64,000 bases of DNA from Glaciecola nitratireducens FR1064 (lineage in GTDB: Bacteria; Pseudomonadota; Gammaproteobacteria; Enterobacterales; Alteromonadaceae): NCBI RefSeq assembly GCF_000226565.1, contig NC_016041.1, positions 3,658,001 to 3,722,000 on the forward strand, written 5' to 3'. Below, one piece after another: positions 1 through 64,000 of this stretch. Within the stretch, counting starts at the first letter, position 1; every line of letters begins with the position of its first letter. Under the pieces are notes generated by a model, which worked only from the letters and a program-made list of their open reading frames with translations, was not told the origin of the DNA and ran no database searches. The position numbers and the translations under genes are program-made.

Positions 1-20
1 CAAAGTAAAATTAGAGAAAG

Positions 21-34
21 TTGACCCACATCAA
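21..34 (+). promoter_or_regulatory. FNR/FixK box before cytochrome c gene 1
   Basis: The sequence is TTGACCCACATCAA, a near-perfect match to the FNR/FixK consensus TTGAT-N4-ATCAA. Its centre (27.5) lies about 40 bp before the start expected from a -10-like hexamer TATTTT at 56-61, the geometry of a class II activated promoter. The cytochrome start codon follows at 136. The match is seen directly; binding by the FixK-like protein of this window is inferred. Confidence 0.75.
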
Positions 35-135
35 GTCAAAAACCTTTTTATCGTTTATTTTATTCTAGGGTGGTTAATGCAGCGTTAAAAACAGCAATTG
101 TTCAGACGATGCACTCGATGAAAAAGGAAACAATA

Positions 136-615
136 ATGAGTAAGCGCGCTATATTGACGGGTCTATCGTGTATTTTTAGCTTGTTTGCGTGTGACCAAGG
201 TGTAAATTCCCCAAGGGGCTTTAGCTTACCTGAGGGTAAGCCTGACGCAGGTAAACTAGTATTTTTAAAGCATCAATGTGTTGCCTGTCATAGCATCCCC
301 GGACTAGAGGATAACGCCGTAGAGCGCGAACATTCACCTCCAATTTCACTGAGTTCGAATTCAGCGATAGTAAAAACCTACGCAGAATTGGTGACAAGCA
401 TTATTAATCCTTCTCACAGAATATCGAGAGGAGCGCAGTGGGCAACCTCTGATGAAAATAAAGATTCTGTTATGCTGAACTACAATGATGTGCTCACGGT
501 AACTGAATTGATAGATTTAGTTGCTTACATTCAACCTCATTATCAAGTCACGCCTTGGCCTTATACTGTTTATCCGGTCTATGAAATACACTCACCAGCG
601 CCTAAAACACCATAG
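136..615 (+). CDS. lipoprotein c-type cytochrome (paralogue 1)
   Basis: A 159-residue exported monohaem cytochrome c. The start at 136 is chosen because AAGGAAAC precedes it and a lipoprotein signal peptide follows at once (lipobox LFAC, Cys19); a longer frame from 70 lacks both. The haem motif CVACH is at residues 48-52, and a Met before NYNDV near the C-terminus could be the axial ligand. It is a close paralogue of the cytochrome at 16562, sharing SPRGFSLPEG and the SIINPSH and NYNDV blocks at the same positions. The 3' end overlaps the convergent RNase gene by 14 bp. It is likely a membrane-anchored periplasmic electron carrier, and the FNR-type box upstream suggests expression at low oxygen. 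The redox partner is unknown. Confidence 0.85.
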   Translation: MSKRAILTGLSCIFSLFACDQGVNSPRGFSLPEGKPDAGKLVFLKHQCVACHSIPGLEDNAVEREHSPPISLSSNSAIVKTYAELVTSIINPSHRISRGAQWATSDENKDSVMLNYNDVLTVTELIDLVAYIQPHYQVTPWPYTVYPVYEIHSPAPKTP

Positions 616-2005
616 ACTCTCCGCGCGCAGGTACTTTCACTCGTATATTTAAGTCTTGCCATATGCGAGTAGAAAGTGCATCTAGTGCCATTGGCTCTCC
701 ATGGACTAATACCACTGATGGTTTATTTTTAAAGCCTTTCAACCAATCCAATAGTTGATCTTGTCCGGCATGAGCTGAAAATCCACCTAAGGTTTCAATT
801 TGCGCTTTTACTGCAAAATCGTCGTTAAACATTTTAATGTGTTTTTTACCGTCTACTATCAAGCGCCCTAACGTTCCATTAGCTTGGTAACCACAAAAAA
901 TAATCGTATTTCGACTATCCCAAATGCGTTGTTTAAAATGATGCCGAATTCTGCCACCGGTGCACATTCCACTACCAGCAATGATAATTACTCCTTTTTT
1001 TAAACGATTAATAGCAATGGATTCTTCAACCGAAACTGATAAATATAGATTAGGAATAAAGTCTTCTAAAATCGAGGTCGCCAATGGCGTCGCTAATTGA
1101 ATTTCGTCTTGGTCTAAAGAACGGAACCATTTGTCGTAAACGCGCGTTACCTCAATCGCCATCGGGCTATCAAGAGCAACATGCCAATTTTTGAGCAGGC
1201 CTTCATTGTGTAAAGTACCCAGATAAAACAAAATTTCCTGAGTACGACCAACCGCAAAAGCAGGGATCAGGATATTCCCACCGCGCGCTTCGGTGTCTAT
1301 TAGAATTGTTTTGAGCTGCTCTACCGTGTCCTCAATGTCTCTATGATTGCGATCCCCGTAAGTGCCTTCCATGAGCACCACATCTGCCTCTTCGATTATG
1401 CTGGGATCTTTCATTAACACTGCGTTTTTATTACCTAAGTCACCAGAGAAAACCAACTTTTTAGATGTATTATTTTCATCAATGAAAAGTGAGACAATGG
1501 CGGAGCCAAGGATGTGCCCAGCATCCTGAAATTCAACGCGCAAACCATTCAATACTTCTACTTGTTTGCCGTATTCAACCCCTTTACAAAGCGCTAGTGT
1601 ATCAACTACATCTTCATCATCGTATTCAGGCAACAGCGGTTTTTTGCCTTTTCTTGCTCTGCGCACATTTTCTCTCTCCAAATCACTGAGATAAATACCT
1701 ACCGAGTCTCTTAGCATCACACCCAACAACCCTTGCGTAGCGCTTGAGCAACAAATATGGCCACAAAACCCTTGATTCACCAATTTTGGTAACATGCCAC
1801 AATGGTCAAGATGAGCATGCGATAATATTACAGCCTCAATTTTGTTAGGATTGAATTCAAATTCCTCTTTTTGCATTCGTTCAACGTTATGCCCACCTTG
1901 ATGCATCCCACAATCAAGTAAGACACGTCCGAAACTAGATGACTCGACCATGTGGCACGACCCTGTCACCTCTTGCGCTGCGCCATAGAACGTAATTGTA
2001 GCCAT
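602..2005 (-). CDS. beta-CASP metallo-beta-lactamase fold RNase/exonuclease
   Basis: A 467-residue protein of the MBL-fold RNA exonuclease family (YsiA/CPSF-73-like). The metal-binding motif HAHLDH is at residues 63-68, preceded by the DCG segment. The beta-CASP part contains SPMAIEVTRVY and GSGMCTGGRIRHH, and the C-terminal histidine motif is GGFSAHAGQ. Length and domain order fit a two-metal RNA-processing nuclease in the cytoplasm. In many proteobacteria such genes sit among low-oxygen or stress genes, and here an FNR/FixK box with a good -10 lies upstream on the same strand (2135-2148). The gene converges on and slightly overlaps the cytochrome gene. The RNA substrate cannot be told from sequence. 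Confidence 0.85.
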   Translation of the reverse strand: MATITFYGAAQEVTGSCHMVESSSFGRVLLDCGMHQGGHNVERMQKEEFEFNPNKIEAVILSHAHLDHCGMLPKLVNQGFCGHICCSSATQGLLGVMLRDSVGIYLSDLERENVRRARKGKKPLLPEYDDEDVVDTLALCKGVEYGKQVEVLNGLRVEFQDAGHILGSAIVSLFIDENNTSKKLVFSGDLGNKNAVLMKDPSIIEEADVVLMEGTYGDRNHRDIEDTVEQLKTILIDTEARGGNILIPAFAVGRTQEILFYLGTLHNEGLLKNWHVALDSPMAIEVTRVYDKWFRSLDQDEIQLATPLATSILEDFIPNLYLSVSVEESIAINRLKKGVIIIAGSGMCTGGRIRHHFKQRIWDSRNTIIFCGYQANGTLGRLIVDGKKHIKMFNDDFAVKAQIETLGGFSAHAGQDQLLDWLKGFKNKPSVVLVHGEPMALDALSTRIWQDLNIRVKVPARGESMVF

Positions 2006-2394
2006 GAGTTTCCCTTATTCATTGTGCATAACGTAAGGCGCTATGAAGCTTTCAACTTCAAGGAACAGTCTGCCAACGGTAGCTAAAAGCATTGGTAAGT
2101 CGCTCAAATAATATAGCATTGGAAATAATAGTTTTTGATCCCCATCAATACGCTTAGCTAACATTTAAAGTAAATTGAAACTTGGCTGTTTAGCATGTAG
2201 CAAAGTTTGATGGGTAAAAAGCCTTGTTGTTTTATCCCGCTGCAGGGAGGACATTGAATGACATTCTTTGTATTGTTTTTGCCGCAGACTTTGCGCTATT
2301 TGTTGCCGCACTCTTTCTGTAATAGTCTACGCTTACGAATAAGCAACAAACTCTTTAAATATATTGCTGAGCTTTTAAACCTAAGGATTAATTG
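2006..2394. other. 389-bp divergent intergenic region
   Basis: This gap separates the RNase gene (minus) from cbpA (plus). It holds a perfect FNR/FixK box at 2135-2148 and a TATTAT -10 for the minus strand at 2113-2108. No small gene or RNA was recognised in the remainder. Confidence 0.6.
2135..2148 (-). promoter_or_regulatory. Perfect FNR/FixK box for the RNase gene
   Basis: TTGATCCCCATCAA matches the FNR/FixK consensus at all ten informative bases. On the minus strand a TATTAT hexamer lies at 2113-2108, giving an expected start near 2101 and a box centre at about -40.5, a textbook class II position. The box is about 250 bp from cbpA, so control of cbpA by it is less certain. Confidence 0.8.
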
Positions 2395-3339
2395 ATGAAA
2401 TTCAAAGACTACTACAAAATTTTGGATGTAGATGAAACTGCAGATTTGAAGGAAGTTAAAAAGGCGTATCGTAAACTCGCACTTAAATTTCATCCCGATA
2501 CGAGCACCGCTTCAGACGCAGAAGCAAAATTTAAGGAAGTGGCTGAAGCATACGAAGTATTAAAAGATGCAACAAAACGAGCTGAATATGATGATTTAAG
2601 ACGTTATGGCGCCAGCTCAGGCGACGGATTTAATGCACCGCCAGGTTGGCAGTCCTCAACAGGAAGCAATCAATATCGGCAACAGGGACACGGTGATTTT
2701 TCAGATTTTTTTAATTCGGTTTTTGGCGACAGAGCACGGAGCTCTGAACGCTCCCCGGACTATGGACCAGATTTATTTAAAGGCCAAGATCTAGAAATGG
2801 AGTTACCTGTTTTTTTAGAAGAAGCCGTTGCAGGCAAAAGCAAATCGATTGATTACCACGTTCCCGTTTATGTCAATAATCAGGTGAAGCAAGTCAAAAA
2901 ATCTCTTAACGTTAAAGTGCCTTTAGGTGTGACAGATGGCGAGCGTATCAGGCTCAAAGGCCAAGGTGCTCCTGGCAGTGAAAATAAGTTAAATGGTGAT
3001 TTGTATCTGATCATTCGTCTAGTTCCTCATCCTTTGTTTGATGTAGAGGGCATCAACTTAATACTTACGTTACCACTAACACCATGGGAGGCGGCACTTG
3101 GCACTAAACTTGAGATCCCAACTTTAAACAGCAAAGTTAAACTGAACATTCCAGCAAATAGTCGAGCAGGGCAAAAGTTGAGGGTTAAAGGCAAAGGACT
3201 GAAGAATAAAACGGGTCAGGGCGATTTACTTGTCGTTATAAAAATTGATATTCCCCCCTCAACCACCAGCGAAACAAAACGTTTGTGGGCTGAATTGGCT
3301 GAGACTGAAAAGTTTAATCCTCGATCGGACTGGAGTTAA
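2395..3339 (+). CDS. cbpA: DnaJ-class co-chaperone CbpA
   Basis: A 314-residue J-domain protein. The J domain covers residues 1-68 with HPD at 33-35, a Gly/Phe-rich linker follows (about 75-105), and two C-terminal substrate-binding domains follow without a Cys-rich zinc region, which separates CbpA from DnaJ. ATG at 2395 follows the ribosome site AAGGATT; a TTG directly before it is less likely. CbpA partners DnaK and also binds curved DNA in E. coli. The next gene encodes its dedicated inhibitor CbpM, 5 bp downstream, which confirms the assignment. Closeness to the FixLJ-FixK locus suggests a place in a low-oxygen or stress programme. Confidence 0.92.
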
Positions 3340-3344
3340 TAGAT

Positions 3345-3644
3345 ATGGCAGACGTTACCCTATATATCGACATTGAAGAATTGTGCGAAAATGAAAACAT
3401 TGACCAAGAAGTTATCGTTGAAGTTGTTGAATACGGTATTGCAGCGCCCCTGCGCGGTGAGACTTTTTCAGAATGGATTTTTGATTTAGAGAATGCGTAC
3501 TGGATTAAAAAAGCCGTTAAATTGAACCAGCAGTTGTTACTCGATTGGGTTGCTATCAGTATGGTTATCGATTTAATGAAGGAGAAAGAAACGCTATTGC
3601 AAGAAAATGACCAATTAAGAAGCAGGTTAAACAGGCTACTCTAA
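3345..3644 (+). CDS. cbpM: chaperone modulator CbpM
   Basis: A 99-residue protein with a MerR-like helix-turn-helix N-terminus and a C-terminal helix (MKEKETLLQENDQLRSRL), the layout of CbpM/YccV-type modulators that bind the CbpA J domain and block its co-chaperone and DNA-binding activity. It starts 5 bp after cbpA and is almost certainly co-transcribed with it. Primary sequence is poorly conserved in this family, so the call leans on length, context and the EYGIAAP and WI/F motifs. Confidence 0.85.
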   Translation: MADVTLYIDIEELCENENIDQEVIVEVVEYGIAAPLRGETFSEWIFDLENAYWIKKAVKLNQQLLLDWVAISMVIDLMKEKETLLQENDQLRSRLNRLL

Positions 3645-3824
3645 CACTGCTTTCTTCACTGCTCTCAAGAACGCCGTTCTCAAAAACGCAATTCAAACAT
3701 AATCATGAAACTTGACGTGGGACAAAGTTAAATAGACTAAACATTGTAATGTAGAAACGAATAACGAGTGTTCGTCTTTTTGTTTCTGCGCGAAGGCGCA
3801 GACATTATATGGAAGTAAACTATC

Positions 3825-4553
3825 ATGATACATTTACGAAATAATTTATTAAATTCTTTTTCTATTGACGATCGAGTTCAATTGTTTCCTTACCTCAAAC
3901 TGGTGAATCTGCCCTTAGGCACTATCATTTATGAACCCTATCAGAAACGTGAATACGTTTACTTTCCTATTGATTGCATTATTTCTACGTTTTATGTGAC
4001 AGCTGACGGCGCTTCAGTCGAAATATCTATAGTGGGTAATGAAGGTATTTCAGATATTGCCTGCTTTATGGGGGGCGAAAGTACACTGAACTTAGCTGTG
4101 GTACAAAGTGAAGGATTTGCTTATCGACTATCGGCAGCTGAATTGCGCAAACGGTTTAATAATCACTCCGACATTCGCGGTCAACTTCTTAATTATACCC
4201 AATCTTTAATTGTACAAATATCACAAACTGCGGTTTGTAATCGTCATCACAGCATTCAGCAGCGACTATGTAGATGGTTACTGCTGTCATTAGACCGCAT
4301 ATCAAGCAATAATCTGACTATGACACATGAACTCATTGCCAGCATGTTGGGTGTAAGGCGTGAGGGTGTAACTGAAGCCGCGGGTAAATTACAAAAGCAA
4401 GGAGCAATAAGTTACGCACGCGGCCACATTAAGGTTTTGGACAGAGCTAAATTAGAGTTCCTTTCCTGTGAGTGTTATCAAGTGGTGAAAAACGAATCGG
4501 CTCGGATAGACAATAAAACGTCAACTCAGCAGCGGCGCGCTAGCGTTTGCTAG
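3825..4553 (+). CDS. Crp/Fnr-superfamily transcription regulator
   Basis: A 242-residue protein with an N-terminal cyclic-nucleotide-binding-like beta-roll (about residues 25-120, with VEISIVGNEGISDIACFMGG) and a C-terminal winged helix whose recognition region is ELIASMLGVRREGVTEAAGKL. It has no FNR-type N-terminal cysteine cluster and does not carry the ExxSR recognition signature of FNR/FixK, so its DNA target should differ from the TTGAY-N4-RTCAA boxes here. It sits alone after cbpAM, with its 3' end converging on the symporter gene. Ligand and regulon are unknown. Confidence 0.8.
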   Translation: MIHLRNNLLNSFSIDDRVQLFPYLKLVNLPLGTIIYEPYQKREYVYFPIDCIISTFYVTADGASVEISIVGNEGISDIACFMGGESTLNLAVVQSEGFAYRLSAAELRKRFNNHSDIRGQLLNYTQSLIVQISQTAVCNRHHSIQQRLCRWLLLSLDRISSNNLTMTHELIASMLGVRREGVTEAAGKLQKQGAISYARGHIKVLDRAKLEFLSCECYQVVKNESARIDNKTSTQQRRASVC

Positions 4554-4572
4554 CTAAACTATCAACAGCATA

Positions 4573-5928
4573 TTACTCGAGCTTTTTCTCCAACAATGTG
4601 GTTGATTTTTCTGGCGTGCTGTGAAGATGTGTAAAGTAGTGTACGGTGGTGCAAGCGACAACATCCCCTAATACGTTCACGGATGTTCGCAACATATCTA
4701 AAATGCGATCTACGCCAAGAATCAATGCAATACCTGCAGCCGGAATACCCACACCTTCCAGCACCATACTCAGAATGATGATCCCAGCGCCAGGTGTTGC
4801 AGGAGAGCCAATTGAGGCGGCGACCGACATGGTAACGATAAAGAAATAGCTTGAAAGGCTTAAATCCACATTAAAAACTTGCGCTAAAAACACGGTCGCA
4901 ACGCCTTGATACAAGCCTGTTCCTGTCATATTGATAGTTGCTCCTAAAGGAACCAGAAAGCGCGCAATTTCAGGATTGACCATCAACTTGTCTTCCACCA
5001 CCTGCAAAGTAATCGGCATAACCGCAGCAGAACTACTCGTAGAAAAAGACAGCAAAAGAAGCTCTCTAACATTCTTAAAAAACTGCCCCAAGGGCTGTGC
5101 TAGCGTCACTTTAGCAACCACAAAATAAAGTAATCCGACAAGCAGTAAGCCAAGCACAACCGTTGAAACATAAACCGCCATTCCTGCCAGAACATCAATA
5201 CCAAGATTGGCAACCAATCGAGTAATCAGCCCAAAAACAGCAATAGGAGCGAGCAACATAGCCCAAGATACAATGCGCAGGCTAACTTCTTGTAAAGCGC
5301 CCATCAAATCAAATAAGGGTTTAGATTGCTGTGCAGGAATAGCCAACATTGCCACGCCTAAAACAGCAGCAAACAAAATGACCTGCAGCATTTCACCTGA
5401 TGCCATCGATGCCAACGGGTTTTTGGGGATGAGCTCTGACACCTTGTTTGGTAATTCTGACATGGCTGGAAAACCCTGTGCGCCCGCGCCAGCAACCGTG
5501 ATTGAGTTTGCATCAATCAAGGCACTGGCATCTACAAATTGACCCGGTTGAATATTGAGTGCCAAACCAATACCAATTGTTGCTGCTACAGCGGTGGATA
5601 CAACAATAAATGCAAGTGCAATTAAGCCATTCTTTTTGATTGCATCTGGGTTATTGTTAGCCGCCAATCCTCTTACAATCGACGCAACCACAAGCGGAAC
5701 AACAATCATTTGAATGATAGCCAAAAAAACCTGCCCTGGTAACGCGAGCCAAGCGGTTATTGTCTTAACCGTGTCTGCTGATATAAGTCCTAAATCCGGA
5801 CCTAACAGCACACCCGCAATCACCCCAAGCATTAATGCAATTAATACTTTTAACCAAAGACGAGTGCTAATAAGGCGATCAAACTGATCGGCAAGACTTT
5901 TAAGATGATCTCGAAACAATCTACTCAT
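4573..5928 (-). CDS. dicarboxylate/amino acid:cation symporter (DAACS family)
   Basis: A 451-residue, multi-spanning inner-membrane transporter of the glutamate/C4-dicarboxylate symporter family. The serine-rich signature SFSTSSSAAVMPITL lies near residues 294-308 and the substrate/sodium motif INMTGTGLYQG follows, as in GltP/DctA proteins. The substrate is probably a C4-dicarboxylate, glutamate or aspartate; sequence alone does not decide. Its ATG overlaps the stop of the universal stress protein gene by 4 bp, so the two form an operon whose promoter carries an FNR/FixK box (6481-6494). Confidence 0.85.
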   Translation of the reverse strand: MSRLFRDHLKSLADQFDRLISTRLWLKVLIALMLGVIAGVLLGPDLGLISADTVKTITAWLALPGQVFLAIIQMIVVPLVVASIVRGLAANNNPDAIKKNGLIALAFIVVSTAVAATIGIGLALNIQPGQFVDASALIDANSITVAGAGAQGFPAMSELPNKVSELIPKNPLASMASGEMLQVILFAAVLGVAMLAIPAQQSKPLFDLMGALQEVSLRIVSWAMLLAPIAVFGLITRLVANLGIDVLAGMAVYVSTVVLGLLLVGLLYFVVAKVTLAQPLGQFFKNVRELLLLSFSTSSSAAVMPITLQVVEDKLMVNPEIARFLVPLGATINMTGTGLYQGVATVFLAQVFNVDLSLSSYFFIVTMSVAASIGSPATPGAGIIILSMVLEGVGIPAAGIALILGVDRILDMLRTSVNVLGDVVACTTVHYFTHLHSTPEKSTTLLEKKLE

Positions 5929-6404
5929 TCTATATCATCCTTTTTACACAGCGCTTTTGACAGCGTTGAACCTGAGGCGTGGTCACTTCTCACGGCTAAA
6001 ACATCTTGCTTTGCGCAATGCAGCAAGGTGTTTGTTGCTGAAGATAGCAACACCTTATATTCACTGCTTGCATGCGTGCCGATCACGATAAGATTAGCCT
6101 TAATATTGTTTGCGGTTTGGCATATTTCACCTGCTATATCGCCAATAGGTGTATGAATGTTGTTTTGTGGTATGCGGAATTTGTCTGCTATTTGGGTCAA
6201 ACGACGTCTAGCTTGCAGGGCAATATCGTTTATATAGTCAACGCCAAACGAACTTATATAGGGTTGAAAATAAGAAGTTGGTAGTGTCACAAAAATCAGA
6301 TGTAGTTTACTCGGTTCATCGGCAACACATAGCGCACTCTGCAGTACTTCATCGAACTCAGCATAAACATCGACTGCGGCAATGATGCATTTATATGCTT
6401 TCAT
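5925..6404 (-). CDS. universal stress protein, UspA-like
   Basis: A 159-residue cytoplasmic USP-domain protein. ATG at 6404 (MKAYKCIIAAVDVYAE) is preferred over an upstream in-frame codon because the family begins with this first beta strand and GAGG lies just before it. The C-terminal IVIGTHASSEYK to LLHCAKQDVLAVR segment matches the family, but the full G-x2-G-x9-G-S/T ATP loop is not intact, placing it nearer the non-ATP-binding UspA group. It is translationally coupled to the symporter gene. The FNR/FixK box upstream fits the many USP genes that belong to anaerobic regulons. Confidence 0.85.
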   Translation of the reverse strand: MKAYKCIIAAVDVYAEFDEVLQSALCVADEPSKLHLIFVTLPTSYFQPYISSFGVDYINDIALQARRRLTQIADKFRIPQNNIHTPIGDIAGEICQTANNIKANLIVIGTHASSEYKVLLSSATNTLLHCAKQDVLAVRSDHASGSTLSKALCKKDDIE

Positions 6405-6480
6405 GCTTGGCCTCGGGGCTATCAAATTTAGCCTGTTATGTTAACTACGCCCATGATAACGAAACCATGCCAAGAGCATT

Positions 6481-6494
6481 TTGACTAACGTCAA
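6481..6494 (-). promoter_or_regulatory. FNR/FixK box for the usp-symporter operon
   Basis: TTGACTAACGTCAA is a symmetric TTGAC-N4-GTCAA site. On the minus strand TATCAT lies at 6458-6453, which gives a start near 6446 and puts the box centre at about -41.5. The half-site uses C rather than T at position 5, an accepted variant for FNR/FixK-type sites. Confidence 0.7.
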
Positions 6495-6576
6495 ATTTTT
6501 TCAACTATTCATGAAAAATGAAAATTGACCAACGCTTAATTTAAATTTAAGCAAGCGAGCACAGCACCACTCATTA

Positions 6577-7317
6577 TTAAGAATCTAAGCTAGTTGTCGA
6601 AGATGAATAAGATGAGTCTTTTGAAAGAATTTGATTTAAAACTCGAGTGTCTAGGATTATTAGATGACGATTGCTCACCGAAATTACTCGCTTAAGCTGA
6701 AAGCTAGCAAGCACCCGACAAACAGTTTCTAACGCCATTCCCAAGTAATTAGCGATATCGGTGCGAGTCATACTCAATCTAAATTCTTTCCCGGATAAGC
6801 CTTGACTGGTAAAATTGTTTGCAAGTTCCAAAATAAAATGAGCCACCTTCTGTTCGCTAGAGCAAGAACTCAAACACATCATCATCATTGAGTCACATAA
6901 TAAAGTGTGACTCATTGATTTAAATAAACAGGTTCGAAAATCATCGCTACTTTTAACCAAGTTATAAACCTCAGACTCTTTTATAAAGCAGACGCTACTG
7001 GTTTCTAGAAAAACGATATTTTGGTTATGTACGTGCTCGTCAAATCCATCGACGCCAAGCAGATCACCCGGAAAGAAAAATCTCGTAATACATTCATCTC
7101 CACAGGCAGAAGTAATAAATGCCTTCGCTGAACCCGAGCGCATAATATATATGCCTTGAAATGACTCCCCCGCTGACAATAAAGCTTGTCTTGTATGAAA
7201 CACTCTGTGCGAATTGCCAAGCATGAAATTGTTTGATTTAGCAGCACTTTCTAAGCATACTTTAGACCAAGGGCTGGCGTTACTTGCCGGGTTAAAATCT
7301 AATGATGTCATTTTCAT
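6577..7317 (-). CDS. fixK: FixK/FNR-type transcription activator without an Fe-S motif
   Basis: A 246-residue Crp/Fnr protein. The beta-roll spans about residues 35-140, followed by a dimer helix and a winged helix containing TRTDIANYLGMALETVCRVLASF. The recognition residues E-T-V-C-R align with E-x-x-S-R of FNR, which reads TTGA half-sites. Only one cysteine (Cys21) occurs in the N-terminal region, so the FNR [4Fe-4S] ligand set is absent, as in rhizobial FixK. GGAGG lies about 10 bp before the ATG. The gene is divergent from the FixL-like kinase with a 181-bp gap. This supports an FixL to FixJ to FixK cascade acting on the boxes in this window. Assignment as FixK rather than another Fe-S-free FNR relative is inference from context. 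Confidence 0.75.
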   Translation of the reverse strand: MKMTSLDFNPASNASPWSKVCLESAAKSNNFMLGNSHRVFHTRQALLSAGESFQGIYIMRSGSAKAFITSACGDECITRFFFPGDLLGVDGFDEHVHNQNIVFLETSSVCFIKESEVYNLVKSSDDFRTCLFKSMSHTLLCDSMMMMCLSSCSSEQKVAHFILELANNFTSQGLSGKEFRLSMTRTDIANYLGMALETVCRVLASFQLKRVISVSNRHLIILDTRVLNQILSKDSSYSSSTTSLDS

Positions 7318-7498
7318 CTGCTTTTGGCCTCCAGGTTAATTGTATTAAGTTGACGGCAGGTAAGAGTTTAAAGCTCGAGCAGTCAAAAATATTGGTACGG
7401 AATAAAGAGTAGCGGCAAATGGGAAGGGTCGCTATCCGAATGACTACCTAAATGATTGCGGAAAATACCTAGTTAAATCAAAAATAAGGATGTTGAAA
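7318..7498. promoter_or_regulatory. fixK-fixL divergent promoter region with paired TACCTA motifs
   Basis: This region has two TACCTA copies at 7445-7450 and 7466-7471, 21 bp apart (two helical turns). On the minus strand they read TTAGGTAG and CTAGGTAT, partly resembling the GTAMGTAG site I recall for Sinorhizobium FixJ. No good FNR/FixK box is visible. A role as FixJ sites controlling fixK and/or fixL is speculative. Confidence 0.35.
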
Positions 7499-8701
7499 AT
7501 GAGCCAAGCCGATCAGCTTACCTTAGCGCAGGTTCTCTCAAGTGAAGATAGCAGCGCGCAGAATATAAAGGATGCAAGCGCACGTTTACTTGCCATTCTT
7601 GACGCAAGCCCAGACGCGTTCATCATCATCGATCAAGATGGCAAAATTGAGCTGGTGAATGCAACGGTTGAAAGCATGTTTCTATATAGTAAAGAAGAAT
7701 TATTAGGCCATAATGTGAATATGCTCATACCCGATTCAGTCAAACATGCGCATAACACTTATCTATCATCTTATAAGGAATCTGGTAATTCGAATATAAT
7801 CGGCACGGGTCGAAAGCTTCGAGCGAAAAAATCAGATGGTAAAGAATTCCCCATTTACCTTAGCGTCGGTGAGATAAAACACGCAAGTCATGCTCAATTT
7901 GTTGGAATAATTCGAGATATTTCTTCAGAAGAGCAGTACCAAACGACTTTGATAGACAATCAACAGAAGTTGACGCAAGCAGCAAGGTTAAGTTCGATGG
8001 GAGAGTTAGCCGCGAGTATTGCTCACGAAATAAACCAACCATTAACCGCTATATCAAACTACGCTCAGGCCGCTAAGCGTTTGCTAAGCTCAAACGACAC
8101 TGACAAAACAAAAATGATACATCAAGCACTTGATGGAATCGAAAGCCAAGCTCAACGTGCAAATGAGTTTATTGCGGGACTAAAGGCTCTGGCTAACAAA
8201 CATGCGTCGCACCGAGAAAGAGTGGCTCTTTTGCCGCTAATGCAAGAAAGCGTGAAGCTAGCGCAGCTAGATGCGCGTGTGCTAAATCATGAAATTATCC
8301 TGGATTTAGAAGAAGGTCAGGGCATTGAGGTTTTCGCCGATCCCATCCAAATACAGCAAGTCCTTCTCAATTTAATTCGAAATGCCTTGGACGCAATTGA
8401 ACAAGTCAAAGGCAGCCCATTACTCATTAGAACCACACGATTACCTAACAGTGATATTGAGATATCGGTTGCTGATTGTGGTACGGGCATCGAAAAGCAA
8501 ACGGCAGAGCGGATTTTCACACCCTTTTTTACGACCAAAACGAGCGGTATGGGCATTGGGCTAGCAGTTTGCAAAACAATTATTAACGCTCACGGTGGCT
8601 GCATATATTTTGCTGAGAACGTTCCAAAGGGCTGTATTTTTTCATTTAGCTTACCCCTGTTTAACAAAAACCAACGGCAAATTGAGAAAACTCATGGATA
8701 A
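7499..8701 (+). CDS. fixL: FixL-like haem-PAS oxygen-sensor histidine kinase
   Basis: A 400-residue soluble kinase: PAS domain (about 27-145), HisKA (His176 in SIAHEINQPL) and HATPase_c with an N-box (NLIRNALDAI), GTGIE and GMGIGLAV. The PAS part follows FixL closely: KHAHNTYLSSY places a histidine (about His85) at the haem-ligand position, and IIGTGRKLRAKKSDG keeps the distal arginine (about Arg105) that contacts bound oxygen in FixL. No membrane segment is visible. ATG at 7499 is chosen because AAGGA lies 8 bp before it; an ATG at 7490 overlaps that site. The stop overlaps fixJ by 8 bp. Haem binding is inferred from the motif. Confidence 0.85.
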   Translation: MSQADQLTLAQVLSSEDSSAQNIKDASARLLAILDASPDAFIIIDQDGKIELVNATVESMFLYSKEELLGHNVNMLIPDSVKHAHNTYLSSYKESGNSNIIGTGRKLRAKKSDGKEFPIYLSVGEIKHASHAQFVGIIRDISSEEQYQTTLIDNQQKLTQAARLSSMGELAASIAHEINQPLTAISNYAQAAKRLLSSNDTDKTKMIHQALDGIESQAQRANEFIAGLKALANKHASHRERVALLPLMQESVKLAQLDARVLNHEIILDLEEGQGIEVFADPIQIQQVLLNLIRNALDAIEQVKGSPLLIRTTRLPNSDIEISVADCGTGIEKQTAERIFTPFFTTKTSGMGIGLAVCKTIINAHGGCIYFAENVPKGCIFSFSLPLFNKNQRQIEKTHG

Positions 8702-9350
8702 ACGTGAATCAGAAAAGTTGCTGTCCGAAGCTATTGTTCACGTTGTGGACGATGATAAGGCGGTGTTGGATTCTATTAGTTTACTACTAACGAGTATTGG
8801 CATCTATCATCACACTTACAGCTCTGCGCAGGCCTTTCTTGATGCCTACGCTAAAGCTGAGTTCGATCACTACAAGGGCTGTATTTTAATGGATGTTCGA
8901 ATGCCTCTTATGAGCGGTATAGAATGCCAAGACAAACTAAAAGAAATAAATTGCGAACTTCCTGTGATATTTATAACGGCTTATGGCGATGTTCCCACAG
9001 CGGTAGAGACAATGAAAAATGGTGCCGTGGACTTTATTGAAAAACCCTACCGAGAGCAAGTGCTCATAGATGCTATCCAAAAAGCCTTATTAACGAGTAT
9101 AAATAGACAGTTAAAGGCTAAAAAAATATCTGATACCAAGCGCAAATTAGCAACGTTAAGCGCTCGCGAAACCCAAGTACTCCAAAAAATTCTAAATGGC
9201 AAAGCCAATAAAGTAATAGCACTAGAGCTTGGACTCAGTCAAAGAACAATCGAATTACATAGAGCACATGTAATGGAAAAAATGGACGTCAAATCGCTTG
9301 CTGAATTGATTAAAATAACACTGGATGCGATTGAATTAATTGATTCATAA
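8694..9350 (+). CDS. fixJ: FixJ-family response regulator
   Basis: A 218-residue response regulator. The receiver domain has VDDD, the phospho-acceptor Asp in LMDVRMPLMSG, TAYGD and EKPY, so all active-site residues are present. The C-terminal LuxR-type helix-turn-helix has SARETQVLQKILNGKANK and QRTIELHRAHVMEKM, the last block typical of FixJ/NodW. The start at 8694 overlaps the kinase stop, showing translational coupling. The expected role is phosphorylation by the upstream oxygen-sensing kinase and activation of the divergent fixK gene. That target is an inference from rhizobial systems. Confidence 0.85.
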   Translation: MDKRESEKLLSEAIVHVVDDDKAVLDSISLLLTSIGIYHHTYSSAQAFLDAYAKAEFDHYKGCILMDVRMPLMSGIECQDKLKEINCELPVIFITAYGDVPTAVETMKNGAVDFIEKPYREQVLIDAIQKALLTSINRQLKAKKISDTKRKLATLSARETQVLQKILNGKANKVIALELGLSQRTIELHRAHVMEKMDVKSLAELIKITLDAIELIDS

Positions 9351-9520
9351 GGTTTTCATTTATAAGCTTTTCCTATCTGTCGCAAATATAGACCAAACCA
9401 ACTTAATCCGTAGGGTAAAAAAACGATATGTGATATATATGTTAATTATTGCTGCTGTTAAATATCACTTCAAAATTTTAATTTAAAGGCGTTTTCATTT
9501 ACTCAATTTGCGGAGACAAC

Positions 9521-10387
9521 ATGAAATATTTTACGTTTATTATCGCATTAAGCGCTTTGGCTTTAGCCTCAGGTTGCGACCGTTCCAATGTAAAAGAGCA
9601 AGTAAAACAAGACAATCAGGCGGCCGTTGGCGGATGGCGAGTCAACTTCTTAGACGAATTTGATACTTTTAACGATGAAAATTGGCAAGATCAGATGATA
9701 TGGGTCAACAACGAAGACCAGTGTTATGTACCAAACAATCAACACAATACTCGCGAAGTGAGTAACGGCACTCTTAAGCTTCGAGTGGTTGATTTAGGTG
9801 AGAAACGTCCTTGCGATAATATGAGCAAAGACGGCAAAAAACATCACGACACCCAATATGTCGCAGGTCGCATTGCATCTAAGAATCTTAAAGAATTTGT
9901 GAAGGGTAAGTGGACAGCCCGATTGAAAGTAGAGAACAGCGGCCAACCAGGTATGTTTCCGGCCTGGTGGTTACTAGGTGCTCTCAATAATGAACCTCCC
10001 GTGCAAGAGGCGGATGAAACTGTTTGCTGGCCGATGACAGGTTCAGGCGAAATTGATATTTTTGAACACCATAGCGATGGCGGTCCGGATCATTATGCAG
10101 CACGCACAATTAAAAGCCTTGGTTATTGTGACGGTGGCGATTGGCAAGCCGAAATGTTGGTCCAATCAGCAACCTTAGGTGAATATCATGATTATTCTGT
10201 AGAATGGCTTGGCAATGACCTTATTTTTCGTTTAGACGAAGTCGAAGTTTACCGGGTAAGTAATGATGAAGATCAGTTTCCTGAGCCTTTATTCGCGATC
10301 CTCAACTTTGCCAAAATTAACGACTCACCGATGACACAAAACTGGACCATGGAAGTGGACTGGGTAAAGCACGAAGTTTGGGAATAA
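9521..10387 (+). CDS. GH16 endo-beta-glucanase (laminarinase-like), lipoprotein
   Basis: A 288-residue GH16 enzyme. The signal peptide ends in lipobox LASGC (Cys19), so it is probably tethered to the outer membrane. The catalytic block GSGEIDIFEH supplies the nucleophile Glu177, Asp179 and acid/base Glu182. The wider sequence (MFPAWWLLG, TQYVAGRIAS) is laminarinase/lichenase-like rather than agarase-like, though specificity is a guess. GGAGA precedes the start. The next gene, 25 bp away, encodes a lipoprotein GH3 enzyme, so the pair could degrade beta-1,3-glucans such as algal laminarin to glucose. Confidence 0.85.
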   Translation: MKYFTFIIALSALALASGCDRSNVKEQVKQDNQAAVGGWRVNFLDEFDTFNDENWQDQMIWVNNEDQCYVPNNQHNTREVSNGTLKLRVVDLGEKRPCDNMSKDGKKHHDTQYVAGRIASKNLKEFVKGKWTARLKVENSGQPGMFPAWWLLGALNNEPPVQEADETVCWPMTGSGEIDIFEHHSDGGPDHYAARTIKSLGYCDGGDWQAEMLVQSATLGEYHDYSVEWLGNDLIFRLDEVEVYRVSNDEDQFPEPLFAILNFAKINDSPMTQNWTMEVDWVKHEVWE

Positions 10388-10412
10388 AAACATATTGTAG
10401 GCAGCTAATCTT

Positions 10413-12254
10413 ATGACAAAATTTACATTCAAATACCCGATTGCATTCGGCGCCTGCTTGGTGCTGATGCAAGCCTGTACGCTGCAAAAAACAGCATCGC
10501 CTGCATTGACAGAAAAACCCAAGGTACAGTGCATTTGGGGAAGCGATAAATTCGATATTTGTAGATACGACAGTAAAGAAGCCATCATAAATGCATTGAT
10601 AGCAGAAATGACCGTCGATGAAAAAATTGGGCAAATGACACAGTCAGTTTGGCACAACAGTGTTTCACCCGAAATTATTCAAGACAGAAAAATAGGCTCA
10701 ATTATACATACTGAGGGACCAACCCCAGGACCTAAGGTAAGTGATTGGGTAGCAAAATTTAACACGTTTCAAGCACACGCGTTAAAGACACGCCTAGGTA
10801 TTCCATTATTAATAGGCGTTGACGCAATTCATGGTCAAAATACCTTTGAAGGTGCTGTTATATTTCCTCACAATATCGGCATGGGCGCCACGCGCAATTA
10901 CGATTTAATTCGTCGTGCTGCTGAAATTACGGCAATCGAAACAGCAGGAACAGGTTTCAACTGGACGTTTTCGCCGGTAATTGCGATGCCTGAGCACGAG
11001 CATTGGGGCCGAGTTTATGAAGGCTTTTCAGAAGATGCTAATGTCACGACTAAAGCGCTAATTGCCTCAATACAGGGCCACCAAGGCACTGATTTAGCAC
11101 AAGCCTATACCATCGCAGCAACCGCCAAACATTACCTTGGTGATGGCGCAACTGTGGGTGGGCGTGAAGGCGGAAATGCAATTATTAGTGAGAAGGCCTT
11201 AAGAGAGCGATTTTTACCCCCCTATCAAGCCGCTGTTAACCACGGCATTAGTGCAATCATGGTTGGGTTTAACTCTGTCAATGGCACCAACATGCATCAA
11301 AATACATATTTGGTTCAAGATGTATTAAAAGGGCAGCTTGGTTTTGATGGTGTTGTGATAACGGATTGGTTAGGCGGAACTCGCTGGGGGGAACCTCACA
11401 CCGTCATTAACGCAGGTATCGATATTGCGATGCAACCGGCTAATCATGATGAGTTCATGGCTAAATTGAAAGAGACCGTGTTAGATGGCACCGTTAGCAT
11501 GGAACGAATAGACGATGCGGTGCGCCGTATACTGGGATTAAAATTTGATCTTGGTTTATTCAACGACCCTTTCGCAAAAAAAGAACTTTCGGCCTTAGTA
11601 GGCTCTACTCAGCATCGAGAGGTTGCGCGCCAGGCCGTAAGAGAATCACTCGTTTTGTTAAAGTCTGAAGCAAACGCATTACCCCTAAAGGCAAATGAAA
11701 GCATAGCCGTGGTCGGCGAGCATGCTAATAATAGCGGTCTGCAAAGCGGCGGATGGACCATGCATTGGCAAGGTCAAACACACAGTTATGCCAATTCAAC
11801 AACAATACTTGATGGTATTCAGGCCTTTGCGCCTGAGGTGCAGTATCAACCAATGGGATGTACGTCAGACACGCAAGCTGAGAAAGTAGTCGCCGTTGTA
11901 GGCGAGTTACCGTATGCAGAATTTAAAGGTGATTCAACAAACCTAGCGTTAACCGTTGCTCAACAAGAAATGATAAAACACTGCAAAGCACTGGGGAAAA
12001 AAGTAATTGTCGTATTAATTTCTGGTAGAGCCATGACGGTTACCGATACTATTAATCAAAGTGATGCATTTATCGCTGCGTGGTTACCTGGTTCTGAAGG
12101 CATGGGAATAGCAGATTTTTTGTTCGCAGCCAATGGATTTGAGCCTGTTGGTAAGTTACCTACATCATGGCCTAAAGAATATGCTGACTTACCCCTGGCG
12201 CAAGACGCAGAGAATGCGCTGTTTCCATTTGGCTTTGGCTTGAGTAAGTTTTAA
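10413..12254 (+). CDS. GH3 beta-glucosidase, lipoprotein
   Basis: A 613-residue GH3 enzyme with a lipobox (LMQAC, Cys22). The N-terminal barrel holds AKHYLGDG (Lys239-His240) and the nucleophile Asp318 in VVITDW; the C-terminal alpha/beta sandwich begins near residue 395 (VLLKSE) and the protein ends in PFGFGLSKF, as in two-domain GH3 exo-glucosidases. It has no C-terminal fibronectin domain. It lies directly after the GH16 gene in an apparent operon and would cleave oligosaccharides released by it. Exact linkage preference is not visible. Confidence 0.88.
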   Translation: MTKFTFKYPIAFGACLVLMQACTLQKTASPALTEKPKVQCIWGSDKFDICRYDSKEAIINALIAEMTVDEKIGQMTQSVWHNSVSPEIIQDRKIGSIIHTEGPTPGPKVSDWVAKFNTFQAHALKTRLGIPLLIGVDAIHGQNTFEGAVIFPHNIGMGATRNYDLIRRAAEITAIETAGTGFNWTFSPVIAMPEHEHWGRVYEGFSEDANVTTKALIASIQGHQGTDLAQAYTIAATAKHYLGDGATVGGREGGNAIISEKALRERFLPPYQAAVNHGISAIMVGFNSVNGTNMHQNTYLVQDVLKGQLGFDGVVITDWLGGTRWGEPHTVINAGIDIAMQPANHDEFMAKLKETVLDGTVSMERIDDAVRRILGLKFDLGLFNDPFAKKELSALVGSTQHREVARQAVRESLVLLKSEANALPLKANESIAVVGEHANNSGLQSGGWTMHWQGQTHSYANSTTILDGIQAFAPEVQYQPMGCTSDTQAEKVVAVVGELPYAEFKGDSTNLALTVAQQEMIKHCKALGKKVIVVLISGRAMTVTDTINQSDAFIAAWLPGSEGMGIADFLFAANGFEPVGKLPTSWPKEYADLPLAQDAENALFPFGFGLSKF

Positions 12255-12304
12255 TATCTTAAAAAGTGATTGATATAAAAAGAAGATGACTTGAGCAGCA
12301 AAAG

Positions 12305-13255
12305 ATGAAGCTACCACCACACTCTCCCCATAAGTACGGATTCGATCCAAAGTCATCTCCATCTGCGCCCATTGCAAACATTGATGAAGGAGCGTTTTCG
12401 GCATCTTTTGATCAGCGCCTCTGGATGTTTCATCGCTCGTGGGAACCGCCTGCAGGTGCAAAAGTACATGCTACACTCATGATTGTGCATGGAACGGTAG
12501 ACCACAGCGGGGCTTACGCTGAATTAGGCCATAAATTGGCACAACAAGGCATTGCTGTTTTTGCTATGGATATGCGCGGTTGGGGCCTCAGTGACGGCGA
12601 AAGCATGTATATTGACAGCATGGATACCTTCGTTGCAGATGTGCAAGGTTTTTACCAAACCGTCCATTCCCAGTCTCGTTACAAGAACATTAAATCGCGT
12701 TTTTTAATGGGTAAATCCTTGGGTGGATCAGTGACGGCATTCTGCGTCGCCAAACATCCAACGCTATGGACTGGCATAATAGGTTTGTCCGGTGCCTACG
12801 AGGTGGACGCTAAACTTACTCCCTCGCCTATCGTCATGGCCTTGCTCAAGGGGCTCGCGCCGCTTGCTCCGAAACTACCGTTAAAACCCTTATTCGATGA
12901 ACATATAATAGTAGCAGACGAAGATGCACTGCAAATATGGAGAGACGATCCTCTGTGCAGCAAAGACAAACTTCGACTCGGCTACATCGTGATTTTTTTT
13001 GATTGCTTAAAAAACCTGACTCAAGGTATTGTCCAACAGATTGACGTGCCCATGCTCATGATGTGCGGCGATGCTGATCGGGTCGTGACATTGTCGGGAC
13101 ATGAACTAATGCTCAAGAAAAGTCGACACAACGATAAACAGCTCAAAGTTTATGCCAATGGTTTACATAACCTTTTACAAGAGCCAAGCCTTAAGCTTCA
13201 GGTTATGAGCGATATTCAAGAGTGGATCCTCGAAAGAAGCTTCGAAAATAAGTAG
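12305..13255 (+). CDS. alpha/beta hydrolase (monoacylglycerol lipase-like)
   Basis: A 316-residue serine hydrolase of the Hydrolase_4/lysophospholipase type. The nucleophile elbow is GKSLGGS (Ser138), the acid is probably Asp in CGDADRVV and the catalytic His is in NGLHNLL near the C-terminus. HGTVDHSGAY forms the oxyanion-hole region. There is no signal peptide, so it is probably cytoplasmic. It follows the GH3 gene by 50 bp, so co-transcription is possible but the function does not obviously fit glucan use. The ribosome site before 12305 is weak. Confidence 0.75.
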   Translation: MKLPPHSPHKYGFDPKSSPSAPIANIDEGAFSASFDQRLWMFHRSWEPPAGAKVHATLMIVHGTVDHSGAYAELGHKLAQQGIAVFAMDMRGWGLSDGESMYIDSMDTFVADVQGFYQTVHSQSRYKNIKSRFLMGKSLGGSVTAFCVAKHPTLWTGIIGLSGAYEVDAKLTPSPIVMALLKGLAPLAPKLPLKPLFDEHIIVADEDALQIWRDDPLCSKDKLRLGYIVIFFDCLKNLTQGIVQQIDVPMLMMCGDADRVVTLSGHELMLKKSRHNDKQLKVYANGLHNLLQEPSLKLQVMSDIQEWILERSFENK

Positions 13256-13411
13256 CTATAGTTTGGAAACAGTGTGGGATTAGTGCAGAAATAGTGTGGT
13301 AGATCAATAATGTGTAAGCATAAACTTGACATTTACCCTTACTAAAGCGCTAAATTACATTATAAGACAACTATTTAGAAAATACTCCAAATCTAATTTA
13401 AGGATTACATC

Positions 13412-13963
13412 GTGCAAAAGTTTACACACCTAAAAACGACACTTCTCATTTTATCTACATTGATATTGTCCGCTACAGCAAGTGCGCAAATGTCCTCCTT
13501 TAAAGAAGGCACTGCAATAGTAGGTTTTGGTAAGAGTGTTGCAGTATCGACTCATACAATACCTAGAGATGCGAAGTTCAATGTTGCATTTGATGTTGCA
13601 AGCTCTAGTGATAAAGGTGAACTCAACAGAAAATTCGATAGTTTAGCTCGCTTCATCAATATGCATGTTGCAGCAGGCGTCAAAAAGGAAAATATTCAAC
13701 TTGCACTTGTGGTTCATGGCAAAGCCACCTTCGATTTACTCGACAACACTAGCTATCAAAAAAAATATGCACTAGATAATCCAAACAAACCCTTGCTGAA
13801 TGCATTAATGGAAAATAATGTGCGCGTAATATTATGTGGTCAAAGTGCGGCCGCTAATGAAATTGATGCTAGTCAGCTAATTGAAGGCGTTGAAGTAGAG
13901 CTTTCAGCAATGACTGCACATGCGCTACTGCAACAAGGTGGTTACACAGTTAATCCGTTTTAA
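13412..13963 (+). CDS. DsrE/DsrF-like exported protein
   Basis: A 183-residue protein with an N-terminal signal peptide (hydrophobic residues about 8-22, ending SASA). The mature part resembles periplasmic DsrE-like proteins: FNVAFDVASS, a long helix, LALVVHGKATFDLL, and NVRVILCGQSAAANEID with a conserved cysteine. These are often called intracellular-sulfur-oxidation-like, but no sulfur genes are nearby, so no function is assigned. The start is GTG, supported by AAGGA 7 bp upstream and by the signal peptide directly following. A strong terminator follows at 14001. Confidence 0.75.
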   Translation: MQKFTHLKTTLLILSTLILSATASAQMSSFKEGTAIVGFGKSVAVSTHTIPRDAKFNVAFDVASSSDKGELNRKFDSLARFINMHVAAGVKKENIQLALVVHGKATFDLLDNTSYQKKYALDNPNKPLLNALMENNVRVILCGQSAAANEIDASQLIEGVEVELSAMTAHALLQQGGYTVNPF

Positions 13964-14000
13964 TTTTCTAAAAACAGGTTAGACAGAGCTCGCTTACAAA

Positions 14001-14040
14001 AAGAGCCAACTGAACTCAGTTGGCTCTTATTTCCTGTTTT
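14001..14040 (+). terminator. Rho-independent terminator
   Basis: A 13-bp perfect stem (AAGAGCCAACTGA at 14001-14013 pairing with 14016-14028) with a very short loop, followed by a T-rich stretch. It lies 38 bp after the DsrE-like gene and before the haloperoxidase gene. Confidence 0.85.
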
Positions 14041-14101
14041 ACACTTCATATAGAACGCTTGATTGCGAGAGAGCGTGTTTGGCAATAAACGAGAATACAG
14101 C

Positions 14102-15766
14102 ATGCAACAATTAAGCAGTTTTAATTATCCGCAAACCAACAAAAACCTCCAAAAAAAGCTCGGGATAGGCGGCACAATCAGCGCGGCAATGCTCATATTT
14201 GCATTATTGCCAACTATGGCATTTTCGGATGAGAACCAGAATACATTCAACGGTGATCTGCGTGCTTTTCAGGCTTTCAAGTTAAGAACAGATGCCGCAC
14301 TAAGAAACTTACTCGAACCACTTCCAAATCATCCAAATAATAACGATGAAAGCGAGCTGCCAGATTACCTTAATAGTTATACTAAGGGCTTACCGCACAA
14401 TGCATTAGGTATAGTTGATGCTGATGCATATAAAAAGTTACTTGCTGCACTTAAATCGGGCGTAAGCGCTGATTTCGAAAAAATTCCCAAAGGTCTTCCC
14501 GATGGCTACGGCCTTAGAAATCCACTTGCCGCTTATAGTTTTCTAATGGAAGGAAAAGATCCGCATTCGTTTACTATATCTGCGGCCCCAGAGTTCAGCA
14601 GTGCATGGCAAGCATCGGAAGCAACTGAAGTCTTGTGGCAAGCAATTACACGAGACATTCCTTTTTCTGATTATGCTGACAATAACTTAATTGCAGAGGC
14701 TGTTGTTGATCTTGACCGTATGTCAGATTTTCGCGGCCCAAAGTCAGCGGAGCATGTTACCAGCGAGACTCTATTTAGAGGTATTGCACCAGGTGAAACA
14801 GTCGGTCCCTACATTTCGCAGTTTTTGCTGATGCCAGTGCCTTACGGCGCAACAAAAGTTGAACAACTTTACAATGTTCCCATGGCAGGTAATGATCACC
14901 TAACAAACTATGATGAATGGCTGCATATTCAGAATGGTGGCAAGCCCAAGGGCACCACAACGGTCAAGTTCGAAGTTGAGCCACGTTATCTTTATAATGG
15001 TCGCGCTTTGTCACAGTATGTGCTTAAAGACTTTGTTAATATGGCTTACCTCAATGCAGCACAAATTATGCGTAATTTCGGTTCTACGGCATATGCTACA
15101 AATAATCCATATAGCACTGTTTCTGTGCAGGCTCGCGCCCCGCTTTTTGGAAATAATCATGTAGTCGATTTGTTATCACGCGTTTCTATGGCTTCGCAGA
15201 ATGTCGCTTGGTATCAAAAATGGCTCGTACACCGCCGCGCCAGACCTGAAGTATTTTATGGTCGAGTACACAATCACCTTTTAGATAACGGCGTTAGCTA
15301 CCCGATAAACAAGGAAGCATTGTCGTCGCCTGCACTGGGTAAAGTTTTTGCCGCTAATGGCACATATTTACTGCCAACCTCAGCGCCCGCTGGCAGTCCG
15401 TTACACCCAACATACCCAGCGGGTCATGCTGTTATGGCTGGTGCAGCAGTGACTATGTTAAAAGCATTTTTTAATGGCGACTTCGAGATACCAAATCCTG
15501 TTACAACAAGCGCTGATGGTAAAACCTTGGTGCCATATAAAGGCATACCGTTAACAATTGAAGGAGAGCTGAATAAGCTAGCCAGTAATATCGCACTGGG
15601 TCGAGATGTCGCCGGTGTACACTATCGGTCAGATGGTGATTTAGGTATAGCATTGGGTGAAGAATATGCCATAAGCGTGCTGCGCGAGTTGGTCAAAACC
15701 TATAGTGAAGACTTTCCTGGCTTCAGCTTTAATCGCTTTGACGGAACGTCAATGGTCATTCATTAA
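14102..15766 (+). CDS. vanadium-dependent haloperoxidase (PAP2 superfamily)
   Basis: A 554-residue exported protein. ATG at 14102 is preferred over an upstream TTG; a signal peptide follows (hydrophobic about 31-43, MAFSDEN cleavage region). Vanadate-site motifs of bacterial haloperoxidases are visible: KWLVHRRARPE, then HPTYPAGHAVMAG, then GRDVAGVHYRSDG. The first gives the Lys/Arg pair, the second the acid-base His region, and the third the vanadate-linked His. The reaction would be halide oxidation by hydrogen peroxide to hypohalous acid in the periplasm or outside the cell. Chloro-, bromo- or iodo-preference cannot be read. A methyltransferase gene follows after 25 bp. Confidence 0.85.
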   Translation: MQQLSSFNYPQTNKNLQKKLGIGGTISAAMLIFALLPTMAFSDENQNTFNGDLRAFQAFKLRTDAALRNLLEPLPNHPNNNDESELPDYLNSYTKGLPHNALGIVDADAYKKLLAALKSGVSADFEKIPKGLPDGYGLRNPLAAYSFLMEGKDPHSFTISAAPEFSSAWQASEATEVLWQAITRDIPFSDYADNNLIAEAVVDLDRMSDFRGPKSAEHVTSETLFRGIAPGETVGPYISQFLLMPVPYGATKVEQLYNVPMAGNDHLTNYDEWLHIQNGGKPKGTTTVKFEVEPRYLYNGRALSQYVLKDFVNMAYLNAAQIMRNFGSTAYATNNPYSTVSVQARAPLFGNNHVVDLLSRVSMASQNVAWYQKWLVHRRARPEVFYGRVHNHLLDNGVSYPINKEALSSPALGKVFAANGTYLLPTSAPAGSPLHPTYPAGHAVMAGAAVTMLKAFFNGDFEIPNPVTTSADGKTLVPYKGIPLTIEGELNKLASNIALGRDVAGVHYRSDGDLGIALGEEYAISVLRELVKTYSEDFPGFSFNRFDGTSMVIH

Positions 15767-15791
15767 TAATTAAAGATTGTAGGGAAATCCG

Positions 15792-16400
15792 ATGTCAAAA
15801 GACCACTTTTCCATCAAAGCAAAGCAATATGACGACAGCCCTAAGCGAGTGCAAAATGTCACGAATATTGCCAATACAATAAAGCATGCAATAGATTTTT
15901 CATCCGATATGCGAGTGATGGATTTTGGCTCAGGGACAGGCCTTTTATTAGAGCGTATTGCACCGATGGTCAAGGAAATCACGGCGATCGATATATCAGA
16001 ATCCATGATGAAACAGCTTATCGCTAAACAAGATACGCTAGCGTGTAAGCTTCAAACACTTAAATTAGACCTTGAAAGCAATGATATCGACCAGAAGTTT
16101 AACGGTATTATCTCTTCTATGACAATGCACCATATTAAAGACGTAGCCGCCATGTTCATAAAGTTTTTTGCTCTATTGTCACCAAGAGGCTTTATCGCTA
16201 TTGCCGATATAGACACCGAAGATGGTAGCTTTCATGATGAAGATACGGGTGTTCATCATCATGGATTCGACCGAGATTGGATCATGCAGCAGGCAGAAAT
16301 TGCAGGCTTCGAAAATTTAAAAATTGAAACGGCTAGCGAAATGAGCAAACCTCAAGGTGACTATTCAGTATTCCTCTTAACCGGATTTCGAGCTAAGTAA
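15792..16400 (+). CDS. class I SAM-dependent methyltransferase
   Basis: A 202-residue soluble methyltransferase. Motif I is MDFGSGTGLLL (about residues 40-50), motif II is AIDISESM and a motif IV-like block is IISSMTMHHI. The fold is the Methyltransf_11/25 type, with no substrate-specific signature. AGGGAAATCC precedes the ATG. Its 25-bp distance from the haloperoxidase gene makes co-transcription likely, but whether the two act together is unknown. Confidence 0.8.
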   Translation: MSKDHFSIKAKQYDDSPKRVQNVTNIANTIKHAIDFSSDMRVMDFGSGTGLLLERIAPMVKEITAIDISESMMKQLIAKQDTLACKLQTLKLDLESNDIDQKFNGIISSMTMHHIKDVAAMFIKFFALLSPRGFIAIADIDTEDGSFHDEDTGVHHHGFDRDWIMQQAEIAGFENLKIETASEMSKPQGDYSVFLLTGFRAK

Positions 16401-16458
16401 ATGTAACGACGTGAAACAGCTAAGCGCTACGGCCATGTTAAACTCGTCCGTCCCCTAA

Positions 16459-16472
16459 TTGATCTGTATCAA
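16459..16472 (+). promoter_or_regulatory. Perfect FNR/FixK box before cytochrome c gene 2
   Basis: TTGATCTGTATCAA matches the consensus at every informative base. A -10-like TATCTT is at 16494-16499, giving a start near 16506 and a box centre at -40.5. The cytochrome ATG follows at 16562. Confidence 0.85.
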
Positions 16473-16561
16473 TAAGCAAAAACACCGAAGCGCTATCTTA
16501 GGCAAAGTGACGACTATCAATCTTTTTAGTTGATGCACAATTTGATGACTAAGGAAGAACA

Positions 16562-17014
16562 ATGAAAAAATATTCTGTTTTACTGATGGCAGTTGGTGCT
16601 TTATCTCTCACGGCTTGTGATACAGGGCCAGATTCACCTCGGGGTTTTAGTTTACCTGAGGGCAATGCAGACAAAGGGCAACTGGTTTTACTAAAACACC
16701 AGTGCTTAGCATGCCATTCAGTGGAGGGGGTGATTGATGAATCAATAGAACCGGAGCTGGAACTGAGAGTGCAACTAGGCGGCGAAGCCACTAAAGTAAC
16801 GACTTATGCCGCACTGGTAACAAGTATCATAAACCCATCGCATAAGATTGCAAAAGGCTACATGCTTGATTCAGTTAGCGAAGATGGTGTATCCAAAATG
16901 CGTAATTATAACGACGTGATGACCGTTACTGAGCTGGTAGATTTAGTGACTTACTTGCAACCTCTTTACAAAGTAAAACCTTACGAATACACACCGTATG
17001 GTCGTTATTATTGA
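16562..17014 (+). CDS. lipoprotein c-type cytochrome (paralogue 2)
   Basis: A 150-residue paralogue of the cytochrome at 136-615. The lipobox LTAC puts the acylated cysteine at residue 19 and the haem motif CLACH is at 48-52, exactly as in paralogue 1; SPRGFSLPEG, SIINPSHKIA and RNYNDVMTVTEL are also shared. A Met in SKMRNYNDV is the likely sixth ligand. AAGGAAGAAC precedes the start. The 3' end stops 1 bp from the convergent ABC-transporter gene. Similar cytochromes occur beside nitrous-oxide or terminal-oxidase genes in other marine bacteria, but none of those enzymes is in this window. Confidence 0.87.
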   Translation: MKKYSVLLMAVGALSLTACDTGPDSPRGFSLPEGNADKGQLVLLKHQCLACHSVEGVIDESIEPELELRVQLGGEATKVTTYAALVTSIINPSHKIAKGYMLDSVSEDGVSKMRNYNDVMTVTELVDLVTYLQPLYKVKPYEYTPYGRYY

Positions 17015-17015
17015 A

Positions 17016-17921
17016 CTAATTTTTATGGAATATTTGATTCTCTAGAGTGTGGCCATTAATAAGCTTTCTATATTGCCAACCTTGTTGGTGACAACACTCT
17101 AATAAAGCAATATCAACGGCTGAGTCTGACTTTTGGTATTCAACCACGTATTCTTTCGATTGGCTCTTGTATACCCGATGGACGTGTTGCAACTGTTGAA
17201 GTACTTGCTCAACGCCGGGGTAGCTTTGACTAAGCTGCAGGGTGAAAAAGTGACTACTATCGGATAGACGAGATTGTGCACTATGCTCAGTTAGTATCCC
17301 CTGATCTAAATGCAGCACTTGACCACATAGCCTTTCTAGCTCACTCAAATCGTGTGAACTAAGTATAAACGTAGTTTCGCTACTCAATGCGCTAACCAGC
17401 TCCCTCACTTCTCGAGCATGTATTGGGTCGAGTCCAGCTGTTGCCTCGTCGAGCATCACAATTTTGGGGTCGCCTAAGAGAGCTTGTGCGATAGTAGCCC
17501 GTTTACGCATACCGTGTGATAAGTTCATTGGCTTTTGCCTCAACACATCACTTAAACCCACTAGCTCTAGCACCCTTTCACTTTCTTTCGTGGCTCTTGA
17601 TTTACTCAAACCTTGTAATTGGCCGTAAAAAGTCAACTGATGGATGATGTTAAAGCGAGGATCCAATTGCGCATCTTGCGGCAGTGCCGAAAGTTGACCG
17701 AATAGTTGACGACTTCCCGGCTTATTTCCTAAAATTTGCAGTTCTCCCGCACTTGGGAAAATATAGCCACACATTAGGCTAAACAACGTTGTTTTGCCTG
17801 CGCCATTTGGGCCCACCAAAGCAACTGGCGCACCTTTATCTATTGCAAAGCTGACGTTACTAAGCGCTAATTTATCGCCAAATTTTTTACTTAAGCCAGA
17901 AGCACTTATCAATGCGCTCAT
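17016..17921 (-). CDS. ABC transporter ATP-binding protein (CcmA/NosF-like)
   Basis: A 301-residue ATPase. Walker A is GPNGAGKTT (residues 37-45), the signature is LSHGMRKR, Walker B is IVMLDEATAGLDP and the H-loop is LSSHDL. About 80 C-terminal residues after the ATPase core form the variable domain common in NosF/CcmA-type drug or metal-export ATPases. It overlaps the permease gene by 4 bp (ATGA), so the two make one transporter. The cargo is unknown. No nosD or nosZ gene accompanies it. Confidence 0.85.
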   Translation of the reverse strand: MSALISASGLSKKFGDKLALSNVSFAIDKGAPVALVGPNGAGKTTLFSLMCGYIFPSAGELQILGNKPGSRQLFGQLSALPQDAQLDPRFNIIHQLTFYGQLQGLSKSRATKESERVLELVGLSDVLRQKPMNLSHGMRKRATIAQALLGDPKIVMLDEATAGLDPIHAREVRELVSALSSETTFILSSHDLSELERLCGQVLHLDQGILTEHSAQSRLSDSSHFFTLQLSQSYPGVEQVLQQLQHVHRVYKSQSKEYVVEYQKSDSAVDIALLECCHQQGWQYRKLINGHTLENQIFHKN

Positions 17922-18727
17922 ATAGAACTCCTAGCAAATACTCGCTGAGCCAATAGCAGCAGTACAAAAGTCTGACCTAGAGGTAAGCCAATACTCAGCA
18001 AAGTGTCTGCATTTTGCCCCGCCATTTGATCAAGTTGATAGCCAGGGAAAACAAGGTTCAATAACTCTAATGCAGGTAGTTGCCAAGTGAGTAAGCCCAC
18101 AAGAATGCCGCCACCAGTAAAAAATAGCACTGCAAAAACGATCGCTGAACGTGCAGTGCTGGCGAATGTGTTAAAAAAGCTCATTAAAGCGATAAAAGGC
18201 ATTACAGAAATTAGCAGATAAGCGAAGAGTAAAACGCTGCGAGAAAACGCAGCTACAAACAAGGTTGGTTCGCGAAAGCTCAATACCGCCAACGTTGCAG
18301 CCAACGTGACCGATATTAATGTCGCTGTTATCAATACCTGTCCTAGAAAGCGACCAAACAAAATTTCGCTTCTGGTTGCGCGCAGAGTTAAAAATCGAAG
18401 TGTGCCACGTTGCTTATCACCCACAGTTTGATCGCTGCTTAGAAACAAACAAAAACTGGGAAAGCTATAGAGCGCAATTAACCAGTAGACGGCGAGTTCC
18501 GATTCAGCCCAAGTCAATAATTTGCTTAAACCAATAGCGCCAAACACACTATCAAAAAACCCTGCAAATTCAGTCGAACTAAGCAGGGTTCCCGATTCCG
18601 CTATTGGATAGCGCAAAATCAACAGCCAGCAAATCAGAAAAGCACCCACTGAAAGTAAGCCGCGCTTGGTTAAAAACAGTCTCACCAATTCAAATCCTGC
18701 GATGCCTACTAGTCTTTTAGGGTGCAA
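17918..18727 (-). CDS. ABC transporter permease (NosY/ABC-2 type)
   Basis: A 269-residue membrane protein with about six hydrophobic helices and the segment QTVGDKQRGTLRFLTLR, the elbow-helix motif shared by NosY-like and Na+-export ABC-2 permeases. The start codon is TTG at 18727, supported by GGAGAA six bases upstream. It lies 45 bp after pckA on the same strand with no clear terminator between them, so read-through from pckA is possible. The ATP-binding subunit gene follows with a 4-bp overlap. Confidence 0.8.
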   Translation of the reverse strand: MHPKRLVGIAGFELVRLFLTKRGLLSVGAFLICWLLILRYPIAESGTLLSSTEFAGFFDSVFGAIGLSKLLTWAESELAVYWLIALYSFPSFCLFLSSDQTVGDKQRGTLRFLTLRATRSEILFGRFLGQVLITATLISVTLAATLAVLSFREPTLFVAAFSRSVLLFAYLLISVMPFIALMSFFNTFASTARSAIVFAVLFFTGGGILVGLLTWQLPALELLNLVFPGYQLDQMAGQNADTLLSIGLPLGQTFVLLLLAQRVFARSSI

Positions 18728-18772
18728 TCTGCTTTCTCCGTGCTGCTTAGTTTGTATGACTATATTTGCTTT

Positions 18773-20386
18773 TTATTGCGGCACGCTCAATTTAGGACCT
18801 GCTTCAACTAAGCTTCTGCCGTGCGCAGTATCTGTAAATTTCTCGAAATTATCAACAAATAGACCGGCTAGATCTTCCGCTTTCTCATACCAATGTTGTG
18901 CTTCGGCATAAGTACCTCTTGGATCTAGGATACTAGCATCAATATCCGCCAATTGTTTTGGAATACTCAGATTAAAAATAGGCAGTAGATGCGATTCTTC
19001 GTCATCTAAACTTCCATCTAAAATAGCATCGATAATTGCACGAGTCGCTTTTATAGAGATTCGTTTACCGCTTCCATTCCACCCTGTATTGACCAGGTAG
19101 GCTTGAGCGTTGGCAGCCTGCATACGTCTTTCTAACACGTTCGCATATTGAGTTGGATGCAAGGTTAAAAACGCAGCTCCAAAACAGCTAGAAAACGTAG
19201 GTGTTGGCTCTGTTATACCTCGTTCTGTGCCCGCTAACTTAGCAGTGAAACCCGACAGTAGGTAATACTGTGCTTGTTCAGGCGTAAGTTTTGCTACCGC
19301 TGGTAGCACACCAAAAGCATCTGCGGTTAAAAATATCACTTTTGATGCATGACCTGCTTTAGAAATAGGCTTTACAATATTTGCGATATGATTGATTGGA
19401 TACGAAACACGGGTGTTTTCAGTGATCGAATTATCATGATAGTCAATTATTCCATCAGCGTCATGTGTTACGTTTTCAAGCAGTGCATCGCGCCTAATGG
19501 CAGCATGGATATCAGGTTCATTTTCTTGGCTAAGACTAATGGTCTTGGCATAACACCCGCCTTCTAAATTGAACACCCCATTATCATCCCAACCGTGTTC
19601 GTCGTCGCCAATAAGCTGTCTTTTAGGATCCGTTGAAAGCGTAGTTTTACCGGTTCCAGACAGACCAAAGAAGATAGCTACGTCGCCGTCTTTACCTACG
19701 TTAGCACTGCAGTGCATTGACGCAATGCCTTGTAGTGGCAAATAGTAGTTCATGATGGCAAACATGCCTTTTTTCATTTCGCCACCATACCAAGTTCCAC
19801 CAATTAGCTGGATACGCTCGGTCAAGTTAAACGCAACGAAATTTTCAGAATTAAGCCCTTGCTCTTGCCAATTTGGGTTGGTAGTTTTCGCACCGTTCAT
19901 CACGATGAAGTCTGGTTTGAACGCGGCTAATTCTTCAGCGCTCGGTGTGATAAACATGTTGGTCACGAAATGTGCTTGCCAAGCAACCTCGGTAATAAAG
20001 CGAACCGACATTCTTGTATCAGCATTTGCACCACAAAAGGCATCAACTACAAACAGTCGTTTGCCGCTAAGCTGGGTTGTAACTAACGCTTTAAGCTGTT
20101 CCCAAGTTCCTTGATCAATCGCCTTATTGTCGTTTTTGCCTTGATCCGACCACCATAAAGTATCCTCGGTTACGCTGTCTTTGACGATATATTTATCTTT
20201 AGGAGAGCGCCCTGTGAATTTCCCAGTCTTAACACATACCGCGCCTGACTCCGTGATATACCCTTTTTCAAAACCAGACAAATCTGATTTTGTCGTTTCT
20301 TTGAATAAAGTATCGTAGTCGGGATTGTGAAGAATTTCAGAATCGGTATTAATATTGTAATCTTTCAATGAATCGATCAAGCTCAC
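18773..20386 (-). CDS. pckA: phosphoenolpyruvate carboxykinase (ATP)
   Basis: A 537-residue enzyme converting oxaloacetate and ATP to phosphoenolpyruvate, CO2 and ADP at the start of gluconeogenesis. The kinase loop [11 protein letters not shown] is near residue 245, the PEPCK signature MHCSANVG precedes it, and the N-terminal [10 protein letters not shown] is diagnostic of the ATP-dependent type. Length agrees with E. coli PckA (540). The start is GTG with AGAG upstream. Growth on C4 acids or amino acids fits the dicarboxylate symporter elsewhere in the window. Confidence 0.96.
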
Positions 20387-20656
20387 TACAAGGTCTCTTT
20401 GTTTAGGTCGGATTTTGTCGCTTATCTTACTGGTTTTGAACCCTATGCTCCACCTTTTCGCCGCATACTCAGTATAAAAATAGCGAATATCTTGAATTTA
20501 TAGAATATTGGGAGATTTAGCACGCTAAAAAGTGAAACCGACTCCGTACTATTTCACACACCAGATCAAAATAACTATTCCACAGTCGACAACACACTCA
20601 ACTATTGCTAAGTGTAACAGCAGCATCCTTCATCATTATATTTAGGGGCACTTGGG

Positions 20657-21787
20657 CTAGTCAGCTTTTTGCAAATCTGCATCAGTCATCTGCATATTTT
20701 CATACACGACAACACTATTTCGGCCTTGATTTTTTGCTTGGTAAAGTGCTTGATCAGCCTTATTTACCGATTCCCTATTCGAGTTTGAATTAGGATCGAC
20801 ATTAGACACACCAAAGCTGGCAGTAAGCTTACCTGCACCAGAAAAACAATGTGAATTAACAGCCGACTGTATTTTTTTGGCCACCGAAATAGCGCTTTCT
20901 GAAGATGTGGAGGGTAGTAAAACAATAAACTCTTCTCCTCCCCAGCGAGAAATAATGTCTGTGTCCCTGACATTGTCTTGTAATAAACGTGCAAACTCTC
21001 TAAGGACAGAATCACCTACTTGGTGGCCATGCGCATCGTTAACGTTTTTAAAATGATCGATATCAATCATGATTAAGCTCAATGTCTTGTTGTGTCGTTT
21101 AGCCCTTTTTCGTTCGATTGCTAAGTGATCATCAAAATATCGTCGATTACTCAAACCAGTAAGTTGATCAGTAACTGAGAGTTTTTCTAATGCGATGAGA
21201 TGAACCTTTTCTTTTTCTCTTATTTCTTGAATAGTTTTGTAAGCAGAGTTTGCTGATACTTCAAAAAAGCAGGTAGTGTACACGACAGCTAAAGTGGCGA
21301 TAGTAAATCTAACAAATCCTTTTATATCCCAAAAGCCATAGTCCCATTCACCTATTCCTAGGTAAGCCATCGGTATAATGACGGAATAAAAAAGGACAAC
21401 CATTATCATCCCTTTACGTAAGCCTAGTATAGGAATAACAAATAATGGATAACAAACAGTCCAAATAAGTCCAAAACTTTCATTTCCAGCAAAGTACGAA
21501 AAAATGACTAAAAAAGTGAATAATAGAGCAGTGACAAAATAAGAAGCAAAATAAAAACTTTTCTTAACAATAAGTGAATAAAGAGCCAGCGCTGTAGAAA
21601 TTGAGATAATCAAATTTACTATTGATAGAAGATAGCTATTAGGTTCAAAGTTAATGAAGGCAAATGAGGCAAACGTTAAGGTAGTAACGATAAGTATGGC
21701 AGCCGTCATAATTAGGCGTCTGTGCAAAGACGGATCTTGTTTCATCTCTGCATCTGCAGCAAAAGCGGTTTTTATTCTTGATAGCAT
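20657..21787 (-). CDS. membrane diguanylate cyclase (GGDEF)
   Basis: A 376-residue protein with six predicted membrane helices (about residues 25-190) and a C-terminal GGDEF domain. The active site is intact (RWGGEEF) and an RxxD inhibitory site (RDTD) lies five residues before it, so product inhibition by c-di-GMP is expected. ATG at 21787 is chosen because AAGG lies just upstream; an in-frame TTG 30 bp earlier has no comparable site. No periplasmic domain of note is present, so the signal may be sensed within the membrane. It stands alone. Confidence 0.85.
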   Translation of the reverse strand: MLSRIKTAFAADAEMKQDPSLHRRLIMTAAILIVTTLTFASFAFINFEPNSYLLSIVNLIISISTALALYSLIVKKSFYFASYFVTALLFTFLVIFSYFAGNESFGLIWTVCYPLFVIPILGLRKGMIMVVLFYSVIIPMAYLGIGEWDYGFWDIKGFVRFTIATLAVVYTTCFFEVSANSAYKTIQEIREKEKVHLIALEKLSVTDQLTGLSNRRYFDDHLAIERKRAKRHNKTLSLIMIDIDHFKNVNDAHGHQVGDSVLREFARLLQDNVRDTDIISRWGGEEFIVLLPSTSSESAISVAKKIQSAVNSHCFSGAGKLTASFGVSNVDPNSNSNRESVNKADQALYQAKNQGRNSVVVYENMQMTDADLQKAD

Positions 21788-21995
21788 TTTGGCCTTGTCT
21801 TGCTGCAAGTAATACAATATTCAGCAGCTTTAATAAATTGTTATGTAACTATTCAACACGTAGCTACTTTAAACGTTTAGGTACCAGAAACAATTACAAC
21901 TCTCGATAATCTGTGTTTTTAAGGTCCCCTTTTTAAACCAATGTTAGCAGGCGCTAAACAACGATTAAACAAATGTGCTTTGAAGTAATATTGCT

Positions 21996-24008
21996 CTATT
22001 TTTTAAATTCATACAAAAATCGGCTCTCGAGTTCTTCGCTAGTAATCGGCTTGCTAATTAAATAACCTTGCAAAAAATCACAGCCTTCCCTAATCAACCA
22101 ATCTTTTTGCTCCTGTGTTTCAACCCCTTCAGCAACTGTTTTAAGCCCGAGAGCTTTTGCCATAGCAACGATCATTTCAAGAACAGCGATAGAAGGCTGA
22201 TCGCCAGAGATGAAAGAACGATCAATTTTCAGCGTATCAACCGGCAGGCGAGAAAGATAGGAAAGCGAACAATAGCCGGTTCCAAAATCATCAATCGAGA
22301 CAGTTATCCCATGCTTTCGCAGTTGTTTTAAGGCAAAAAAGCTTTCGTCAAACTCCTTCATCAATACCGTCTCGGTAATCTCTAGTTCAAGTAATTTTGG
22401 GTTAACATCGTACTTTTTGATAATAGATAACACTCTATCCACGTAAGTCTCTTCTTGCAGCTGTCGAGCAGAAACGTTCACAGCAATAGGTATGCCGCCG
22501 TACTCAGGTTCCCAGCTTTTGATTTGCCGGCACGCTGTCTCAAGAACCCAATCACCAATGGCAATAATTGAGCCGCTTTCTTCGGCGATTTTAATAAAGC
22601 CTTCTACAGAAATAGGCTCTGGATTATTATTCCAGCGTATTAGCGCTTCGCAACCGACCAACTGCCCGTTTTGAGAGCTCAGTTTTGGTTGAAAATTTAG
22701 GTGAAATTCGTTGCGCTCAACAGCATAATTTAAAGCTTGCTCTATTTTTAAGCGCGTTTCGACTTTCTCGCCCATTTCTTTGGCATAAAAGTGCCAATGT
22801 GTTCCACTACTTTTTGCTTCATACATCGCCAAATCTGCACAACGCATTAATCTACTTGTATCTTGGCCATTATCAGGATAAATCGAAATACCAATACTTC
22901 CCGAAGTACGAATTTCACGCCCCTGTAAGAAATAGGGCTGCGTTAATGCATTATCAACTCGTTGCACGGTATGCACTAATTCATTAATTTCAGTCATTCC
23001 TTCAATGACAACAAGAAACTCGTCACCACCTAAGCGCCCTATTGAATCATTACCTCGGAGCACATTAGTTAGCCTGTTGGCCACTTCAATAAGCAGAATA
23101 TCCCCAACATCGTGCCCTAAAGAATCATTAATATTCTTAAAGCGATCCATGTCAACAAACAGCACAGCAACTTTTGTGTTCGTGCGTTTCGCAGTAACAA
23201 TTGCTTGCGATAGTCTATCTGCTATTAACGTTCTGTTAAGCCTGTCTGTTAGAGGATCTCTAGTAGCCAAGTGGCGGAGTTGGAGTTGTGCAGCAATGAG
23301 CCCCTTTAGCATTTGTTTGATGTGAGTTAGCAACTGGCCCATTTCATTTTTTCGATTAATCGTTAAGTTCGATAGAGCAAGTTCGTCGGGATCTTCTGGA
23401 TCAATTTTCGATATCGATTCAGTAATACGACGCAAAGGTGAGGTTAACAAATTAGAAGATAGCCATAACAGTATTAAAGCAATCATCAGTGCCTGCAATA
23501 AGCTAGCTATAATAACACTAGCCGCAAACGTCAAAAACTCATGAGCAATAGGGAGCAAATTTAGCCTTATTGAAAGCACGCCGATCTTGCGCTTCGTGCT
23601 ATTCACTTCGACAAATAAGTCTCTTTCACCTCCAATATCCTCACCAATGAAATTAGCAATAACCCAGTCCATAGTAGGTGTGCTTTCTGCAATAGACTTA
23701 TGTGATTCAGCGAGAATATTTTCAGCTTCACCATAGAGCACAGCATCTTGAACCATGCCTAACGCAGTCATGCTGCCGACAACTTGTTGGGCTAAAACAG
23801 GATCGAGAGTCCAAGCTGCGTTAGCAGCTCCACCTTCCGCTGCGGTAAGAATTTCTTGCGCCAAACTGAGTGCTTCCTCACGCTGTTCAGAAATTTGAAT
23901 ACTGAGTGAAACCCCACTTACTGAGAGCCCAATTACAATGCTAAGCACTAAAGCCACGATGGCTTGAGTTAGCGCTAACGACTTGCCTACGTAATCAATG
24001 ATTCTCAT
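21996..24008 (-). CDS. membrane GGDEF-EAL protein with periplasmic sensor
   Basis: A 670-residue protein: TM1 (about 10-35), a periplasmic region of about 130 residues, TM2 (about 165-190), HAMP-like linker, GGDEF (GRLGGDEF) and EAL (CEALIRW, ITETVLM, DDFGTGYCSL, AEGVET). Both catalytic motifs are intact, so it could make and/or degrade c-di-GMP. The ATG at 24008 lies 66 bp after a gene for a periplasmic binding protein on the same strand, an arrangement like NspS-MbaA of Vibrio, where a binding protein controls a GGDEF-EAL enzyme. The partnership here is inferred. Confidence 0.85.
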   Translation of the reverse strand: MRIIDYVGKSLALTQAIVALVLSIVIGLSVSGVSLSIQISEQREEALSLAQEILTAAEGGAANAAWTLDPVLAQQVVGSMTALGMVQDAVLYGEAENILAESHKSIAESTPTMDWVIANFIGEDIGGERDLFVEVNSTKRKIGVLSIRLNLLPIAHEFLTFAASVIIASLLQALMIALILLWLSSNLLTSPLRRITESISKIDPEDPDELALSNLTINRKNEMGQLLTHIKQMLKGLIAAQLQLRHLATRDPLTDRLNRTLIADRLSQAIVTAKRTNTKVAVLFVDMDRFKNINDSLGHDVGDILLIEVANRLTNVLRGNDSIGRLGGDEFLVVIEGMTEINELVHTVQRVDNALTQPYFLQGREIRTSGSIGISIYPDNGQDTSRLMRCADLAMYEAKSSGTHWHFYAKEMGEKVETRLKIEQALNYAVERNEFHLNFQPKLSSQNGQLVGCEALIRWNNNPEPISVEGFIKIAEESGSIIAIGDWVLETACRQIKSWEPEYGGIPIAVNVSARQLQEETYVDRVLSIIKKYDVNPKLLELEITETVLMKEFDESFFALKQLRKHGITVSIDDFGTGYCSLSYLSRLPVDTLKIDRSFISGDQPSIAVLEMIVAMAKALGLKTVAEGVETQEQKDWLIREGCDFLQGYLISKPITSEELESRFLYEFKK

Positions 24009-24074
24009 TAAACTTAATGCCCTAAGATGCTGCAACTCTCAAAATGTTAATAACTTGTGCTTTTTCTTTCGCTA

Positions 24075-24827
24075 TCATTCGGCATCGAAATACAACACAT
24101 TTTTATACTTTTTATTCTTTTTCACACTCTCTAAATTGGCAACACAAGCATCTCTTACTGCCTCGGTTTTGAACATAAAACCGTTAGGACTTTTTCCAAA
24201 TAGAGGTAATATATTCACCGGAACCGTTACATCAAGTCCACTTTCTTTTAGCATCTGTTGTCGATAATACTCGTAAATATTACCGTCCATTTGAACAAAA
24301 TCTACTCGTCTGCTGAATAGCATTCTCAACTGATTTTTTTGATTATATGTTTCGCTGTAATTTTTATTCTGCTTTGCCATGTCGGCATACTCGCCGCCAA
24401 TGTGCGCAATTGCTCCCTGCCATGAAAGCAAAGAATATTCAGATAGCTCTTCAATCGTCTTTACTTCAAACTTCCTATCAGCAAGTGAGAAAAGAAAGTT
24501 TTCATAGGCGTACACATACCCGGTGTAGTAGCCCTCAAGCTTCTTGTCGTTGATAACCTTTTCATTAACGTCGGTGACCACATCAACTGAATCAGTTTCA
24601 AATTCAACAAGACGTCTCGCATAAGGATGCAACTTAGGCTTCACTTTATAGCCTGAAGGTTCTAAGCAGTCTTTTAATAAATCGATCAATATTCCGCTAG
24701 GGCCATCTTCCATAACATAAGGGGGCAACGTACTTCCAAAAGATGCGACTATTTCTTTAGACTGGCTAAAGGCAGGGTTGAATGCCATTAGTGATATAGC
24801 TACGAGTAAAGCTGATTTGCTCATCAT
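24075..24827 (-). CDS. periplasmic solute-binding protein, family 3-like
   Basis: A 250-residue protein with a cleavable signal peptide (SLMAFNPAFS) and a family 3 binding fold: GSTLPPYVMEDGPSGILIDLL at the start, the middle VDVVTDVNEKV, and LFGKSPNGFMFK near the end. No ABC permease or ATPase gene is adjacent. Instead the next gene is a membrane GGDEF-EAL enzyme, so a sensing role rather than uptake is likely. The ligand, probably an amino acid or other small polar molecule, is unknown. Confidence 0.75.
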   Translation of the reverse strand: MMSKSALLVAISLMAFNPAFSQSKEIVASFGSTLPPYVMEDGPSGILIDLLKDCLEPSGYKVKPKLHPYARRLVEFETDSVDVVTDVNEKVINDKKLEGYYTGYVYAYENFLFSLADRKFEVKTIEELSEYSLLSWQGAIAHIGGEYADMAKQNKNYSETYNQKNQLRMLFSRRVDFVQMDGNIYEYYRQQMLKESGLDVTVPVNILPLFGKSPNGFMFKTEAVRDACVANLESVKKNKKYKNVLYFDAE

Positions 24828-25012
24828 TTTTTCTCACCACTTTTATTCGTGGAAATTTTGTTCGGATTTTACTATATAGTTAATTGCTCACAGAGACAAA
24901 TACTCTGGCTTGTAAACACTTCAGTTTTTAGCTAAATAAACAGTAGTTGCGTCATGATTTCGGCTTTCGTTTGTTAACACCATGACATAGCTACTCTGGT
25001 TAATTAAAGAAA

Positions 25013-25642
25013 CTAACGCGTTCCAAAAATTTTATCACCCGCATCACCAAGGCCAGGAAGAATATAGCCCTGCTCATTTAAGCGTTCATCTATAGCCGCA
25101 ACATAAATATCCACGTCGGGATGAGCCGCTTGTACTGCTTGGATGCCTTCGGGTGCGGCAACTAAAAACAAACCAAGAATATGCTCACAGCCTTTCGCTT
25201 TGAGTAAGTCAATAGTGGCGATCAGGGTACCACCAGTAGCGAGCATGGGGTCAACAATAAGACCAATACGTGAGTCAATGTCGCTCACCACCTTGTCGAA
25301 ATAAGCTACAGGCTGCAGCGTTTCTTCATTTCGATAGAGCCCTACCACGCTAATTTTTGCATTAGGCACTAAGCGCAGCACGCCGTCCAACATGCCTAAA
25401 CCTGCCCGTAATATAGGCACCACCGTTATCTTTTTACCCTTGATCTGACTGACAGGGATGACATCTCCCGCCCATCCTTTAATCGTAATACCTTCTACTG
25501 CAAGATCTCTAGTTGCTTCATAAGTTAATAAATTAGCCACTTCACTCGCCAACTCACGAAAATCTTTACTACTTATGCCATAGGCGCGCATTAAGCCAAG
25601 TTTGTGTTGTATGAGCGGGTGTTTAATTTCGTAAACTGACAT
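25013..25642 (-). CDS. upp: uracil phosphoribosyltransferase
   Basis: A 209-residue enzyme making UMP from uracil and PRPP. The PRPP loop [11 protein letters not shown], the PILRAGLGM segment and the C-terminal [12 protein letters not shown] match the family, and length is normal. ATG at 25642 ([10 protein letters not shown]) is chosen since it follows AGGAAA and matches the family N-terminus; a longer upstream frame is not coding-like. No uracil permease gene lies nearby. Confidence 0.96.
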
Positions 25643-26024
25643 AACATTTCCTATTCGCAAAAAACATACAGATGATAAGGCCTCATAGCATACTGCTAAA
25701 AATTCTGACTGACAATGAACAGACCGAAACGTAGAAAAAGCACGCGTGCGCATTTTTGCATGCTCTATACGCATTAATAAAACCGAGTAACAATGAAACA
25801 CTAATGAGGATGGTCCCTGTTTTAGACCAAGCAATCAAAAAAGTTAACTAATTTCGTCAATTTTGACCCGTCGCTTACTCTGCAAAACTGTCGCATGTTG
25901 TATAGGTTAGGTACTTCGTTTATTCTCTTTGAATAGATATCGAATAAGTTACTGACAACTCATCACTAGATGACGATTTTTTCAGTGTAAATAATTCGGC
26001 GCTTTGAGAGCCTCATATAACAAT
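25643..26024. other. 382-bp intergenic region
   Basis: A divergent gap between upp and the REC-HPt gene. It contains short dyads such as GCACGCGTGC near 25740 and GTCAATTTTGAC at 25856-25867, the latter in the wrong orientation for an FNR box. No small gene, RNA or clear promoter was recognised. Confidence 0.4.
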
Positions 26025-26819
26025 ATGACTGATGATAAACTAACAAAAGGTTTCAAAAAGGAAAGTTCAGCTCTAAAGGAAGATAAGCCACTTTTAGTGG
26101 AAAAGTCTTTGCAAGTATCAAGCTTAGCAGGGCATATCCTATTGGCTGTAAACTCAACACTAAATCAAGATTTGATTACTAACGCTCTTGAAAAAACTAA
26201 GGCCACTGTCGATTTAGCAGAAAATGGCCAAAAGGCGCTGCAAAAAGCGATATCTGGTCAATTTGATTTGATTCTAATGGACATTCAATTGCCCGTTATG
26301 GATGGCAAAGAGACCATGGCATGCTTGCAACAACTGGGCATTGATATACCAGCTTATGCCCTAACTGCAAATAACACCGGCTCTGATATCGAAGAATACG
26401 TTGCTCTTGGCTTCAGCGGTACTTTATCTACTCCCATTAATCTGAGTCAACTCTATCAGGTAATAGCCCAACACCTGAGGGAAGCTATTAAGGAAAATGA
26501 TCCTCAAGAATCAACACTGTCTCGTTTTATAGCGACAACGCCAAAATTAAAAACACTATTTTTTACTGAATTATATAAACAACACGTTGCGATTGCCGAT
26601 AGTATAGAGAGCTTAAACTATAATAATCTGATAGAAGTTATACATGTGATAAAGGGTACTGCAGGTAGCGTAGGTTACGCTGATTTAACTAAAATGGCGG
26701 AGCATTGTTTAACACTATTACGGCAGGATCAGCTTGAGCAGGGCGTGCAACATTGCATTCAACTAAATAATGAAATTGCTTCTCTCATAAGTGAGAATGA
26801 CATGAGAGAACTAGAATGA
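26025..26819 (+). CDS. degenerate receiver-HPt fusion protein
   Basis: A 264-residue protein with a receiver-like domain (about 40-165) followed by an HPt domain with HVIKGTAGSVGY, whose histidine could carry phosphate. The receiver keeps the acceptor Asp (LMDIQLPVMDG) and Thr (ALTANN), but the N-terminal acidic pair is replaced (HILLAVNSTLN where hybrid-kinase receivers have VDDN) and the usual Lys-Pro is STPI. It may therefore not be phosphorylated normally. ATG at 26025 is chosen over an upstream TTG. The gene overlaps the next receiver gene by 4 bp. No histidine kinase is adjacent; the layout looks like the tail of a hybrid kinase that lost its kinase core. Confidence 0.75.
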   Translation: MTDDKLTKGFKKESSALKEDKPLLVEKSLQVSSLAGHILLAVNSTLNQDLITNALEKTKATVDLAENGQKALQKAISGQFDLILMDIQLPVMDGKETMACLQQLGIDIPAYALTANNTGSDIEEYVALGFSGTLSTPINLSQLYQVIAQHLREAIKENDPQESTLSRFIATTPKLKTLFFTELYKQHVAIADSIESLNYNNLIEVIHVIKGTAGSVGYADLTKMAEHCLTLLRQDQLEQGVQHCIQLNNEIASLISENDMRELE

Positions 26820-27220
26820 GCATAAACATTAATATTTTATTAATAGATGATGTGGAATACAGCAGAGAGATCCTCAGGGCTGCATTGTCGAACTGTATTA
26901 ATGCCCAAAGTCGGTCGATAAAAGCGGCTTTTTATCACTCATCTACTGGTCAATCAATCATCCAACAAATCGAGTTACAAAAAATCGATCTGGTGTACTT
27001 GGACATCAACTTACCTGAGATTAGCGGCATTGATGTGCTTAAGAATATACGTGTAGTGTTTCCAAACTTAATGGTAATAATGGTGTCAGGTGAGAACTCA
27101 TCTGAAAATGTTAAAAACGCAATTGCTAGCGGTGCAAACGGATTTATTGTAAAACCCTTTACTTCACAGCGGGTTACCGATTCCCTTAATAATTACTTAA
27201 AAAAACAGAAAAAAGCGTAA
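26816..27220 (+). CDS. single-domain response regulator
   Basis: A 134-residue stand-alone receiver. LLIDDVEYS supplies the acidic pair, LDINLPEISG the acceptor Asp, MVSGEN the Ser/Thr and VKPF the Lys, so it is complete, unlike the receiver in the gene before it. It starts inside the stop of that gene (ATGA), so the two are translated together and the HPt domain may hand phosphate to or take it from this protein. There is no output domain, so it probably acts by protein contact. Confidence 0.8.
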   Translation: MSININILLIDDVEYSREILRAALSNCINAQSRSIKAAFYHSSTGQSIIQQIELQKIDLVYLDINLPEISGIDVLKNIRVVFPNLMVIMVSGENSSENVKNAIASGANGFIVKPFTSQRVTDSLNNYLKKQKKA

Positions 27221-27252
27221 AGGAAATATTTGCAACTTGGTGGTCAATAAAA

Positions 27253-27282
27253 AAGGTTTGTTACCGTTCGACAACAAACCTT
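27253..27282. terminator. Bidirectional-looking hairpin terminator
   Basis: A 10-bp stem AAGGTTTGTT (27253-27262) pairs with 27273-27282. On the minus strand it is followed by TTTTTT, a good Rho-independent end for the minus-strand genes or remnant upstream of it. On the plus strand the T tract is weak, but it lies 33 bp after the receiver gene. Confidence 0.65.
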
Positions 27283-27305
27283 CTTATAAGTATTTCAGAT
27301 TGAGT

Positions 27306-27392
27306 TTATTTTGCTTTTCGAGCCATTTGCAAACCCGCCAAACTTAATCCCATTAGTAACCAAACGCCTGGAGTTACACCGCAAGGAATATC
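27306..27392 (-). pseudogene. PEP-CTERM sorting-tail remnant
   Basis: Read on the minus strand, the stretch after an in-frame TGA encodes a tail containing TPGVWLLMGLSLAGL followed by QMARKAK and a stop. This has the parts of a PEP-CTERM signal: a proline motif (TPG in place of PEP), a hydrophobic helix and a basic end. Nothing upstream in frame looks like the body of a protein, and a terminator follows the stop directly. It is best read as the 3' end of a decayed exported PEP-CTERM protein gene, with the main part lost next to nhaC. Confidence 0.5.
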
Positions 27393-27427
27393 TCACACAC
27401 TAGCGTTGTCAAAGTAGATAGTGGGTA

Positions 27428-28975
27428 TTAAGTCTGATTTTTAGCTGGTTCGTCTTCCAAATCAGCTTGCTCAGCTTTTTCGGCTTCATCTTCCACTTTG
27501 GGCGTGCCGTCGTCATTAAATTCTGCAATAGACTCACCAGATGATTCCCAGCCCTCTCTCTCCTCGTCCGTTGCTTTAGGCGAAAATAAGCCGGTGTAAG
27601 CATAGAAGATACCGATGAGTGGTGCGGTCCAGCAAGCGAAAGCAAGGGGGATGTATAAAAGATTCTCAATATTGCCTTCAGCAATGCCCAATCCCAGCGC
27701 AGAAATTACAAACGCACCACCTGCGTTCCATGGAATTAGAGGAGACATTAATGTGCCACCTTCTTCAATTCCACGCGACAGGTTCAGCGTTGAATAACCC
27801 ATGCCACGGTAAACCGGTGAATACATTCTTCCGGGCAAGGCTACCGACAGGTATGGGTCACCGGCAACGAGGTTGGTCGCAAAAGCGGTTCCAATAGCGG
27901 CAGTTTGCGTACCAGCAAAGCTACTGACCTTACTCTTAATGGCATTAATAATTGATTTCAGACAGCCTGTTTTTTCTAGTGCGCCACCAAAGCCCAATGC
28001 AATAAGTATCAAAGAGATTGTCCACATCATTGATTGAATACCACCGCGATTTAACAAGCTGTCGATTTCACCAATACCAGTGCTTATTGAATAGCCATTG
28101 TTTGCATAGTCAAAAATTGACTGCAGGCTTTGACCCTGCACCAGCATTGCAGTTGCACCACCAACGACAACACCAGCAAATAACGATGGGATCGGTGGAT
28201 ATTGCTTAATTGCTAACCCCATCACAACCAATGCAGGTAACAGTACCCAGCCTGAAATATAAAAATTCTCATCCAGAGTGCTTGTAATCCCCTCAATCTG
28301 TTCAAATGAAACGCTTTGCGTATCAATAACAAAAAATCCAACTAAGAGATAAATAATAAGGGCGATCAGCATCGCTGGGATAGTCGTTGCCATCATATTT
28401 TTGATATGAGAAAAAACGTCTGTTCCCGTAACCGCAGGAGCTAAATTAGTTGTATCAGAAAGCGGTGAGATCTTATCGCCGAAAAATGCACCGGAAACTA
28501 CGGCTCCAGCTGTCCAATACATAGGAATATCAAACCCTTCGCCAATACCCATCAAGGCCAAACCAACCGTACCCACACTCCCCCAGCTCGTGCCTAAAGA
28601 AACTGACACTACCGCACAAATAACCATGCCAGCAGCTAGGAAGATTTCTGGTGAAAGTATCTTTAGACCAAAATAAATAATGCTAGGCACAGTGCCACTC
28701 GCGATCCATACGCCAATGATCATCCCAACAGTTATTAATACCGATACGGAGGGCAATGCGACATGAATAACGTGAAAAATACCTTTCTCAATAAATTTCC
28801 ACTTCAGCCCAAGCTTGATACCAACAATACTGGTAATGGCTAAACCTATGGCAAGTGGAATGTGCGGCTCGAAAACACCGAAGTAGAAAATTTGTGTCCC
28901 GAGAATAAGCAGAGTTAATACGACAGGCGTCAATGCAAGTAGTAAGCCTGGTGTTGCATGGTCTGTCTGTTTCAT
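27428..28975 (-). CDS. nhaC: Na+/H+ antiporter NhaC
   Basis: A 515-residue inner-membrane protein with about 11-12 hydrophobic helices. Family motifs such as SLGTSWGSVGTVGLALMG, SGAFFGDKISPLSDTTNLAP and GTAFATNLVAGDPYLS are clear. It would export sodium for protons, fitting a marine cell. The C-terminus has an unusually acidic cytoplasmic tail rich in Glu and Asp after the last helix. GAGGTATTTAA precedes the ATG. The gene stands alone; the hairpin at 27253-27282 is the nearest downstream terminator. Confidence 0.92.
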   Translation of the reverse strand: MKQTDHATPGLLLALTPVVLTLLILGTQIFYFGVFEPHIPLAIGLAITSIVGIKLGLKWKFIEKGIFHVIHVALPSVSVLITVGMIIGVWIASGTVPSIIYFGLKILSPEIFLAAGMVICAVVSVSLGTSWGSVGTVGLALMGIGEGFDIPMYWTAGAVVSGAFFGDKISPLSDTTNLAPAVTGTDVFSHIKNMMATTIPAMLIALIIYLLVGFFVIDTQSVSFEQIEGITSTLDENFYISGWVLLPALVVMGLAIKQYPPIPSLFAGVVVGGATAMLVQGQSLQSIFDYANNGYSISTGIGEIDSLLNRGGIQSMMWTISLILIALGFGGALEKTGCLKSIINAIKSKVSSFAGTQTAAIGTAFATNLVAGDPYLSVALPGRMYSPVYRGMGYSTLNLSRGIEEGGTLMSPLIPWNAGGAFVISALGLGIAEGNIENLLYIPLAFACWTAPLIGIFYAYTGLFSPKATDEEREGWESSGESIAEFNDDGTPKVEDEAEKAEQADLEDEPAKNQT

Positions 28976-29251
28976 TTAAATACCTCATGTTTGCTATGCA
29001 TAAATTACGGCAACGAAAGGTGATGATAGTAGATACGGTTGCCTCTTAATTAACCATCGGCGTTCTGTAAAATAAGAAGGGGAATTTCAGAATGGATTAG
29101 CTGAATTACAGCACACCGACATGTGATTTAACGAAAATATACAGATGCAATGATAAACGCTATGCGGACTTGATTCAACCTAGGGGGATTTTTTGGCGTT
29201 TTGCGTATTGAAATAAACACTGGGAAGCACTGAAAAATTCGACTTGGGTTG

Positions 29252-29335
29252 TTAGTGATTTAGCTTGTTAATTTCAGCCTGCCATTCGTCCATCTGAGCT
29301 TCCACTTTCTTTCTATATGCTTCTTTAGATGACAT
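29252..29335 (-). CDS. 27-residue coiled-coil-like small protein
   Basis: A short frame on the minus strand starting MSSKEAYRKK and ending AEINKLNH, with the ribosome site GGAGAAATGTA ahead of the ATG. The peptide is highly charged and helical. It resembles the first helix of longer Sll1863-like coiled-coil stress proteins, which often begin in a similar way. The sequence after the stop is not coding-like in the same frame. It is either a real small protein or the truncated 5' end of such a gene. It is too short for a firm call. Confidence 0.45.
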   Translation of the reverse strand: MSSKEAYRKKVEAQMDEWQAEINKLNH

Positions 29336-29417
29336 TACATTTCTCCATTGAATATTGTTACGATGAAAGTCGCGATATATAAAAAAGGTCCGTATTGATT
29401 AAAAAGATAGTCTAGCT

Positions 29418-29431
29418 TTGAATTAAATCAA
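29418..29431. promoter_or_regulatory. Possible FNR/FixK box near thioredoxin gene
   Basis: TTGAATTAAATCAA keeps the TTGA-N6-TCAA core. It lies 86 bp before the thioredoxin gene and a similar distance from the minus-strand small ORF. No convincing -10 sits at the class II distance on either strand, so this is weaker than the other boxes in the window. The AT-rich spacer also raises the chance of a random match. Confidence 0.4.
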
Positions 29432-29516
29432 GAATCTATCAGCAATTAGTTGTCGAACATAAAGCAAACTAATCGCTGCGCAGATGGTATTTCAATAGTG
29501 AACATTAGGAGAACTT

Positions 29517-29849
29517 ATGAAAGCTGGCAGCAAAGGCTTTAACCCCGAGTATTCAGAAGATGCGCCAACATATGAGCAGGTAAGAGAGATGACAGGCACG
29601 GTGCTTATTGAATTCGGCACGCCGTGGTGCGGACACTGCCAAGCAGCGATGCCCGCCATAAAGGAAGCGTTGGAAGCTCATACTGAGCTGCCGCATATTA
29701 AAATCTATGACGGTAAAGGGAAATCCTTGGGCCGCGCTTTTAAAGTAAAGCTCTGGCCAACCTTAGTGCTGATGCGTGATGGCCAAGAAATTGAGCGTTT
29801 AGTTAGGCCTGTGCAGGCGACCGAGATTAGTCTATTGTTAAATAAGTAG
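29517..29849 (+). CDS. thioredoxin-family protein
   Basis: A 110-residue cytoplasmic thioredoxin fold with active site WCGHC (Cys38 and Cys41) and cis-Pro in KLWPTLVLM. The -GH- dipeptide between the cysteines is that of protein disulfide isomerases rather than the -GP- of classic thioredoxin, suggesting a somewhat more oxidising potential. There is no signal peptide. AGGAGA precedes the ATG. It is a monocistronic gene as far as can be seen; a possible FNR-type box lies upstream. Confidence 0.85.
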   Translation: MKAGSKGFNPEYSEDAPTYEQVREMTGTVLIEFGTPWCGHCQAAMPAIKEALEAHTELPHIKIYDGKGKSLGRAFKVKLWPTLVLMRDGQEIERLVRPVQATEISLLLNK

Positions 29850-29984
29850 ATTAAAAAAGTGATAACGTTAGTTAATACAGAGCCGCGACCGACAAAGCAG
29901 ATTTAATTAATTACGTATGTTTTGAAAAGAGGGTCATAATGTAGTCGGCCCGTTATGGTTTCCCCACAGATAAGAGAATGCTCA

Positions 29985-31517
29985 ATGCCTAGTCCTAACT
30001 CACAAGTAAAACAGCGTTTAAACGAACTAGAGGTGCACTTAAAAACTGAGAATCAACTCTTGGTTGAGGTAGTGAAAAGCTTTCGTAAGCTTGACCGCGT
30101 TGCCTATCGCTTAGGGCTGTTAAAAACTGACCAGTCGTTTGCGTTTCATGTACCTTGGTGGCCTATGATATCGGTACTCGGGACTTTTTCTGCGGGCAAG
30201 TCGAGTTTTATAAACCGTTATATTGGCGTGAAACTTCAAGAGAGTGGCACCCAAGCGGTAGATGATAAGTTCACCGTTATGTGCTATTCAAAGGATAAAG
30301 AGTCTCGTAGTTTGCCCGGCATAGCACTTGACGCAGATCCCCGTTTTCCTTTTTATCAAATGCGTGAGGAGTTAGAAAAAGTGTCTCCTAGCGAAGGCGC
30401 GCGCATTGACAGTTACCTGCAGCTAAAAACCTGCCCTAGCGACATTCTACGAGGCCAAATACTAATAGACTCGCCCGGTTTTGATGCTGACGCACAGCGA
30501 ACGTCCACCTTGCGCATCACGGACCATATTATGAATATGTCCGATTTAGTGTTGGTATTATTCGATGCCCGTCGCCCTGAGCCCGGCGCAATGCGAGATA
30601 CATTGCAGCATTTAGTTGGTGAAACCGTAACCCGCAGTGACGCTAATAAATTCCTGTATATCCTCAATCAAATTGATACTACTGCCACTGAAGACAATCC
30701 AGAAGAGGTCGTGGGTGCATGGCAGCGCGCAATTGCTGAAAAGGGGCTCACCGCGGGTAAGTTCTACACTATATTCAACCCAGAGCAAGCACGACCAATT
30801 GAAGACGACCGAGTTCGCGAAAGATTAGAAGCAAAAAGCAATGCGGATTTGACTGAAATCTATGCACGCATGGGTCAGGTAAAGGTTGAGCGCTTTTACC
30901 GTATTGTAGCTAACTTAGAGCGCACTGCGCATCAGATAGAAGACGAACTGGTACCGCGCTTAGTAGCGTTGAAGAAAAAGTGGCGTAGCGGCGTAGCGTG
31001 GCGTAGCGCTTTATTTATACTTCCACTAATAGTTGGTGCCGCTGTCGCAGGTATATATGGCCAGTTAAATAGCGCACCTTGGTTAAATTGGCTAATTGGT
31101 TCGTGGCAAACGGCGGCGATTGCTGGTGTACCATTTATTATCGTATTAATTTGGATTTATGCGCTGATCAAAAAAAGCGCTGCCGCGAAAATTAGCAAGA
31201 CTATTCCGGTCAACGCCAGTGATCTTGGCGCAGAGCGACGCGAAGGTATTATTAATGCTTTTGCACACAATACTGGTTTTTGGAACAGCATCTTTCGCAC
31301 CAGTCCTGTTGGTTGGAGTTGGCGTTCTAAAAAAACACTTCGCAAAGTATTCACTAACGCCGATCGCTATGTGCAAGAATTGAATAACGCTTACACCGAC
31401 CCTTCTGGTAAGCAAAATGAAGCGTCAACACCTTCTGATAAAGAGGCAGCACCCGTGCACACCGCAGAAGATGTCAGTGCAACAGAGAATGCTACGCAAG
31501 AAACAAAAATAAACTAA
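29985..31517 (+). CDS. dynamin-like membrane GTPase
   Basis: A 510-residue protein. The GTPase part has the P-loop GTFSAGKSSF (residues 66-75), G3 DSPGF, and G4 NQID (with LYIL before it), in the order seen in bacterial dynamin-like and Era/YjdA-type GTPases. Two close hydrophobic helices (about residues 345-365 and 378-398) form a membrane hairpin after a helical stalk, and the C-terminal tail is polar. ATG at 29985 follows AAGAGA and is preferred to one at 29955. The next gene, 14 bp away, encodes a TPR-like helical protein. Membrane remodelling or repair is a family-level guess. Confidence 0.7.
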   Translation: MPSPNSQVKQRLNELEVHLKTENQLLVEVVKSFRKLDRVAYRLGLLKTDQSFAFHVPWWPMISVLGTFSAGKSSFINRYIGVKLQESGTQAVDDKFTVMCYSKDKESRSLPGIALDADPRFPFYQMREELEKVSPSEGARIDSYLQLKTCPSDILRGQILIDSPGFDADAQRTSTLRITDHIMNMSDLVLVLFDARRPEPGAMRDTLQHLVGETVTRSDANKFLYILNQIDTTATEDNPEEVVGAWQRAIAEKGLTAGKFYTIFNPEQARPIEDDRVRERLEAKSNADLTEIYARMGQVKVERFYRIVANLERTAHQIEDELVPRLVALKKKWRSGVAWRSALFILPLIVGAAVAGIYGQLNSAPWLNWLIGSWQTAAIAGVPFIIVLIWIYALIKKSAAAKISKTIPVNASDLGAERREGIINAFAHNTGFWNSIFRTSPVGWSWRSKKTLRKVFTNADRYVQELNNAYTDPSGKQNEASTPSDKEAAPVHTAEDVSATENATQETKIN

Positions 31518-31531
31518 AAAGAAGATTAATC

Positions 31532-31954
31532 ATGGTTAATACCAAAATATATAAGTCTGTATATCAGCTGTCTGAAAAACTAATGCAGGCCGCTACTGAC
31601 GAGAATAAAGAAATATTTGATTTACACTTTGCCGTGCTAAAAGCTATTTGCATCGATAACGAAAATACAAACAAAGATCATCCTGAACAATGGGAAACAC
31701 TCGCTGATTTCACAGAAGATTTAGAGGAAGCTGTAGTTGCCTATGAAAAAGCCCTGCAAAAAGCCATTGCGGTGAATTCTAAGGACCACCTGTCGTCCAT
31801 CGCATTTTCTATGGCGACACTACAAGTAGAACTGGGTCAAAAAGAGGCAGCAATCAAAAACCTTCAGGATGCAAAAATTAGTGCTAACAAAATTGAAGAT
31901 AAAGACCTCAAAGTTGAAATAGATGACCTTCTTGAATCTCTTTTAGGGAGCTAA
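31532..31954 (+). CDS. TPR-like helical protein
   Basis: A 140-residue, all-helical acidic protein with repeats resembling tetratricopeptide units (LEEAVVAYEKALQKAI and IAFSMATLQVELGQKEAAI). It has no signal peptide or membrane helix. AAGAAGAT precedes its ATG and it starts 14 bp after the GTPase gene, so the two are probably one transcript. It may be a scaffold or partner for the GTPase; no named family was recognised. Confidence 0.6.
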   Translation: MVNTKIYKSVYQLSEKLMQAATDENKEIFDLHFAVLKAICIDNENTNKDHPEQWETLADFTEDLEEAVVAYEKALQKAIAVNSKDHLSSIAFSMATLQVELGQKEAAIKNLQDAKISANKIEDKDLKVEIDDLLESLLGS

Positions 31955-32108
31955 GCCCGAGGAAATCAGTATTAACAGTTAGGCGCAAATAACGGCAGCA
32001 GATTTATTTGTGTAAGCTTGAAAACTCTCCGTTTTAGCGCCTAGTCAATAAATTAGCAAAATTGAAATTGTCTCTTATACTTATAACAAAGTTTAAGGAG
32101 CAAAAATT

Positions 32109-32951
32109 ATGAAAATTAGCTATCTGCTAGTAATATTTTTTATTTCCGCTTGTACACCTCAACCAGAAAAAGTAACTGACGATACTGCTAGCACTGAAAC
32201 TTTCCAGACTGATCCTATCGAAGTGGCAGAGCAGCCAGCTATCGTCGACGATGAGTGTAATTTGGTATTGGGTTTTGATGCTTGGGAACCCTATCAATAT
32301 GCTGACGTGGGCGGAAGAGTCGCCGGCTTGGATATTGAGCTTATAACAGGTGTCGCCGAAGCCATTGGCTGCAACATCACATACCAACAAGGCACATGGG
32401 TCGATCTGCTTAGTTTGTTGAAGCAAGGTAATATCGATATGTTGCTTGGAGCCTCAAAAACTGACGCCAGAGAGCAGTTCGCCTTTTTCAGTGATGCATA
32501 TCGAATGGAAGAATTCTCTTTGTATATTCGTAGCGGTGAGGAAAAAAGAGCGGCTTATAAAACGCTATCTGAATTTATTGAAAGCGGCAGTCGCATTGGC
32601 GTAGTTTCGGATTATTTGTATGGTGAAGAAGTTGCAGCCTTGTTGGATGATCCCGAAAAATCTCAGTTTTTTAAAAATGCCATTATGGGAGAATTGAATA
32701 TTGCTCGTCTTCTTGATCAAGACATTGATGGATTTCTTGAGGATAGTTTTGTCGGCGCCTCGATGTTGAGACGCAAAGCGTTGTCAGACCTTATTGTCGC
32801 GCAGGGTATTACTATTCAAACTGGCAACATATACGTGATGTTTAGTCAGCAAGGAATAACGCAAGACCAACTAGCAAAATTTAATGCACAACTCCAAAAA
32901 GTCAAACAAAGCCAAATATATGAAGATCTACTAAAAAAATATTCATATTGA
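32109..32951 (+). CDS. family 3 extracellular solute-binding lipoprotein
   Basis: A 280-residue lipoprotein (lipobox FISAC, Cys15) with a type II binding-protein fold: LVLGFDAWEPYQYADVGG, AGLDIELITGVAEAIGC, and LLKQGNIDMLLGASKTDARE, the conserved blocks of amino-acid-binding proteins. No ABC transporter genes are adjacent. It could be an orphan receptor or feed a transporter encoded elsewhere. AAGGAG precedes the start. It is distinct from the binding protein at 24075. Confidence 0.8.
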   Translation: MKISYLLVIFFISACTPQPEKVTDDTASTETFQTDPIEVAEQPAIVDDECNLVLGFDAWEPYQYADVGGRVAGLDIELITGVAEAIGCNITYQQGTWVDLLSLLKQGNIDMLLGASKTDAREQFAFFSDAYRMEEFSLYIRSGEEKRAAYKTLSEFIESGSRIGVVSDYLYGEEVAALLDDPEKSQFFKNAIMGELNIARLLDQDIDGFLEDSFVGASMLRRKALSDLIVAQGITIQTGNIYVMFSQQGITQDQLAKFNAQLQKVKQSQIYEDLLKKYSY

Positions 32952-33025
32952 ACCCCAAAAAAATCAAGGGGCCAGGTTTCATGAAATAAACCTATCCATT
33001 TCAATATATTAACAAAAATTTAACT

Positions 33026-33054
33026 TTGACATATAACGTGCTATTTTCTATCCA
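33026..33054 (+). promoter_or_regulatory. Sigma-70-type promoter of the GMC oxidoreductase gene
   Basis: A consensus -35 TTGACA (33026-33031) is followed after 17 bp by TATCCA (33049-33054), upstream of the GMC gene start at 33086. The -35 is exact and the -10 matches 4 of 6. Confidence 0.45.
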
Positions 33055-33085
33055 AGTAAGTTAGGAATAAATTAGGAAAGCCACT

Positions 33086-34864
33086 ATGTCAAATAACGAT
33101 AATAAGCGAAGACAATTTTTTAAAAACGTATCCGCTAAAGGCAATATCAGAAATACCAAAGAGATACAGCTACAGCGCGACTTCAACTCAGGTAGGGTTT
33201 CACGCCGCGAATTTTTAAAAATAGCAGCAGCAATCGGTATGGCGGCACAGGCTCCTCTTTTCTTAAGCGCGGCTCATGCGCAAGCAACATCATCCGAAGA
33301 GTATGACTATATTGTGATTGGTGCTGGTTCCGCTGGATGCGCCGTAGCTGCTCGTCTCTCAGAAGATCCTGCGAATAAAGTGTTGGTGTTGGAAGCAGGT
33401 CCTGCCGACAGCAATGACTACATTCATATCCCAGCGACCTTCCCTTTTTTGTTCAAAACACCGCTGGATTGGAACTATACATCTGAACCACAAACTGCGT
33501 TGAACGGCGGCACGCTCTATGTTCCACGAGGCAAGGTATTTGGCGGTAGCTCCTCAATAAATGCGATGATTTATCAGCGCGGGCATGCATCAACCTATGA
33601 TACCTGGGGCGAAACAAATCCTGGATGGAGCTATGCTGACTTACTGCCAATGTTCAAAAGATCCGAAAGTAATTCTCGCGGAGAGTCTGCTGCCCACGGT
33701 GGAAGTGGCCCTCTCAATGTATGTGACCTTAATGACCCCAATCCCATTACCATTGCCATGCTCGAAGCATCCAAACAAGCCGGATACGCAATGAACTTCG
33801 ACTTCAATGATGGCGACCAAGAAGGTATTGGGATGTATCAGGTTACCCAGAAAAATGGACGCCGAGAGTCGGCAGCAGTCAGTTATTTGCATCCAGCAAT
33901 TGATGCCGGTCGCCTCACGGCCCAAGCAGAAGCAATGGTGCTCAAAATAATAATCACTGATGGTCGTGCGACGGCTGTTAAGTTTCTTGCCAACGGAAAA
34001 GAGCATACCGTAACAGCGCGTAAAGAAATTATCCTGTCGGGCGGCACTATCAACTCACCGCAAGTTTTAATGGTTTCAGGTATCGGTCCTAAAGCTCATT
34101 TGAAAGAGCATGGCATTAACGTGCTTAAAGATTTACCTGGCGTTGGTCAAAACCTTCAAGACCACTTTATGATGCCTGTGGCATATCGCTGCACGCAAAC
34201 TATCAGTCTTTCCCAAGCTGGGAGCGAACAACAAGCCGCACTTTATGCAAAAGGCAAAGGCATGCTAACGTCTAATATTGCTGAGGCGGGTGGTTTTTTA
34301 AAAATTAATCCTCAGTCGCCGGCTCCCGATCTACAGTTCCACTTTGCTCCAGGTTACTTTATTTTGGATGGTGCAGGCAATCCTACAGATGGTTCTGATG
34401 GCTTCACTATTCTGCCTTCTCTCGTGCAGAGCAAAGGCACTGGAACGGTTAAATTAGCCTCGGCAGATCCAAGCGTTAAACCGCTAATTGATCACAACAT
34501 TTTTCAAAATGAAAGTGATTATGACACCCTAATAGCAGGTGTGAAAATTGCCCGTAAAATCATAGCCTCACCAGCCCTTAATGAACTGCGCGGAAAAGAA
34601 TTTTTACCTGGCCCAGATGTACAAACTGATGAAGAAATAAAAACCTTCATCAATAAGTATGTTCAGACCATATATCATCCGGTAGGAACGTGCAAAATGG
34701 GCAATGATGACATGGCGGTGGTCGATCACGAGCTGCGTGTACATGGTGTTGACGGTTTACGTGTAGCTGATGCCTCAATTATGCCAACAATTATCAACGC
34801 CAACACCAATGCACCTTCTATTATGATTGGTGAAAAATGCGCGGATATGATCCGCAATTCATAA
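33086..34864 (+). CDS. GMC-family FAD oxidoreductase with Tat signal
   Basis: A 592-residue flavoprotein of the choline dehydrogenase/alcohol oxidase family. The FAD motif is IVIGAGSAGCAVAARL, GMC signatures PRGKVFGGSSSINAM and GGTINSPQVLMVSGIG follow, and the catalytic His is in YHPVGTCKMG. A Tat motif SRREFLK is at residues 39-45 with a hydrophobic stretch and a SAAHAQA cleavage region behind it, so export in folded form is likely. The n-region is unusually long. A second KRRQFF occurs at residues 7-12. It lies 10 bp before an HSL-type hydrolase gene. The substrate, probably a primary alcohol, is unknown. Confidence 0.85.
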   Translation: MSNNDNKRRQFFKNVSAKGNIRNTKEIQLQRDFNSGRVSRREFLKIAAAIGMAAQAPLFLSAAHAQATSSEEYDYIVIGAGSAGCAVAARLSEDPANKVLVLEAGPADSNDYIHIPATFPFLFKTPLDWNYTSEPQTALNGGTLYVPRGKVFGGSSSINAMIYQRGHASTYDTWGETNPGWSYADLLPMFKRSESNSRGESAAHGGSGPLNVCDLNDPNPITIAMLEASKQAGYAMNFDFNDGDQEGIGMYQVTQKNGRRESAAVSYLHPAIDAGRLTAQAEAMVLKIIITDGRATAVKFLANGKEHTVTARKEIILSGGTINSPQVLMVSGIGPKAHLKEHGINVLKDLPGVGQNLQDHFMMPVAYRCTQTISLSQAGSEQQAALYAKGKGMLTSNIAEAGGFLKINPQSPAPDLQFHFAPGYFILDGAGNPTDGSDGFTILPSLVQSKGTGTVKLASADPSVKPLIDHNIFQNESDYDTLIAGVKIARKIIASPALNELRGKEFLPGPDVQTDEEIKTFINKYVQTIYHPVGTCKMGNDDMAVVDHELRVHGVDGLRVADASIMPTIINANTNAPSIMIGEKCADMIRNS

Positions 34865-34874
34865 GGGAACACCC

Positions 34875-35825
34875 ATGGCAATGCTGTATTTAAGTTTCAT
34901 TACCCTAATTTCCATGCTGTTTTTTAGAAAACGCATGCCTGGCCGCGACTGGAAAACGGAGTTTTACGCGCGCTTGTTTAAACGATTCTTTCTAGCAGCT
35001 GGTAAGAAAGGACCTCAGTGGTCTCGCAAAGTAATTGAGTCAGTTCCCTCCAAAAGCTCAGCGATGAAGCGCATTACTGTTGAAGAAATCGAACTGGCTA
35101 AGGTACCTGCACAGAAAATCACTCCGCATGCCCTCGACACTGAGGTATCACGGGTCATTGTATACATTCACGGCGGTGGATATGTTACAGGTAGCGCAAA
35201 AGCCTACCTCGCTTTCGTAGCTAGCGTGGCTGATAAGAGTCAATTACTCACTTATTCGTTGGACTATCGGCTCAGTCCAGAGTTTCCATTCCCGACACCG
35301 CAAGAAGACTGCTACGCTGCAATAAGTGAAATTGCGATGCGGCACCCAAACCAACAGCTCATATTAATGGGCGACTCTGCCGGCGGCGCACTCTGTATTT
35401 CAACCTGCTTACATGGAGATGACAGCCTGCGCTCGAGGATCCACGGACTAGGTTTGATTTCTCCTTGGGTTGACCCAATCTCGTCATCGGGCACAATGAT
35501 AAGCAACCAGCCCAACGACATGTTCACCTTAGATATATTGGCCAAAGGTTACGCGCAACATATACAAGGCGCAGACCCAATGGACACAAGAGTGAATTTC
35601 TCACAAGCGCAACTCGGAAAGCTTCCACCAATGCAAATTCAAATTGCTGGGGGGGAGGTGTTTTTTGATCAAATTATGAAGTTTTCTGAGCGTGCAAAAG
35701 CAGAAAATGTACCCACTTCCACAGAGGTGTTTGCTTCACAATTCCATGTTTTTCAAACTATCGCGCTCCACTTTGAAGATTCGAAACGCGCGCTAGCCAG
35801 TTTAGTAGCGTTTGCACGCAATTAA
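34875..35825 (+). CDS. HSL-type alpha/beta hydrolase
   Basis: A 316-residue esterase of the hormone-sensitive-lipase group. The oxyanion motif HGGGYVTG and the nucleophile elbow GDSAGG are both present, and a late His in FHVFQ completes the triad. The N-terminus is hydrophobic (AMLYLSFITLISMLFF) and may anchor it to the membrane. It begins 10 bp after the GMC oxidoreductase gene, so an alcohol released by ester hydrolysis could be the substrate oxidised by that enzyme; this link is inferred. Confidence 0.8.
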   Translation: MAMLYLSFITLISMLFFRKRMPGRDWKTEFYARLFKRFFLAAGKKGPQWSRKVIESVPSKSSAMKRITVEEIELAKVPAQKITPHALDTEVSRVIVYIHGGGYVTGSAKAYLAFVASVADKSQLLTYSLDYRLSPEFPFPTPQEDCYAAISEIAMRHPNQQLILMGDSAGGALCISTCLHGDDSLRSRIHGLGLISPWVDPISSSGTMISNQPNDMFTLDILAKGYAQHIQGADPMDTRVNFSQAQLGKLPPMQIQIAGGEVFFDQIMKFSERAKAENVPTSTEVFASQFHVFQTIALHFEDSKRALASLVAFARN

Positions 35826-35863
35826 TTCGCCAAACTATTCTCTGCACACTCATGGGCCGCTGT

Positions 35864-36643
35864 TTATTTAGCGGCATTGTTATCAAGCAAGTGTTTTAGT
35901 CCTTGCATGAAATCCATAGGTACAGGGAAAATAACAGTGTTACTTTTATCTCCTGCAATTTCGGTTAATGTCTGCAGGTATCTTAGTTGAAGAGCCTGAG
36001 GTTGTTTGGCCAAGGTGGTTGCAGCGCTTAACAATTGTTCAGAGGCCTCATTTTCGCCCAATGCATGTATGACTTTTGCACGACGAGTTCTTTCAGCCTC
36101 CGCCTGCTGAGCAATCGCGCGGATCATACTCTCATCCAGATCCACATGTTTAATTTCCACGTTAGAGACCTTTATACCCCATGCATCGGTTTGTTTATCC
36201 AAAATACTTTGAATATCGGCGTTTAGTTGGTCTCTTTCCGCTAACATATCGTCTAGTTCGTGCTGGCCTAAAACAGATCGTAAGGTAGTTTGTGAAAGTT
36301 GGCTTGTAGCTTCTAAGAAGTCCTCGACTTGAATAATCGACTTCTCTGGGTCAACCACTTTGAAGTAAACCACTGCGTTTACTTTTACAGAAACATTATC
36401 TCTAGATATGACATCCTGGGTGGGCACATCCATCACAATAGTTCGTAAATCGACTCGAACCATTTGCTGTATTAGCGGGATGACTATAATCAGCCCAGGT
36501 CCCTTCACTTTTTGAAATCGACCAAGGAAAAAAATGACACCTCTCTCATACTCTCTCAATATTCTAAATATTGAGAAAATGAAAAAAATAACAAAAAATG
36601 CCAATGGCATCCAAACATATTCAAACGTTAAGGTAGTATCCAT
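35864..36643 (-). CDS. slipin/stomatin-like SPFH protein
   Basis: A 259-residue membrane protein with one N-terminal helix (about residues 8-28) and an SPFH/band 7 domain: [39 protein letters not shown], and the coiled-coil-forming [13 protein letters not shown] near the C-terminus. It starts 1 bp after the NfeD gene. NfeD-slipin pairs are a widespread conserved operon; the NfeD protease can cut stomatin in archaea, and both are linked to membrane microdomain upkeep. GGAGC precedes the ATG. Confidence 0.9.
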
Positions 36644-36644
36644 T

Positions 36645-37979
36645 TTAATGCTCCGATTTTTTTATTACATTTAGCATGAGCCCGCTAATTGACGACACGA
36701 CAACTTTGTCGCCAAGCTTTAAAGGTGCTTTCGCTTTCACCTGCCACAACTCCCCATGCAGTCGCGCTAGAATAGTTTCTTCTTGAATTGATTCAATTTC
36801 AGCCGTTTCACCCAATAAAGTTTCGACACCGCTCACTATTTTTTGTTGGCGCGACTTGAACAACATGCTAAATGTCAAAAACACAAAGGCGATACTGACA
36901 ATGGCCACAGAAACAATAATTGGCCAAGCAATTTGAAATGCAGGCTCTGGAGTATCCACAAGTATGACTGAACCGATGCTCAGACTAACGGCGCCAATCA
37001 CACCAAATACTCCAAAACTCGGCGAAAAAGCTTCGGTTATCATCAACCCTAAGCCAAACAAAATAAGCGCTAAACCAGCGTAGTTTATTGGTAATACTTG
37101 AAACCCATATAATGCAGTTAAAATACAAACGGCACCGACAACACCAATCACCCCTCCTCCAGGATTTGAAAACTCGAAAATTAAGCCATATATTCCGGCC
37201 AGTATAAGAATATAGGCAATACTCGGGTTTCCGACGACCGAAAGAAGTTCTTGACGCCAATTTGCTGATACCTCAACTATGGTAGCGTCATTTGTGTTGA
37301 ACGTAATTTGTTGCCCGTTGCTCATGAAAGAATAGCCATTTAACTGCTTCAATAAATCATCAATGTCGTCAGCAATAATGTTGACGACATTAGCTTCCAG
37401 AGCATCTATCGCCGACAAACTAGCTCCCCCCAAAACAGCTTCAGATGCCCATTCACGATTTCGTTCCCTAAGATCGGCAAGCCCCTCAATATAAGCGGTT
37501 GCATCGTTAATAATTTTCCGTTCCATCGCACTGTTTGTATTTGCTTCGTTATTTTGAGTATCAGGATCGGACGGTGTCTGAGGTAGACCTATTTGAACGG
37601 GCGTTGCCGCACCAAGATTAGTCGCGGGCGACATAGCTGCAATGTGAGTTGCATACAAGATGTAAGTACCAGCGCTCGCGGCTCTGGCGCCTTTAGGGTA
37701 AACGTAACCTACTATTGGAATATCTGAAGACAATATGCGCTTGATAATACCGCGCATCGCATTATCTAAACCTCCCGGAGTATCTAACTGCAAAATAATT
37801 ATCGATGGCTTGTTAGAGGCAGTCTCACTGTGCGCTAAATCAATCGAGGAAACGACATATTCCATAGTAGCAACCCCAATAGGACCCCGAACGTCAAGCG
37901 TCCATACAACGTTTGCCGCGAAGGTAAGCCTAGAAATACACAGAAGTATTAAAAACATCCAAATACGCGAACAAAACAT
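36645..37979 (-). CDS. NfeD-family membrane serine protease
   Basis: A 444-residue long-form NfeD protein: a signal peptide, a ClpP-like serine protease domain with the catalytic serine in [11 protein letters not shown] (about residues 95-105) and a downstream lysine, several membrane helices (about 245-385), and a C-terminal OB-fold NfeDC domain with [16 protein letters not shown]. It forms an operon with the slipin gene. The FNR/FixK box 76 bp upstream with a plausible -10 is notable, as NfeD is not a usual low-oxygen gene. Confidence 0.88.
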
Positions 37980-38054
37980 ATTTTTTACTCAAATTAACAA
38001 ATAGTGAAGCAGTGGACAGGTAAGCAATATCTTACCGATACTCATCTTAACGAC

Positions 38055-38068
38055 TTGACGCAGATCAA
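38055..38068 (-). promoter_or_regulatory. FNR/FixK box for the nfeD-slipin operon
   Basis: TTGACGCAGATCAA matches the consensus except C for T at position 5. On the minus strand TAAGAT at 38034-38029 gives a start near 38022 and places the box centre at about -39.5. The NfeD ATG is at 37979. Confidence 0.65.
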
Positions 38069-38190
38069 AACTTGAATAGAAAGGAAATTGGTAGAGATAT
38101 AGCGAGGGATGAATATAAAATGTCAGTGCCGAGGTTGATTTAACACCGCAAATGTCTAGCGAGCCGAAAAGGATACGCTAATTGAAGAAA

Positions 38191-38228
38191 GTCGTTACTC
38201 AGGTTAAACCTTTTCTTTGAATAACGAC
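38191..38228 (-). terminator. Stem-loop, probable terminator of the sugar dehydrogenase gene
   Basis: GTCGTTA (38191-38197) pairs with TAACGAC (38222-38228), with an inner AGGTTAAACCT dyad. On the minus strand the stem is followed by TTTCTTC, a modest T tract, about 70 bp after the stop at 38297. Confidence 0.45.
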
Positions 38229-38296
38229 CTTCCTTTTACACCTGATTTTTTACGATTAAATTCTAAATTGCAAAACAGGCTAAACGTATAGTTGAA

Positions 38297-39505
38297 TTAT
38301 TTTTGTAAACTCAATCTAAGCAAACGGCCAGTACTGCCATCTTCGAGCACATAAATATTACCGTCCGTGCTCTGCTCGACTTCTCTGACTCTTTCACCCC
38401 ACTCGTAACGAGCCGATTCTTCTGCAACTAAGACAGGCCGGTCTTCTTGTACAGCAAAGCTCACGCGCACAAGTGCTTCAGACGACAAGCCACCAATGAA
38501 TCCATTGCCAGTCCAATCTTTGAACTTATCGCCCTTATAAATAATAAAACCAGCAGGGCTAATTGCGGGAACCCAGGCGACTTTTGGCGCGTAAAATACA
38601 GGGTTAGTTTCATGATTAGGGATTTTCACGCCAGAGTAGTGCTCGCCTTGAGATACGATGGGGTATCCATAGTTTCTAGCGCGCTCAATCAAATTGAGTT
38701 CATCACCGTGTCGTGGTCCCATTTCGTGCGCCCATAAATTGCCATCGGCGTCGAAATCGATCCCCAAGGGGTTGCGATGCCCAAGCGTCCATACTTGATT
38801 AGCAACTTCGCCATTTCCATAAAACGGGTTATCTTCAGGAGAACTTCCATCTTGGTTGATTCTGAGTATTTTTCCTAAATTCATTGCCATATTTTGCGCT
38901 GGCGTGAATTTTTGTCTATCTCCGGATGTAATAAACAAGTAACCATCAGGCGATAATGCGAGGCGATGAGAATAATGCCCGTTACCCGTCATTTTAGGAG
39001 CTTGACGCCAAATTACCTTACGTTCGCTTAGCGATGCTCCGCTCGACGTTATAGAAAGCTTAGCGCGTTCCACAATGGCCCCACTCAAGCTGTCATCTTT
39101 GCTATCGCGCTCAACCATCGATAAAAATACGGTGCCGTTGTTAGCAAAATCTGGATGAACAATAATATCTCCCAAACCGCCTTGCCCGCGGGCCGTCGTA
39201 TTTGGCACGTTGTCTACCGTAAAGCGCTTTTTGCCTGCCTTATCGATTACCCAAAGCTTACCCGTTTTTTCAGTCACTAAAGCGTGTCCGTCCGGTAAAA
39301 ATGCCATTGCCCATGGTGTTTCAAAGGTTTCGAGAACATCAGCATAAATAGTGCTGTTGTCACTTCCTTTCATAGTGATTTTTTCTTGTGCCAAAGCTGT
39401 TGCGCACAATGCCGTCAATGCAACGCTTAGCGAAAATTTTGTTAGTAAGTTAATAGTATTCCCCTTAATAGGTTTATAAATTCCAATATTTACGAATTTT
39501 TGCAT
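38297..39505 (-). CDS. PQQ-type soluble aldose sugar dehydrogenase (YliI-like)
   Basis: A roughly 400-residue exported beta-propeller of the glucose/sorbosone dehydrogenase family. Motifs include PWAMAFLPDGHALVTEK, GQGGLGDIIVHPDF, NGHYSHRLALSPDGYLF and HEMGPRHGDELNLI, which supply the PQQ and calcium ligands. It would oxidise aldose sugars in the periplasm. The start is uncertain: ATGs at 39517 and 39505 give an odd leader, while the signal-peptide-like NLLTKFSLSVALTALC starts about 20 residues later, just after AAGGGG with no ATG, GTG or TTG. I list 39505; a non-standard start further in is possible. Confidence 0.8.
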   Translation of the reverse strand: MQKFVNIGIYKPIKGNTINLLTKFSLSVALTALCATALAQEKITMKGSDNSTIYADVLETFETPWAMAFLPDGHALVTEKTGKLWVIDKAGKKRFTVDNVPNTTARGQGGLGDIIVHPDFANNGTVFLSMVERDSKDDSLSGAIVERAKLSITSSGASLSERKVIWRQAPKMTGNGHYSHRLALSPDGYLFITSGDRQKFTPAQNMAMNLGKILRINQDGSSPEDNPFYGNGEVANQVWTLGHRNPLGIDFDADGNLWAHEMGPRHGDELNLIERARNYGYPIVSQGEHYSGVKIPNHETNPVFYAPKVAWVPAISPAGFIIYKGDKFKDWTGNGFIGGLSSEALVRVSFAVQEDRPVLVAEESARYEWGERVREVEQSTDGNIYVLEDGSTGRLLRLSLQK

Positions 39506-39903
39506 AAAACAGTTCATACAACGCTATTTTAAAACCTGTTCTTCACGAATATAAGCTTACCTCAGAAGAAGGACTTCAAGCCACTGAAATCTAGCGATAT
39601 TGACTTAGAAATGTGAATACTTTCTTAAAAAAACGGCGCTATCTAAATTATAAAGAAGCGATTTTTATTTTGTTAACATTATAAGAATAAATATGATTGT
39701 GAAACGATTTTTAAGCGAACGCCTGCTAACAGTAAGCCAATACTAATATAAATCTTAAACCCAATAAAAAAGAACCTTGATGAAGGTTCTTTTTTTTACA
39801 ACTCTATATTTGTTTATTCATCACCATTGATGAAAAAGCGTAAGGAGAGGTCTAAACACGCCAAATTAAACAACCGTCTGGCGTTCATACCACTCGCTCA
39901 AGT
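39506..39903. other. 398-bp intergenic region with terminator
   Basis: An AT-rich stretch between the minus-strand sugar dehydrogenase and subtilase genes. It holds the terminator of the subtilase gene at 39766-39797. The short conserved words expected of a small gene were not found. Confidence 0.5.
39766..39797. terminator. Bidirectional Rho-independent terminator
   Basis: The stem AAAAAAGAACCTT (39766-39778) pairs with 39783-39795 around a GATG loop, and both strands have T tracts. It lies about 110 bp after the subtilase stop on the minus strand. Confidence 0.85.
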
Positions 39904-41742
39904 TTAGAACACAACTTGCACGCTTGAAGTACAGGTTGATGAGCTTTCTTCACACACTAGATATGTGTATGAACCGCCGCCTTTTATATTTAATGCATCC
40001 GTATAAGAACCATCATTTGCCGTAACCGCAATAAATTGTCCATTCCGATAGACATCAACATTACTTGTGGTTGCGCCAGACCAACTAAGGTCAACTACCT
40101 GAGTGCCTCTACTTTTGTAGCCATTAGCCGAAAGACTAAAATCGCCTGATGGTGGCGGTGGTGGTGGCTCAGTACCACCACATGGGTTGGCCGTTAAATA
40201 GGCGTCAGCGGCTGAAGCTTTCACGATGCCATAGCCAAAGTAAACGTCCTTACCTCCGGCTCCACCATCCTCGGCTGTTGCCTTGAATGCAGCACGAATA
40301 TCTTCACCTGTGCAGCTAGGATGATTTGACCAAACTAGAGCAGCTAATCCAGCGACAGCAGGTGTTGCCATTGAAGTTCCGCTCAAAAATCCATAGTCAC
40401 TAGAGGTGATCGAAATATTCATATTTGCCGCAGCTAATAAAGCACTTCTGTCTTCTAGTGCAGCACCTACAGCAGGAATACTCGTAGTATTGGTTGTGCC
40501 TAGCGTACCGCTCAGAATTCCGGGTTCATTATTAATAATAACCGCACCAATACCGCCGGACAGCTCACAGTTATTCACTTTATCGAAAAACGAAATCACG
40601 CCGCGATCAATAACGCAAATCTTCCCGTCAGCGCCGGCATTTGTAGCTTCAGCTGTGCCCATAAAGAAAGTTTGTCCTGCAGCGCTCCCTGTGTTTTCCA
40701 TTGAAGATGAAACATAATTGGTGCTATCGGCAGATAAGCCCGAAGAAGTGGCTAAGCCAGCAGGGAAAGTAGACAAAGTATTAACACCACCCGCAGTTAC
40801 TTCTACACAAATCGTTTCATCGGTAGTTGTTTGTTTACCACGACCCGTTGCACAACTCGGAAACTGTGAAAAGCTAGCAATATTATTGTCAGCATCATTA
40901 GCGCCGATCATCATTATGGCTGAATAGCCAGCAGGATAAGAACGCGTTGTATTACCGTCATTTCCAGCTGCAGCTACAACAAGTCCGCCAGCATCTCTAA
41001 ATGCTTTAAATGCGTTTTCTTCTGTGCTGTTTGCGCCGCCACCACCTAAACTCATATTGATGATATCAGCACCTGCTGCTGAACATAGTTGAGCAGCTTT
41101 CGATAAATCCGATGAATAACCATAACCCTCGGCGTTAAACACTTTAATAATATGCATTTCGACGCCAGGCGCCATACCAACAACACCAAAGCCATTGTCC
41201 GCAGCGCCTATCGTTCCGGCAACGTGAGTGCCGTGCTCACCGCCTGCATCAAACCAGTTACCTGTACCTGAGTCATTATCACCTGTGATGTTATTCCAGA
41301 CAAAATCAGAATTTGATGAATCCAAGCCTGAGTCAATAACGCAAACCTTTATGCCTGCATTAGGATTAAAAGTGACTTGATTCGCCTCTGACTGATAGAC
41401 CGCATACGGCGTTACCTGAGTGGTCATCGGATTACCCGCATCGTCATTGTATACCGCCATCGATTTACGAATCTGGTCAACTTCGACTAGTTTGACATGG
41501 GGGTTGTTTAACACGCCTTTTACTTGCTCGAGACTGAAGCCATCAAATTCTGCGGCGATAAAACCATCGCCTTCAACTTTAATACGGCCGCCGTTTTGTT
41601 GGGTTAGTGCTTTTACAATGCCTTTGCCGTTATTATCTATTTGAATGACATAACGTTCTTGAGCTTGCACAACTGTTGCGCTCATTGCCATGATGCAGGC
41701 TGCTGCCAACGGAGTTAGCTTGCTTTCGATCAGTTTTTTCAT
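39904..41742 (-). CDS. secreted subtilisin-like serine peptidase (S8)
   Basis: A 612-residue exported protease. ATG at 41742 follows GGAAATCC and begins a typical signal peptide (KLTPLAAACIMAMSATVVQAQ). A short I9-like propeptide (about 25-95) precedes the catalytic domain with Asp in KVCVIDSGLDS, His in HGTHVAGTIG and Ser in LSGTSMATPAVAG. A PA-type insert (about 325-435, GKICVIDRG) interrupts it before the serine. After a proline-rich linker (PPPPPPSG) the C-terminal 80 residues form a fibronectin III-like beta domain. It is probably an extracellular protein scavenger. No type-specific sorting signal is visible. Confidence 0.92.
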   Translation of the reverse strand: MKKLIESKLTPLAAACIMAMSATVVQAQERYVIQIDNNGKGIVKALTQQNGGRIKVEGDGFIAAEFDGFSLEQVKGVLNNPHVKLVEVDQIRKSMAVYNDDAGNPMTTQVTPYAVYQSEANQVTFNPNAGIKVCVIDSGLDSSNSDFVWNNITGDNDSGTGNWFDAGGEHGTHVAGTIGAADNGFGVVGMAPGVEMHIIKVFNAEGYGYSSDLSKAAQLCSAAGADIINMSLGGGGANSTEENAFKAFRDAGGLVVAAAGNDGNTTRSYPAGYSAIMMIGANDADNNIASFSQFPSCATGRGKQTTTDETICVEVTAGGVNTLSTFPAGLATSSGLSADSTNYVSSSMENTGSAAGQTFFMGTAEATNAGADGKICVIDRGVISFFDKVNNCELSGGIGAVIINNEPGILSGTLGTTNTTSIPAVGAALEDRSALLAAANMNISITSSDYGFLSGTSMATPAVAGLAALVWSNHPSCTGEDIRAAFKATAEDGGAGGKDVYFGYGIVKASAADAYLTANPCGGTEPPPPPPSGDFSLSANGYKSRGTQVVDLSWSGATTSNVDVYRNGQFIAVTANDGSYTDALNIKGGGSYTYLVCEESSSTCTSSVQVVF

Positions 41743-42099
41743 AGGATTTCCAAAAATCTTGTTGTTTTTAAAAGCGCGTATTTCAATGTTTGTTATTTTA
41801 ATTATCATTAGCGCTATGAATTCGAATATATAAACTCGATTTATTAACCTACTCCAAAAGTTTATTGCATGTAAAGAAAATATTAATACAGTTATTCATT
41901 AATAAAAATTGCTTACTGACTACAGAAAAGGTGGTAATTAGACTATATAACAAGCAGTTAGTGCTTGAACCTATCCAGCCTCGATAGGCTAAATTTTTCA
42001 TGAAAACAATACTTTATAGTGCACGTGAGTTGGAGTAATGTTTACTTCTTTTGGCATATCATTCATTATCTGCCAATAGGTTTCGCTGGGAGAATAACT
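41743..42099. other. 357-bp intergenic region
   Basis: An AT-rich divergent gap between the subtilase and EAL genes. No FNR-type box, dyad or small gene was recognised. The EAL gene's ribosome site GGGAGA lies at its right end. Confidence 0.4.
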
Positions 42100-42876
42100 T
42101 TGAATAAAGATGGTCCTAAGGATTATCAATCGTTAGCATGCCAACAATGCAGGAACGCAGATGTCTTAAATTTTGATTTTACAATGGCGTTTCAGCCAAT
42201 TGTAGATTTTGATAACAAGTGTATTTTTGGTTATGAAGCACTTGTCCGTGGTCTGGAAAATCAATCTGCGTTTGAAGTAATCAGTCAGGTCAACGATGAA
42301 AATCTATATCGTTTTGATCAATGCTGTCGTGTCAAGGCGATTGCCTTAGCGGCCAGGCTCGATATTCGTTCTTACGTCAGTATCAACTTTCTACCTAATG
42401 CTGTGTATCGTCCCGAGTTGTGTATTCAAACAACATTGAATGCAGCACAAGAGTTTGGTTTCCCTATCGATAAGATTTTATTTGAGGTGACCGAAGTTGA
42501 AAGAGTCGCTAGCAATGAGCATTTAAGTGAAATTATCAATTATTACCAGAGCAAAGGGTTTAAAACAGCGCTAGATGATTTCGGGGCCGGTTATGCAGGT
42601 CTTAATCTACTAGCCGAGTTTCAGCCTAATATCGTTAAATTAGACATGGCGTTAATTCGGGACATTCATATTCATCCAATAAAATTAACCATTGTGCGCA
42701 AAATGCATGAGTTGAACTGCGAGTTAGGTATTACCACTTTAGCAGAAGGCGTTGAGAGCATAGATGAATTGAGAGTTTTGCGTGAGTTAGGGATCAATTT
42801 GTTCCAAGGATACTATTTCGCAAAACCTGCGTTTGAAGCATTGCCTGACGTTGACCAATCTGCTTATAGCCTCTAG
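42100..42876 (+). CDS. EAL-domain c-di-GMP phosphodiesterase
   Basis: A 258-residue cytoplasmic EAL protein. Catalytic residues are present: YEALVRG, SINFLPN, FEVTEVE, ALDDFGAGY, IVKLDM and LAEGVES. The best start is TTG at 42100, which follows GGGAGA by six bases; a GTG at 42019 would add an unconvincing 27-residue leader. A CxxC pair (ACQQC) sits just before the EAL fold, a possible redox or metal-binding switch. It stands alone and would hydrolyse c-di-GMP to pGpG. Confidence 0.85.
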   Translation: MNKDGPKDYQSLACQQCRNADVLNFDFTMAFQPIVDFDNKCIFGYEALVRGLENQSAFEVISQVNDENLYRFDQCCRVKAIALAARLDIRSYVSINFLPNAVYRPELCIQTTLNAAQEFGFPIDKILFEVTEVERVASNEHLSEIINYYQSKGFKTALDDFGAGYAGLNLLAEFQPNIVKLDMALIRDIHIHPIKLTIVRKMHELNCELGITTLAEGVESIDELRVLRELGINLFQGYYFAKPAFEALPDVDQSAYSL

Positions 42877-43205
42877 CTTGAAGAGTATTTTATGCCTTAT
42901 TCCCATCGATTTTATTAATAATGGAAAAATCAATCAGTCAACGATGCAACCTCAAACCTAAATATTGTTTCCGATGGCATCAATGATGTTGCGACAATTT
43001 AGGGGTATCCAAGCGGTAATAGCTTGTTAGCAAACTTAGCGAAACATAGTAACTAGATGAGGGTAGCTGAGCAGTTGGTATTGAGACGATTATTACCGAT
43101 AGCAAGACTGACCCAGCCCTAGAGATAGATGCGCTGTGGTTGTGCTTACCTAATCTGTTTAGCCAAGAGCGGCATTAGGCGCCACAAATACCACCGACTT
43201 TTTCA
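42877..43205. other. 329-bp intergenic region with possible coding remnant
   Basis: This gap between convergent genes has no terminator that I recognise. On the plus strand about 43074-43177 encodes a protein-like run including ITDSKTDPALEIDALWLC and ending NLFSQERH before a stop, with a stop just upstream. It could be the end of a decayed gene. No family was recognised, and chance cannot be excluded. Confidence 0.3.
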
Positions 43206-45002
43206 TTAGCTCTCTAGCATTTTGCTTGCGTCAAAGCCTAAGCGAAGGTTGCCCCATAAAAGACCATCTACAAAAATGGGCGAGTCTATTTCGGTCATAA
43301 TTTCGCCAGTATCGCGCACGTAAGTATGCAGTAAAAAACGCTCTGAGTTGGCAGCAGCGCGCATTCCAGAAGGATCATTAAAAATACGCTTGTCACGACT
43401 GCTCAACAGATCCACAGATGGATCTCCCGTTGGCTTTTTAGAAAACCAACTATTGTTAACCGGGCAATAGCCTTGTTGATCAACCACAAATGCGACCTTA
43501 CCGCCGGGAGTGGCTTTGACTAATTGATCACAATCATTCTGCACTGCTGCTATGAGTTTATCGGTGTAAGCAGTGCCATATTGCTGAGGATTTGTACCGG
43601 CAATCAAGCTGTAAGATTTATCAAATATTTTTGTGCCTTGCGCCTGCAGGTTATTCAGTGAAGACTGTATTTTATCTCGACAAAGCCCTGCACGAGTAAT
43701 CGACGCATCTAACTCACCATGCCCCAGGACAAAACGGCCGATTGTACCCTGCACCTTTTCTGCGACTGCGCTTAAATCACGGGTCGCTTTTGAGGAAGCC
43801 TGCATATTGTTATCCGTCAGTTGACTCGCCTCGTGTATCTGAGTCATAAGTGAGTTAATGTCGCTATTACTAGTAGCGACATGTTCCATATGCTGAGCAA
43901 TGCCTGAAAGACTGTTCGTTGTCGTTTCAAAATCACTTACGAGTTGCGCAAAGTTATCCGACGCTTTTATGACAACATCTCTTGTAGTTTCTGTACTTTC
44001 ACTAATAACGAGGGTTTGTGCGTGGGTATCACCCACTAGTTTCAACATAGCCACAATATTTTCAGAGATATCATCTGTAGCTAGATGGACTTTTTGGGCT
44101 AGTTTGCGCACTTCGTCGGCAACGACTGCGAACCCACGACCGCTTTCCCCTGCCCTTGCCGCTTCAATAGCGGCGTTCAAAGCCAACAAATTAGTCTGCG
44201 CAGAGATGTCTTGAATAATCCCGACGATCGACTTAATGCTGGTTGAACGTTCATTAAGACCTGCCACCAAACCCTTGAATTCGCCCAAACGGTCTGAAAT
44301 TGTGCTTATCTTGTGACTAACGTCCTCCAGTTCCGTGTAAGAACTTCGAGCCATGCCGAGATTGTCGCTTATCGTGCCTGAAATCGCTTGGGTCTGGTCT
44401 GCAACTTCAGCAATACGCACAACAGAAGCACTACTTTGGTCCATGACCTCTTCAGCAACGCGCGTCTGCTCAAGAGTGATAACACGAGAACCGTCAATAC
44501 TTTTCAGTGCCTTCGCTGAATCCATTGCAATCCCCATGGTAAGCGACTGTACGTTAGCGATAATAGACCTCTGCCCAGACAAGAAAAGATTATACGTACG
44601 AGCTAATTTACCAATTTCATCATGGGTAAGCACAGGCATATTCTTGGAAAGATCACCTTCTCCCTCAGCAACTTCTGACAGCAAATCGACCATTTGATTT
44701 AGCGGACGTACTATCAAAAAGCGAAGGTACCACACCATAAAAGAAATAAAGCCTAACATTAACAAGGTGATAAAAATTTGAGTATTGCGTAAATTAGATA
44801 GGGCTTGCTCGACTTTCGCCATCACCTCCGGAGACAGGCTAGTGTCGCTAAGGGCGTCCTGAATGATATCGGTCTGCCATGTAGTTAAAAAAATAAGTGC
44901 GACGCCGAATAACACAAAAACATATAAGCTCGCCAGCTTTCGGCTCAAACTATTGAAGAACGATAATTCAACCCGCTCATGTAACGTTGCAAACAGCCCC
45001 AT
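43206..45002 (-). CDS. methyl-accepting chemotaxis protein with C-terminal sensor
   Basis: A 598-residue chemoreceptor. Two N-terminal membrane helices (about 25-45 and 75-95) flank a very small periplasmic loop of about 30 residues. HAMP (about 95-150) and the signalling domain with the hairpin tip [24 protein letters not shown] (in part: [17 protein letters not shown]) follow. About 150 residues continue after the signalling domain, containing [16 protein letters not shown] and [19 protein letters not shown], which look like a Cache-type sensor half. The sensor would thus be cytoplasmic and C-terminal. GGGGAATTC precedes the ATG. Confidence 0.85.
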
Positions 45003-45728
45003 AAAGAATTCCCCGTAAATAAATATCTGAATCGATTCGCTGTCAAACTAAATGGGCAGCTGTAAATTAAGCAATAAATCTGAACACAATTTAAATGATA
45101 TCGGCCAAACCCTGTAAATTGTTACTAAAGATCATTATTTGTTAAAAACACTAACAAATGATAGTAAATCACCTATTTAGCTCTTTGTGAAACGTCAAAC
45201 TGACCAAGTAGACACAAACTACTGGTTTGAGTCGAAACCAATATAAAATGCGATTTATCGTCATTTTGGAAAGCGATAGCAGGCATAAACACTTATTTTA
45301 TTGATTGTTAATCGTTCAAATTTTTAGCATAGTTTTTCAACTAAACAAATAGGCACTATTTTTCATATTTGTATCTACTTGTTCCAGTGATATAGTTTTT
45401 ATGTAAACTATTTGTAAACGAATAATAAAGACGTGACAGATATGAATTTAACTTCATACTTTGTTAGGCCAATAAACAAATAATAGCAATGCATGTATTT
45501 AACACGCGCTTTTATGAGAATGTGCAAAATCTTTATTCTCTCTTTTATCCACAAAAAGTTCACACAAGCGGATACGTTAGAACGAGCGAACATCGTTGTT
45601 TGAAACATATTTAATGTAGATATCTTTTACATCAAATATGAATAACGTTAGCCAAATGTGAGCGCTCTAAAAAGACGAATTGAGCGTTTAACAATTTTTA
45701 TATAGTTATTACTACGAGGTAAGAGCAC
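45003..45728. other. 726-bp divergent intergenic region
   Basis: The largest gap of the window, between the chemoreceptor and the OFA transporter. It is AT-rich and holds a long inverted repeat at 45606-45640 near the transporter. A 66-codon frame on the minus strand (45408-45608) has no ribosome site or family resemblance and was not called. No RNA gene was recognised. Confidence 0.5.
45606..45640. promoter_or_regulatory. Inverted repeat, probable operator of the OFA transporter
   Basis: Left arm CATATTTAATGTA (45606-45618) and right arm TACATCAAATATG (45628-45640) are complementary at 12 of 13 positions around a 9-bp spacer. The dyad centre is 106 bp before the transporter ATG. It is the right size for a dimeric regulator; which one is unknown, though the formate-locus regulator at 47668 is a candidate. 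Confidence 0.55.
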
Positions 45729-47474
45729 ATGTCTACATCAAGCAGCGGATTTTTTTCTTTCTTAATGAAAGATAAAATTATTGCTAAACCGGGGTTTAAT
45801 CGTTGGCTAGTCCCACCAGCATCTATTGCTATCCACCTTTGTATAGGTTCTGTTTATGCATGGAGTATATTTAACCCTGCACTAATTAAAGAATTGGGTG
45901 TTGTTACAGGCTCTGCAGGTGATTGGACGCTGAGCAGTGTAGTTTGGATATTCTCCGTAGCCATCGTGTTTCTTGGTTTAGCGGCGGCGATAGCGGGTAA
46001 ATGGTTAGAAAAAGTCGGACCGCGCTGTGTAGGCGTAACCGCAGCATTTTTGTGGGGTGGTGGATTTATAATTGGCAGTATTGGTATAGCCACCCATCAA
46101 TTATGGTTGATATACCTAGGCTATGGCGCACTCGGTGGTTGTGGCTTAGGGCTTGGCTATGTTTCACCTGTTTCGACTCTCTTACGCTGGTTCCCTGATA
46201 AACGCGGCATGGCTACAGGCATGGCAATTATGGGTTTTGGTGGCGGTGCTATGATAGGTGCTCCATTAATTGCTTTTTTATTAAAGTTATTTGCAGTTGC
46301 TCCAACCTATTTGGGTGCAGAAGGTTCAGTTAAGTTAATTACTGAAGCAGGCAAACGTTTTGCAGAAACGTCGACTGGTCTCGTCGAAGTTGTAGTCGCA
46401 ACCGCCGGTGAAGCCTCAGCAATGGCCTTCCCAGGCGACGCAGGTATTTATGTTGTCGGAAGTGGAAACACGGGCGCGGCTGGTACATTCTTAACGCTTG
46501 GTATTGCTTACTTCGTCGTCATGATTATCGCTTCATTTTCTTACCGTGTACCTGCTGAAGGTTGGAAGCCAGAGGGTTGGAACCCGCCAGCTAAAGATGA
46601 ATCGGCTAAAAGCATGATTAGCGACCACGACGTGCACATCGACCAAGCGATAAAAACACCTCAGTTTTGGAAATTGTGGATAGTATTATGCTTCAACGTG
46701 ACCGCTGGTATCGGCGTAATCGGTGTAGCTAAAACTATGATGGTAGATATTTTTGGCTCAACCTTACCCACTGTTGCAACGGCAGCTTTTGCTGGCACCT
46801 ATGTACTAATGATTTCAGTCTTTAACATGTGCGGTCGATTCTTTTGGGCGTCTATCTCTGACTTTATTGGCAGAAAAAACACCTATCACTGCTTCTTTGT
46901 ACTTGGCACAGCCCTCTACTTATCAATACCTTACGCTGCGTCACAGGTAAGCGCAGATCCATCCGTTATGTGGTTGGTGATGTTCTATGGTGCAACGATG
47001 ATCATTTTCACAATGTACGGCGGTGGTTTTGCAACCATACCTGCATACTTAGCCGATATATTTGGCACTCTACATGTTGGTGGTATCCACGGTCGTTTGT
47101 TAACAGCGTGGGCAACTGCGGGTGTATTAGGTCCGTTCGCGATAACGTACCTGAGGAATATGTCACTGAATGATGCCATTAATGATTTAGTTTCTAAGAT
47201 TGATCCGGTTGCGTTCCAAGAAAAATTTGGCTCCGCCGTCAGTCAGCTAAATGAATTGGTAGCAGCTAAAACAGTCACCGTAAGCAAGTTAATGGAGTTA
47301 GTACCTCCTGGTACTGTCGACCCAACGCCGAGTTTGTACAATACGACCATGTATGCCATGGCCGCCTTGTTGGTAATTGCCTTCTTCGCTAACCTAACGG
47401 TTCGCCCAGTAGACGCAAAACACCACGTTCACAATACTCATCCTGAAACGGCTGAAGGGAAAAGCTCAATTTAA
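45729..47474 (+). CDS. OFA-family MFS transporter (oxalate/formate type)
   Basis: A 581-residue major-facilitator protein with 12 predicted helices. The N-terminal PPASIAIHLCIGSVYAWSIF and the LGYVSPVSTLLRWFPDKRG segment are typical of the oxalate/formate antiporter family. It is longer than the usual 400-450 residues: a large loop of about 90 residues follows the sixth-helix area and another loop lies near the C-terminus. GAGGTAAGAG precedes the ATG. A strong terminator follows. Its position beside the formate dehydrogenase locus favours a role in moving formate or a related monocarboxylate. Confidence 0.82.
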   Translation: MSTSSSGFFSFLMKDKIIAKPGFNRWLVPPASIAIHLCIGSVYAWSIFNPALIKELGVVTGSAGDWTLSSVVWIFSVAIVFLGLAAAIAGKWLEKVGPRCVGVTAAFLWGGGFIIGSIGIATHQLWLIYLGYGALGGCGLGLGYVSPVSTLLRWFPDKRGMATGMAIMGFGGGAMIGAPLIAFLLKLFAVAPTYLGAEGSVKLITEAGKRFAETSTGLVEVVVATAGEASAMAFPGDAGIYVVGSGNTGAAGTFLTLGIAYFVVMIIASFSYRVPAEGWKPEGWNPPAKDESAKSMISDHDVHIDQAIKTPQFWKLWIVLCFNVTAGIGVIGVAKTMMVDIFGSTLPTVATAAFAGTYVLMISVFNMCGRFFWASISDFIGRKNTYHCFFVLGTALYLSIPYAASQVSADPSVMWLVMFYGATMIIFTMYGGGFATIPAYLADIFGTLHVGGIHGRLLTAWATAGVLGPFAITYLRNMSLNDAINDLVSKIDPVAFQEKFGSAVSQLNELVAAKTVTVSKLMELVPPGTVDPTPSLYNTTMYAMAALLVIAFFANLTVRPVDAKHHVHNTHPETAEGKSSI

Positions 47475-47492
47475 GTCACCTTCAATTAACTG

Positions 47493-47530
47493 AAAAAGCC
47501 GCTTTAAAATGACTAAAGCGGCTTTTTTTA
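47493..47530. terminator. Rho-independent terminator after the OFA transporter
   Basis: AAAAAGCCGCTTTA (47493-47506) pairs with 47514-47527 around a short loop and is followed by T residues. It lies about 20 bp after the transporter stop and may serve both strands. Confidence 0.9.
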
Positions 47531-47667
47531 TTTGTGAAAATCGTATCAACCCTTTCTTTTATCGCAACCATACATGAGCGTCACGCTAGTTACTTTTCAA
47601 GATATTGACTTGCACTGAAATGTACTGAACTAAATTAGCGCAGTTTTGAAAGCCTTCAGATTAAATT

Positions 47668-48750
47668 TCACCAAGGTAGGATGTCTTCTAAATCGATAAC
47701 TTCGCCGCAATGAAAAGGCTTATAACCAGCTAATCCCAGCACTGCATTCTGAAATTTTTCGGTTTTTAATTCGGCAATTAATTGCTGAACAGCAAATTTT
47801 TTAAGGGATTTTTGGTGGCAAACCAACACATAGTTCTCTGTGGTTAGAGGTAAAAAATCCAAACCAAAGTGTCGAGCTGCCGTTTCCACTCCTATTCCAG
47901 CATCGGCCATACCAGACGCAACGTATGCGGCAATAGCCGAATGTGTAAACTCGACGTCCTCGAAGCCAGCAATTTCCGTTGTGTTTACTTTAGCTCTTTT
48001 AAACAATTCATCTATGAGTAAACGAGTACCCGAAGTCTCCTGACGGTTAATAAACTTTATGCCTTTACCTAACAGATCTTGAACTCCTGTTATGCCCTTT
48101 GGATTATTACGTTGTAGCATTAGACCTTGGGTACGCGTTACAAATCGTATGACCTTATAGGTATTTGCCTTAAAATACTTATTATGTATTTCAATTAAAT
48201 GCGGGTTAACAATCTCAGTTGGCAAATGGAAAGCAGCAATGTCGCACTCTCTGTTTGATAGGGCTTTAAGCGCCTCTTCTGTCGTTCTATACTGCAAACT
48301 TAATTTAAATTTATTTGTATATTCAGGCAGCAGTGCAACCGCATAACCGTGACTCGCCGCGATTTTTAGCAGCGGTTCTTTAAAAGTTAAGTTCCTGTGT
48401 ATTTCCAGATTCAATTCAGAGGCAAGACTAATTAATTGCGGTTCAAAGCGGGCATTAACGAGTTGCTCTGCCCATAACAGCTTTTCCCCTAAAGGCGTCA
48501 ATATTGCACCTTTCCCTTTTTGCAATTCAACTAACTCAGATCCAAAAAAGTCAGTCCACTTTTTTAATATATTCCACACATGGCGATACGACATGCCCAT
48601 CTTATCTGCTGCTTTCGTTAACTTACCAGATTCATGGATCGTATTTAGCAGAACAAATATACGCGGGTCGACCGTTTCACCGTGGTCATCGTAAAACTGC
48701 CATGCGGCTTTTATAAAAATTCTCTTAGCTATTACAACTTTATCATGCAC
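47668..48750 (-). CDS. ModE-like HTH plus binding-protein-domain regulator
   Basis: A 360-residue regulator. The N-terminal LysR/ModE-type winged helix covers about residues 15-110 (SGKLTKAADKMGMSYRHVWNILKKW and LTPLGEKLL), and the rest is a periplasmic-binding-protein-like effector domain (MLQRNNPKGITGVQDL, FINRQETSGTRLLID, HSAIAAYVASGMADAGIGVE), as in proteins that sense molybdate or related anions. The start is GTG at 48750. It is divergent from the formate dehydrogenase operon with a 213-bp gap, so it most likely controls that operon in response to molybdate or a substrate. Confidence 0.8.
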   Translation of the reverse strand: MHDKVVIAKRIFIKAAWQFYDDHGETVDPRIFVLLNTIHESGKLTKAADKMGMSYRHVWNILKKWTDFFGSELVELQKGKGAILTPLGEKLLWAEQLVNARFEPQLISLASELNLEIHRNLTFKEPLLKIAASHGYAVALLPEYTNKFKLSLQYRTTEEALKALSNRECDIAAFHLPTEIVNPHLIEIHNKYFKANTYKVIRFVTRTQGLMLQRNNPKGITGVQDLLGKGIKFINRQETSGTRLLIDELFKRAKVNTTEIAGFEDVEFTHSAIAAYVASGMADAGIGVETAARHFGLDFLPLTTENYVLVCHQKSLKKFAVQQLIAELKTEKFQNAVLGLAGYKPFHCGEVIDLEDILPW

Positions 48751-48812
48751 GCTTTAATACTCTGTTTATGGGTCATTTGGCTATGGTTTAAGCATTTTAC
48801 CGGACAAAAGAC

Positions 48813-48838
48813 ATAAGAAATATATTTCATATTCTTAT
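48813..48838. promoter_or_regulatory. Dyad and repeat in the fds-regulator divergent region
   Basis: ATAAGAA (48813-48819) faces TTCTTAT (48832-48838), extended imperfectly inward. Inside it lies TATTTCATATT (48823-48833), an 11-mer repeated exactly at 48922-48932, 99 bp away and about 30 bp before the fdsG ATG. These may be sites for the divergent regulator. AT-rich sequence makes chance repeats easier, so this is tentative. Confidence 0.4.
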
Positions 48839-48963
48839 AATTCAGCATCGGTGTTACAATTTTATAACATGTTAGATAGTGTATGACATTTTTGCTAAAT
48901 ACAAGATTTATATATGCAATTTATTTCATATTTAAAAGATGAGTTAGTCGCCTAGGAGACACC

Positions 48964-49452
48964 ATGCAAATAGATTTTTCTTCCGATTTATCAAATGTGG
49001 TTAATATTATTGACACATTAAAGCACAAAGAAGGTGCTTTGCTACCTATCTTGCATAAAATTCAAAAAGAAATTGGTTATATACCCCTGAAAACGATAGA
49101 TATAATCGCAAAAAAACTACATCAAACACCGGCAGAAATTCACGGTGTCATTAGTTTTTATCATCAATTTAGAACTTCCGTTCCTGGACAACATAAAATT
49201 CAAATCTGTCGTTCGGAAGCTTGCCAAGCTCGCGGTAGCCGAAGCCTCGAAACACATGCAAAAGAACGATTGGAAATTGACTATCATGGCACCACAGAAG
49301 ACAAAAACTTTAGTCTCGATATGGTGTACTGCTTAGGTAACTGCGCAACTGGCCCTAATGTCAGGATCAACGATGAATTATTTGGCCGTGTGAGTAATGA
49401 TAAGTTCGACACACTTCTTTCCAAATATAAAACAACAAGCAAGGGGATATAA
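48964..49452 (+). CDS. fdsG: NAD-dependent formate dehydrogenase, gamma subunit
   Basis: A 162-residue NuoE-like [2Fe-2S] protein. The four cluster cysteines lie in CRSEACQARGS and CLGNCATGP. It is the electron-transfer subunit beside the FMN subunit in the soluble Fds formate dehydrogenase. CTAGGAGACACC is a strong ribosome site. It is the first gene of fdsG-fdsB-fdsA-fdhD-fdsD, a common proteobacterial order, with 2 bp to the next gene. Confidence 0.92.
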   Translation: MQIDFSSDLSNVVNIIDTLKHKEGALLPILHKIQKEIGYIPLKTIDIIAKKLHQTPAEIHGVISFYHQFRTSVPGQHKIQICRSEACQARGSRSLETHAKERLEIDYHGTTEDKNFSLDMVYCLGNCATGPNVRINDELFGRVSNDKFDTLLSKYKTTSKGI

Positions 49453-49454
49453 AC

Positions 49455-51041
49455 ATGACTTTTAAAATGTTTGTGCCAAGAGAAAGTACCGCCTTGTCAT
49501 TGGGTGCGCACGACGTAGCAAACGCAATCAGCGCTTATGCAACTGAGCACACTATTGACCTCACATTAGTTAGAAATGGTTCTCGCGGTTTGTTTTGGTT
49601 GGAGCCTTTAGTTGAAGTGGAAACTTCGCAGGGAAGATTTGCCTACGGACCCGTGGAAGAATCAGACGTCGCAGCCGTCATGCAAGACATTGTGGACAAC
49701 CTACTCAACGGTCAGGCACAAAAACACACATTAGCATTAGGCTTAACCGATGAGTTGAGCTACCTTAAAAAACAGACACGCTTGACCTTCGCGCGCGCCG
49801 GCATCACCGACCCCTTATCTCTTGAAGATTATATCGCAATGGATGGCTTCAGCGGCCTGCATAAAGCGTTGGCCTACTCTAGTCAAGAAATCGTCACCAC
49901 AGTGGTAGATTCTGGCTTAAGAGGCCGCGGAGGCGCAGCCTTTCCTACAGGCATCAAATGGCAAACAGTGCATGATGCACCGTCAGAAAAAAAATATATT
50001 GTTTGCAATGCCGATGAAGGCGATTCAGGAACCTTCGCTGATAAATTGGTGATGGAATGCGACCCCTTTATGCTAATTGAAGGCATGATAATAGCCGCTC
50101 TTGCTGTGGGTGCTGACCAGGGCTATATTTACTTGCGCTCTGAATATCCGGTTGCCGATGAGATTTTACAAGAAGCTATTGTTATCGCCACACAAGCGGG
50201 TTATTTAGGTAACGATGTTTGCGGCAGTGGTAAAACATTTAATCTAGAGGTTAGGTTAGGTGCAGAAGCCTACATTTGTGGAGAAGAAACTTCACTATTA
50301 GAATCTTTAGAAGGTAAACGCGGTGTTGTTCGCTTCAAGCCACCGTTGCCCGCCATTGAAGGTTTATTTGGTAAACCCACTATCGTCAACAACGTTTTAT
50401 CCCTGTCAGCTATCCCTTATATACTTAGCAAGGGTGGGCAAGCCTATCAACAATATGGCGCTAATCGCTCACGCGGAACCTTGCCTTTTCAATTGGCTGG
50501 AAACGTTAAGCAAGGCGGATTAATTGAATTGCCTTTTGGTGCTAGCTTGCAAGACCTATTGGATAACTTTTCTGGAGGCACTCAAAGCGGTCGCCCCATA
50601 AGAGCTATTCAGGTAGGAGGCCCCTTAGGCGCCTATCTACCACCATCGAAGTTTACACTTTCCTTGGACTACGAAGAGTTCTCGAAAGCTTCTGCAGTTC
50701 TTGGGCATGGTGGTATCGTTATTTTTGATGACACTGTTAACATGCTCGAACAAGCTCGCTTTTCAATGGAGTTTTGCGTGGACGAATCTTGCGGTAAATG
50801 TACCCCTTGTCGAATTGGTTCAACGCGTGGCGTTGAGGTGCTAGACCGTATTAGAGATGATGATGACCGCGCCGCTAACATGGTATTGCTCACTGATTTG
50901 TGCGACACCATGATAAATGGCTCATTATGCGCAATGGGCAGCATGACGCCAATTCCAGTTACGAGCGCTTATAGGGACTTCCCTGAAGATTTCCAATTAC
51001 CTGCAAGCCAAACAGTTTCACAGGAGACTAATCATGGTTAA
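49455..51041 (+). CDS. fdsB: NAD-dependent formate dehydrogenase, beta subunit
   Basis: A 528-residue NuoF-like flavoprotein. LRGRGGAAFPTGIKW begins the FMN site, NADEGDSGTFADK continues the NAD/FMN-binding area, GEETSLLESLEGKRG is present and the [4Fe-4S] site is ESCGKCTPCRIGS. It passes electrons from formate oxidation to NAD+. The N-terminal ~100 residues resemble a fused NuoE-like thioredoxin domain lacking the cysteines, as is usual for FdsB. It overlaps the fdsA start by 8 bp. Confidence 0.93.
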   Translation: MTFKMFVPRESTALSLGAHDVANAISAYATEHTIDLTLVRNGSRGLFWLEPLVEVETSQGRFAYGPVEESDVAAVMQDIVDNLLNGQAQKHTLALGLTDELSYLKKQTRLTFARAGITDPLSLEDYIAMDGFSGLHKALAYSSQEIVTTVVDSGLRGRGGAAFPTGIKWQTVHDAPSEKKYIVCNADEGDSGTFADKLVMECDPFMLIEGMIIAALAVGADQGYIYLRSEYPVADEILQEAIVIATQAGYLGNDVCGSGKTFNLEVRLGAEAYICGEETSLLESLEGKRGVVRFKPPLPAIEGLFGKPTIVNNVLSLSAIPYILSKGGQAYQQYGANRSRGTLPFQLAGNVKQGGLIELPFGASLQDLLDNFSGGTQSGRPIRAIQVGGPLGAYLPPSKFTLSLDYEEFSKASAVLGHGGIVIFDDTVNMLEQARFSMEFCVDESCGKCTPCRIGSTRGVEVLDRIRDDDDRAANMVLLTDLCDTMINGSLCAMGSMTPIPVTSAYRDFPEDFQLPASQTVSQETNHG

Positions 51042-53940
51042 TTATTTCAATCCAGCAACTGACATCGTGGCACCTCAACCAAAGTTTGATGTGAATAAGG
51101 ATTATGGTACGCCGCCTAGCGAATCGACCGAAACGGTGAATATTCAAGTGGACGGTGTAACTATCACAGTAGCCGAGGGAACCTCTGTTCTGCGCGCTGC
51201 CGCTTTAGCTGATATTAATATTCCAAAATTGTGTGCCAGCGACAACTTGACCGCATTCGGCTCTTGCCGCTTATGTGCGGTGCAAATTGAGGGAATGCGA
51301 GGTTATCCAGCCTCATGCACCACGCCGGTAAAAGAAGGTATGGTGGTCACCACGCAGAATGATGATATTGGAAAATTACGTCGTAACATCATGGAGCTCT
51401 ACATTTCCGACCACCCACTCGACTGCTTAACTTGTTCCAGCAACGGTGATTGTGAATTACAAGATATGGCCGGTGCCGTTGGTTTGCGTGAAGTGCGCTA
51501 TGGTTTTGATGGCGATAACCATCTTGATGCTAAAATCGATGACTCTAACCCTTACTTCACATTTGAACCGAGTAAATGTATTACCTGCTCTCGATGCGTT
51601 CGCGCATGTGAAGAAGTTCAGGGCACCTTTGCTTTAACGATTGAAGGCCGAGGATTCAAATCAAAGGTAAGTGCAGGGACCAGCGAAGAAAACTTTATAT
51701 CATCAGATTGTGTTTCTTGTGGCGCCTGTGTTCAAGCTTGCCCAACAGCTACGCTGATGGAGAAATCAGTCATTGACAAAGGCCAACCTGAACACAGTGT
51801 TATCACTACTTGCGCATATTGCGGTGTAGGTTGTTCCTTTAAAGCCGAAATGAAAGGCGAAGAAGTGATACGTATGGTGCCTTACAAAGGCGGTAAAGCA
51901 AACCAAGGTCACTCCTGCGTAAAAGGCCGCTTTGCCTTTGGTTACGCTACCCATAAAGATCGTATAACTGAACCGATGATCCGCGACAGCATTGATCAAC
52001 CATGGCGAGAAGTTAGCTGGGAAGAAGCGATTGCTTTCTCAGCCGACAAAATTAAAGGAATTCAGGCTAAATACGGACGTGACAGTGTTGGTGGTATTAC
52101 GTCTTCACGTTGTACTAATGAAGAAACTTATCTGGTACAAAAGCTGATACGTGCCGCATTTGGCAATAATAATACCGACACCTGCGCTCGCGTCTGTCAT
52201 TCCCCTACGGGCTATGGATTGAAAGCGACAATTGGTGAATCAGCCGGAACACAAACGTTCGAATCAGTTATGAAGTCCGACGTCATTATGGTCATCGGTG
52301 CAAACCCAACTGACGCACATCCTGTTTTTGCGTCGCTCTTGCGTAAACGTTTGCGCCAAGGTGCGGAATTAATCGTAGTCGACCCAAGAAGCATCGATTT
52401 ACTCAATACAGCGCATATTAGCGCAAACCACCATCTTGCATTGCGTCCAGGTACCAACGTTGCAATGATAAATGCCATAGCACACGTTGTTATCAGTGAA
52501 GGCCTTGAAGATAAGCAGTTTATTGAGAACCGCACTGATGAATATAATGCATGGCGTGAATTTATCCTTGATGATATTAATTCACCCGAAGCGATGGCTG
52601 AAATAACAACGGTAGACGCGGAAGAAATTCGCAAAGCAGCTCGTATTTTCGCTAAAGCCAAAAACGGTGCGATTTATTACGGTCTGGGCGTTACTGAACA
52701 TAGCCAAGGCTCAACAATGGTAATGGGTATCGCTAACCTAGCGTTAGCTACCGGCAACATTGGCCGCGAAGGCGTAGGTATAAACCCACTGCGCGGACAG
52801 AACAATGTTCAGGGATCGTGCGACATGGGATCTTTCCCACAAGAACTTCCAGGGTATCAACATGTTAGTGATAATGCCCTACGTGCTAAATTTGAAAAAA
52901 GCTGGGGAGTTACCTTAGATAATGAACCCGGGTTCCGTATTCCCAATATGTTTGATGCCGCGATTGAAGGCACATTCAAAGCAATGTATGTGCAAGGTGA
53001 GGATATATTACAATCCGATCCAAACACACAGCACGTTCAGGCTGCATTGAGTTCGCTCGAGTGTTTGATTGTACAAGACATATTCCTTAATGAAACAGCC
53101 ATGTATGCACATGTGTTTTTACCGGGCTCTTCATTCTTGGAAAAAGACGGCACCTTTACCAACGCCGAAAGACGCATAAACCGAGTACGAAAGGTAATGA
53201 AGCCTCTTGCAAAGTATGCTGACTGGGAAGTCACTCAAATGCTTTCAAATGCCTTGGGCTACCCGATGAACTATCAACATCCTTCTGAAATAATGGATGA
53301 AATAGCTTCTTTGGTGCCTACTTTCAGCAGAGTGAACTATAAAAAACTGGATGAACAAGGCAGTATCCAGTGGCCTTGTAACGATGAGTTCCCTGACGGC
53401 TCGCCAATTATGCACGTAGAACATTTCCCTATCGGCAATGGCAGATTCGCAATTACGCCTTATTTGGGCAGTGAAGACCGCGCCAATAGACGCTTCCCGT
53501 TGTTATTAACCACTGGTCGAATACTCAGCCAATATAACGTAGGTGCACAAACAAGGCGTACTGCAAACCAAAGTTGGCATCAGGAAGATTTACTCGAAAT
53601 CCACCCTAATGACGCTGACGAGAGAGGCATTAAAGATGGAGATTGGTTGGGCATTACGAGTCGAGCGGGTGACACCGTGCTGCGAGCCAAAGTCAGTGAC
53701 CGAATGAAAAATGGCGTGGTATTTACAACCTTCCACCATCCGATCAGTGGTGCTAATGTAATCACGACTGACAGTTCTGATTGGGCGACCAATTGTCCTG
53801 AATATAAGGTAACGGCGGTTCAAGTTGAGAAGGTATCTTCACCTTCTGCATGGCAGACTCGTTATAAGGATTTCACTAAGAAACAGAAAGGTCCTTTTAA
53901 TCAATCCACTGAAGCAGAATCCAAAACCATAGGAAGCTAA
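51034..53940 (+). CDS. fdsA: NAD-dependent formate dehydrogenase, molybdenum alpha subunit
   Basis: A 968-residue molybdopterin enzyme oxidising formate to CO2. An N-terminal NuoG-like [2Fe-2S] domain (SCRLCAVQIEG), a Cys/His cluster (CLTCSSNGDCELQ), and two ferredoxin motifs (CITCSRCVRACEE and CVSCGACVQACP) feed the catalytic part, whose own [4Fe-4S] ligands start at CAYCGVGC. The metal-binding residue is cysteine in ARVCHSPTG rather than selenocysteine; no UGA interrupts it. This is typical of oxygen-tolerant Fds enzymes. The C-terminal cap has NCPEYKVTAVQ. Confidence 0.95.
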   Translation: MVNYFNPATDIVAPQPKFDVNKDYGTPPSESTETVNIQVDGVTITVAEGTSVLRAAALADINIPKLCASDNLTAFGSCRLCAVQIEGMRGYPASCTTPVKEGMVVTTQNDDIGKLRRNIMELYISDHPLDCLTCSSNGDCELQDMAGAVGLREVRYGFDGDNHLDAKIDDSNPYFTFEPSKCITCSRCVRACEEVQGTFALTIEGRGFKSKVSAGTSEENFISSDCVSCGACVQACPTATLMEKSVIDKGQPEHSVITTCAYCGVGCSFKAEMKGEEVIRMVPYKGGKANQGHSCVKGRFAFGYATHKDRITEPMIRDSIDQPWREVSWEEAIAFSADKIKGIQAKYGRDSVGGITSSRCTNEETYLVQKLIRAAFGNNNTDTCARVCHSPTGYGLKATIGESAGTQTFESVMKSDVIMVIGANPTDAHPVFASLLRKRLRQGAELIVVDPRSIDLLNTAHISANHHLALRPGTNVAMINAIAHVVISEGLEDKQFIENRTDEYNAWREFILDDINSPEAMAEITTVDAEEIRKAARIFAKAKNGAIYYGLGVTEHSQGSTMVMGIANLALATGNIGREGVGINPLRGQNNVQGSCDMGSFPQELPGYQHVSDNALRAKFEKSWGVTLDNEPGFRIPNMFDAAIEGTFKAMYVQGEDILQSDPNTQHVQAALSSLECLIVQDIFLNETAMYAHVFLPGSSFLEKDGTFTNAERRINRVRKVMKPLAKYADWEVTQMLSNALGYPMNYQHPSEIMDEIASLVPTFSRVNYKKLDEQGSIQWPCNDEFPDGSPIMHVEHFPIGNGRFAITPYLGSEDRANRRFPLLLTTGRILSQYNVGAQTRRTANQSWHQEDLLEIHPNDADERGIKDGDWLGITSRAGDTVLRAKVSDRMKNGVVFTTFHHPISGANVITTDSSDWATNCPEYKVTAVQVEKVSSPSAWQTRYKDFTKKQKGPFNQSTEAESKTIGS

Positions 53941-53942
53941 GC

Positions 53943-54785
53943 TTGATATTGGAAGAGGAAACAAATCTGCAAGCGAGCTATCAGACATTGCCGGTCAAGT
54001 TTTGGCTAGCCGGCAATGCTGAAGAGCAAGAAATGCAGGACAATATTGCAGAAGAGATTGCCGTTGCTTTAGTGTACAACGGTATTTCACATGCAGTAAT
54101 GATGGCGTCGCCTGCCAACCTGCAGGAATTTGCCTTAGGTTTCAGCTTGTCTGAAGGTATCATTACCAGCGCTTCTGAAATGTATGATATTGAACTAGAC
54201 TCAAGTGACAAAGGAATAGAAATCCGAATTGAGATTAGTTCTCAACGGATGATGTTACTAAAATCACACCGGCGCAATCTAACAGGTCGCACCGGCTGTG
54301 GTTTATGTGGTAGCGAATCACTTGAAAAAGCAATTCGCCCAATAAAACAGGTTACTGCAAAAGCAATTCAAAGCTCTAGCGTTATTCAGCATGCTTTATC
54401 TCAGTTGCGTGACCACCAAAAACTGCAGGCATTAACTGGCGCGGTGCATGGTGCAGCATGGTGTAATGATTCAGGTAACATTACCTTACTGCGTGAAGAC
54501 GTCGGAAGGCACAATGCCTTGGACAAACTGATAGGCGCTCTAGCGACAAAAAATATAGATAAAAATAGTGGCTTTGTATTGATCTCTAGTAGAGCAAGCT
54601 ATGAAATGGTGCAAAAAGCAAGCAGTATGAACATAGCCACATTAGTTGCTGTTTCAGCTCCCACCGTATTAGCAATAAAACTAGCAAACACAGCTAATTT
54701 AAACTTGATTGGTTTTGCGCGCTCTGGTCGACATGTTATTTACAACAAGGCCAATCAACATATAGGAAAACCCATTGATGAGTAA
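53943..54785 (+). CDS. fdhD: formate dehydrogenase sulfurtransferase FdhD
   Basis: A 280-residue accessory protein that sulfurates the molybdenum cofactor of formate dehydrogenase. The active loop TGCGLCGSESL has the paired cysteines, and GAVHGAAWC and LREDVGRHNALDKLIG are family blocks. The start is TTG, supported by AGGAAG seven bases upstream. It is sited between fdsA and fdsD, the fdsC position in Cupriavidus, and overlaps fdsD by 8 bp. Confidence 0.92.
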   Translation: MILEEETNLQASYQTLPVKFWLAGNAEEQEMQDNIAEEIAVALVYNGISHAVMMASPANLQEFALGFSLSEGIITSASEMYDIELDSSDKGIEIRIEISSQRMMLLKSHRRNLTGRTGCGLCGSESLEKAIRPIKQVTAKAIQSSSVIQHALSQLRDHQKLQALTGAVHGAAWCNDSGNITLLREDVGRHNALDKLIGALATKNIDKNSGFVLISSRASYEMVQKASSMNIATLVAVSAPTVLAIKLANTANLNLIGFARSGRHVIYNKANQHIGKPIDE

Positions 54786-54993
54786 GTCTCAAATTCAAAA
54801 CTTAGTGAGTATGCTCCACCAAATCGTTGATAATAACAGCTATAAAAAAACGGATGAAGAAACGGCAACCATTGTCGTTAACCATCTCAATAAGTTCTGG
54901 GCGCCATCAATGCGAGAGAAGATCGTAGAGTATGCGGCGACAGATGAGGCCGAATTGTCTGAAGCAGCAAAATTAGCCATCGCTAAATTATAG
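54778..54993 (+). CDS. fdsD: formate dehydrogenase delta subunit
   Basis: A 71-residue helical protein ending the formate operon. NHLNKFWAPSMREKIVEYA is the conserved block of FdsD, which is needed for assembly or activity of the soluble enzyme. ATG at 54778 follows AGGAAA; an upstream TTG is less likely. A hairpin (54999-55024) lies just after it. Confidence 0.9.
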   Translation: MSKSQIQNLVSMLHQIVDNNSYKKTDEETATIVVNHLNKFWAPSMREKIVEYAATDEAELSEAAKLAIAKL

Positions 54994-54998
54994 ACATC

Positions 54999-55024
54999 AA
55001 ACGCCTGCTTTTCAGCAGGTGTTT
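54999..55024 (+). terminator. Hairpin after the fds operon
   Basis: AAACGCCTGCT (54999-55009) pairs with 55014-55024 around TTTC, with one G-T pair. The T tract after it is poor, so termination may be partial or it may protect the 3' end of the mRNA. Confidence 0.5.
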
Positions 55025-55094
55025 AGTTCAATCGCTTTCGATGTTTCCAAAAACTAGAATGAAGAAGGATAAAAGTTAATCCGATTGAAACAGT

Positions 55095-56144
55095 CTAACC
55101 ACCTAACATAGCCAAATGTTGGGTCGCGCCAGTAAATCCTTTGTCCAAATAGTGAGTGGCTTCTTTTTGTCCTAACATATTCTGAATTTCAGTCATCAAG
55201 TAAGCGGGATTGTCATGCTCTAAGCTTTTTGCAATTGTATCTCTCAGCTCAATCCCCTTTTCAGCAAATAAACACAAATGTAATTTGCCTAATGCAGAAA
55301 TTCGTAAGCGATTGCAATCAGCACAAAAATCTTTGCTGTAAGGCATTATTAAACCTATACGCCCTAAATAATCATCATGCCGATAAACCTTCGCTGGCCC
55401 CGCCCATTGAGCCTTGTGTTTGCGCGTCCAACCTAAATCGATTAGTTTATTTTCAATACTCTCACCACTCACATGCTGAGCATTAAAGAACGCTTCGTTA
55501 TCACCGGTTTGCATAAGCTCAATGAAACGCAGTGTGATGTTGTTCGATTTCACGAAGTCAAAAAACAGGGACAGCTGAGGGTCAGTAAACTCTTTTAATA
55601 GTACGGCGTTAACCTTAACCTGCAGCCCCAACTCAACAGCAAGCTCGAGTCCTTTAAGAATACTTTGCAAACGACCATCGCCGGTAATTTGTTCAAACTG
55701 ACGGGGATCCAGACTATCGATACTAACGTTTAGTGACGTTAATCCAGCATCGACCCACTTTCTTAAATCCTTCTCCAGCTTGTAACCATTTGTGGTAATG
55801 GCTACCTGCTCAATACCTTCTACATTCGCTGTTTGTTCAATGATCTTTGTTAAGTCATTGCGTAACGAGGGCTCACCGCCAGTGATGCGAACCTTTTTGG
55901 TTCCCATTTTAGCGAAAGCCTGCACCACCATATTAAGTTCAGGTGCGGACATGAAGTTGCGTGGTGTGTCACATTGATAACCATCGGGCAAACAATACTG
56001 GCAACTAAAGTTGCAAACATCAGTAATTGACAAGCGAAGATACTCAAATCGTCTTCCAAACTTATCCATTAATGGCGGCGCTTGTTCTCCCACATTTTTT
56101 ACTGGGATGACTTGAGACACGGCGTTCGCATTGTAGATATTCAT
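55095..56144 (-). CDS. moaA: GTP 3',8-cyclase MoaA (molybdenum cofactor synthesis)
   Basis: A 349-residue radical-SAM enzyme. The N-terminal cluster is CNFSCQYC, the C-terminal substrate cluster uses CADCNRLRISALGKLHLC, and the tail ends in the essential LGG. It makes the first intermediate of molybdopterin from GTP. It converges on the fds operon, supporting cofactor supply to that enzyme. An extra 25 residues precede the usual family start; ATG at 56144 and ATG at 56069 are both possible. No other moa gene is in the window. Confidence 0.93.
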   Translation of the reverse strand: MNIYNANAVSQVIPVKNVGEQAPPLMDKFGRRFEYLRLSITDVCNFSCQYCLPDGYQCDTPRNFMSAPELNMVVQAFAKMGTKKVRITGGEPSLRNDLTKIIEQTANVEGIEQVAITTNGYKLEKDLRKWVDAGLTSLNVSIDSLDPRQFEQITGDGRLQSILKGLELAVELGLQVKVNAVLLKEFTDPQLSLFFDFVKSNNITLRFIELMQTGDNEAFFNAQHVSGESIENKLIDLGWTRKHKAQWAGPAKVYRHDDYLGRIGLIMPYSKDFCADCNRLRISALGKLHLCLFAEKGIELRDTIAKSLEHDNPAYLMTEIQNMLGQKEATHYLDKGFTGATQHLAMLGG

Positions 56145-56449
56145 AAAGTCTGCGTTTCCAATTTAGGTTTCAAGATAAGTGATTTTTACTAGCGAAAAAA
56201 CTGCATATAAACATCAGTTAATTGATGCCTAAATATATCATGTTATGCGTGATATTCCTCATTAAGTGACAAAAAAACTGACATCGAAACGCACCGAAAA
56301 AACAATTGGCTGGAGACATATGAAATAAGGAAAATACAATCCCGTTTTGATAACTTAACGCCCTAAAAATGAATATTCATTGATTACGTTTTCTTTATCG
56401 TCTATTCTTTTTTTATTCTATAACTACACAAGTGATTTATAGAAAAGTG
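56145..56449. other. 305-bp intergenic region
   Basis: A divergent gap between moaA and a GGDEF gene. I looked for a molybdenum-cofactor riboswitch before moaA and did not recognise one. An inverted CATCA-TGATG element occurs near 56206-56227. No small gene was recognised. Confidence 0.4.
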
Positions 56450-57358
56450 ATGTTGATAGATGATGGTAGTTTAGTCAGTTCAGTATTAAACGCATTTCAA
56501 GACCACATTTGTATTATGGATATACAAGGCAACATTTTGTTTGTGAATAACGCTTGGGTTGATTTTGAGAGAAACAATTCGAGCAACGATTTAACTGATT
56601 GGCTCAGCGTTAACTACCTTGATGTTTGTGATAAATCTATTGGAGACGGTTCACAATTTGCTGAAAAAGCGGGTCATGGCATTAGAGCGGTTATAAACAA
56701 AAAAGCACCTTTTTTTAAAATAGAATATCCCTGCCATAGCCCCAACATGCAGAGGTGGTTTGTATTATTTTGCACTGCGTTTGAATTTGAAAATAGCAGA
56801 CTTATTTTAGTAAAACACTCTAATGTAACGCAAAAAATCAAAGCCCAAATTAACTCTCACACTGATGCACTCACCTTAGTCGGAAATAGAAGAGCATTAG
56901 ATGAGTTTTTAGACCATGAGTGGCGAAGATGCTCTCGATTGAGACAACCCATTAGTGCGCTGATGATTGATATAGACGACTTTAAACAATTTAATGATAT
57001 CAACGGCCACTTAAAAGGCGATGACTGCCTTAAGAAGATATCTCAAGCATTAAAGAATTTAGTGCATCGACCTAGTGATATATTTTGCCGGTATGGCGGC
57101 GAGGAATTTATATATATCCTAGGAAACACCAATCTCCATATAGCATTAGAATTATCTGACAAAATTCACAGCTCAATCGAAGATTTACATATTATTCAAA
57201 ACCAAGAGCTGCCAGATAAATATGTGACAGTTAGCATAGGCGTATGCAGCATTTGCCCGACTAGCAGCGAAGAAAAAGAAATACTGTTGAAAAAAGCAGA
57301 CCATTGTCTGTACCAAGCGAAGTCTGGTGGAAAGAATACTACACGCTCGTCTGATTGA
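56450..57358 (+). CDS. PAS-GGDEF diguanylate cyclase
   Basis: A 302-residue soluble protein. An N-terminal PAS-like domain (about 10-125, DHICIMDIQGNILFVNNAW) precedes a GGDEF domain (about 145-300) with active site RYGGEEF and an RxxD inhibitory site (RPSD) five residues before it. It should make c-di-GMP under control of the PAS domain. No haem or flavin motif is evident. The start is uncertain: ATG at 56450 is listed, a GTG at 56432 is possible, and neither has a strong ribosome site. Confidence 0.82.
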   Translation: MLIDDGSLVSSVLNAFQDHICIMDIQGNILFVNNAWVDFERNNSSNDLTDWLSVNYLDVCDKSIGDGSQFAEKAGHGIRAVINKKAPFFKIEYPCHSPNMQRWFVLFCTAFEFENSRLILVKHSNVTQKIKAQINSHTDALTLVGNRRALDEFLDHEWRRCSRLRQPISALMIDIDDFKQFNDINGHLKGDDCLKKISQALKNLVHRPSDIFCRYGGEEFIYILGNTNLHIALELSDKIHSSIEDLHIIQNQELPDKYVTVSIGVCSICPTSSEEKEILLKKADHCLYQAKSGGKNTTRSSD

Positions 57359-57441
57359 TTAAAGGGGTATTGTCGAATGTGAAAAACGCTGCCAAGTGAG
57401 TAAGGTAATTCTAGTCTTTTCATAAAAAATAGGCTTAAAAA

Positions 57442-58146
57442 ATGACAGCAAATGATTATAAAGCCGTAGCAAAAACCTTTTGGAAGCAGGGCTATGTTGT
57501 AATTGACGACTTTTTTGATGAAAATCTAATGTCTACTAGCCAGTCAATCATTATGTCTCACTTTGGCGAGTCCCCAGCATATGCTCATGATGAACAATTT
57601 ATTCAATTATCGAAAGCTGAAGTTGTGCCTTGGTTTCCCCAGCGAGAAGGTGAGCATCACTTTGATATCATCGAACAAGACCCACGTCTAATTGCGCTAA
57701 GCGAAGCAATTTTAGGCGCCAGTTGGTATAGTCAATATTGCATGGTGATGTTTTCAAAGCAAGGTAGCGTAGGACAAGCTTGGCATCAGGACTGTCCGCC
57801 TGAAGACGCCACGCAATACAATTTAAACCGACTGGTTTATACCAAGGATATTAATGATGGCGACGGTGGAGAAGTCTATATCCGTCCGCATTCTCATCTT
57901 AATGGTGCACTCAGCAAGGGGCCTTTATTTGAAGATTTTGAAGACCAAGTGGTTGTGTTACCAAAAAAAGGGAGCCTGATTTTGTTACATGGTCATTGTT
58001 GGCATCGTATAGGTGAGCAAAAAAGAAACTCTCGCATATCTACAAATTATAGAGCAGCTCCACAAAGTGCCGCTGCTGATATTACTGATATTTGCGTGTA
58101 TCGAAATATGCGTTATCAGTTTTCAAAAGCTAAAGTTGTTGGTTAG
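57442..58146 (+). CDS. phytanoyl-CoA dioxygenase-like Fe(II)/2-oxoglutarate enzyme
   Basis: A 234-residue member of the PhyH family. The iron motif HQD is in AWHQDCPP, the distal His in LLHGHCWHRIG and the oxoglutarate Arg in RNSRIS(T)NYR. Such enzymes hydroxylate small molecules; ectoine hydroxylase and many metabolite-specific members are relatives. No neighbour points to a substrate. It is a cytoplasmic, single gene. Confidence 0.8.
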   Translation: MTANDYKAVAKTFWKQGYVVIDDFFDENLMSTSQSIIMSHFGESPAYAHDEQFIQLSKAEVVPWFPQREGEHHFDIIEQDPRLIALSEAILGASWYSQYCMVMFSKQGSVGQAWHQDCPPEDATQYNLNRLVYTKDINDGDGGEVYIRPHSHLNGALSKGPLFEDFEDQVVVLPKKGSLILLHGHCWHRIGEQKRNSRISTNYRAAPQSAAADITDICVYRNMRYQFSKAKVVG

Positions 58147-58168
58147 CGCTTTGGTTTAATTGGTTATT

Positions 58169-58190
58169 GGCAGTAATCCGGCAGTAATCC
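58169..58190 (+). repeat. Tandem 11-bp direct repeat
   Basis: GGCAGTAATCC occurs twice head-to-tail at 58169-58179 and 58180-58190, between the dioxygenase-like gene and the next small gene. It is probably a simple slippage duplication. Confidence 0.8.
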
Positions 58191-58236
58191 GACGCCAACC
58201 TGATATCAATAATAGAGTTCTGCAGGAAGAGTAAAC

Positions 58237-58506
58237 GTGGATATACAAATGTACGACTTTAGCGAGCATATTTGCTCGACTGCGTGGATTGATAGTCTAC
58301 CCAATGGACTAGTTAGTAAAACTGTTGACCTTCGATACACCCATGTAATCATTGAGAAGTTAGAGGATGGTTATATGATTTACGTTGGCCCGAAAAATGT
58401 TACTACAGCTGGCGATGCCATCAATATTGAACTTGATGAGAACTGCCAACTGTTAGACTACGTTATCGAAAGAATTGAGCCTACCCCAGTGCAAAACAGC
58501 AAATAG
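58237..58506 (+). CDS. 89-residue hypothetical protein
   Basis: A small acidic soluble protein with no signal peptide and no family I recognise. The start is GTG at 58237 with AGGAAG seven bases upstream. The middle (THVIIEKLEDGYMIYVG) looks like beta strands, and the protein ends in a polar tail. It lies between an apparent dioxygenase gene and an AraC gene on the other strand, with no clear functional link. Confidence 0.55.
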   Translation: MDIQMYDFSEHICSTAWIDSLPNGLVSKTVDLRYTHVIIEKLEDGYMIYVGPKNVTTAGDAINIELDENCQLLDYVIERIEPTPVQNSK

Positions 58507-58586
58507 TTAATTAAAAGTATTAGTAACATTCTTGATGAGCTTGATAGTGAAAAAACAATCTTTAATGCCGAATTCCTTAGTCACGT

Positions 58587-59429
58587 TTATTTTGATGCAA
58601 CACCGCCATAAACATCGATTGTAAAGCCACGCTGCTCAGCATAACTATTTGGCGTTAATTGAATGTGTTGTTTTAGATAACGAATAAGGTGGGGTTGGTC
58701 ACTAAAGCCAAACTGGTAGGCAATATCAGCCCAATCTATATCGACCTGTTTACGCTGATAAAGGTATTCTAAAATTGACTCTAGTTTATTGATTGATTGA
58801 CATTGTTTAAGTGTTAAACCTGTGACTTTTCTAAAACTGCGTTCTAGGGTGCGTTGCGAGCAGCTTAACTCTTTACCTAATTGCTTAATTGGCTTGTTGG
58901 TTAGCAAAGGAATAATTTGTCTGGTGATTTCACTGTGTTTATCTTCGTAACATTTAGAGATTAATGGCAAAAATAAGGCGTCTAATTTTTCAATACATAG
59001 CTCACGATTACTCTTAGCGATATTAAATAGCACCTTTTCACTAACTACTTTTTTATCAAGCAATACATCAATATTTTGTTCAGCAACGGTGTCTAGTAAT
59101 GCTTGGCTAAAATTTAGTTTATTCAACGAATATAAAGCACCTACTTTGAACTTAATGCCTAAGCAAGAAAACGACTGTGAATGATCTAATTCGAAAGTAT
59201 GAGTGTGAGGATAAATCCAGTGAGAGCCTTTTCCTGTGAAGGATTTACCCTCAAAATGGTACTGATAAACTTGATTTGCCAATAACAAAATTAAATGGGC
59301 TGATGGATCAGGATTTAATTTGGGCTGTTCAAAACCATCAACATTCGATGATTTTTCAAGGTACCAATAAGTTTCAATATATTTTTTTAGCTCCAGTAAT
59401 TTCGGAGGGTTCAGCCAACGTATCATCAT
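58587..59429 (-). CDS. AraC-family transcription regulator
   Basis: A 280-residue protein with an N-terminal effector domain of the DUF6597-like kind (YLEKSS, DPSAHLILLLAN) and a C-terminal AraC double helix-turn-helix (about residues 180-270) with IKQLGKELSCSQRTLERSFRK in part (LSCSQRTLERSFRKVTG) and WADIAYQFGFSDQPHLIR. GGAG precedes the first of two adjacent ATGs. It is divergent from the GNAT acetyltransferase gene, a possible target. Confidence 0.8.
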   Translation of the reverse strand: MMIRWLNPPKLLELKKYIETYWYLEKSSNVDGFEQPKLNPDPSAHLILLLANQVYQYHFEGKSFTGKGSHWIYPHTHTFELDHSQSFSCLGIKFKVGALYSLNKLNFSQALLDTVAEQNIDVLLDKKVVSEKVLFNIAKSNRELCIEKLDALFLPLISKCYEDKHSEITRQIIPLLTNKPIKQLGKELSCSQRTLERSFRKVTGLTLKQCQSINKLESILEYLYQRKQVDIDWADIAYQFGFSDQPHLIRYLKQHIQLTPNSYAEQRGFTIDVYGGVASK

Positions 59430-59551
59430 TTACTCCGAAGAACGTCCTGTTATCTATCTGTGCACTTGGACTCAGACTGTCGTTTTTGTTCAATCAATAT
59501 CGATGAAGACCCAATATAATGAGTCGCATAATTTGATTAGAGCAAGAAAAG

Positions 59552-60007
59552 ATGAACATCACAATCCGCCAATACAATTCTGCAGACCTAAACGCTGTGC
59601 TAGACTCGTGGGAAGTTGCAACTCGATTCGCACATCCATTCATGACGGAAGTTTTTATCGCGCAAGAACGCAACAATACCGCCGAAATTTACTTGCCCAA
59701 CACTGATACATGGGTAGCTGAAATAAACGGTAAGGTAAAAGGCTTTATTGCGTTAATGGGTAACGAAGTAGGCGCACTGTTTTTGCAACCATCTTTGCAT
59801 GGAATGGGTATTGGTAGATTGTTAATGGATAAAGCGCGAGAGCTGCATGGTGACGTGGAGGTAGATGTTTTCAAAGAAAATACGGTAGGTCGCCATTTCT
59901 ATTCTAAATACGGTTTTGAGTATTTTGAGGAAACCTTGCATGAGCCAACCGGACAAAACGTTATTCGCTTAAAATATAAAGCTAAGCCATCAAACACTGA
60001 TACCTAA
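59552..60007 (+). CDS. GNAT-family N-acetyltransferase
   Basis: A 151-residue acetyltransferase with the acetyl-CoA loop in QPSLHGMGIGRLLMDKA and the fourth motif NTVGRHFYSKYGFEYFEE. The substrate is not evident; members of this YjaB/PhnO-like group are diverse. It is followed after 23 bp by an exported amidohydrolase gene. Confidence 0.8.
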   Translation: MNITIRQYNSADLNAVLDSWEVATRFAHPFMTEVFIAQERNNTAEIYLPNTDTWVAEINGKVKGFIALMGNEVGALFLQPSLHGMGIGRLLMDKARELHGDVEVDVFKENTVGRHFYSKYGFEYFEETLHEPTGQNVIRLKYKAKPSNTDT

Positions 60008-60030
60008 CAAAATCAATAATGAGACATTTC

Positions 60031-61527
60031 ATGCAAATCAAAATCACTATAGTTTTAGTTCTTTTATATTCAGTAAGCTTAAATTTGCTGGCTGATACCG
60101 TTATTATTAATAACGTTAATATTGTCTCTACTACCGAGGCGCGCATACTTCAGCATAGACATGTCTTATTGCAAGATGGTTTGATTAAAAAGATTTCGAA
60201 GACCCCTATTATTGCAAGCGCCGCCGCTAAGCTTATAGATGCAAAAGACAGATACTTGATACCAGGCTTAATCGATTCTCATGTTCATTTAGCCAAAGTT
60301 CCGGGGATGAATCGGCGTCAGCAGAAGATGCATCCGCAATTAGTCGAGTCGTACATAGATCAGCAGCCGAGAAGTTATTTGTACTTTGGCTACACAACTT
60401 TAATCGACCTCAACGTGTTTTCACCCTCGCTGATTAATCGCTTTAAACAAACGCCCTTGCATCCTGATGTGTTTACCTGTGGTCAGCATTTAGATATTGC
60501 TAACGGACATGGGATGTTTGAAGAGCCAGTTGAAACCCGGCTAGTCGATAATCCTAACTTTCTTTATGACCATCACCAAAAACAGATCATTCCTGATAAT
60601 TTTGATTTAACTAAACATACACCCGCAGCAACAGTTGCAGCGCTAAAGGCTGATAATGCCATTTGCGTAAAAACGTACTACGAAAATGGATATGGTGGCA
60701 GTGAAGTAGCTGACTACGATATACCGTCATACCAAATAATAAGGGAGGTGGTGAGCGAAGCAAAAAAACGCAATTTACCCGTCGTCCTCCATGCGAATTC
60801 TTGGGAAAGTTATCGTTTTGCCTTGCTCGCTAACGTCGATATTTTAGGCCATGGTCTTTGGCATTGGGGGGAATACCGTCATGACACTGAGGTTCCCACT
60901 GCCATCCAAGCAACCTTGCAAGAAATAGCCAAACGCCAAATCGGCTATCAACCCACAATGCATGTAATCGCATCTCAAAGAGCACTATTTGATCCTAAAT
61001 ACTTGAACAATCCGTTGCTAGTTAACGCTTATCCTAGCGAGCTTTTATCCTGGTATAAAACCGAAGAAGGAGGATGGTTTAAAGAATACATTAAGAAATA
61101 TTTACCTTCACACATGCAAAACTATGACCATGAAACGCTATACAAACTTTTTGATGGTTTTTTGACTCATACCGGCAAGGCATTGGAAGTTATGTCGCAA
61201 CATGAGGGCAATCTGCTATTAGGCACTGATACGATTATTGGACAATCATATGCCAATGCGCCGGGCTACAGTGGTTTTGAAGAAATGCAGGCTTGGTACA
61301 AGTTTGGTGTTCCACTAGATAAAATTTTAAAAGCAGCAACCATTGGCAATGCCAAAGCGTTCAATTTAGATAAGCAATATGGCACCGTTGAAGAGGGTAA
61401 AAAGGCCAACCTATTATTGTTAAGAAGTAATCCTCTGGCGACGCTTTCAGCTTACAATGAAATTGATATTGTGTTTCTAGCTGGCACTGCCATTCAGCGA
61501 GAAACATTATCAGCTCAAGAACAGTGA
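60031..61527 (+). CDS. exported metal-dependent amidohydrolase
   Basis: A 498-residue protein with a signal peptide (ITIVLVLLYSVSLNLLAD). It has the urease/dihydroorotase fold: the HxH metal pair in IDSHVHLAKVPG, a possible carbamylated or bridging Lys in ICVKTYYENG, His in VVLHANSWESY, and Asp in LLGTDTIIG, then a C-terminal beta domain (GTVEEGKKANLLLL). ATG at 60031 is preferred to one at 60019 because GAGA lies seven bases before it. The substrate is unknown; peptide or N-acyl amide hydrolysis is common in exported relatives. Confidence 0.78.
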   Translation: MQIKITIVLVLLYSVSLNLLADTVIINNVNIVSTTEARILQHRHVLLQDGLIKKISKTPIIASAAAKLIDAKDRYLIPGLIDSHVHLAKVPGMNRRQQKMHPQLVESYIDQQPRSYLYFGYTTLIDLNVFSPSLINRFKQTPLHPDVFTCGQHLDIANGHGMFEEPVETRLVDNPNFLYDHHQKQIIPDNFDLTKHTPAATVAALKADNAICVKTYYENGYGGSEVADYDIPSYQIIREVVSEAKKRNLPVVLHANSWESYRFALLANVDILGHGLWHWGEYRHDTEVPTAIQATLQEIAKRQIGYQPTMHVIASQRALFDPKYLNNPLLVNAYPSELLSWYKTEEGGWFKEYIKKYLPSHMQNYDHETLYKLFDGFLTHTGKALEVMSQHEGNLLLGTDTIIGQSYANAPGYSGFEEMQAWYKFGVPLDKILKAATIGNAKAFNLDKQYGTVEEGKKANLLLLRSNPLATLSAYNEIDIVFLAGTAIQRETLSAQEQ

Positions 61528-61723
61528 GCATTTGTTTGTCACCAATACTGACTTAAACATAGTGGTAATTTCAGCGACTAATGCCGCGACACTGACGACA
61601 GTAATTGATATTAACGGATGCAAATAACGCGCTCTTAGTTTGCGTCCGCAAACTGGTCCCTTATTAATTTTGCTGTGCTATGCTTATGCTTCTTTAAAAC
61701 ACCAAACAAAAAGTACTACCAAC

Positions 61724-61933
61724 ATGACCGACGATCAGCTTCAAGCCCTCAAAATCGCATATACATTTATGCCTCAATCAATAGAAGTAAACAAGTATGA
61801 GTATGGTGAGGACTACAAACGAGTACTTGAACAAATTGAATTTGTTCGCGCGGTGCTGTTTGAATTAGAAATAGACCCTGACGAGCTTGGTGGCGAGATC
61901 AATCCGGGGTCAACGCCGAATTCATGCTATTAA
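61724..61933 (+). CDS. 69-residue hypothetical protein
   Basis: A small acidic protein starting MTDDQLQALKIAYTF and ending in GGEINPGSTPNSCY. It looks mostly helical (YKRVLEQIEFVRAVLFELEI). The ATG at 61724 is chosen because the preceding in-frame stretch is not coding-like. No family was recognised. It stands alone between the amidohydrolase and glmS genes. Confidence 0.5.
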   Translation: MTDDQLQALKIAYTFMPQSIEVNKYEYGEDYKRVLEQIEFVRAVLFELEIDPDELGGEINPGSTPNSCY

Positions 61934-62262
61934 AGCTCAGTAATCATTCCTGCGCTGTCATATAAAGCAAATGGCAGTAAACGCTATTGGCCTATTTAAG
62001 GCTGAGTAAACAAGACAAAAACTGCCGTAATCTTGCCATTAGAAAATATACGAATTCAGAGCTTGAAAGGATGATACATTTTTGTGAAATATAAAACGAT
62101 GTTGTCGGAGATGATGCTTTATTGTCGCTCTAAAATTCGCTAACTACTAAACCCCGTAGGTCCGTCACCCGCAAGTTTTTTAAACGGAAAGTGACCTCGA
62201 CTAACGCTTAGTCACTTTCCAACATTATTTCTAAACCCAAAAAAACTTTTTACAGGCTATTT
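61934..62262. other. 329-bp intergenic region with stem-loop
   Basis: A gap between convergent genes, containing the hairpin at 62186-62220 that follows glmS on the minus strand. No coding frame or RNA gene was recognised. Confidence 0.4.
62186..62220 (-). terminator. Stem-loop after glmS
   Basis: GGAAAGTGAC (62186-62195) pairs with GTCACTTTCC (62211-62220), with an inner CTAA-TTAG dyad. It lies 43 bp after the glmS stop. The T tract is weak on both strands, so the call is cautious. Confidence 0.45.
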
Positions 62263-64000
62263 TTATTCAACAGTAACCGACTTCGCCAAATTCCTCGGCT
62301 GATCAACATCAGTGCCCTTTATCACCGCCACATAATATGACAACAACTGCAGTGGCAAAGTGTAGACAATCGGAGCAATTGGCGCTTCACAATGCGGTAC
62401 GTTTATAACGCGCATGGTTTCGTCACTAGCAAATTGAGCTTCTTTATCAGCGAATACATACATGATGCCTCCACGAGCTCTTACCTCTTCAACGTTCGAC
62501 TTTAGTTTTTCAAGTAATTCGTTGTTTGGTGCAACGACAATAACCGGCATTTCTTCATCAATAAGTGCTAAAGGACCATGCTTCAATTCGCCTGAAGCGT
62601 AAGCTTCGGCGTGAATATACGAAATCTCTTTAAGTTTCAACGCGCCTTCCATTGCGATTGGATATTGGTCGCCTCGGCCTAAGAATAAACTGTGCTGTTT
62701 GTCAGCAAACTCTTCTGCCAACTGCTCTATGCCGTTGGTTAACGTGAGCGTTTCTTCAAGCTTGGTTGGTAAACTGTGTAAGCCGTCAATAATGGCTTTT
62801 TTGTCTGCGGCTAGCATGCCATTGTATTTACCTATCGCTAGGGTCAACATTAAGAAAGCCGTTAATTGTGTAGTAAAAGCTTTAGTGGATGCCACACCGA
62901 TTTCAGCGCCGGCTAAGGTCATAAATGCCATGTCCGACTCACGCACAAGCGAAGAACCCGGCACGTTACAAATCGTTAAACTTGATTTGTAGCCGTTTTG
63001 TTTGGCTAAACGTAACGCTGCTAAAGTATCTGCAGTTTCACCTGATTGTGAAATGGTCACGATCAAACTGTTTGGGTGTACTACTGATTTGCGATATCTG
63101 AACTCAGACGCAATCTCGACATTGCACGACACATTAGCATATTGCTCTAACCAATAACGCGCTGTCATGCCTGAATGATAACTGGTGCCACACGCAATAA
63201 TTTGCACGTGTTTAATGTCTTTTAGAATATCTTCCGAGCCGGCACCAAATATGCCTTCTACCAAGTCAGTTTCACCTAAACGGCCTTGCAATGTATTACG
63301 TACTACGGTTGGTTGCTCATGAATTTCTTTAAGCATGTAGTGGCGATAACCGCCTTTGTCACCCGCATCATGCTCTAATTCTGAATCAAAAACTTCACGC
63401 TCTACTTTGTCGCCGTTGTGATCGTATATAGTCACAGAAGTACGTGTAATTTCAGCTACATCGCCTTCTTCTAAAAAGATAAAGCGACGCGTGACTGGTA
63501 ACAATGCCATTTGGTCTGAAGCGATGAAGTTCTCTCCGATGCCTAGACCAATGACAAGTGGGCTACCTGAGCGAGCAACGACAACGCGGTTTGCGTCTTC
63601 TTTGTCCATAATTACCGTACCGTAAGCGCCATGAAACTGTTTCACAGAATCTTGTACAGCTAGCAACAAATCTTTGCCTTTTTTCACTTCTTCGTGAACA
63701 GTGTGTGCGATGGTTTCGGTGTCTGTGTCAGAGCCGAAAGTGTAACCCTTGGCTTGAAGATCGCGTCTCAGCGCTTCATAGTTTTCAATAATACCGTTGT
63801 GTACAACTGCAATACGCTCATTAGAAAAATGTGGATGCGCGTTCTTTTCATTCACGCCGCCATGTGTTGCCCAACGTGTGTGAGCAATCCCCGTAGCGCC
63901 TTTTATTGGCTTAGCAATAATGGCATCGCTCAATGCTTTTACCTTGCCAACTTGTCGCTCACGCTTCAAATTACCTTCACCATCAAGCAAAGCAACGCCC
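62263..64000 (-). CDS. glmS: glucosamine-6-phosphate synthase (5' end outside window)
   Basis: This is the C-terminal ~578 residues of the enzyme that makes glucosamine-6-phosphate from fructose-6-phosphate and glutamine. The glutaminase domain shows [18 protein letters not shown], and two SIS domains carry [16 protein letters not shown] and the C-terminal KSVTVE. The start, including catalytic Cys1 and about 35 residues, lies past the right edge, so 64000 is not the true 5' end. The full protein is about 610 residues. Confidence 0.95.

Follow-up and report, generated by a model that had tools for sequence, protein, structure and literature searches.

The closest described systems are the FixLJ–FixK cascades of Sinorhizobium, Bradyrhizobium and Caulobacter, in which a haem-PAS kinase is encoded beside FixJ, a CRP/FNR gene is the main or only target of FixJ, and the FixJ box lies at about −70 to −44; the arrangement predicted below is alike on each of these points. 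One study reports that FixJ protects two stretches at fixK, −69 to −44 and −57 to −31, and that in Caulobacterales the conserved FixJ site occurs only at fixK; FixK and FixKf have been interpreted there as FNR-type proteins no longer able to form a cluster (PMC4999443). In the open-licence literature, covered partly through the best-ranked matches only, we came across no work on a cascade of this kind in Alteromonas, Alteromonadales or Gammaproteobacteria.

We analysed a stretch of 64,000 nucleotides (the window; G000, C1:3658001-3722000) from Glaciecola nitratireducens FR1064, the host contig of which is single and 4.13 Mb in length. An initial annotation of this DNA had proposed a FixL–FixJ–FixK oxygen-sensing cascade. 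The cascade is well supported by sequence, a box before the CRP/FNR gene being added evidence, and the role of FixK would be held by a paralogue of FNR, referred to here as FNR2.

Locus organization and the FixL kinase

The kinase gene fixL (7490-8701, forward strand; 403 aa) encodes a PAS domain of the haem-PAS type together with HisKA and HATPase_c domains (Pfam). It is overlapped by fixJ (8694-9350, forward strand, ATG at 8694; 218 aa), which encodes Response_reg and GerE/LuxR DNA-binding domains (Pfam); the overlap of 8 bp between kinase and regulator genes that was noted at the outset is borne out. FNR2 (6577-7317, reverse strand; 246 aa), a CRP/FNR family gene with cNMP_binding and HTH_Crp_2 domains (Pfam), is divergent from the pair. 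What had been described as a compact fixK–fixLJ locus is therefore present as a three-gene arrangement, with the amendment that its ‘fixK’ is an FNR paralogue. Because fixL, fixJ and a divergent FNR gene occur together in 13 other family loci (one with a broken fixL), the arrangement is beyond chance.

When the PAS segment of FixL was compared with the PDB, FixL haem-PAS chains ranked first (E = 2.1e-26) and haem PAS domains of the DosP type came next (E about 1e-13). Alignment to H200 and R220 of BjFixL identifies the proximal ligand as His88 and the distal arginine as Arg108, counted from the ATG at 7490. The claim that the domain keeps the FixL haem-ligand histidine and distal arginine is thus correct, and the residues given as 85 and 105 are these two, counted from an ATG three codons further on. 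Serine occupies the place of BjFixL Arg206, and asparagine that of His214, both of them haem-contact positions in BjFixL; R206A and R220A mutants are among the PDB chains. In the kinase region the phospho-accepting histidine of HisKA is His179, with HATPase_c present, and in FixJ the receiver phospho-acceptor is Asp67, with the GerE domain present and the gene adjoining fixL. The best NCBIfam models are FixL for the kinase (322 bits, under the equivalog cut-off of 850, for rhizobial FixL) and FixJ for the regulator (224.6 bits, under the equivalog cut-off of 255).

The FixL score below its cut-off, the Ser and Asn at what we presume to be haem-contact positions and the additional match to DosP-type domains would all suit a kinase that merely resembles FixL and senses a different gas or ligand (NO, CO, redox) or carries no haem. 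We consider such a kinase improbable, given that the proximal histidine and distal arginine are kept in 20/20 family FixL orthologues, that no other solved structure matches nearly as well as the FixL haem-PAS, and that a FixJ gene lies alongside. By family likeness, the kinase of the window would bind haem and respond to oxygen.

The FixL orthologue is rare, being found in 20/395 family genomes (E at most 1e-80), and FNR2 occurs in 24/395 (E at most 1e-45), all 20 genomes with the FixL orthologue included. The four further FNR2 genomes are G002, G005, which has a FixL of a second type only, G307, in which fixL is in three pieces, and G339. In a class-wide sample, 6/369 genomes match at 1e-60, the genome of the window among them. 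Ten fixL genes form one clade in the FixL tree (support 99/97); the deep forks of this tree are weak (58/17), which bears on a horizontal gain of fixLJ from Alphaproteobacteria.

Identity of FNR2 and loss of cluster cysteines

The best NCBIfam model for FNR2 is Fnr, at 156 bits (cut-off 228), compared with 71 bits for the Caulobacter FixK model. We aligned 53 FNR-type proteins and constructed a tree with six alphaproteobacterial FixK/FnrL rows as the outgroup. The 29 FNR2 proteins group as a single clade (100/99), and a branch with 100/99 support splits the six outgroup rows from the other 47, with a warning from the tool that long branches meet there. The two model scores and the position outside the FixK clade rule out FNR2 as a FixK orthologue; the FixK tree against alphaproteobacterial sequences suggested with the initial annotation does not place FNR2 in the FixK group.

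The same genome also encodes an ordinary Fnr (L004), with CX2CX5C and a fourth cysteine, to which FNR2 of the window is 33% identical. The gene for this Fnr is flanked by UspE-like and TauE-like genes, as in Shewanella etrA, and blastn of it against E. coli genomes gave no match. Of the earlier suggestion that the cascade is used in place of or beside FNR, it is accordingly ‘beside’ that stands. The FNR-type protein had also been described as having no Fe–S cysteines. Of the four E. coli Fnr ligands, C20 and C23 indeed have no counterpart in the protein, but C29 (Cys21) and C122 (Cys110) do, so that FNR2, as read from its alignment, is an FNR paralogue in which two of the four [4Fe-4S] ligands are lost. 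Its recognition helix keeps the Glu and Arg of FNR.

All four cluster cysteines are kept in 15 of the 29 FNR2 proteins; 13 others have lost between two and four, and G329b is without C29 only. At the 14 loci where FNR2 adjoins a fixL orthologue (one with a broken fixL), ten of the proteins are cysteine-lost and four intact. The cysteine-lost form occurs in 12 genomes, six of which have a canonical Fnr; another four have a second FNR2, with four cysteines in three genomes and three in G329. For the other two, G020 and G307, no other FNR was found at E 1e-30. On the FNR2 tree the losses need four changes, one of them in G329b, where a single cysteine is lost. Many independent losses were considered and set aside, as a single clade of the 13 cysteine-lost rows is not rejected (AU p = 0.135). 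Because nine genes of the ten-member fixL clade adjoin a cysteine-lost FNR2, and the tenth (G371) has no FNR2 beside it, one loss in the fixL-linked lineage appears to be the simpler reading; the losses in G002 and G005 may be separate.

A conserved box upstream of FNR2

A motif is common to 12 fixL–FNR2 intergenic regions, from which it was built; the regions of G092 and G307 were left out. In the window it corresponds to the predicted FixJ box TAGGTATTTTCCGCAATCATTTAGG (7447-7471, reverse strand), oriented towards FNR2. A search of the genome with the 25-bp pattern, allowing up to 3 mismatches, returned this site with none and 10 others with 3 each (reversed control patterns, 10 and 17 matches), making it the sole match in the genome with fewer than 3. 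Matrix scores of at least 13.3 were obtained upstream of 27/29 FNR2 genes, including 15/17 outside the training set; about 3000 stretches of 400 bp, taken at random from one strand of the window, scored no higher than −0.7. Searched without mismatches, the pattern occurs 24 times in 44 genomes, our own included (reversed pattern, 5), and 23 of the 24 are upstream of FNR2. It is found in 19/20 genomes with the FixL orthologue and 0/24 without; matrix and pattern derive from the same sites, and the independent part of this comparison is the absence elsewhere.

Box strength follows the state of fixL. No genome with the FixL orthologue scores below 19.6. The broken fixL of G307 goes with a score of −8.1, and where no FixL orthologue was found it is 6.1 (G339) or 13.3 (G002); G005, with the second-type FixL only, has 18.4, barely below the minimum of the orthologue set. 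Six of the seven fixL genes without an adjoining FNR2 have no box before them (best score, −6.6). The seventh, in G371 (L041), has a box between fixL and a usp gene, and FNR2 is missing.

We searched for −10 elements in 16 of the 29 FNR2 promoters, at offsets confined to 50-69 and with ties resolved towards 58. The best match lay 59–61 bp from the start of the box in 13/16, which would put the box between about −72 and −44 relative to the predicted FNR2 start; the −10 of the window promoter (TACTCT) is weak. PMC4999443 gives the FixJ SELEX motifs GTAGTTTCCC and GTAMGTAG, as well as the S. meliloti FixJ site TAAGTAATTTCCCTTA. We found the latter before fixK in L057. The window box agrees with it at 11/16 positions, and at least 11 was reached in 375/2000 shuffles of the intergenic region, so that likeness to the S. 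meliloti site is not significant by itself. The boxes of L061 and L065 agree with GTAGTTTCCC at 9/10 positions.

This non-significant likeness, the position of the window box only 18 bp before the start codon of fixL, and the G371 copy, which precedes fixL and usp with no FNR2, might suggest that the box is bound by a factor other than FixJ or serves fixL instead of FNR2. We regard this as very unlikely. The box also precedes FNR2 genes for which the 1.5 kb read contains no fixL (L060, L071, L075, L077-L081, L084-L087), is missing before most fixL genes that lack FNR2 beside them, and weakens or disappears in genomes whose fixL is broken or was not found. We infer that FixJ binds the conserved box, and FNR2 is likely to be its one recognizable target.

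FNR-type sites and candidate targets

The pattern TTGAY-N4-RTCAA, which we take to be the FNR consensus, has 66 sites in the whole genome, compared with 23 for the reversed pattern. The window contains five exact sites, and four of these fall inside 17 kb (Poisson 1.8e-4, the interval having been picked after the cluster was seen). The window genes behind such sites are usp, cbpA and two small cytochromes c. The universal stress protein gene (usp, 5928-6404, reverse strand; Pfam Usp) has the box TTGACTAACGTCAA upstream (6481-6494, forward strand). On the forward strand, a box at 16459-16472 is upstream of a gene for a small cytochrome-c-like lipoprotein (16562-17014), which has CxxCH and matches family models only below cut-off, and a box at 21-34 is upstream of its paralogue (70-615; Pfam Cytochrom_C). 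A further forward-strand box (2135-2148) lies between a beta-CASP hydrolase gene and cbpA, the first gene of a cbpA–cbpM-like chaperone pair (2392-3644, forward strand) that was assigned by best NCBIfam models below cut-off.

In the genome as a whole, 55/66 sites were inspected, and 21/55 fall within a long reading frame. The genes behind other sites include those for a COX1 oxidase subunit (ccoN-like by reading), OmpW, Usp, Hsp20, a Clp ATPase, two CBS proteins, a cation efflux protein and a molybdopterin oxidoreductase. The oxidase to which this subunit I belongs is probably cbb3. The sites themselves do not show which of them belong to Fnr and which to FNR2.

Some of the same genes recur near FNR2 in other genomes. 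The small cytochrome c of the 16562-17014 type is present in 89/395 family genomes and in 20/24 FNR2 genomes (the G307 copy is a fragment), and in 16 of those 20 it lies at most 15 kb from fixL or FNR2. As read from translations, a Usp-like gene adjoins FNR2 in L027, L060 and L063, and fixL in L041. The cbpA–cbpM-like pair is also linked to FNR2 in L060.

Predicted activity of FNR2 without a complete cluster

FNR2 of the window keeps Asp at the position of E. coli D154, where the four alphaproteobacterial FixKs that we compared have Ala. In FNR, D154 opposes dimerization as long as the cluster is absent, and the D154A variant is permanently dimeric (PMC4214427). Because this Asp is kept, it is unexplained how FNR2 would dimerize without a normal cluster, and the idea that cysteine-less FNR2 proteins are natural permanent dimers of the D154A kind is ruled out for the window protein. 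We nevertheless infer that FNR2 is active without the cluster.

One alternative is that FNR2 still senses, via thiols: leftover ligands and new cysteines of the dimerization helix would form disulfides or oxidize, and the protein would read redox in addition to amount. Consistent with this, C29 and C122 are each retained in 9/13 cysteine-lost proteins, and Cys occurs at E. coli positions 142, 153, 160 and 164 in 4, 7, 8 and 9 of these 13, compared with 0, 0, 1 and 0 of the 15 intact FNR2 proteins; the helix region holds 0 to 4 cysteines (median 2) in the former and 0 or 1 in the latter. The window protein also has Cys200 in its recognition helix, at the place of E. coli S212, and in Bradyrhizobium, oxidation of FixK2 at Cys183, near the DNA-binding domain, inactivates the protein (PMC9104804). 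However, the cysteine-lost proteins mostly belong to one clade, so that their counts are non-independent; 2/13 have no Cys in the helix region at all; Cys is found at 163 in 6/15 intact FNR2 proteins and at 153 in one Fnr; and one intact protein has a Cys at the S212 place as well. We hold thiol sensing to be possible but doubtful. The fuller scenario, that FNR2 is an oxygen regulator caught mid-change of sensor, its Fe–S cluster made dispensable under a FixJ promoter, lost in one lineage and replaced by a thiol switch in the dimerization helix, is rather unlikely.

A proposed relay

With good confidence, we propose that the locus encodes a FixLJ oxygen relay in which an FNR paralogue serves as ‘FixK’ and the signal passes from FixL to FixJ, to FNR2 and to FNR-type sites. 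At low oxygen, the haem-PAS kinase FixL would, as in its family, phosphorylate FixJ; phosphorylated FixJ would bind the single conserved box, about −72 to −44 from the predicted start, and switch FNR2 on. FNR2, unable to form an ordinary four-cysteine cluster, would act by its amount on TTGAY-N4-RTCAA sites. Such sites, which it would share with the four-cysteine Fnr of the genome, lie ahead of genes for oxidase subunit I, stress proteins and small cytochromes c. Kindred genomes with a four-cysteine FNR2 would sense oxygen at two points, FixL and the FNR2 cluster; the lineage of the window would have given up the second.

One family thus shows the same gene with the same predicted FixJ box and a cluster site of which some species keep the whole and others half, so that a hand-over of oxygen sensing from an Fe–S protein to a haem kinase is testable by swapping natural proteins. 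FixJ here also offers a response regulator with an apparently single target.

Comparison with known systems

The locus has likenesses to several described systems. In 11/20 of the loci (L037-L041, L043-L046, L048, L050) a short receiver-only gene follows fixJ, a possible counterpart of Caulobacter FixT (PMC7078487); the window has no such gene beside fixJ. FNR2 resembles FNR/EtrA in lying on the FNR side of the tree, in having Fnr as its best model and in the Glu and Arg of its recognition helix, but the window protein is without two of the four ligands and FNR2 transcription is predicted to be under FixJ. From the FixLJ–FixK cascade the locus differs in its ‘FixK’, an FNR paralogue that does not group with alphaproteobacterial FixK and that has Asp154 and two cluster cysteines.

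The hFixL–FxkR–FixKf system of Rhizobium is alike in placing a CRP/FNR regulator under a FixL-type kinase, and in that its cluster loss has been proposed to be independent of that in FixK (PMC4999443; PMC7888657). As described there, FixKf differs from FNR2 in being driven by FxkR and not FixJ, and in lying near alphaproteobacterial FnrN; its group has cysteine-keeping and cysteine-less proteins on separate branches, whereas FNR2 has both in one clade, with the same box. What is new here is this conserved 25-bp box before FNR2, which tracks the FixL orthologue across 44 genomes.

Other FixLJ and FNR-type genes in this and related genomes

The same genome encodes a second FixLJ pair (loci L195 and L193, contig C1, 3825689-3833333), with the gene order fixJ2, phaC, phosphotransacetylase-like gene, ackA, GNAT gene and fixL2, in which the intervening genes were assigned by reading. 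For fixJ2 the identity is 47%; fixL2 retains both the proximal haem-ligand His and the distal Arg and is, at 536 aa, shorter than its relatives (~800 aa). The window also encodes a further CRP-family protein (3825-4553), flanked by cbpM and a symporter gene, for which a Pfam domain search returned a match to HTH_Crp_2 and none to cNMP_binding.

The window's FNR2 protein has cysteines at residues 130, 141, 148, 152 and 200. Cysteines at these dimerisation-helix and recognition-helix positions are more frequent in FNR2 proteins that have lost two to four cluster cysteines than in those with all four. A second Cys-less FNR2 occurs in genome G007 (locus L060) in the order cbpA-cbpM-usp-FNR2-cytochrome c, resembling the window's genes; a predicted FixJ-like box (score 31.3) is present there despite the absence of fixLJ within the stretch read. 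At L041 (genome G371) the box persists between fixL and usp (~1362-1386) and the linked FNR2 gene is missing.

A distant gammaproteobacterial fixLJ (L020, MAG SZUA-309) has, judging from the translations, a cbb3-like oxidase cluster nearby, with NfeD/stomatin genes and usp genes also close by; the window's own NfeD gene is also preceded by an FNR-type box, at 38055.

Comparison with Caulobacter FixT

In 11 of the 20 loci with a FixL orthologue (L037-L041, L043-L046, L048 and L050), fixLJ is followed by a short receiver-only gene downstream of fixJ, which is reminiscent of Caulobacter FixT (PMC7078487).
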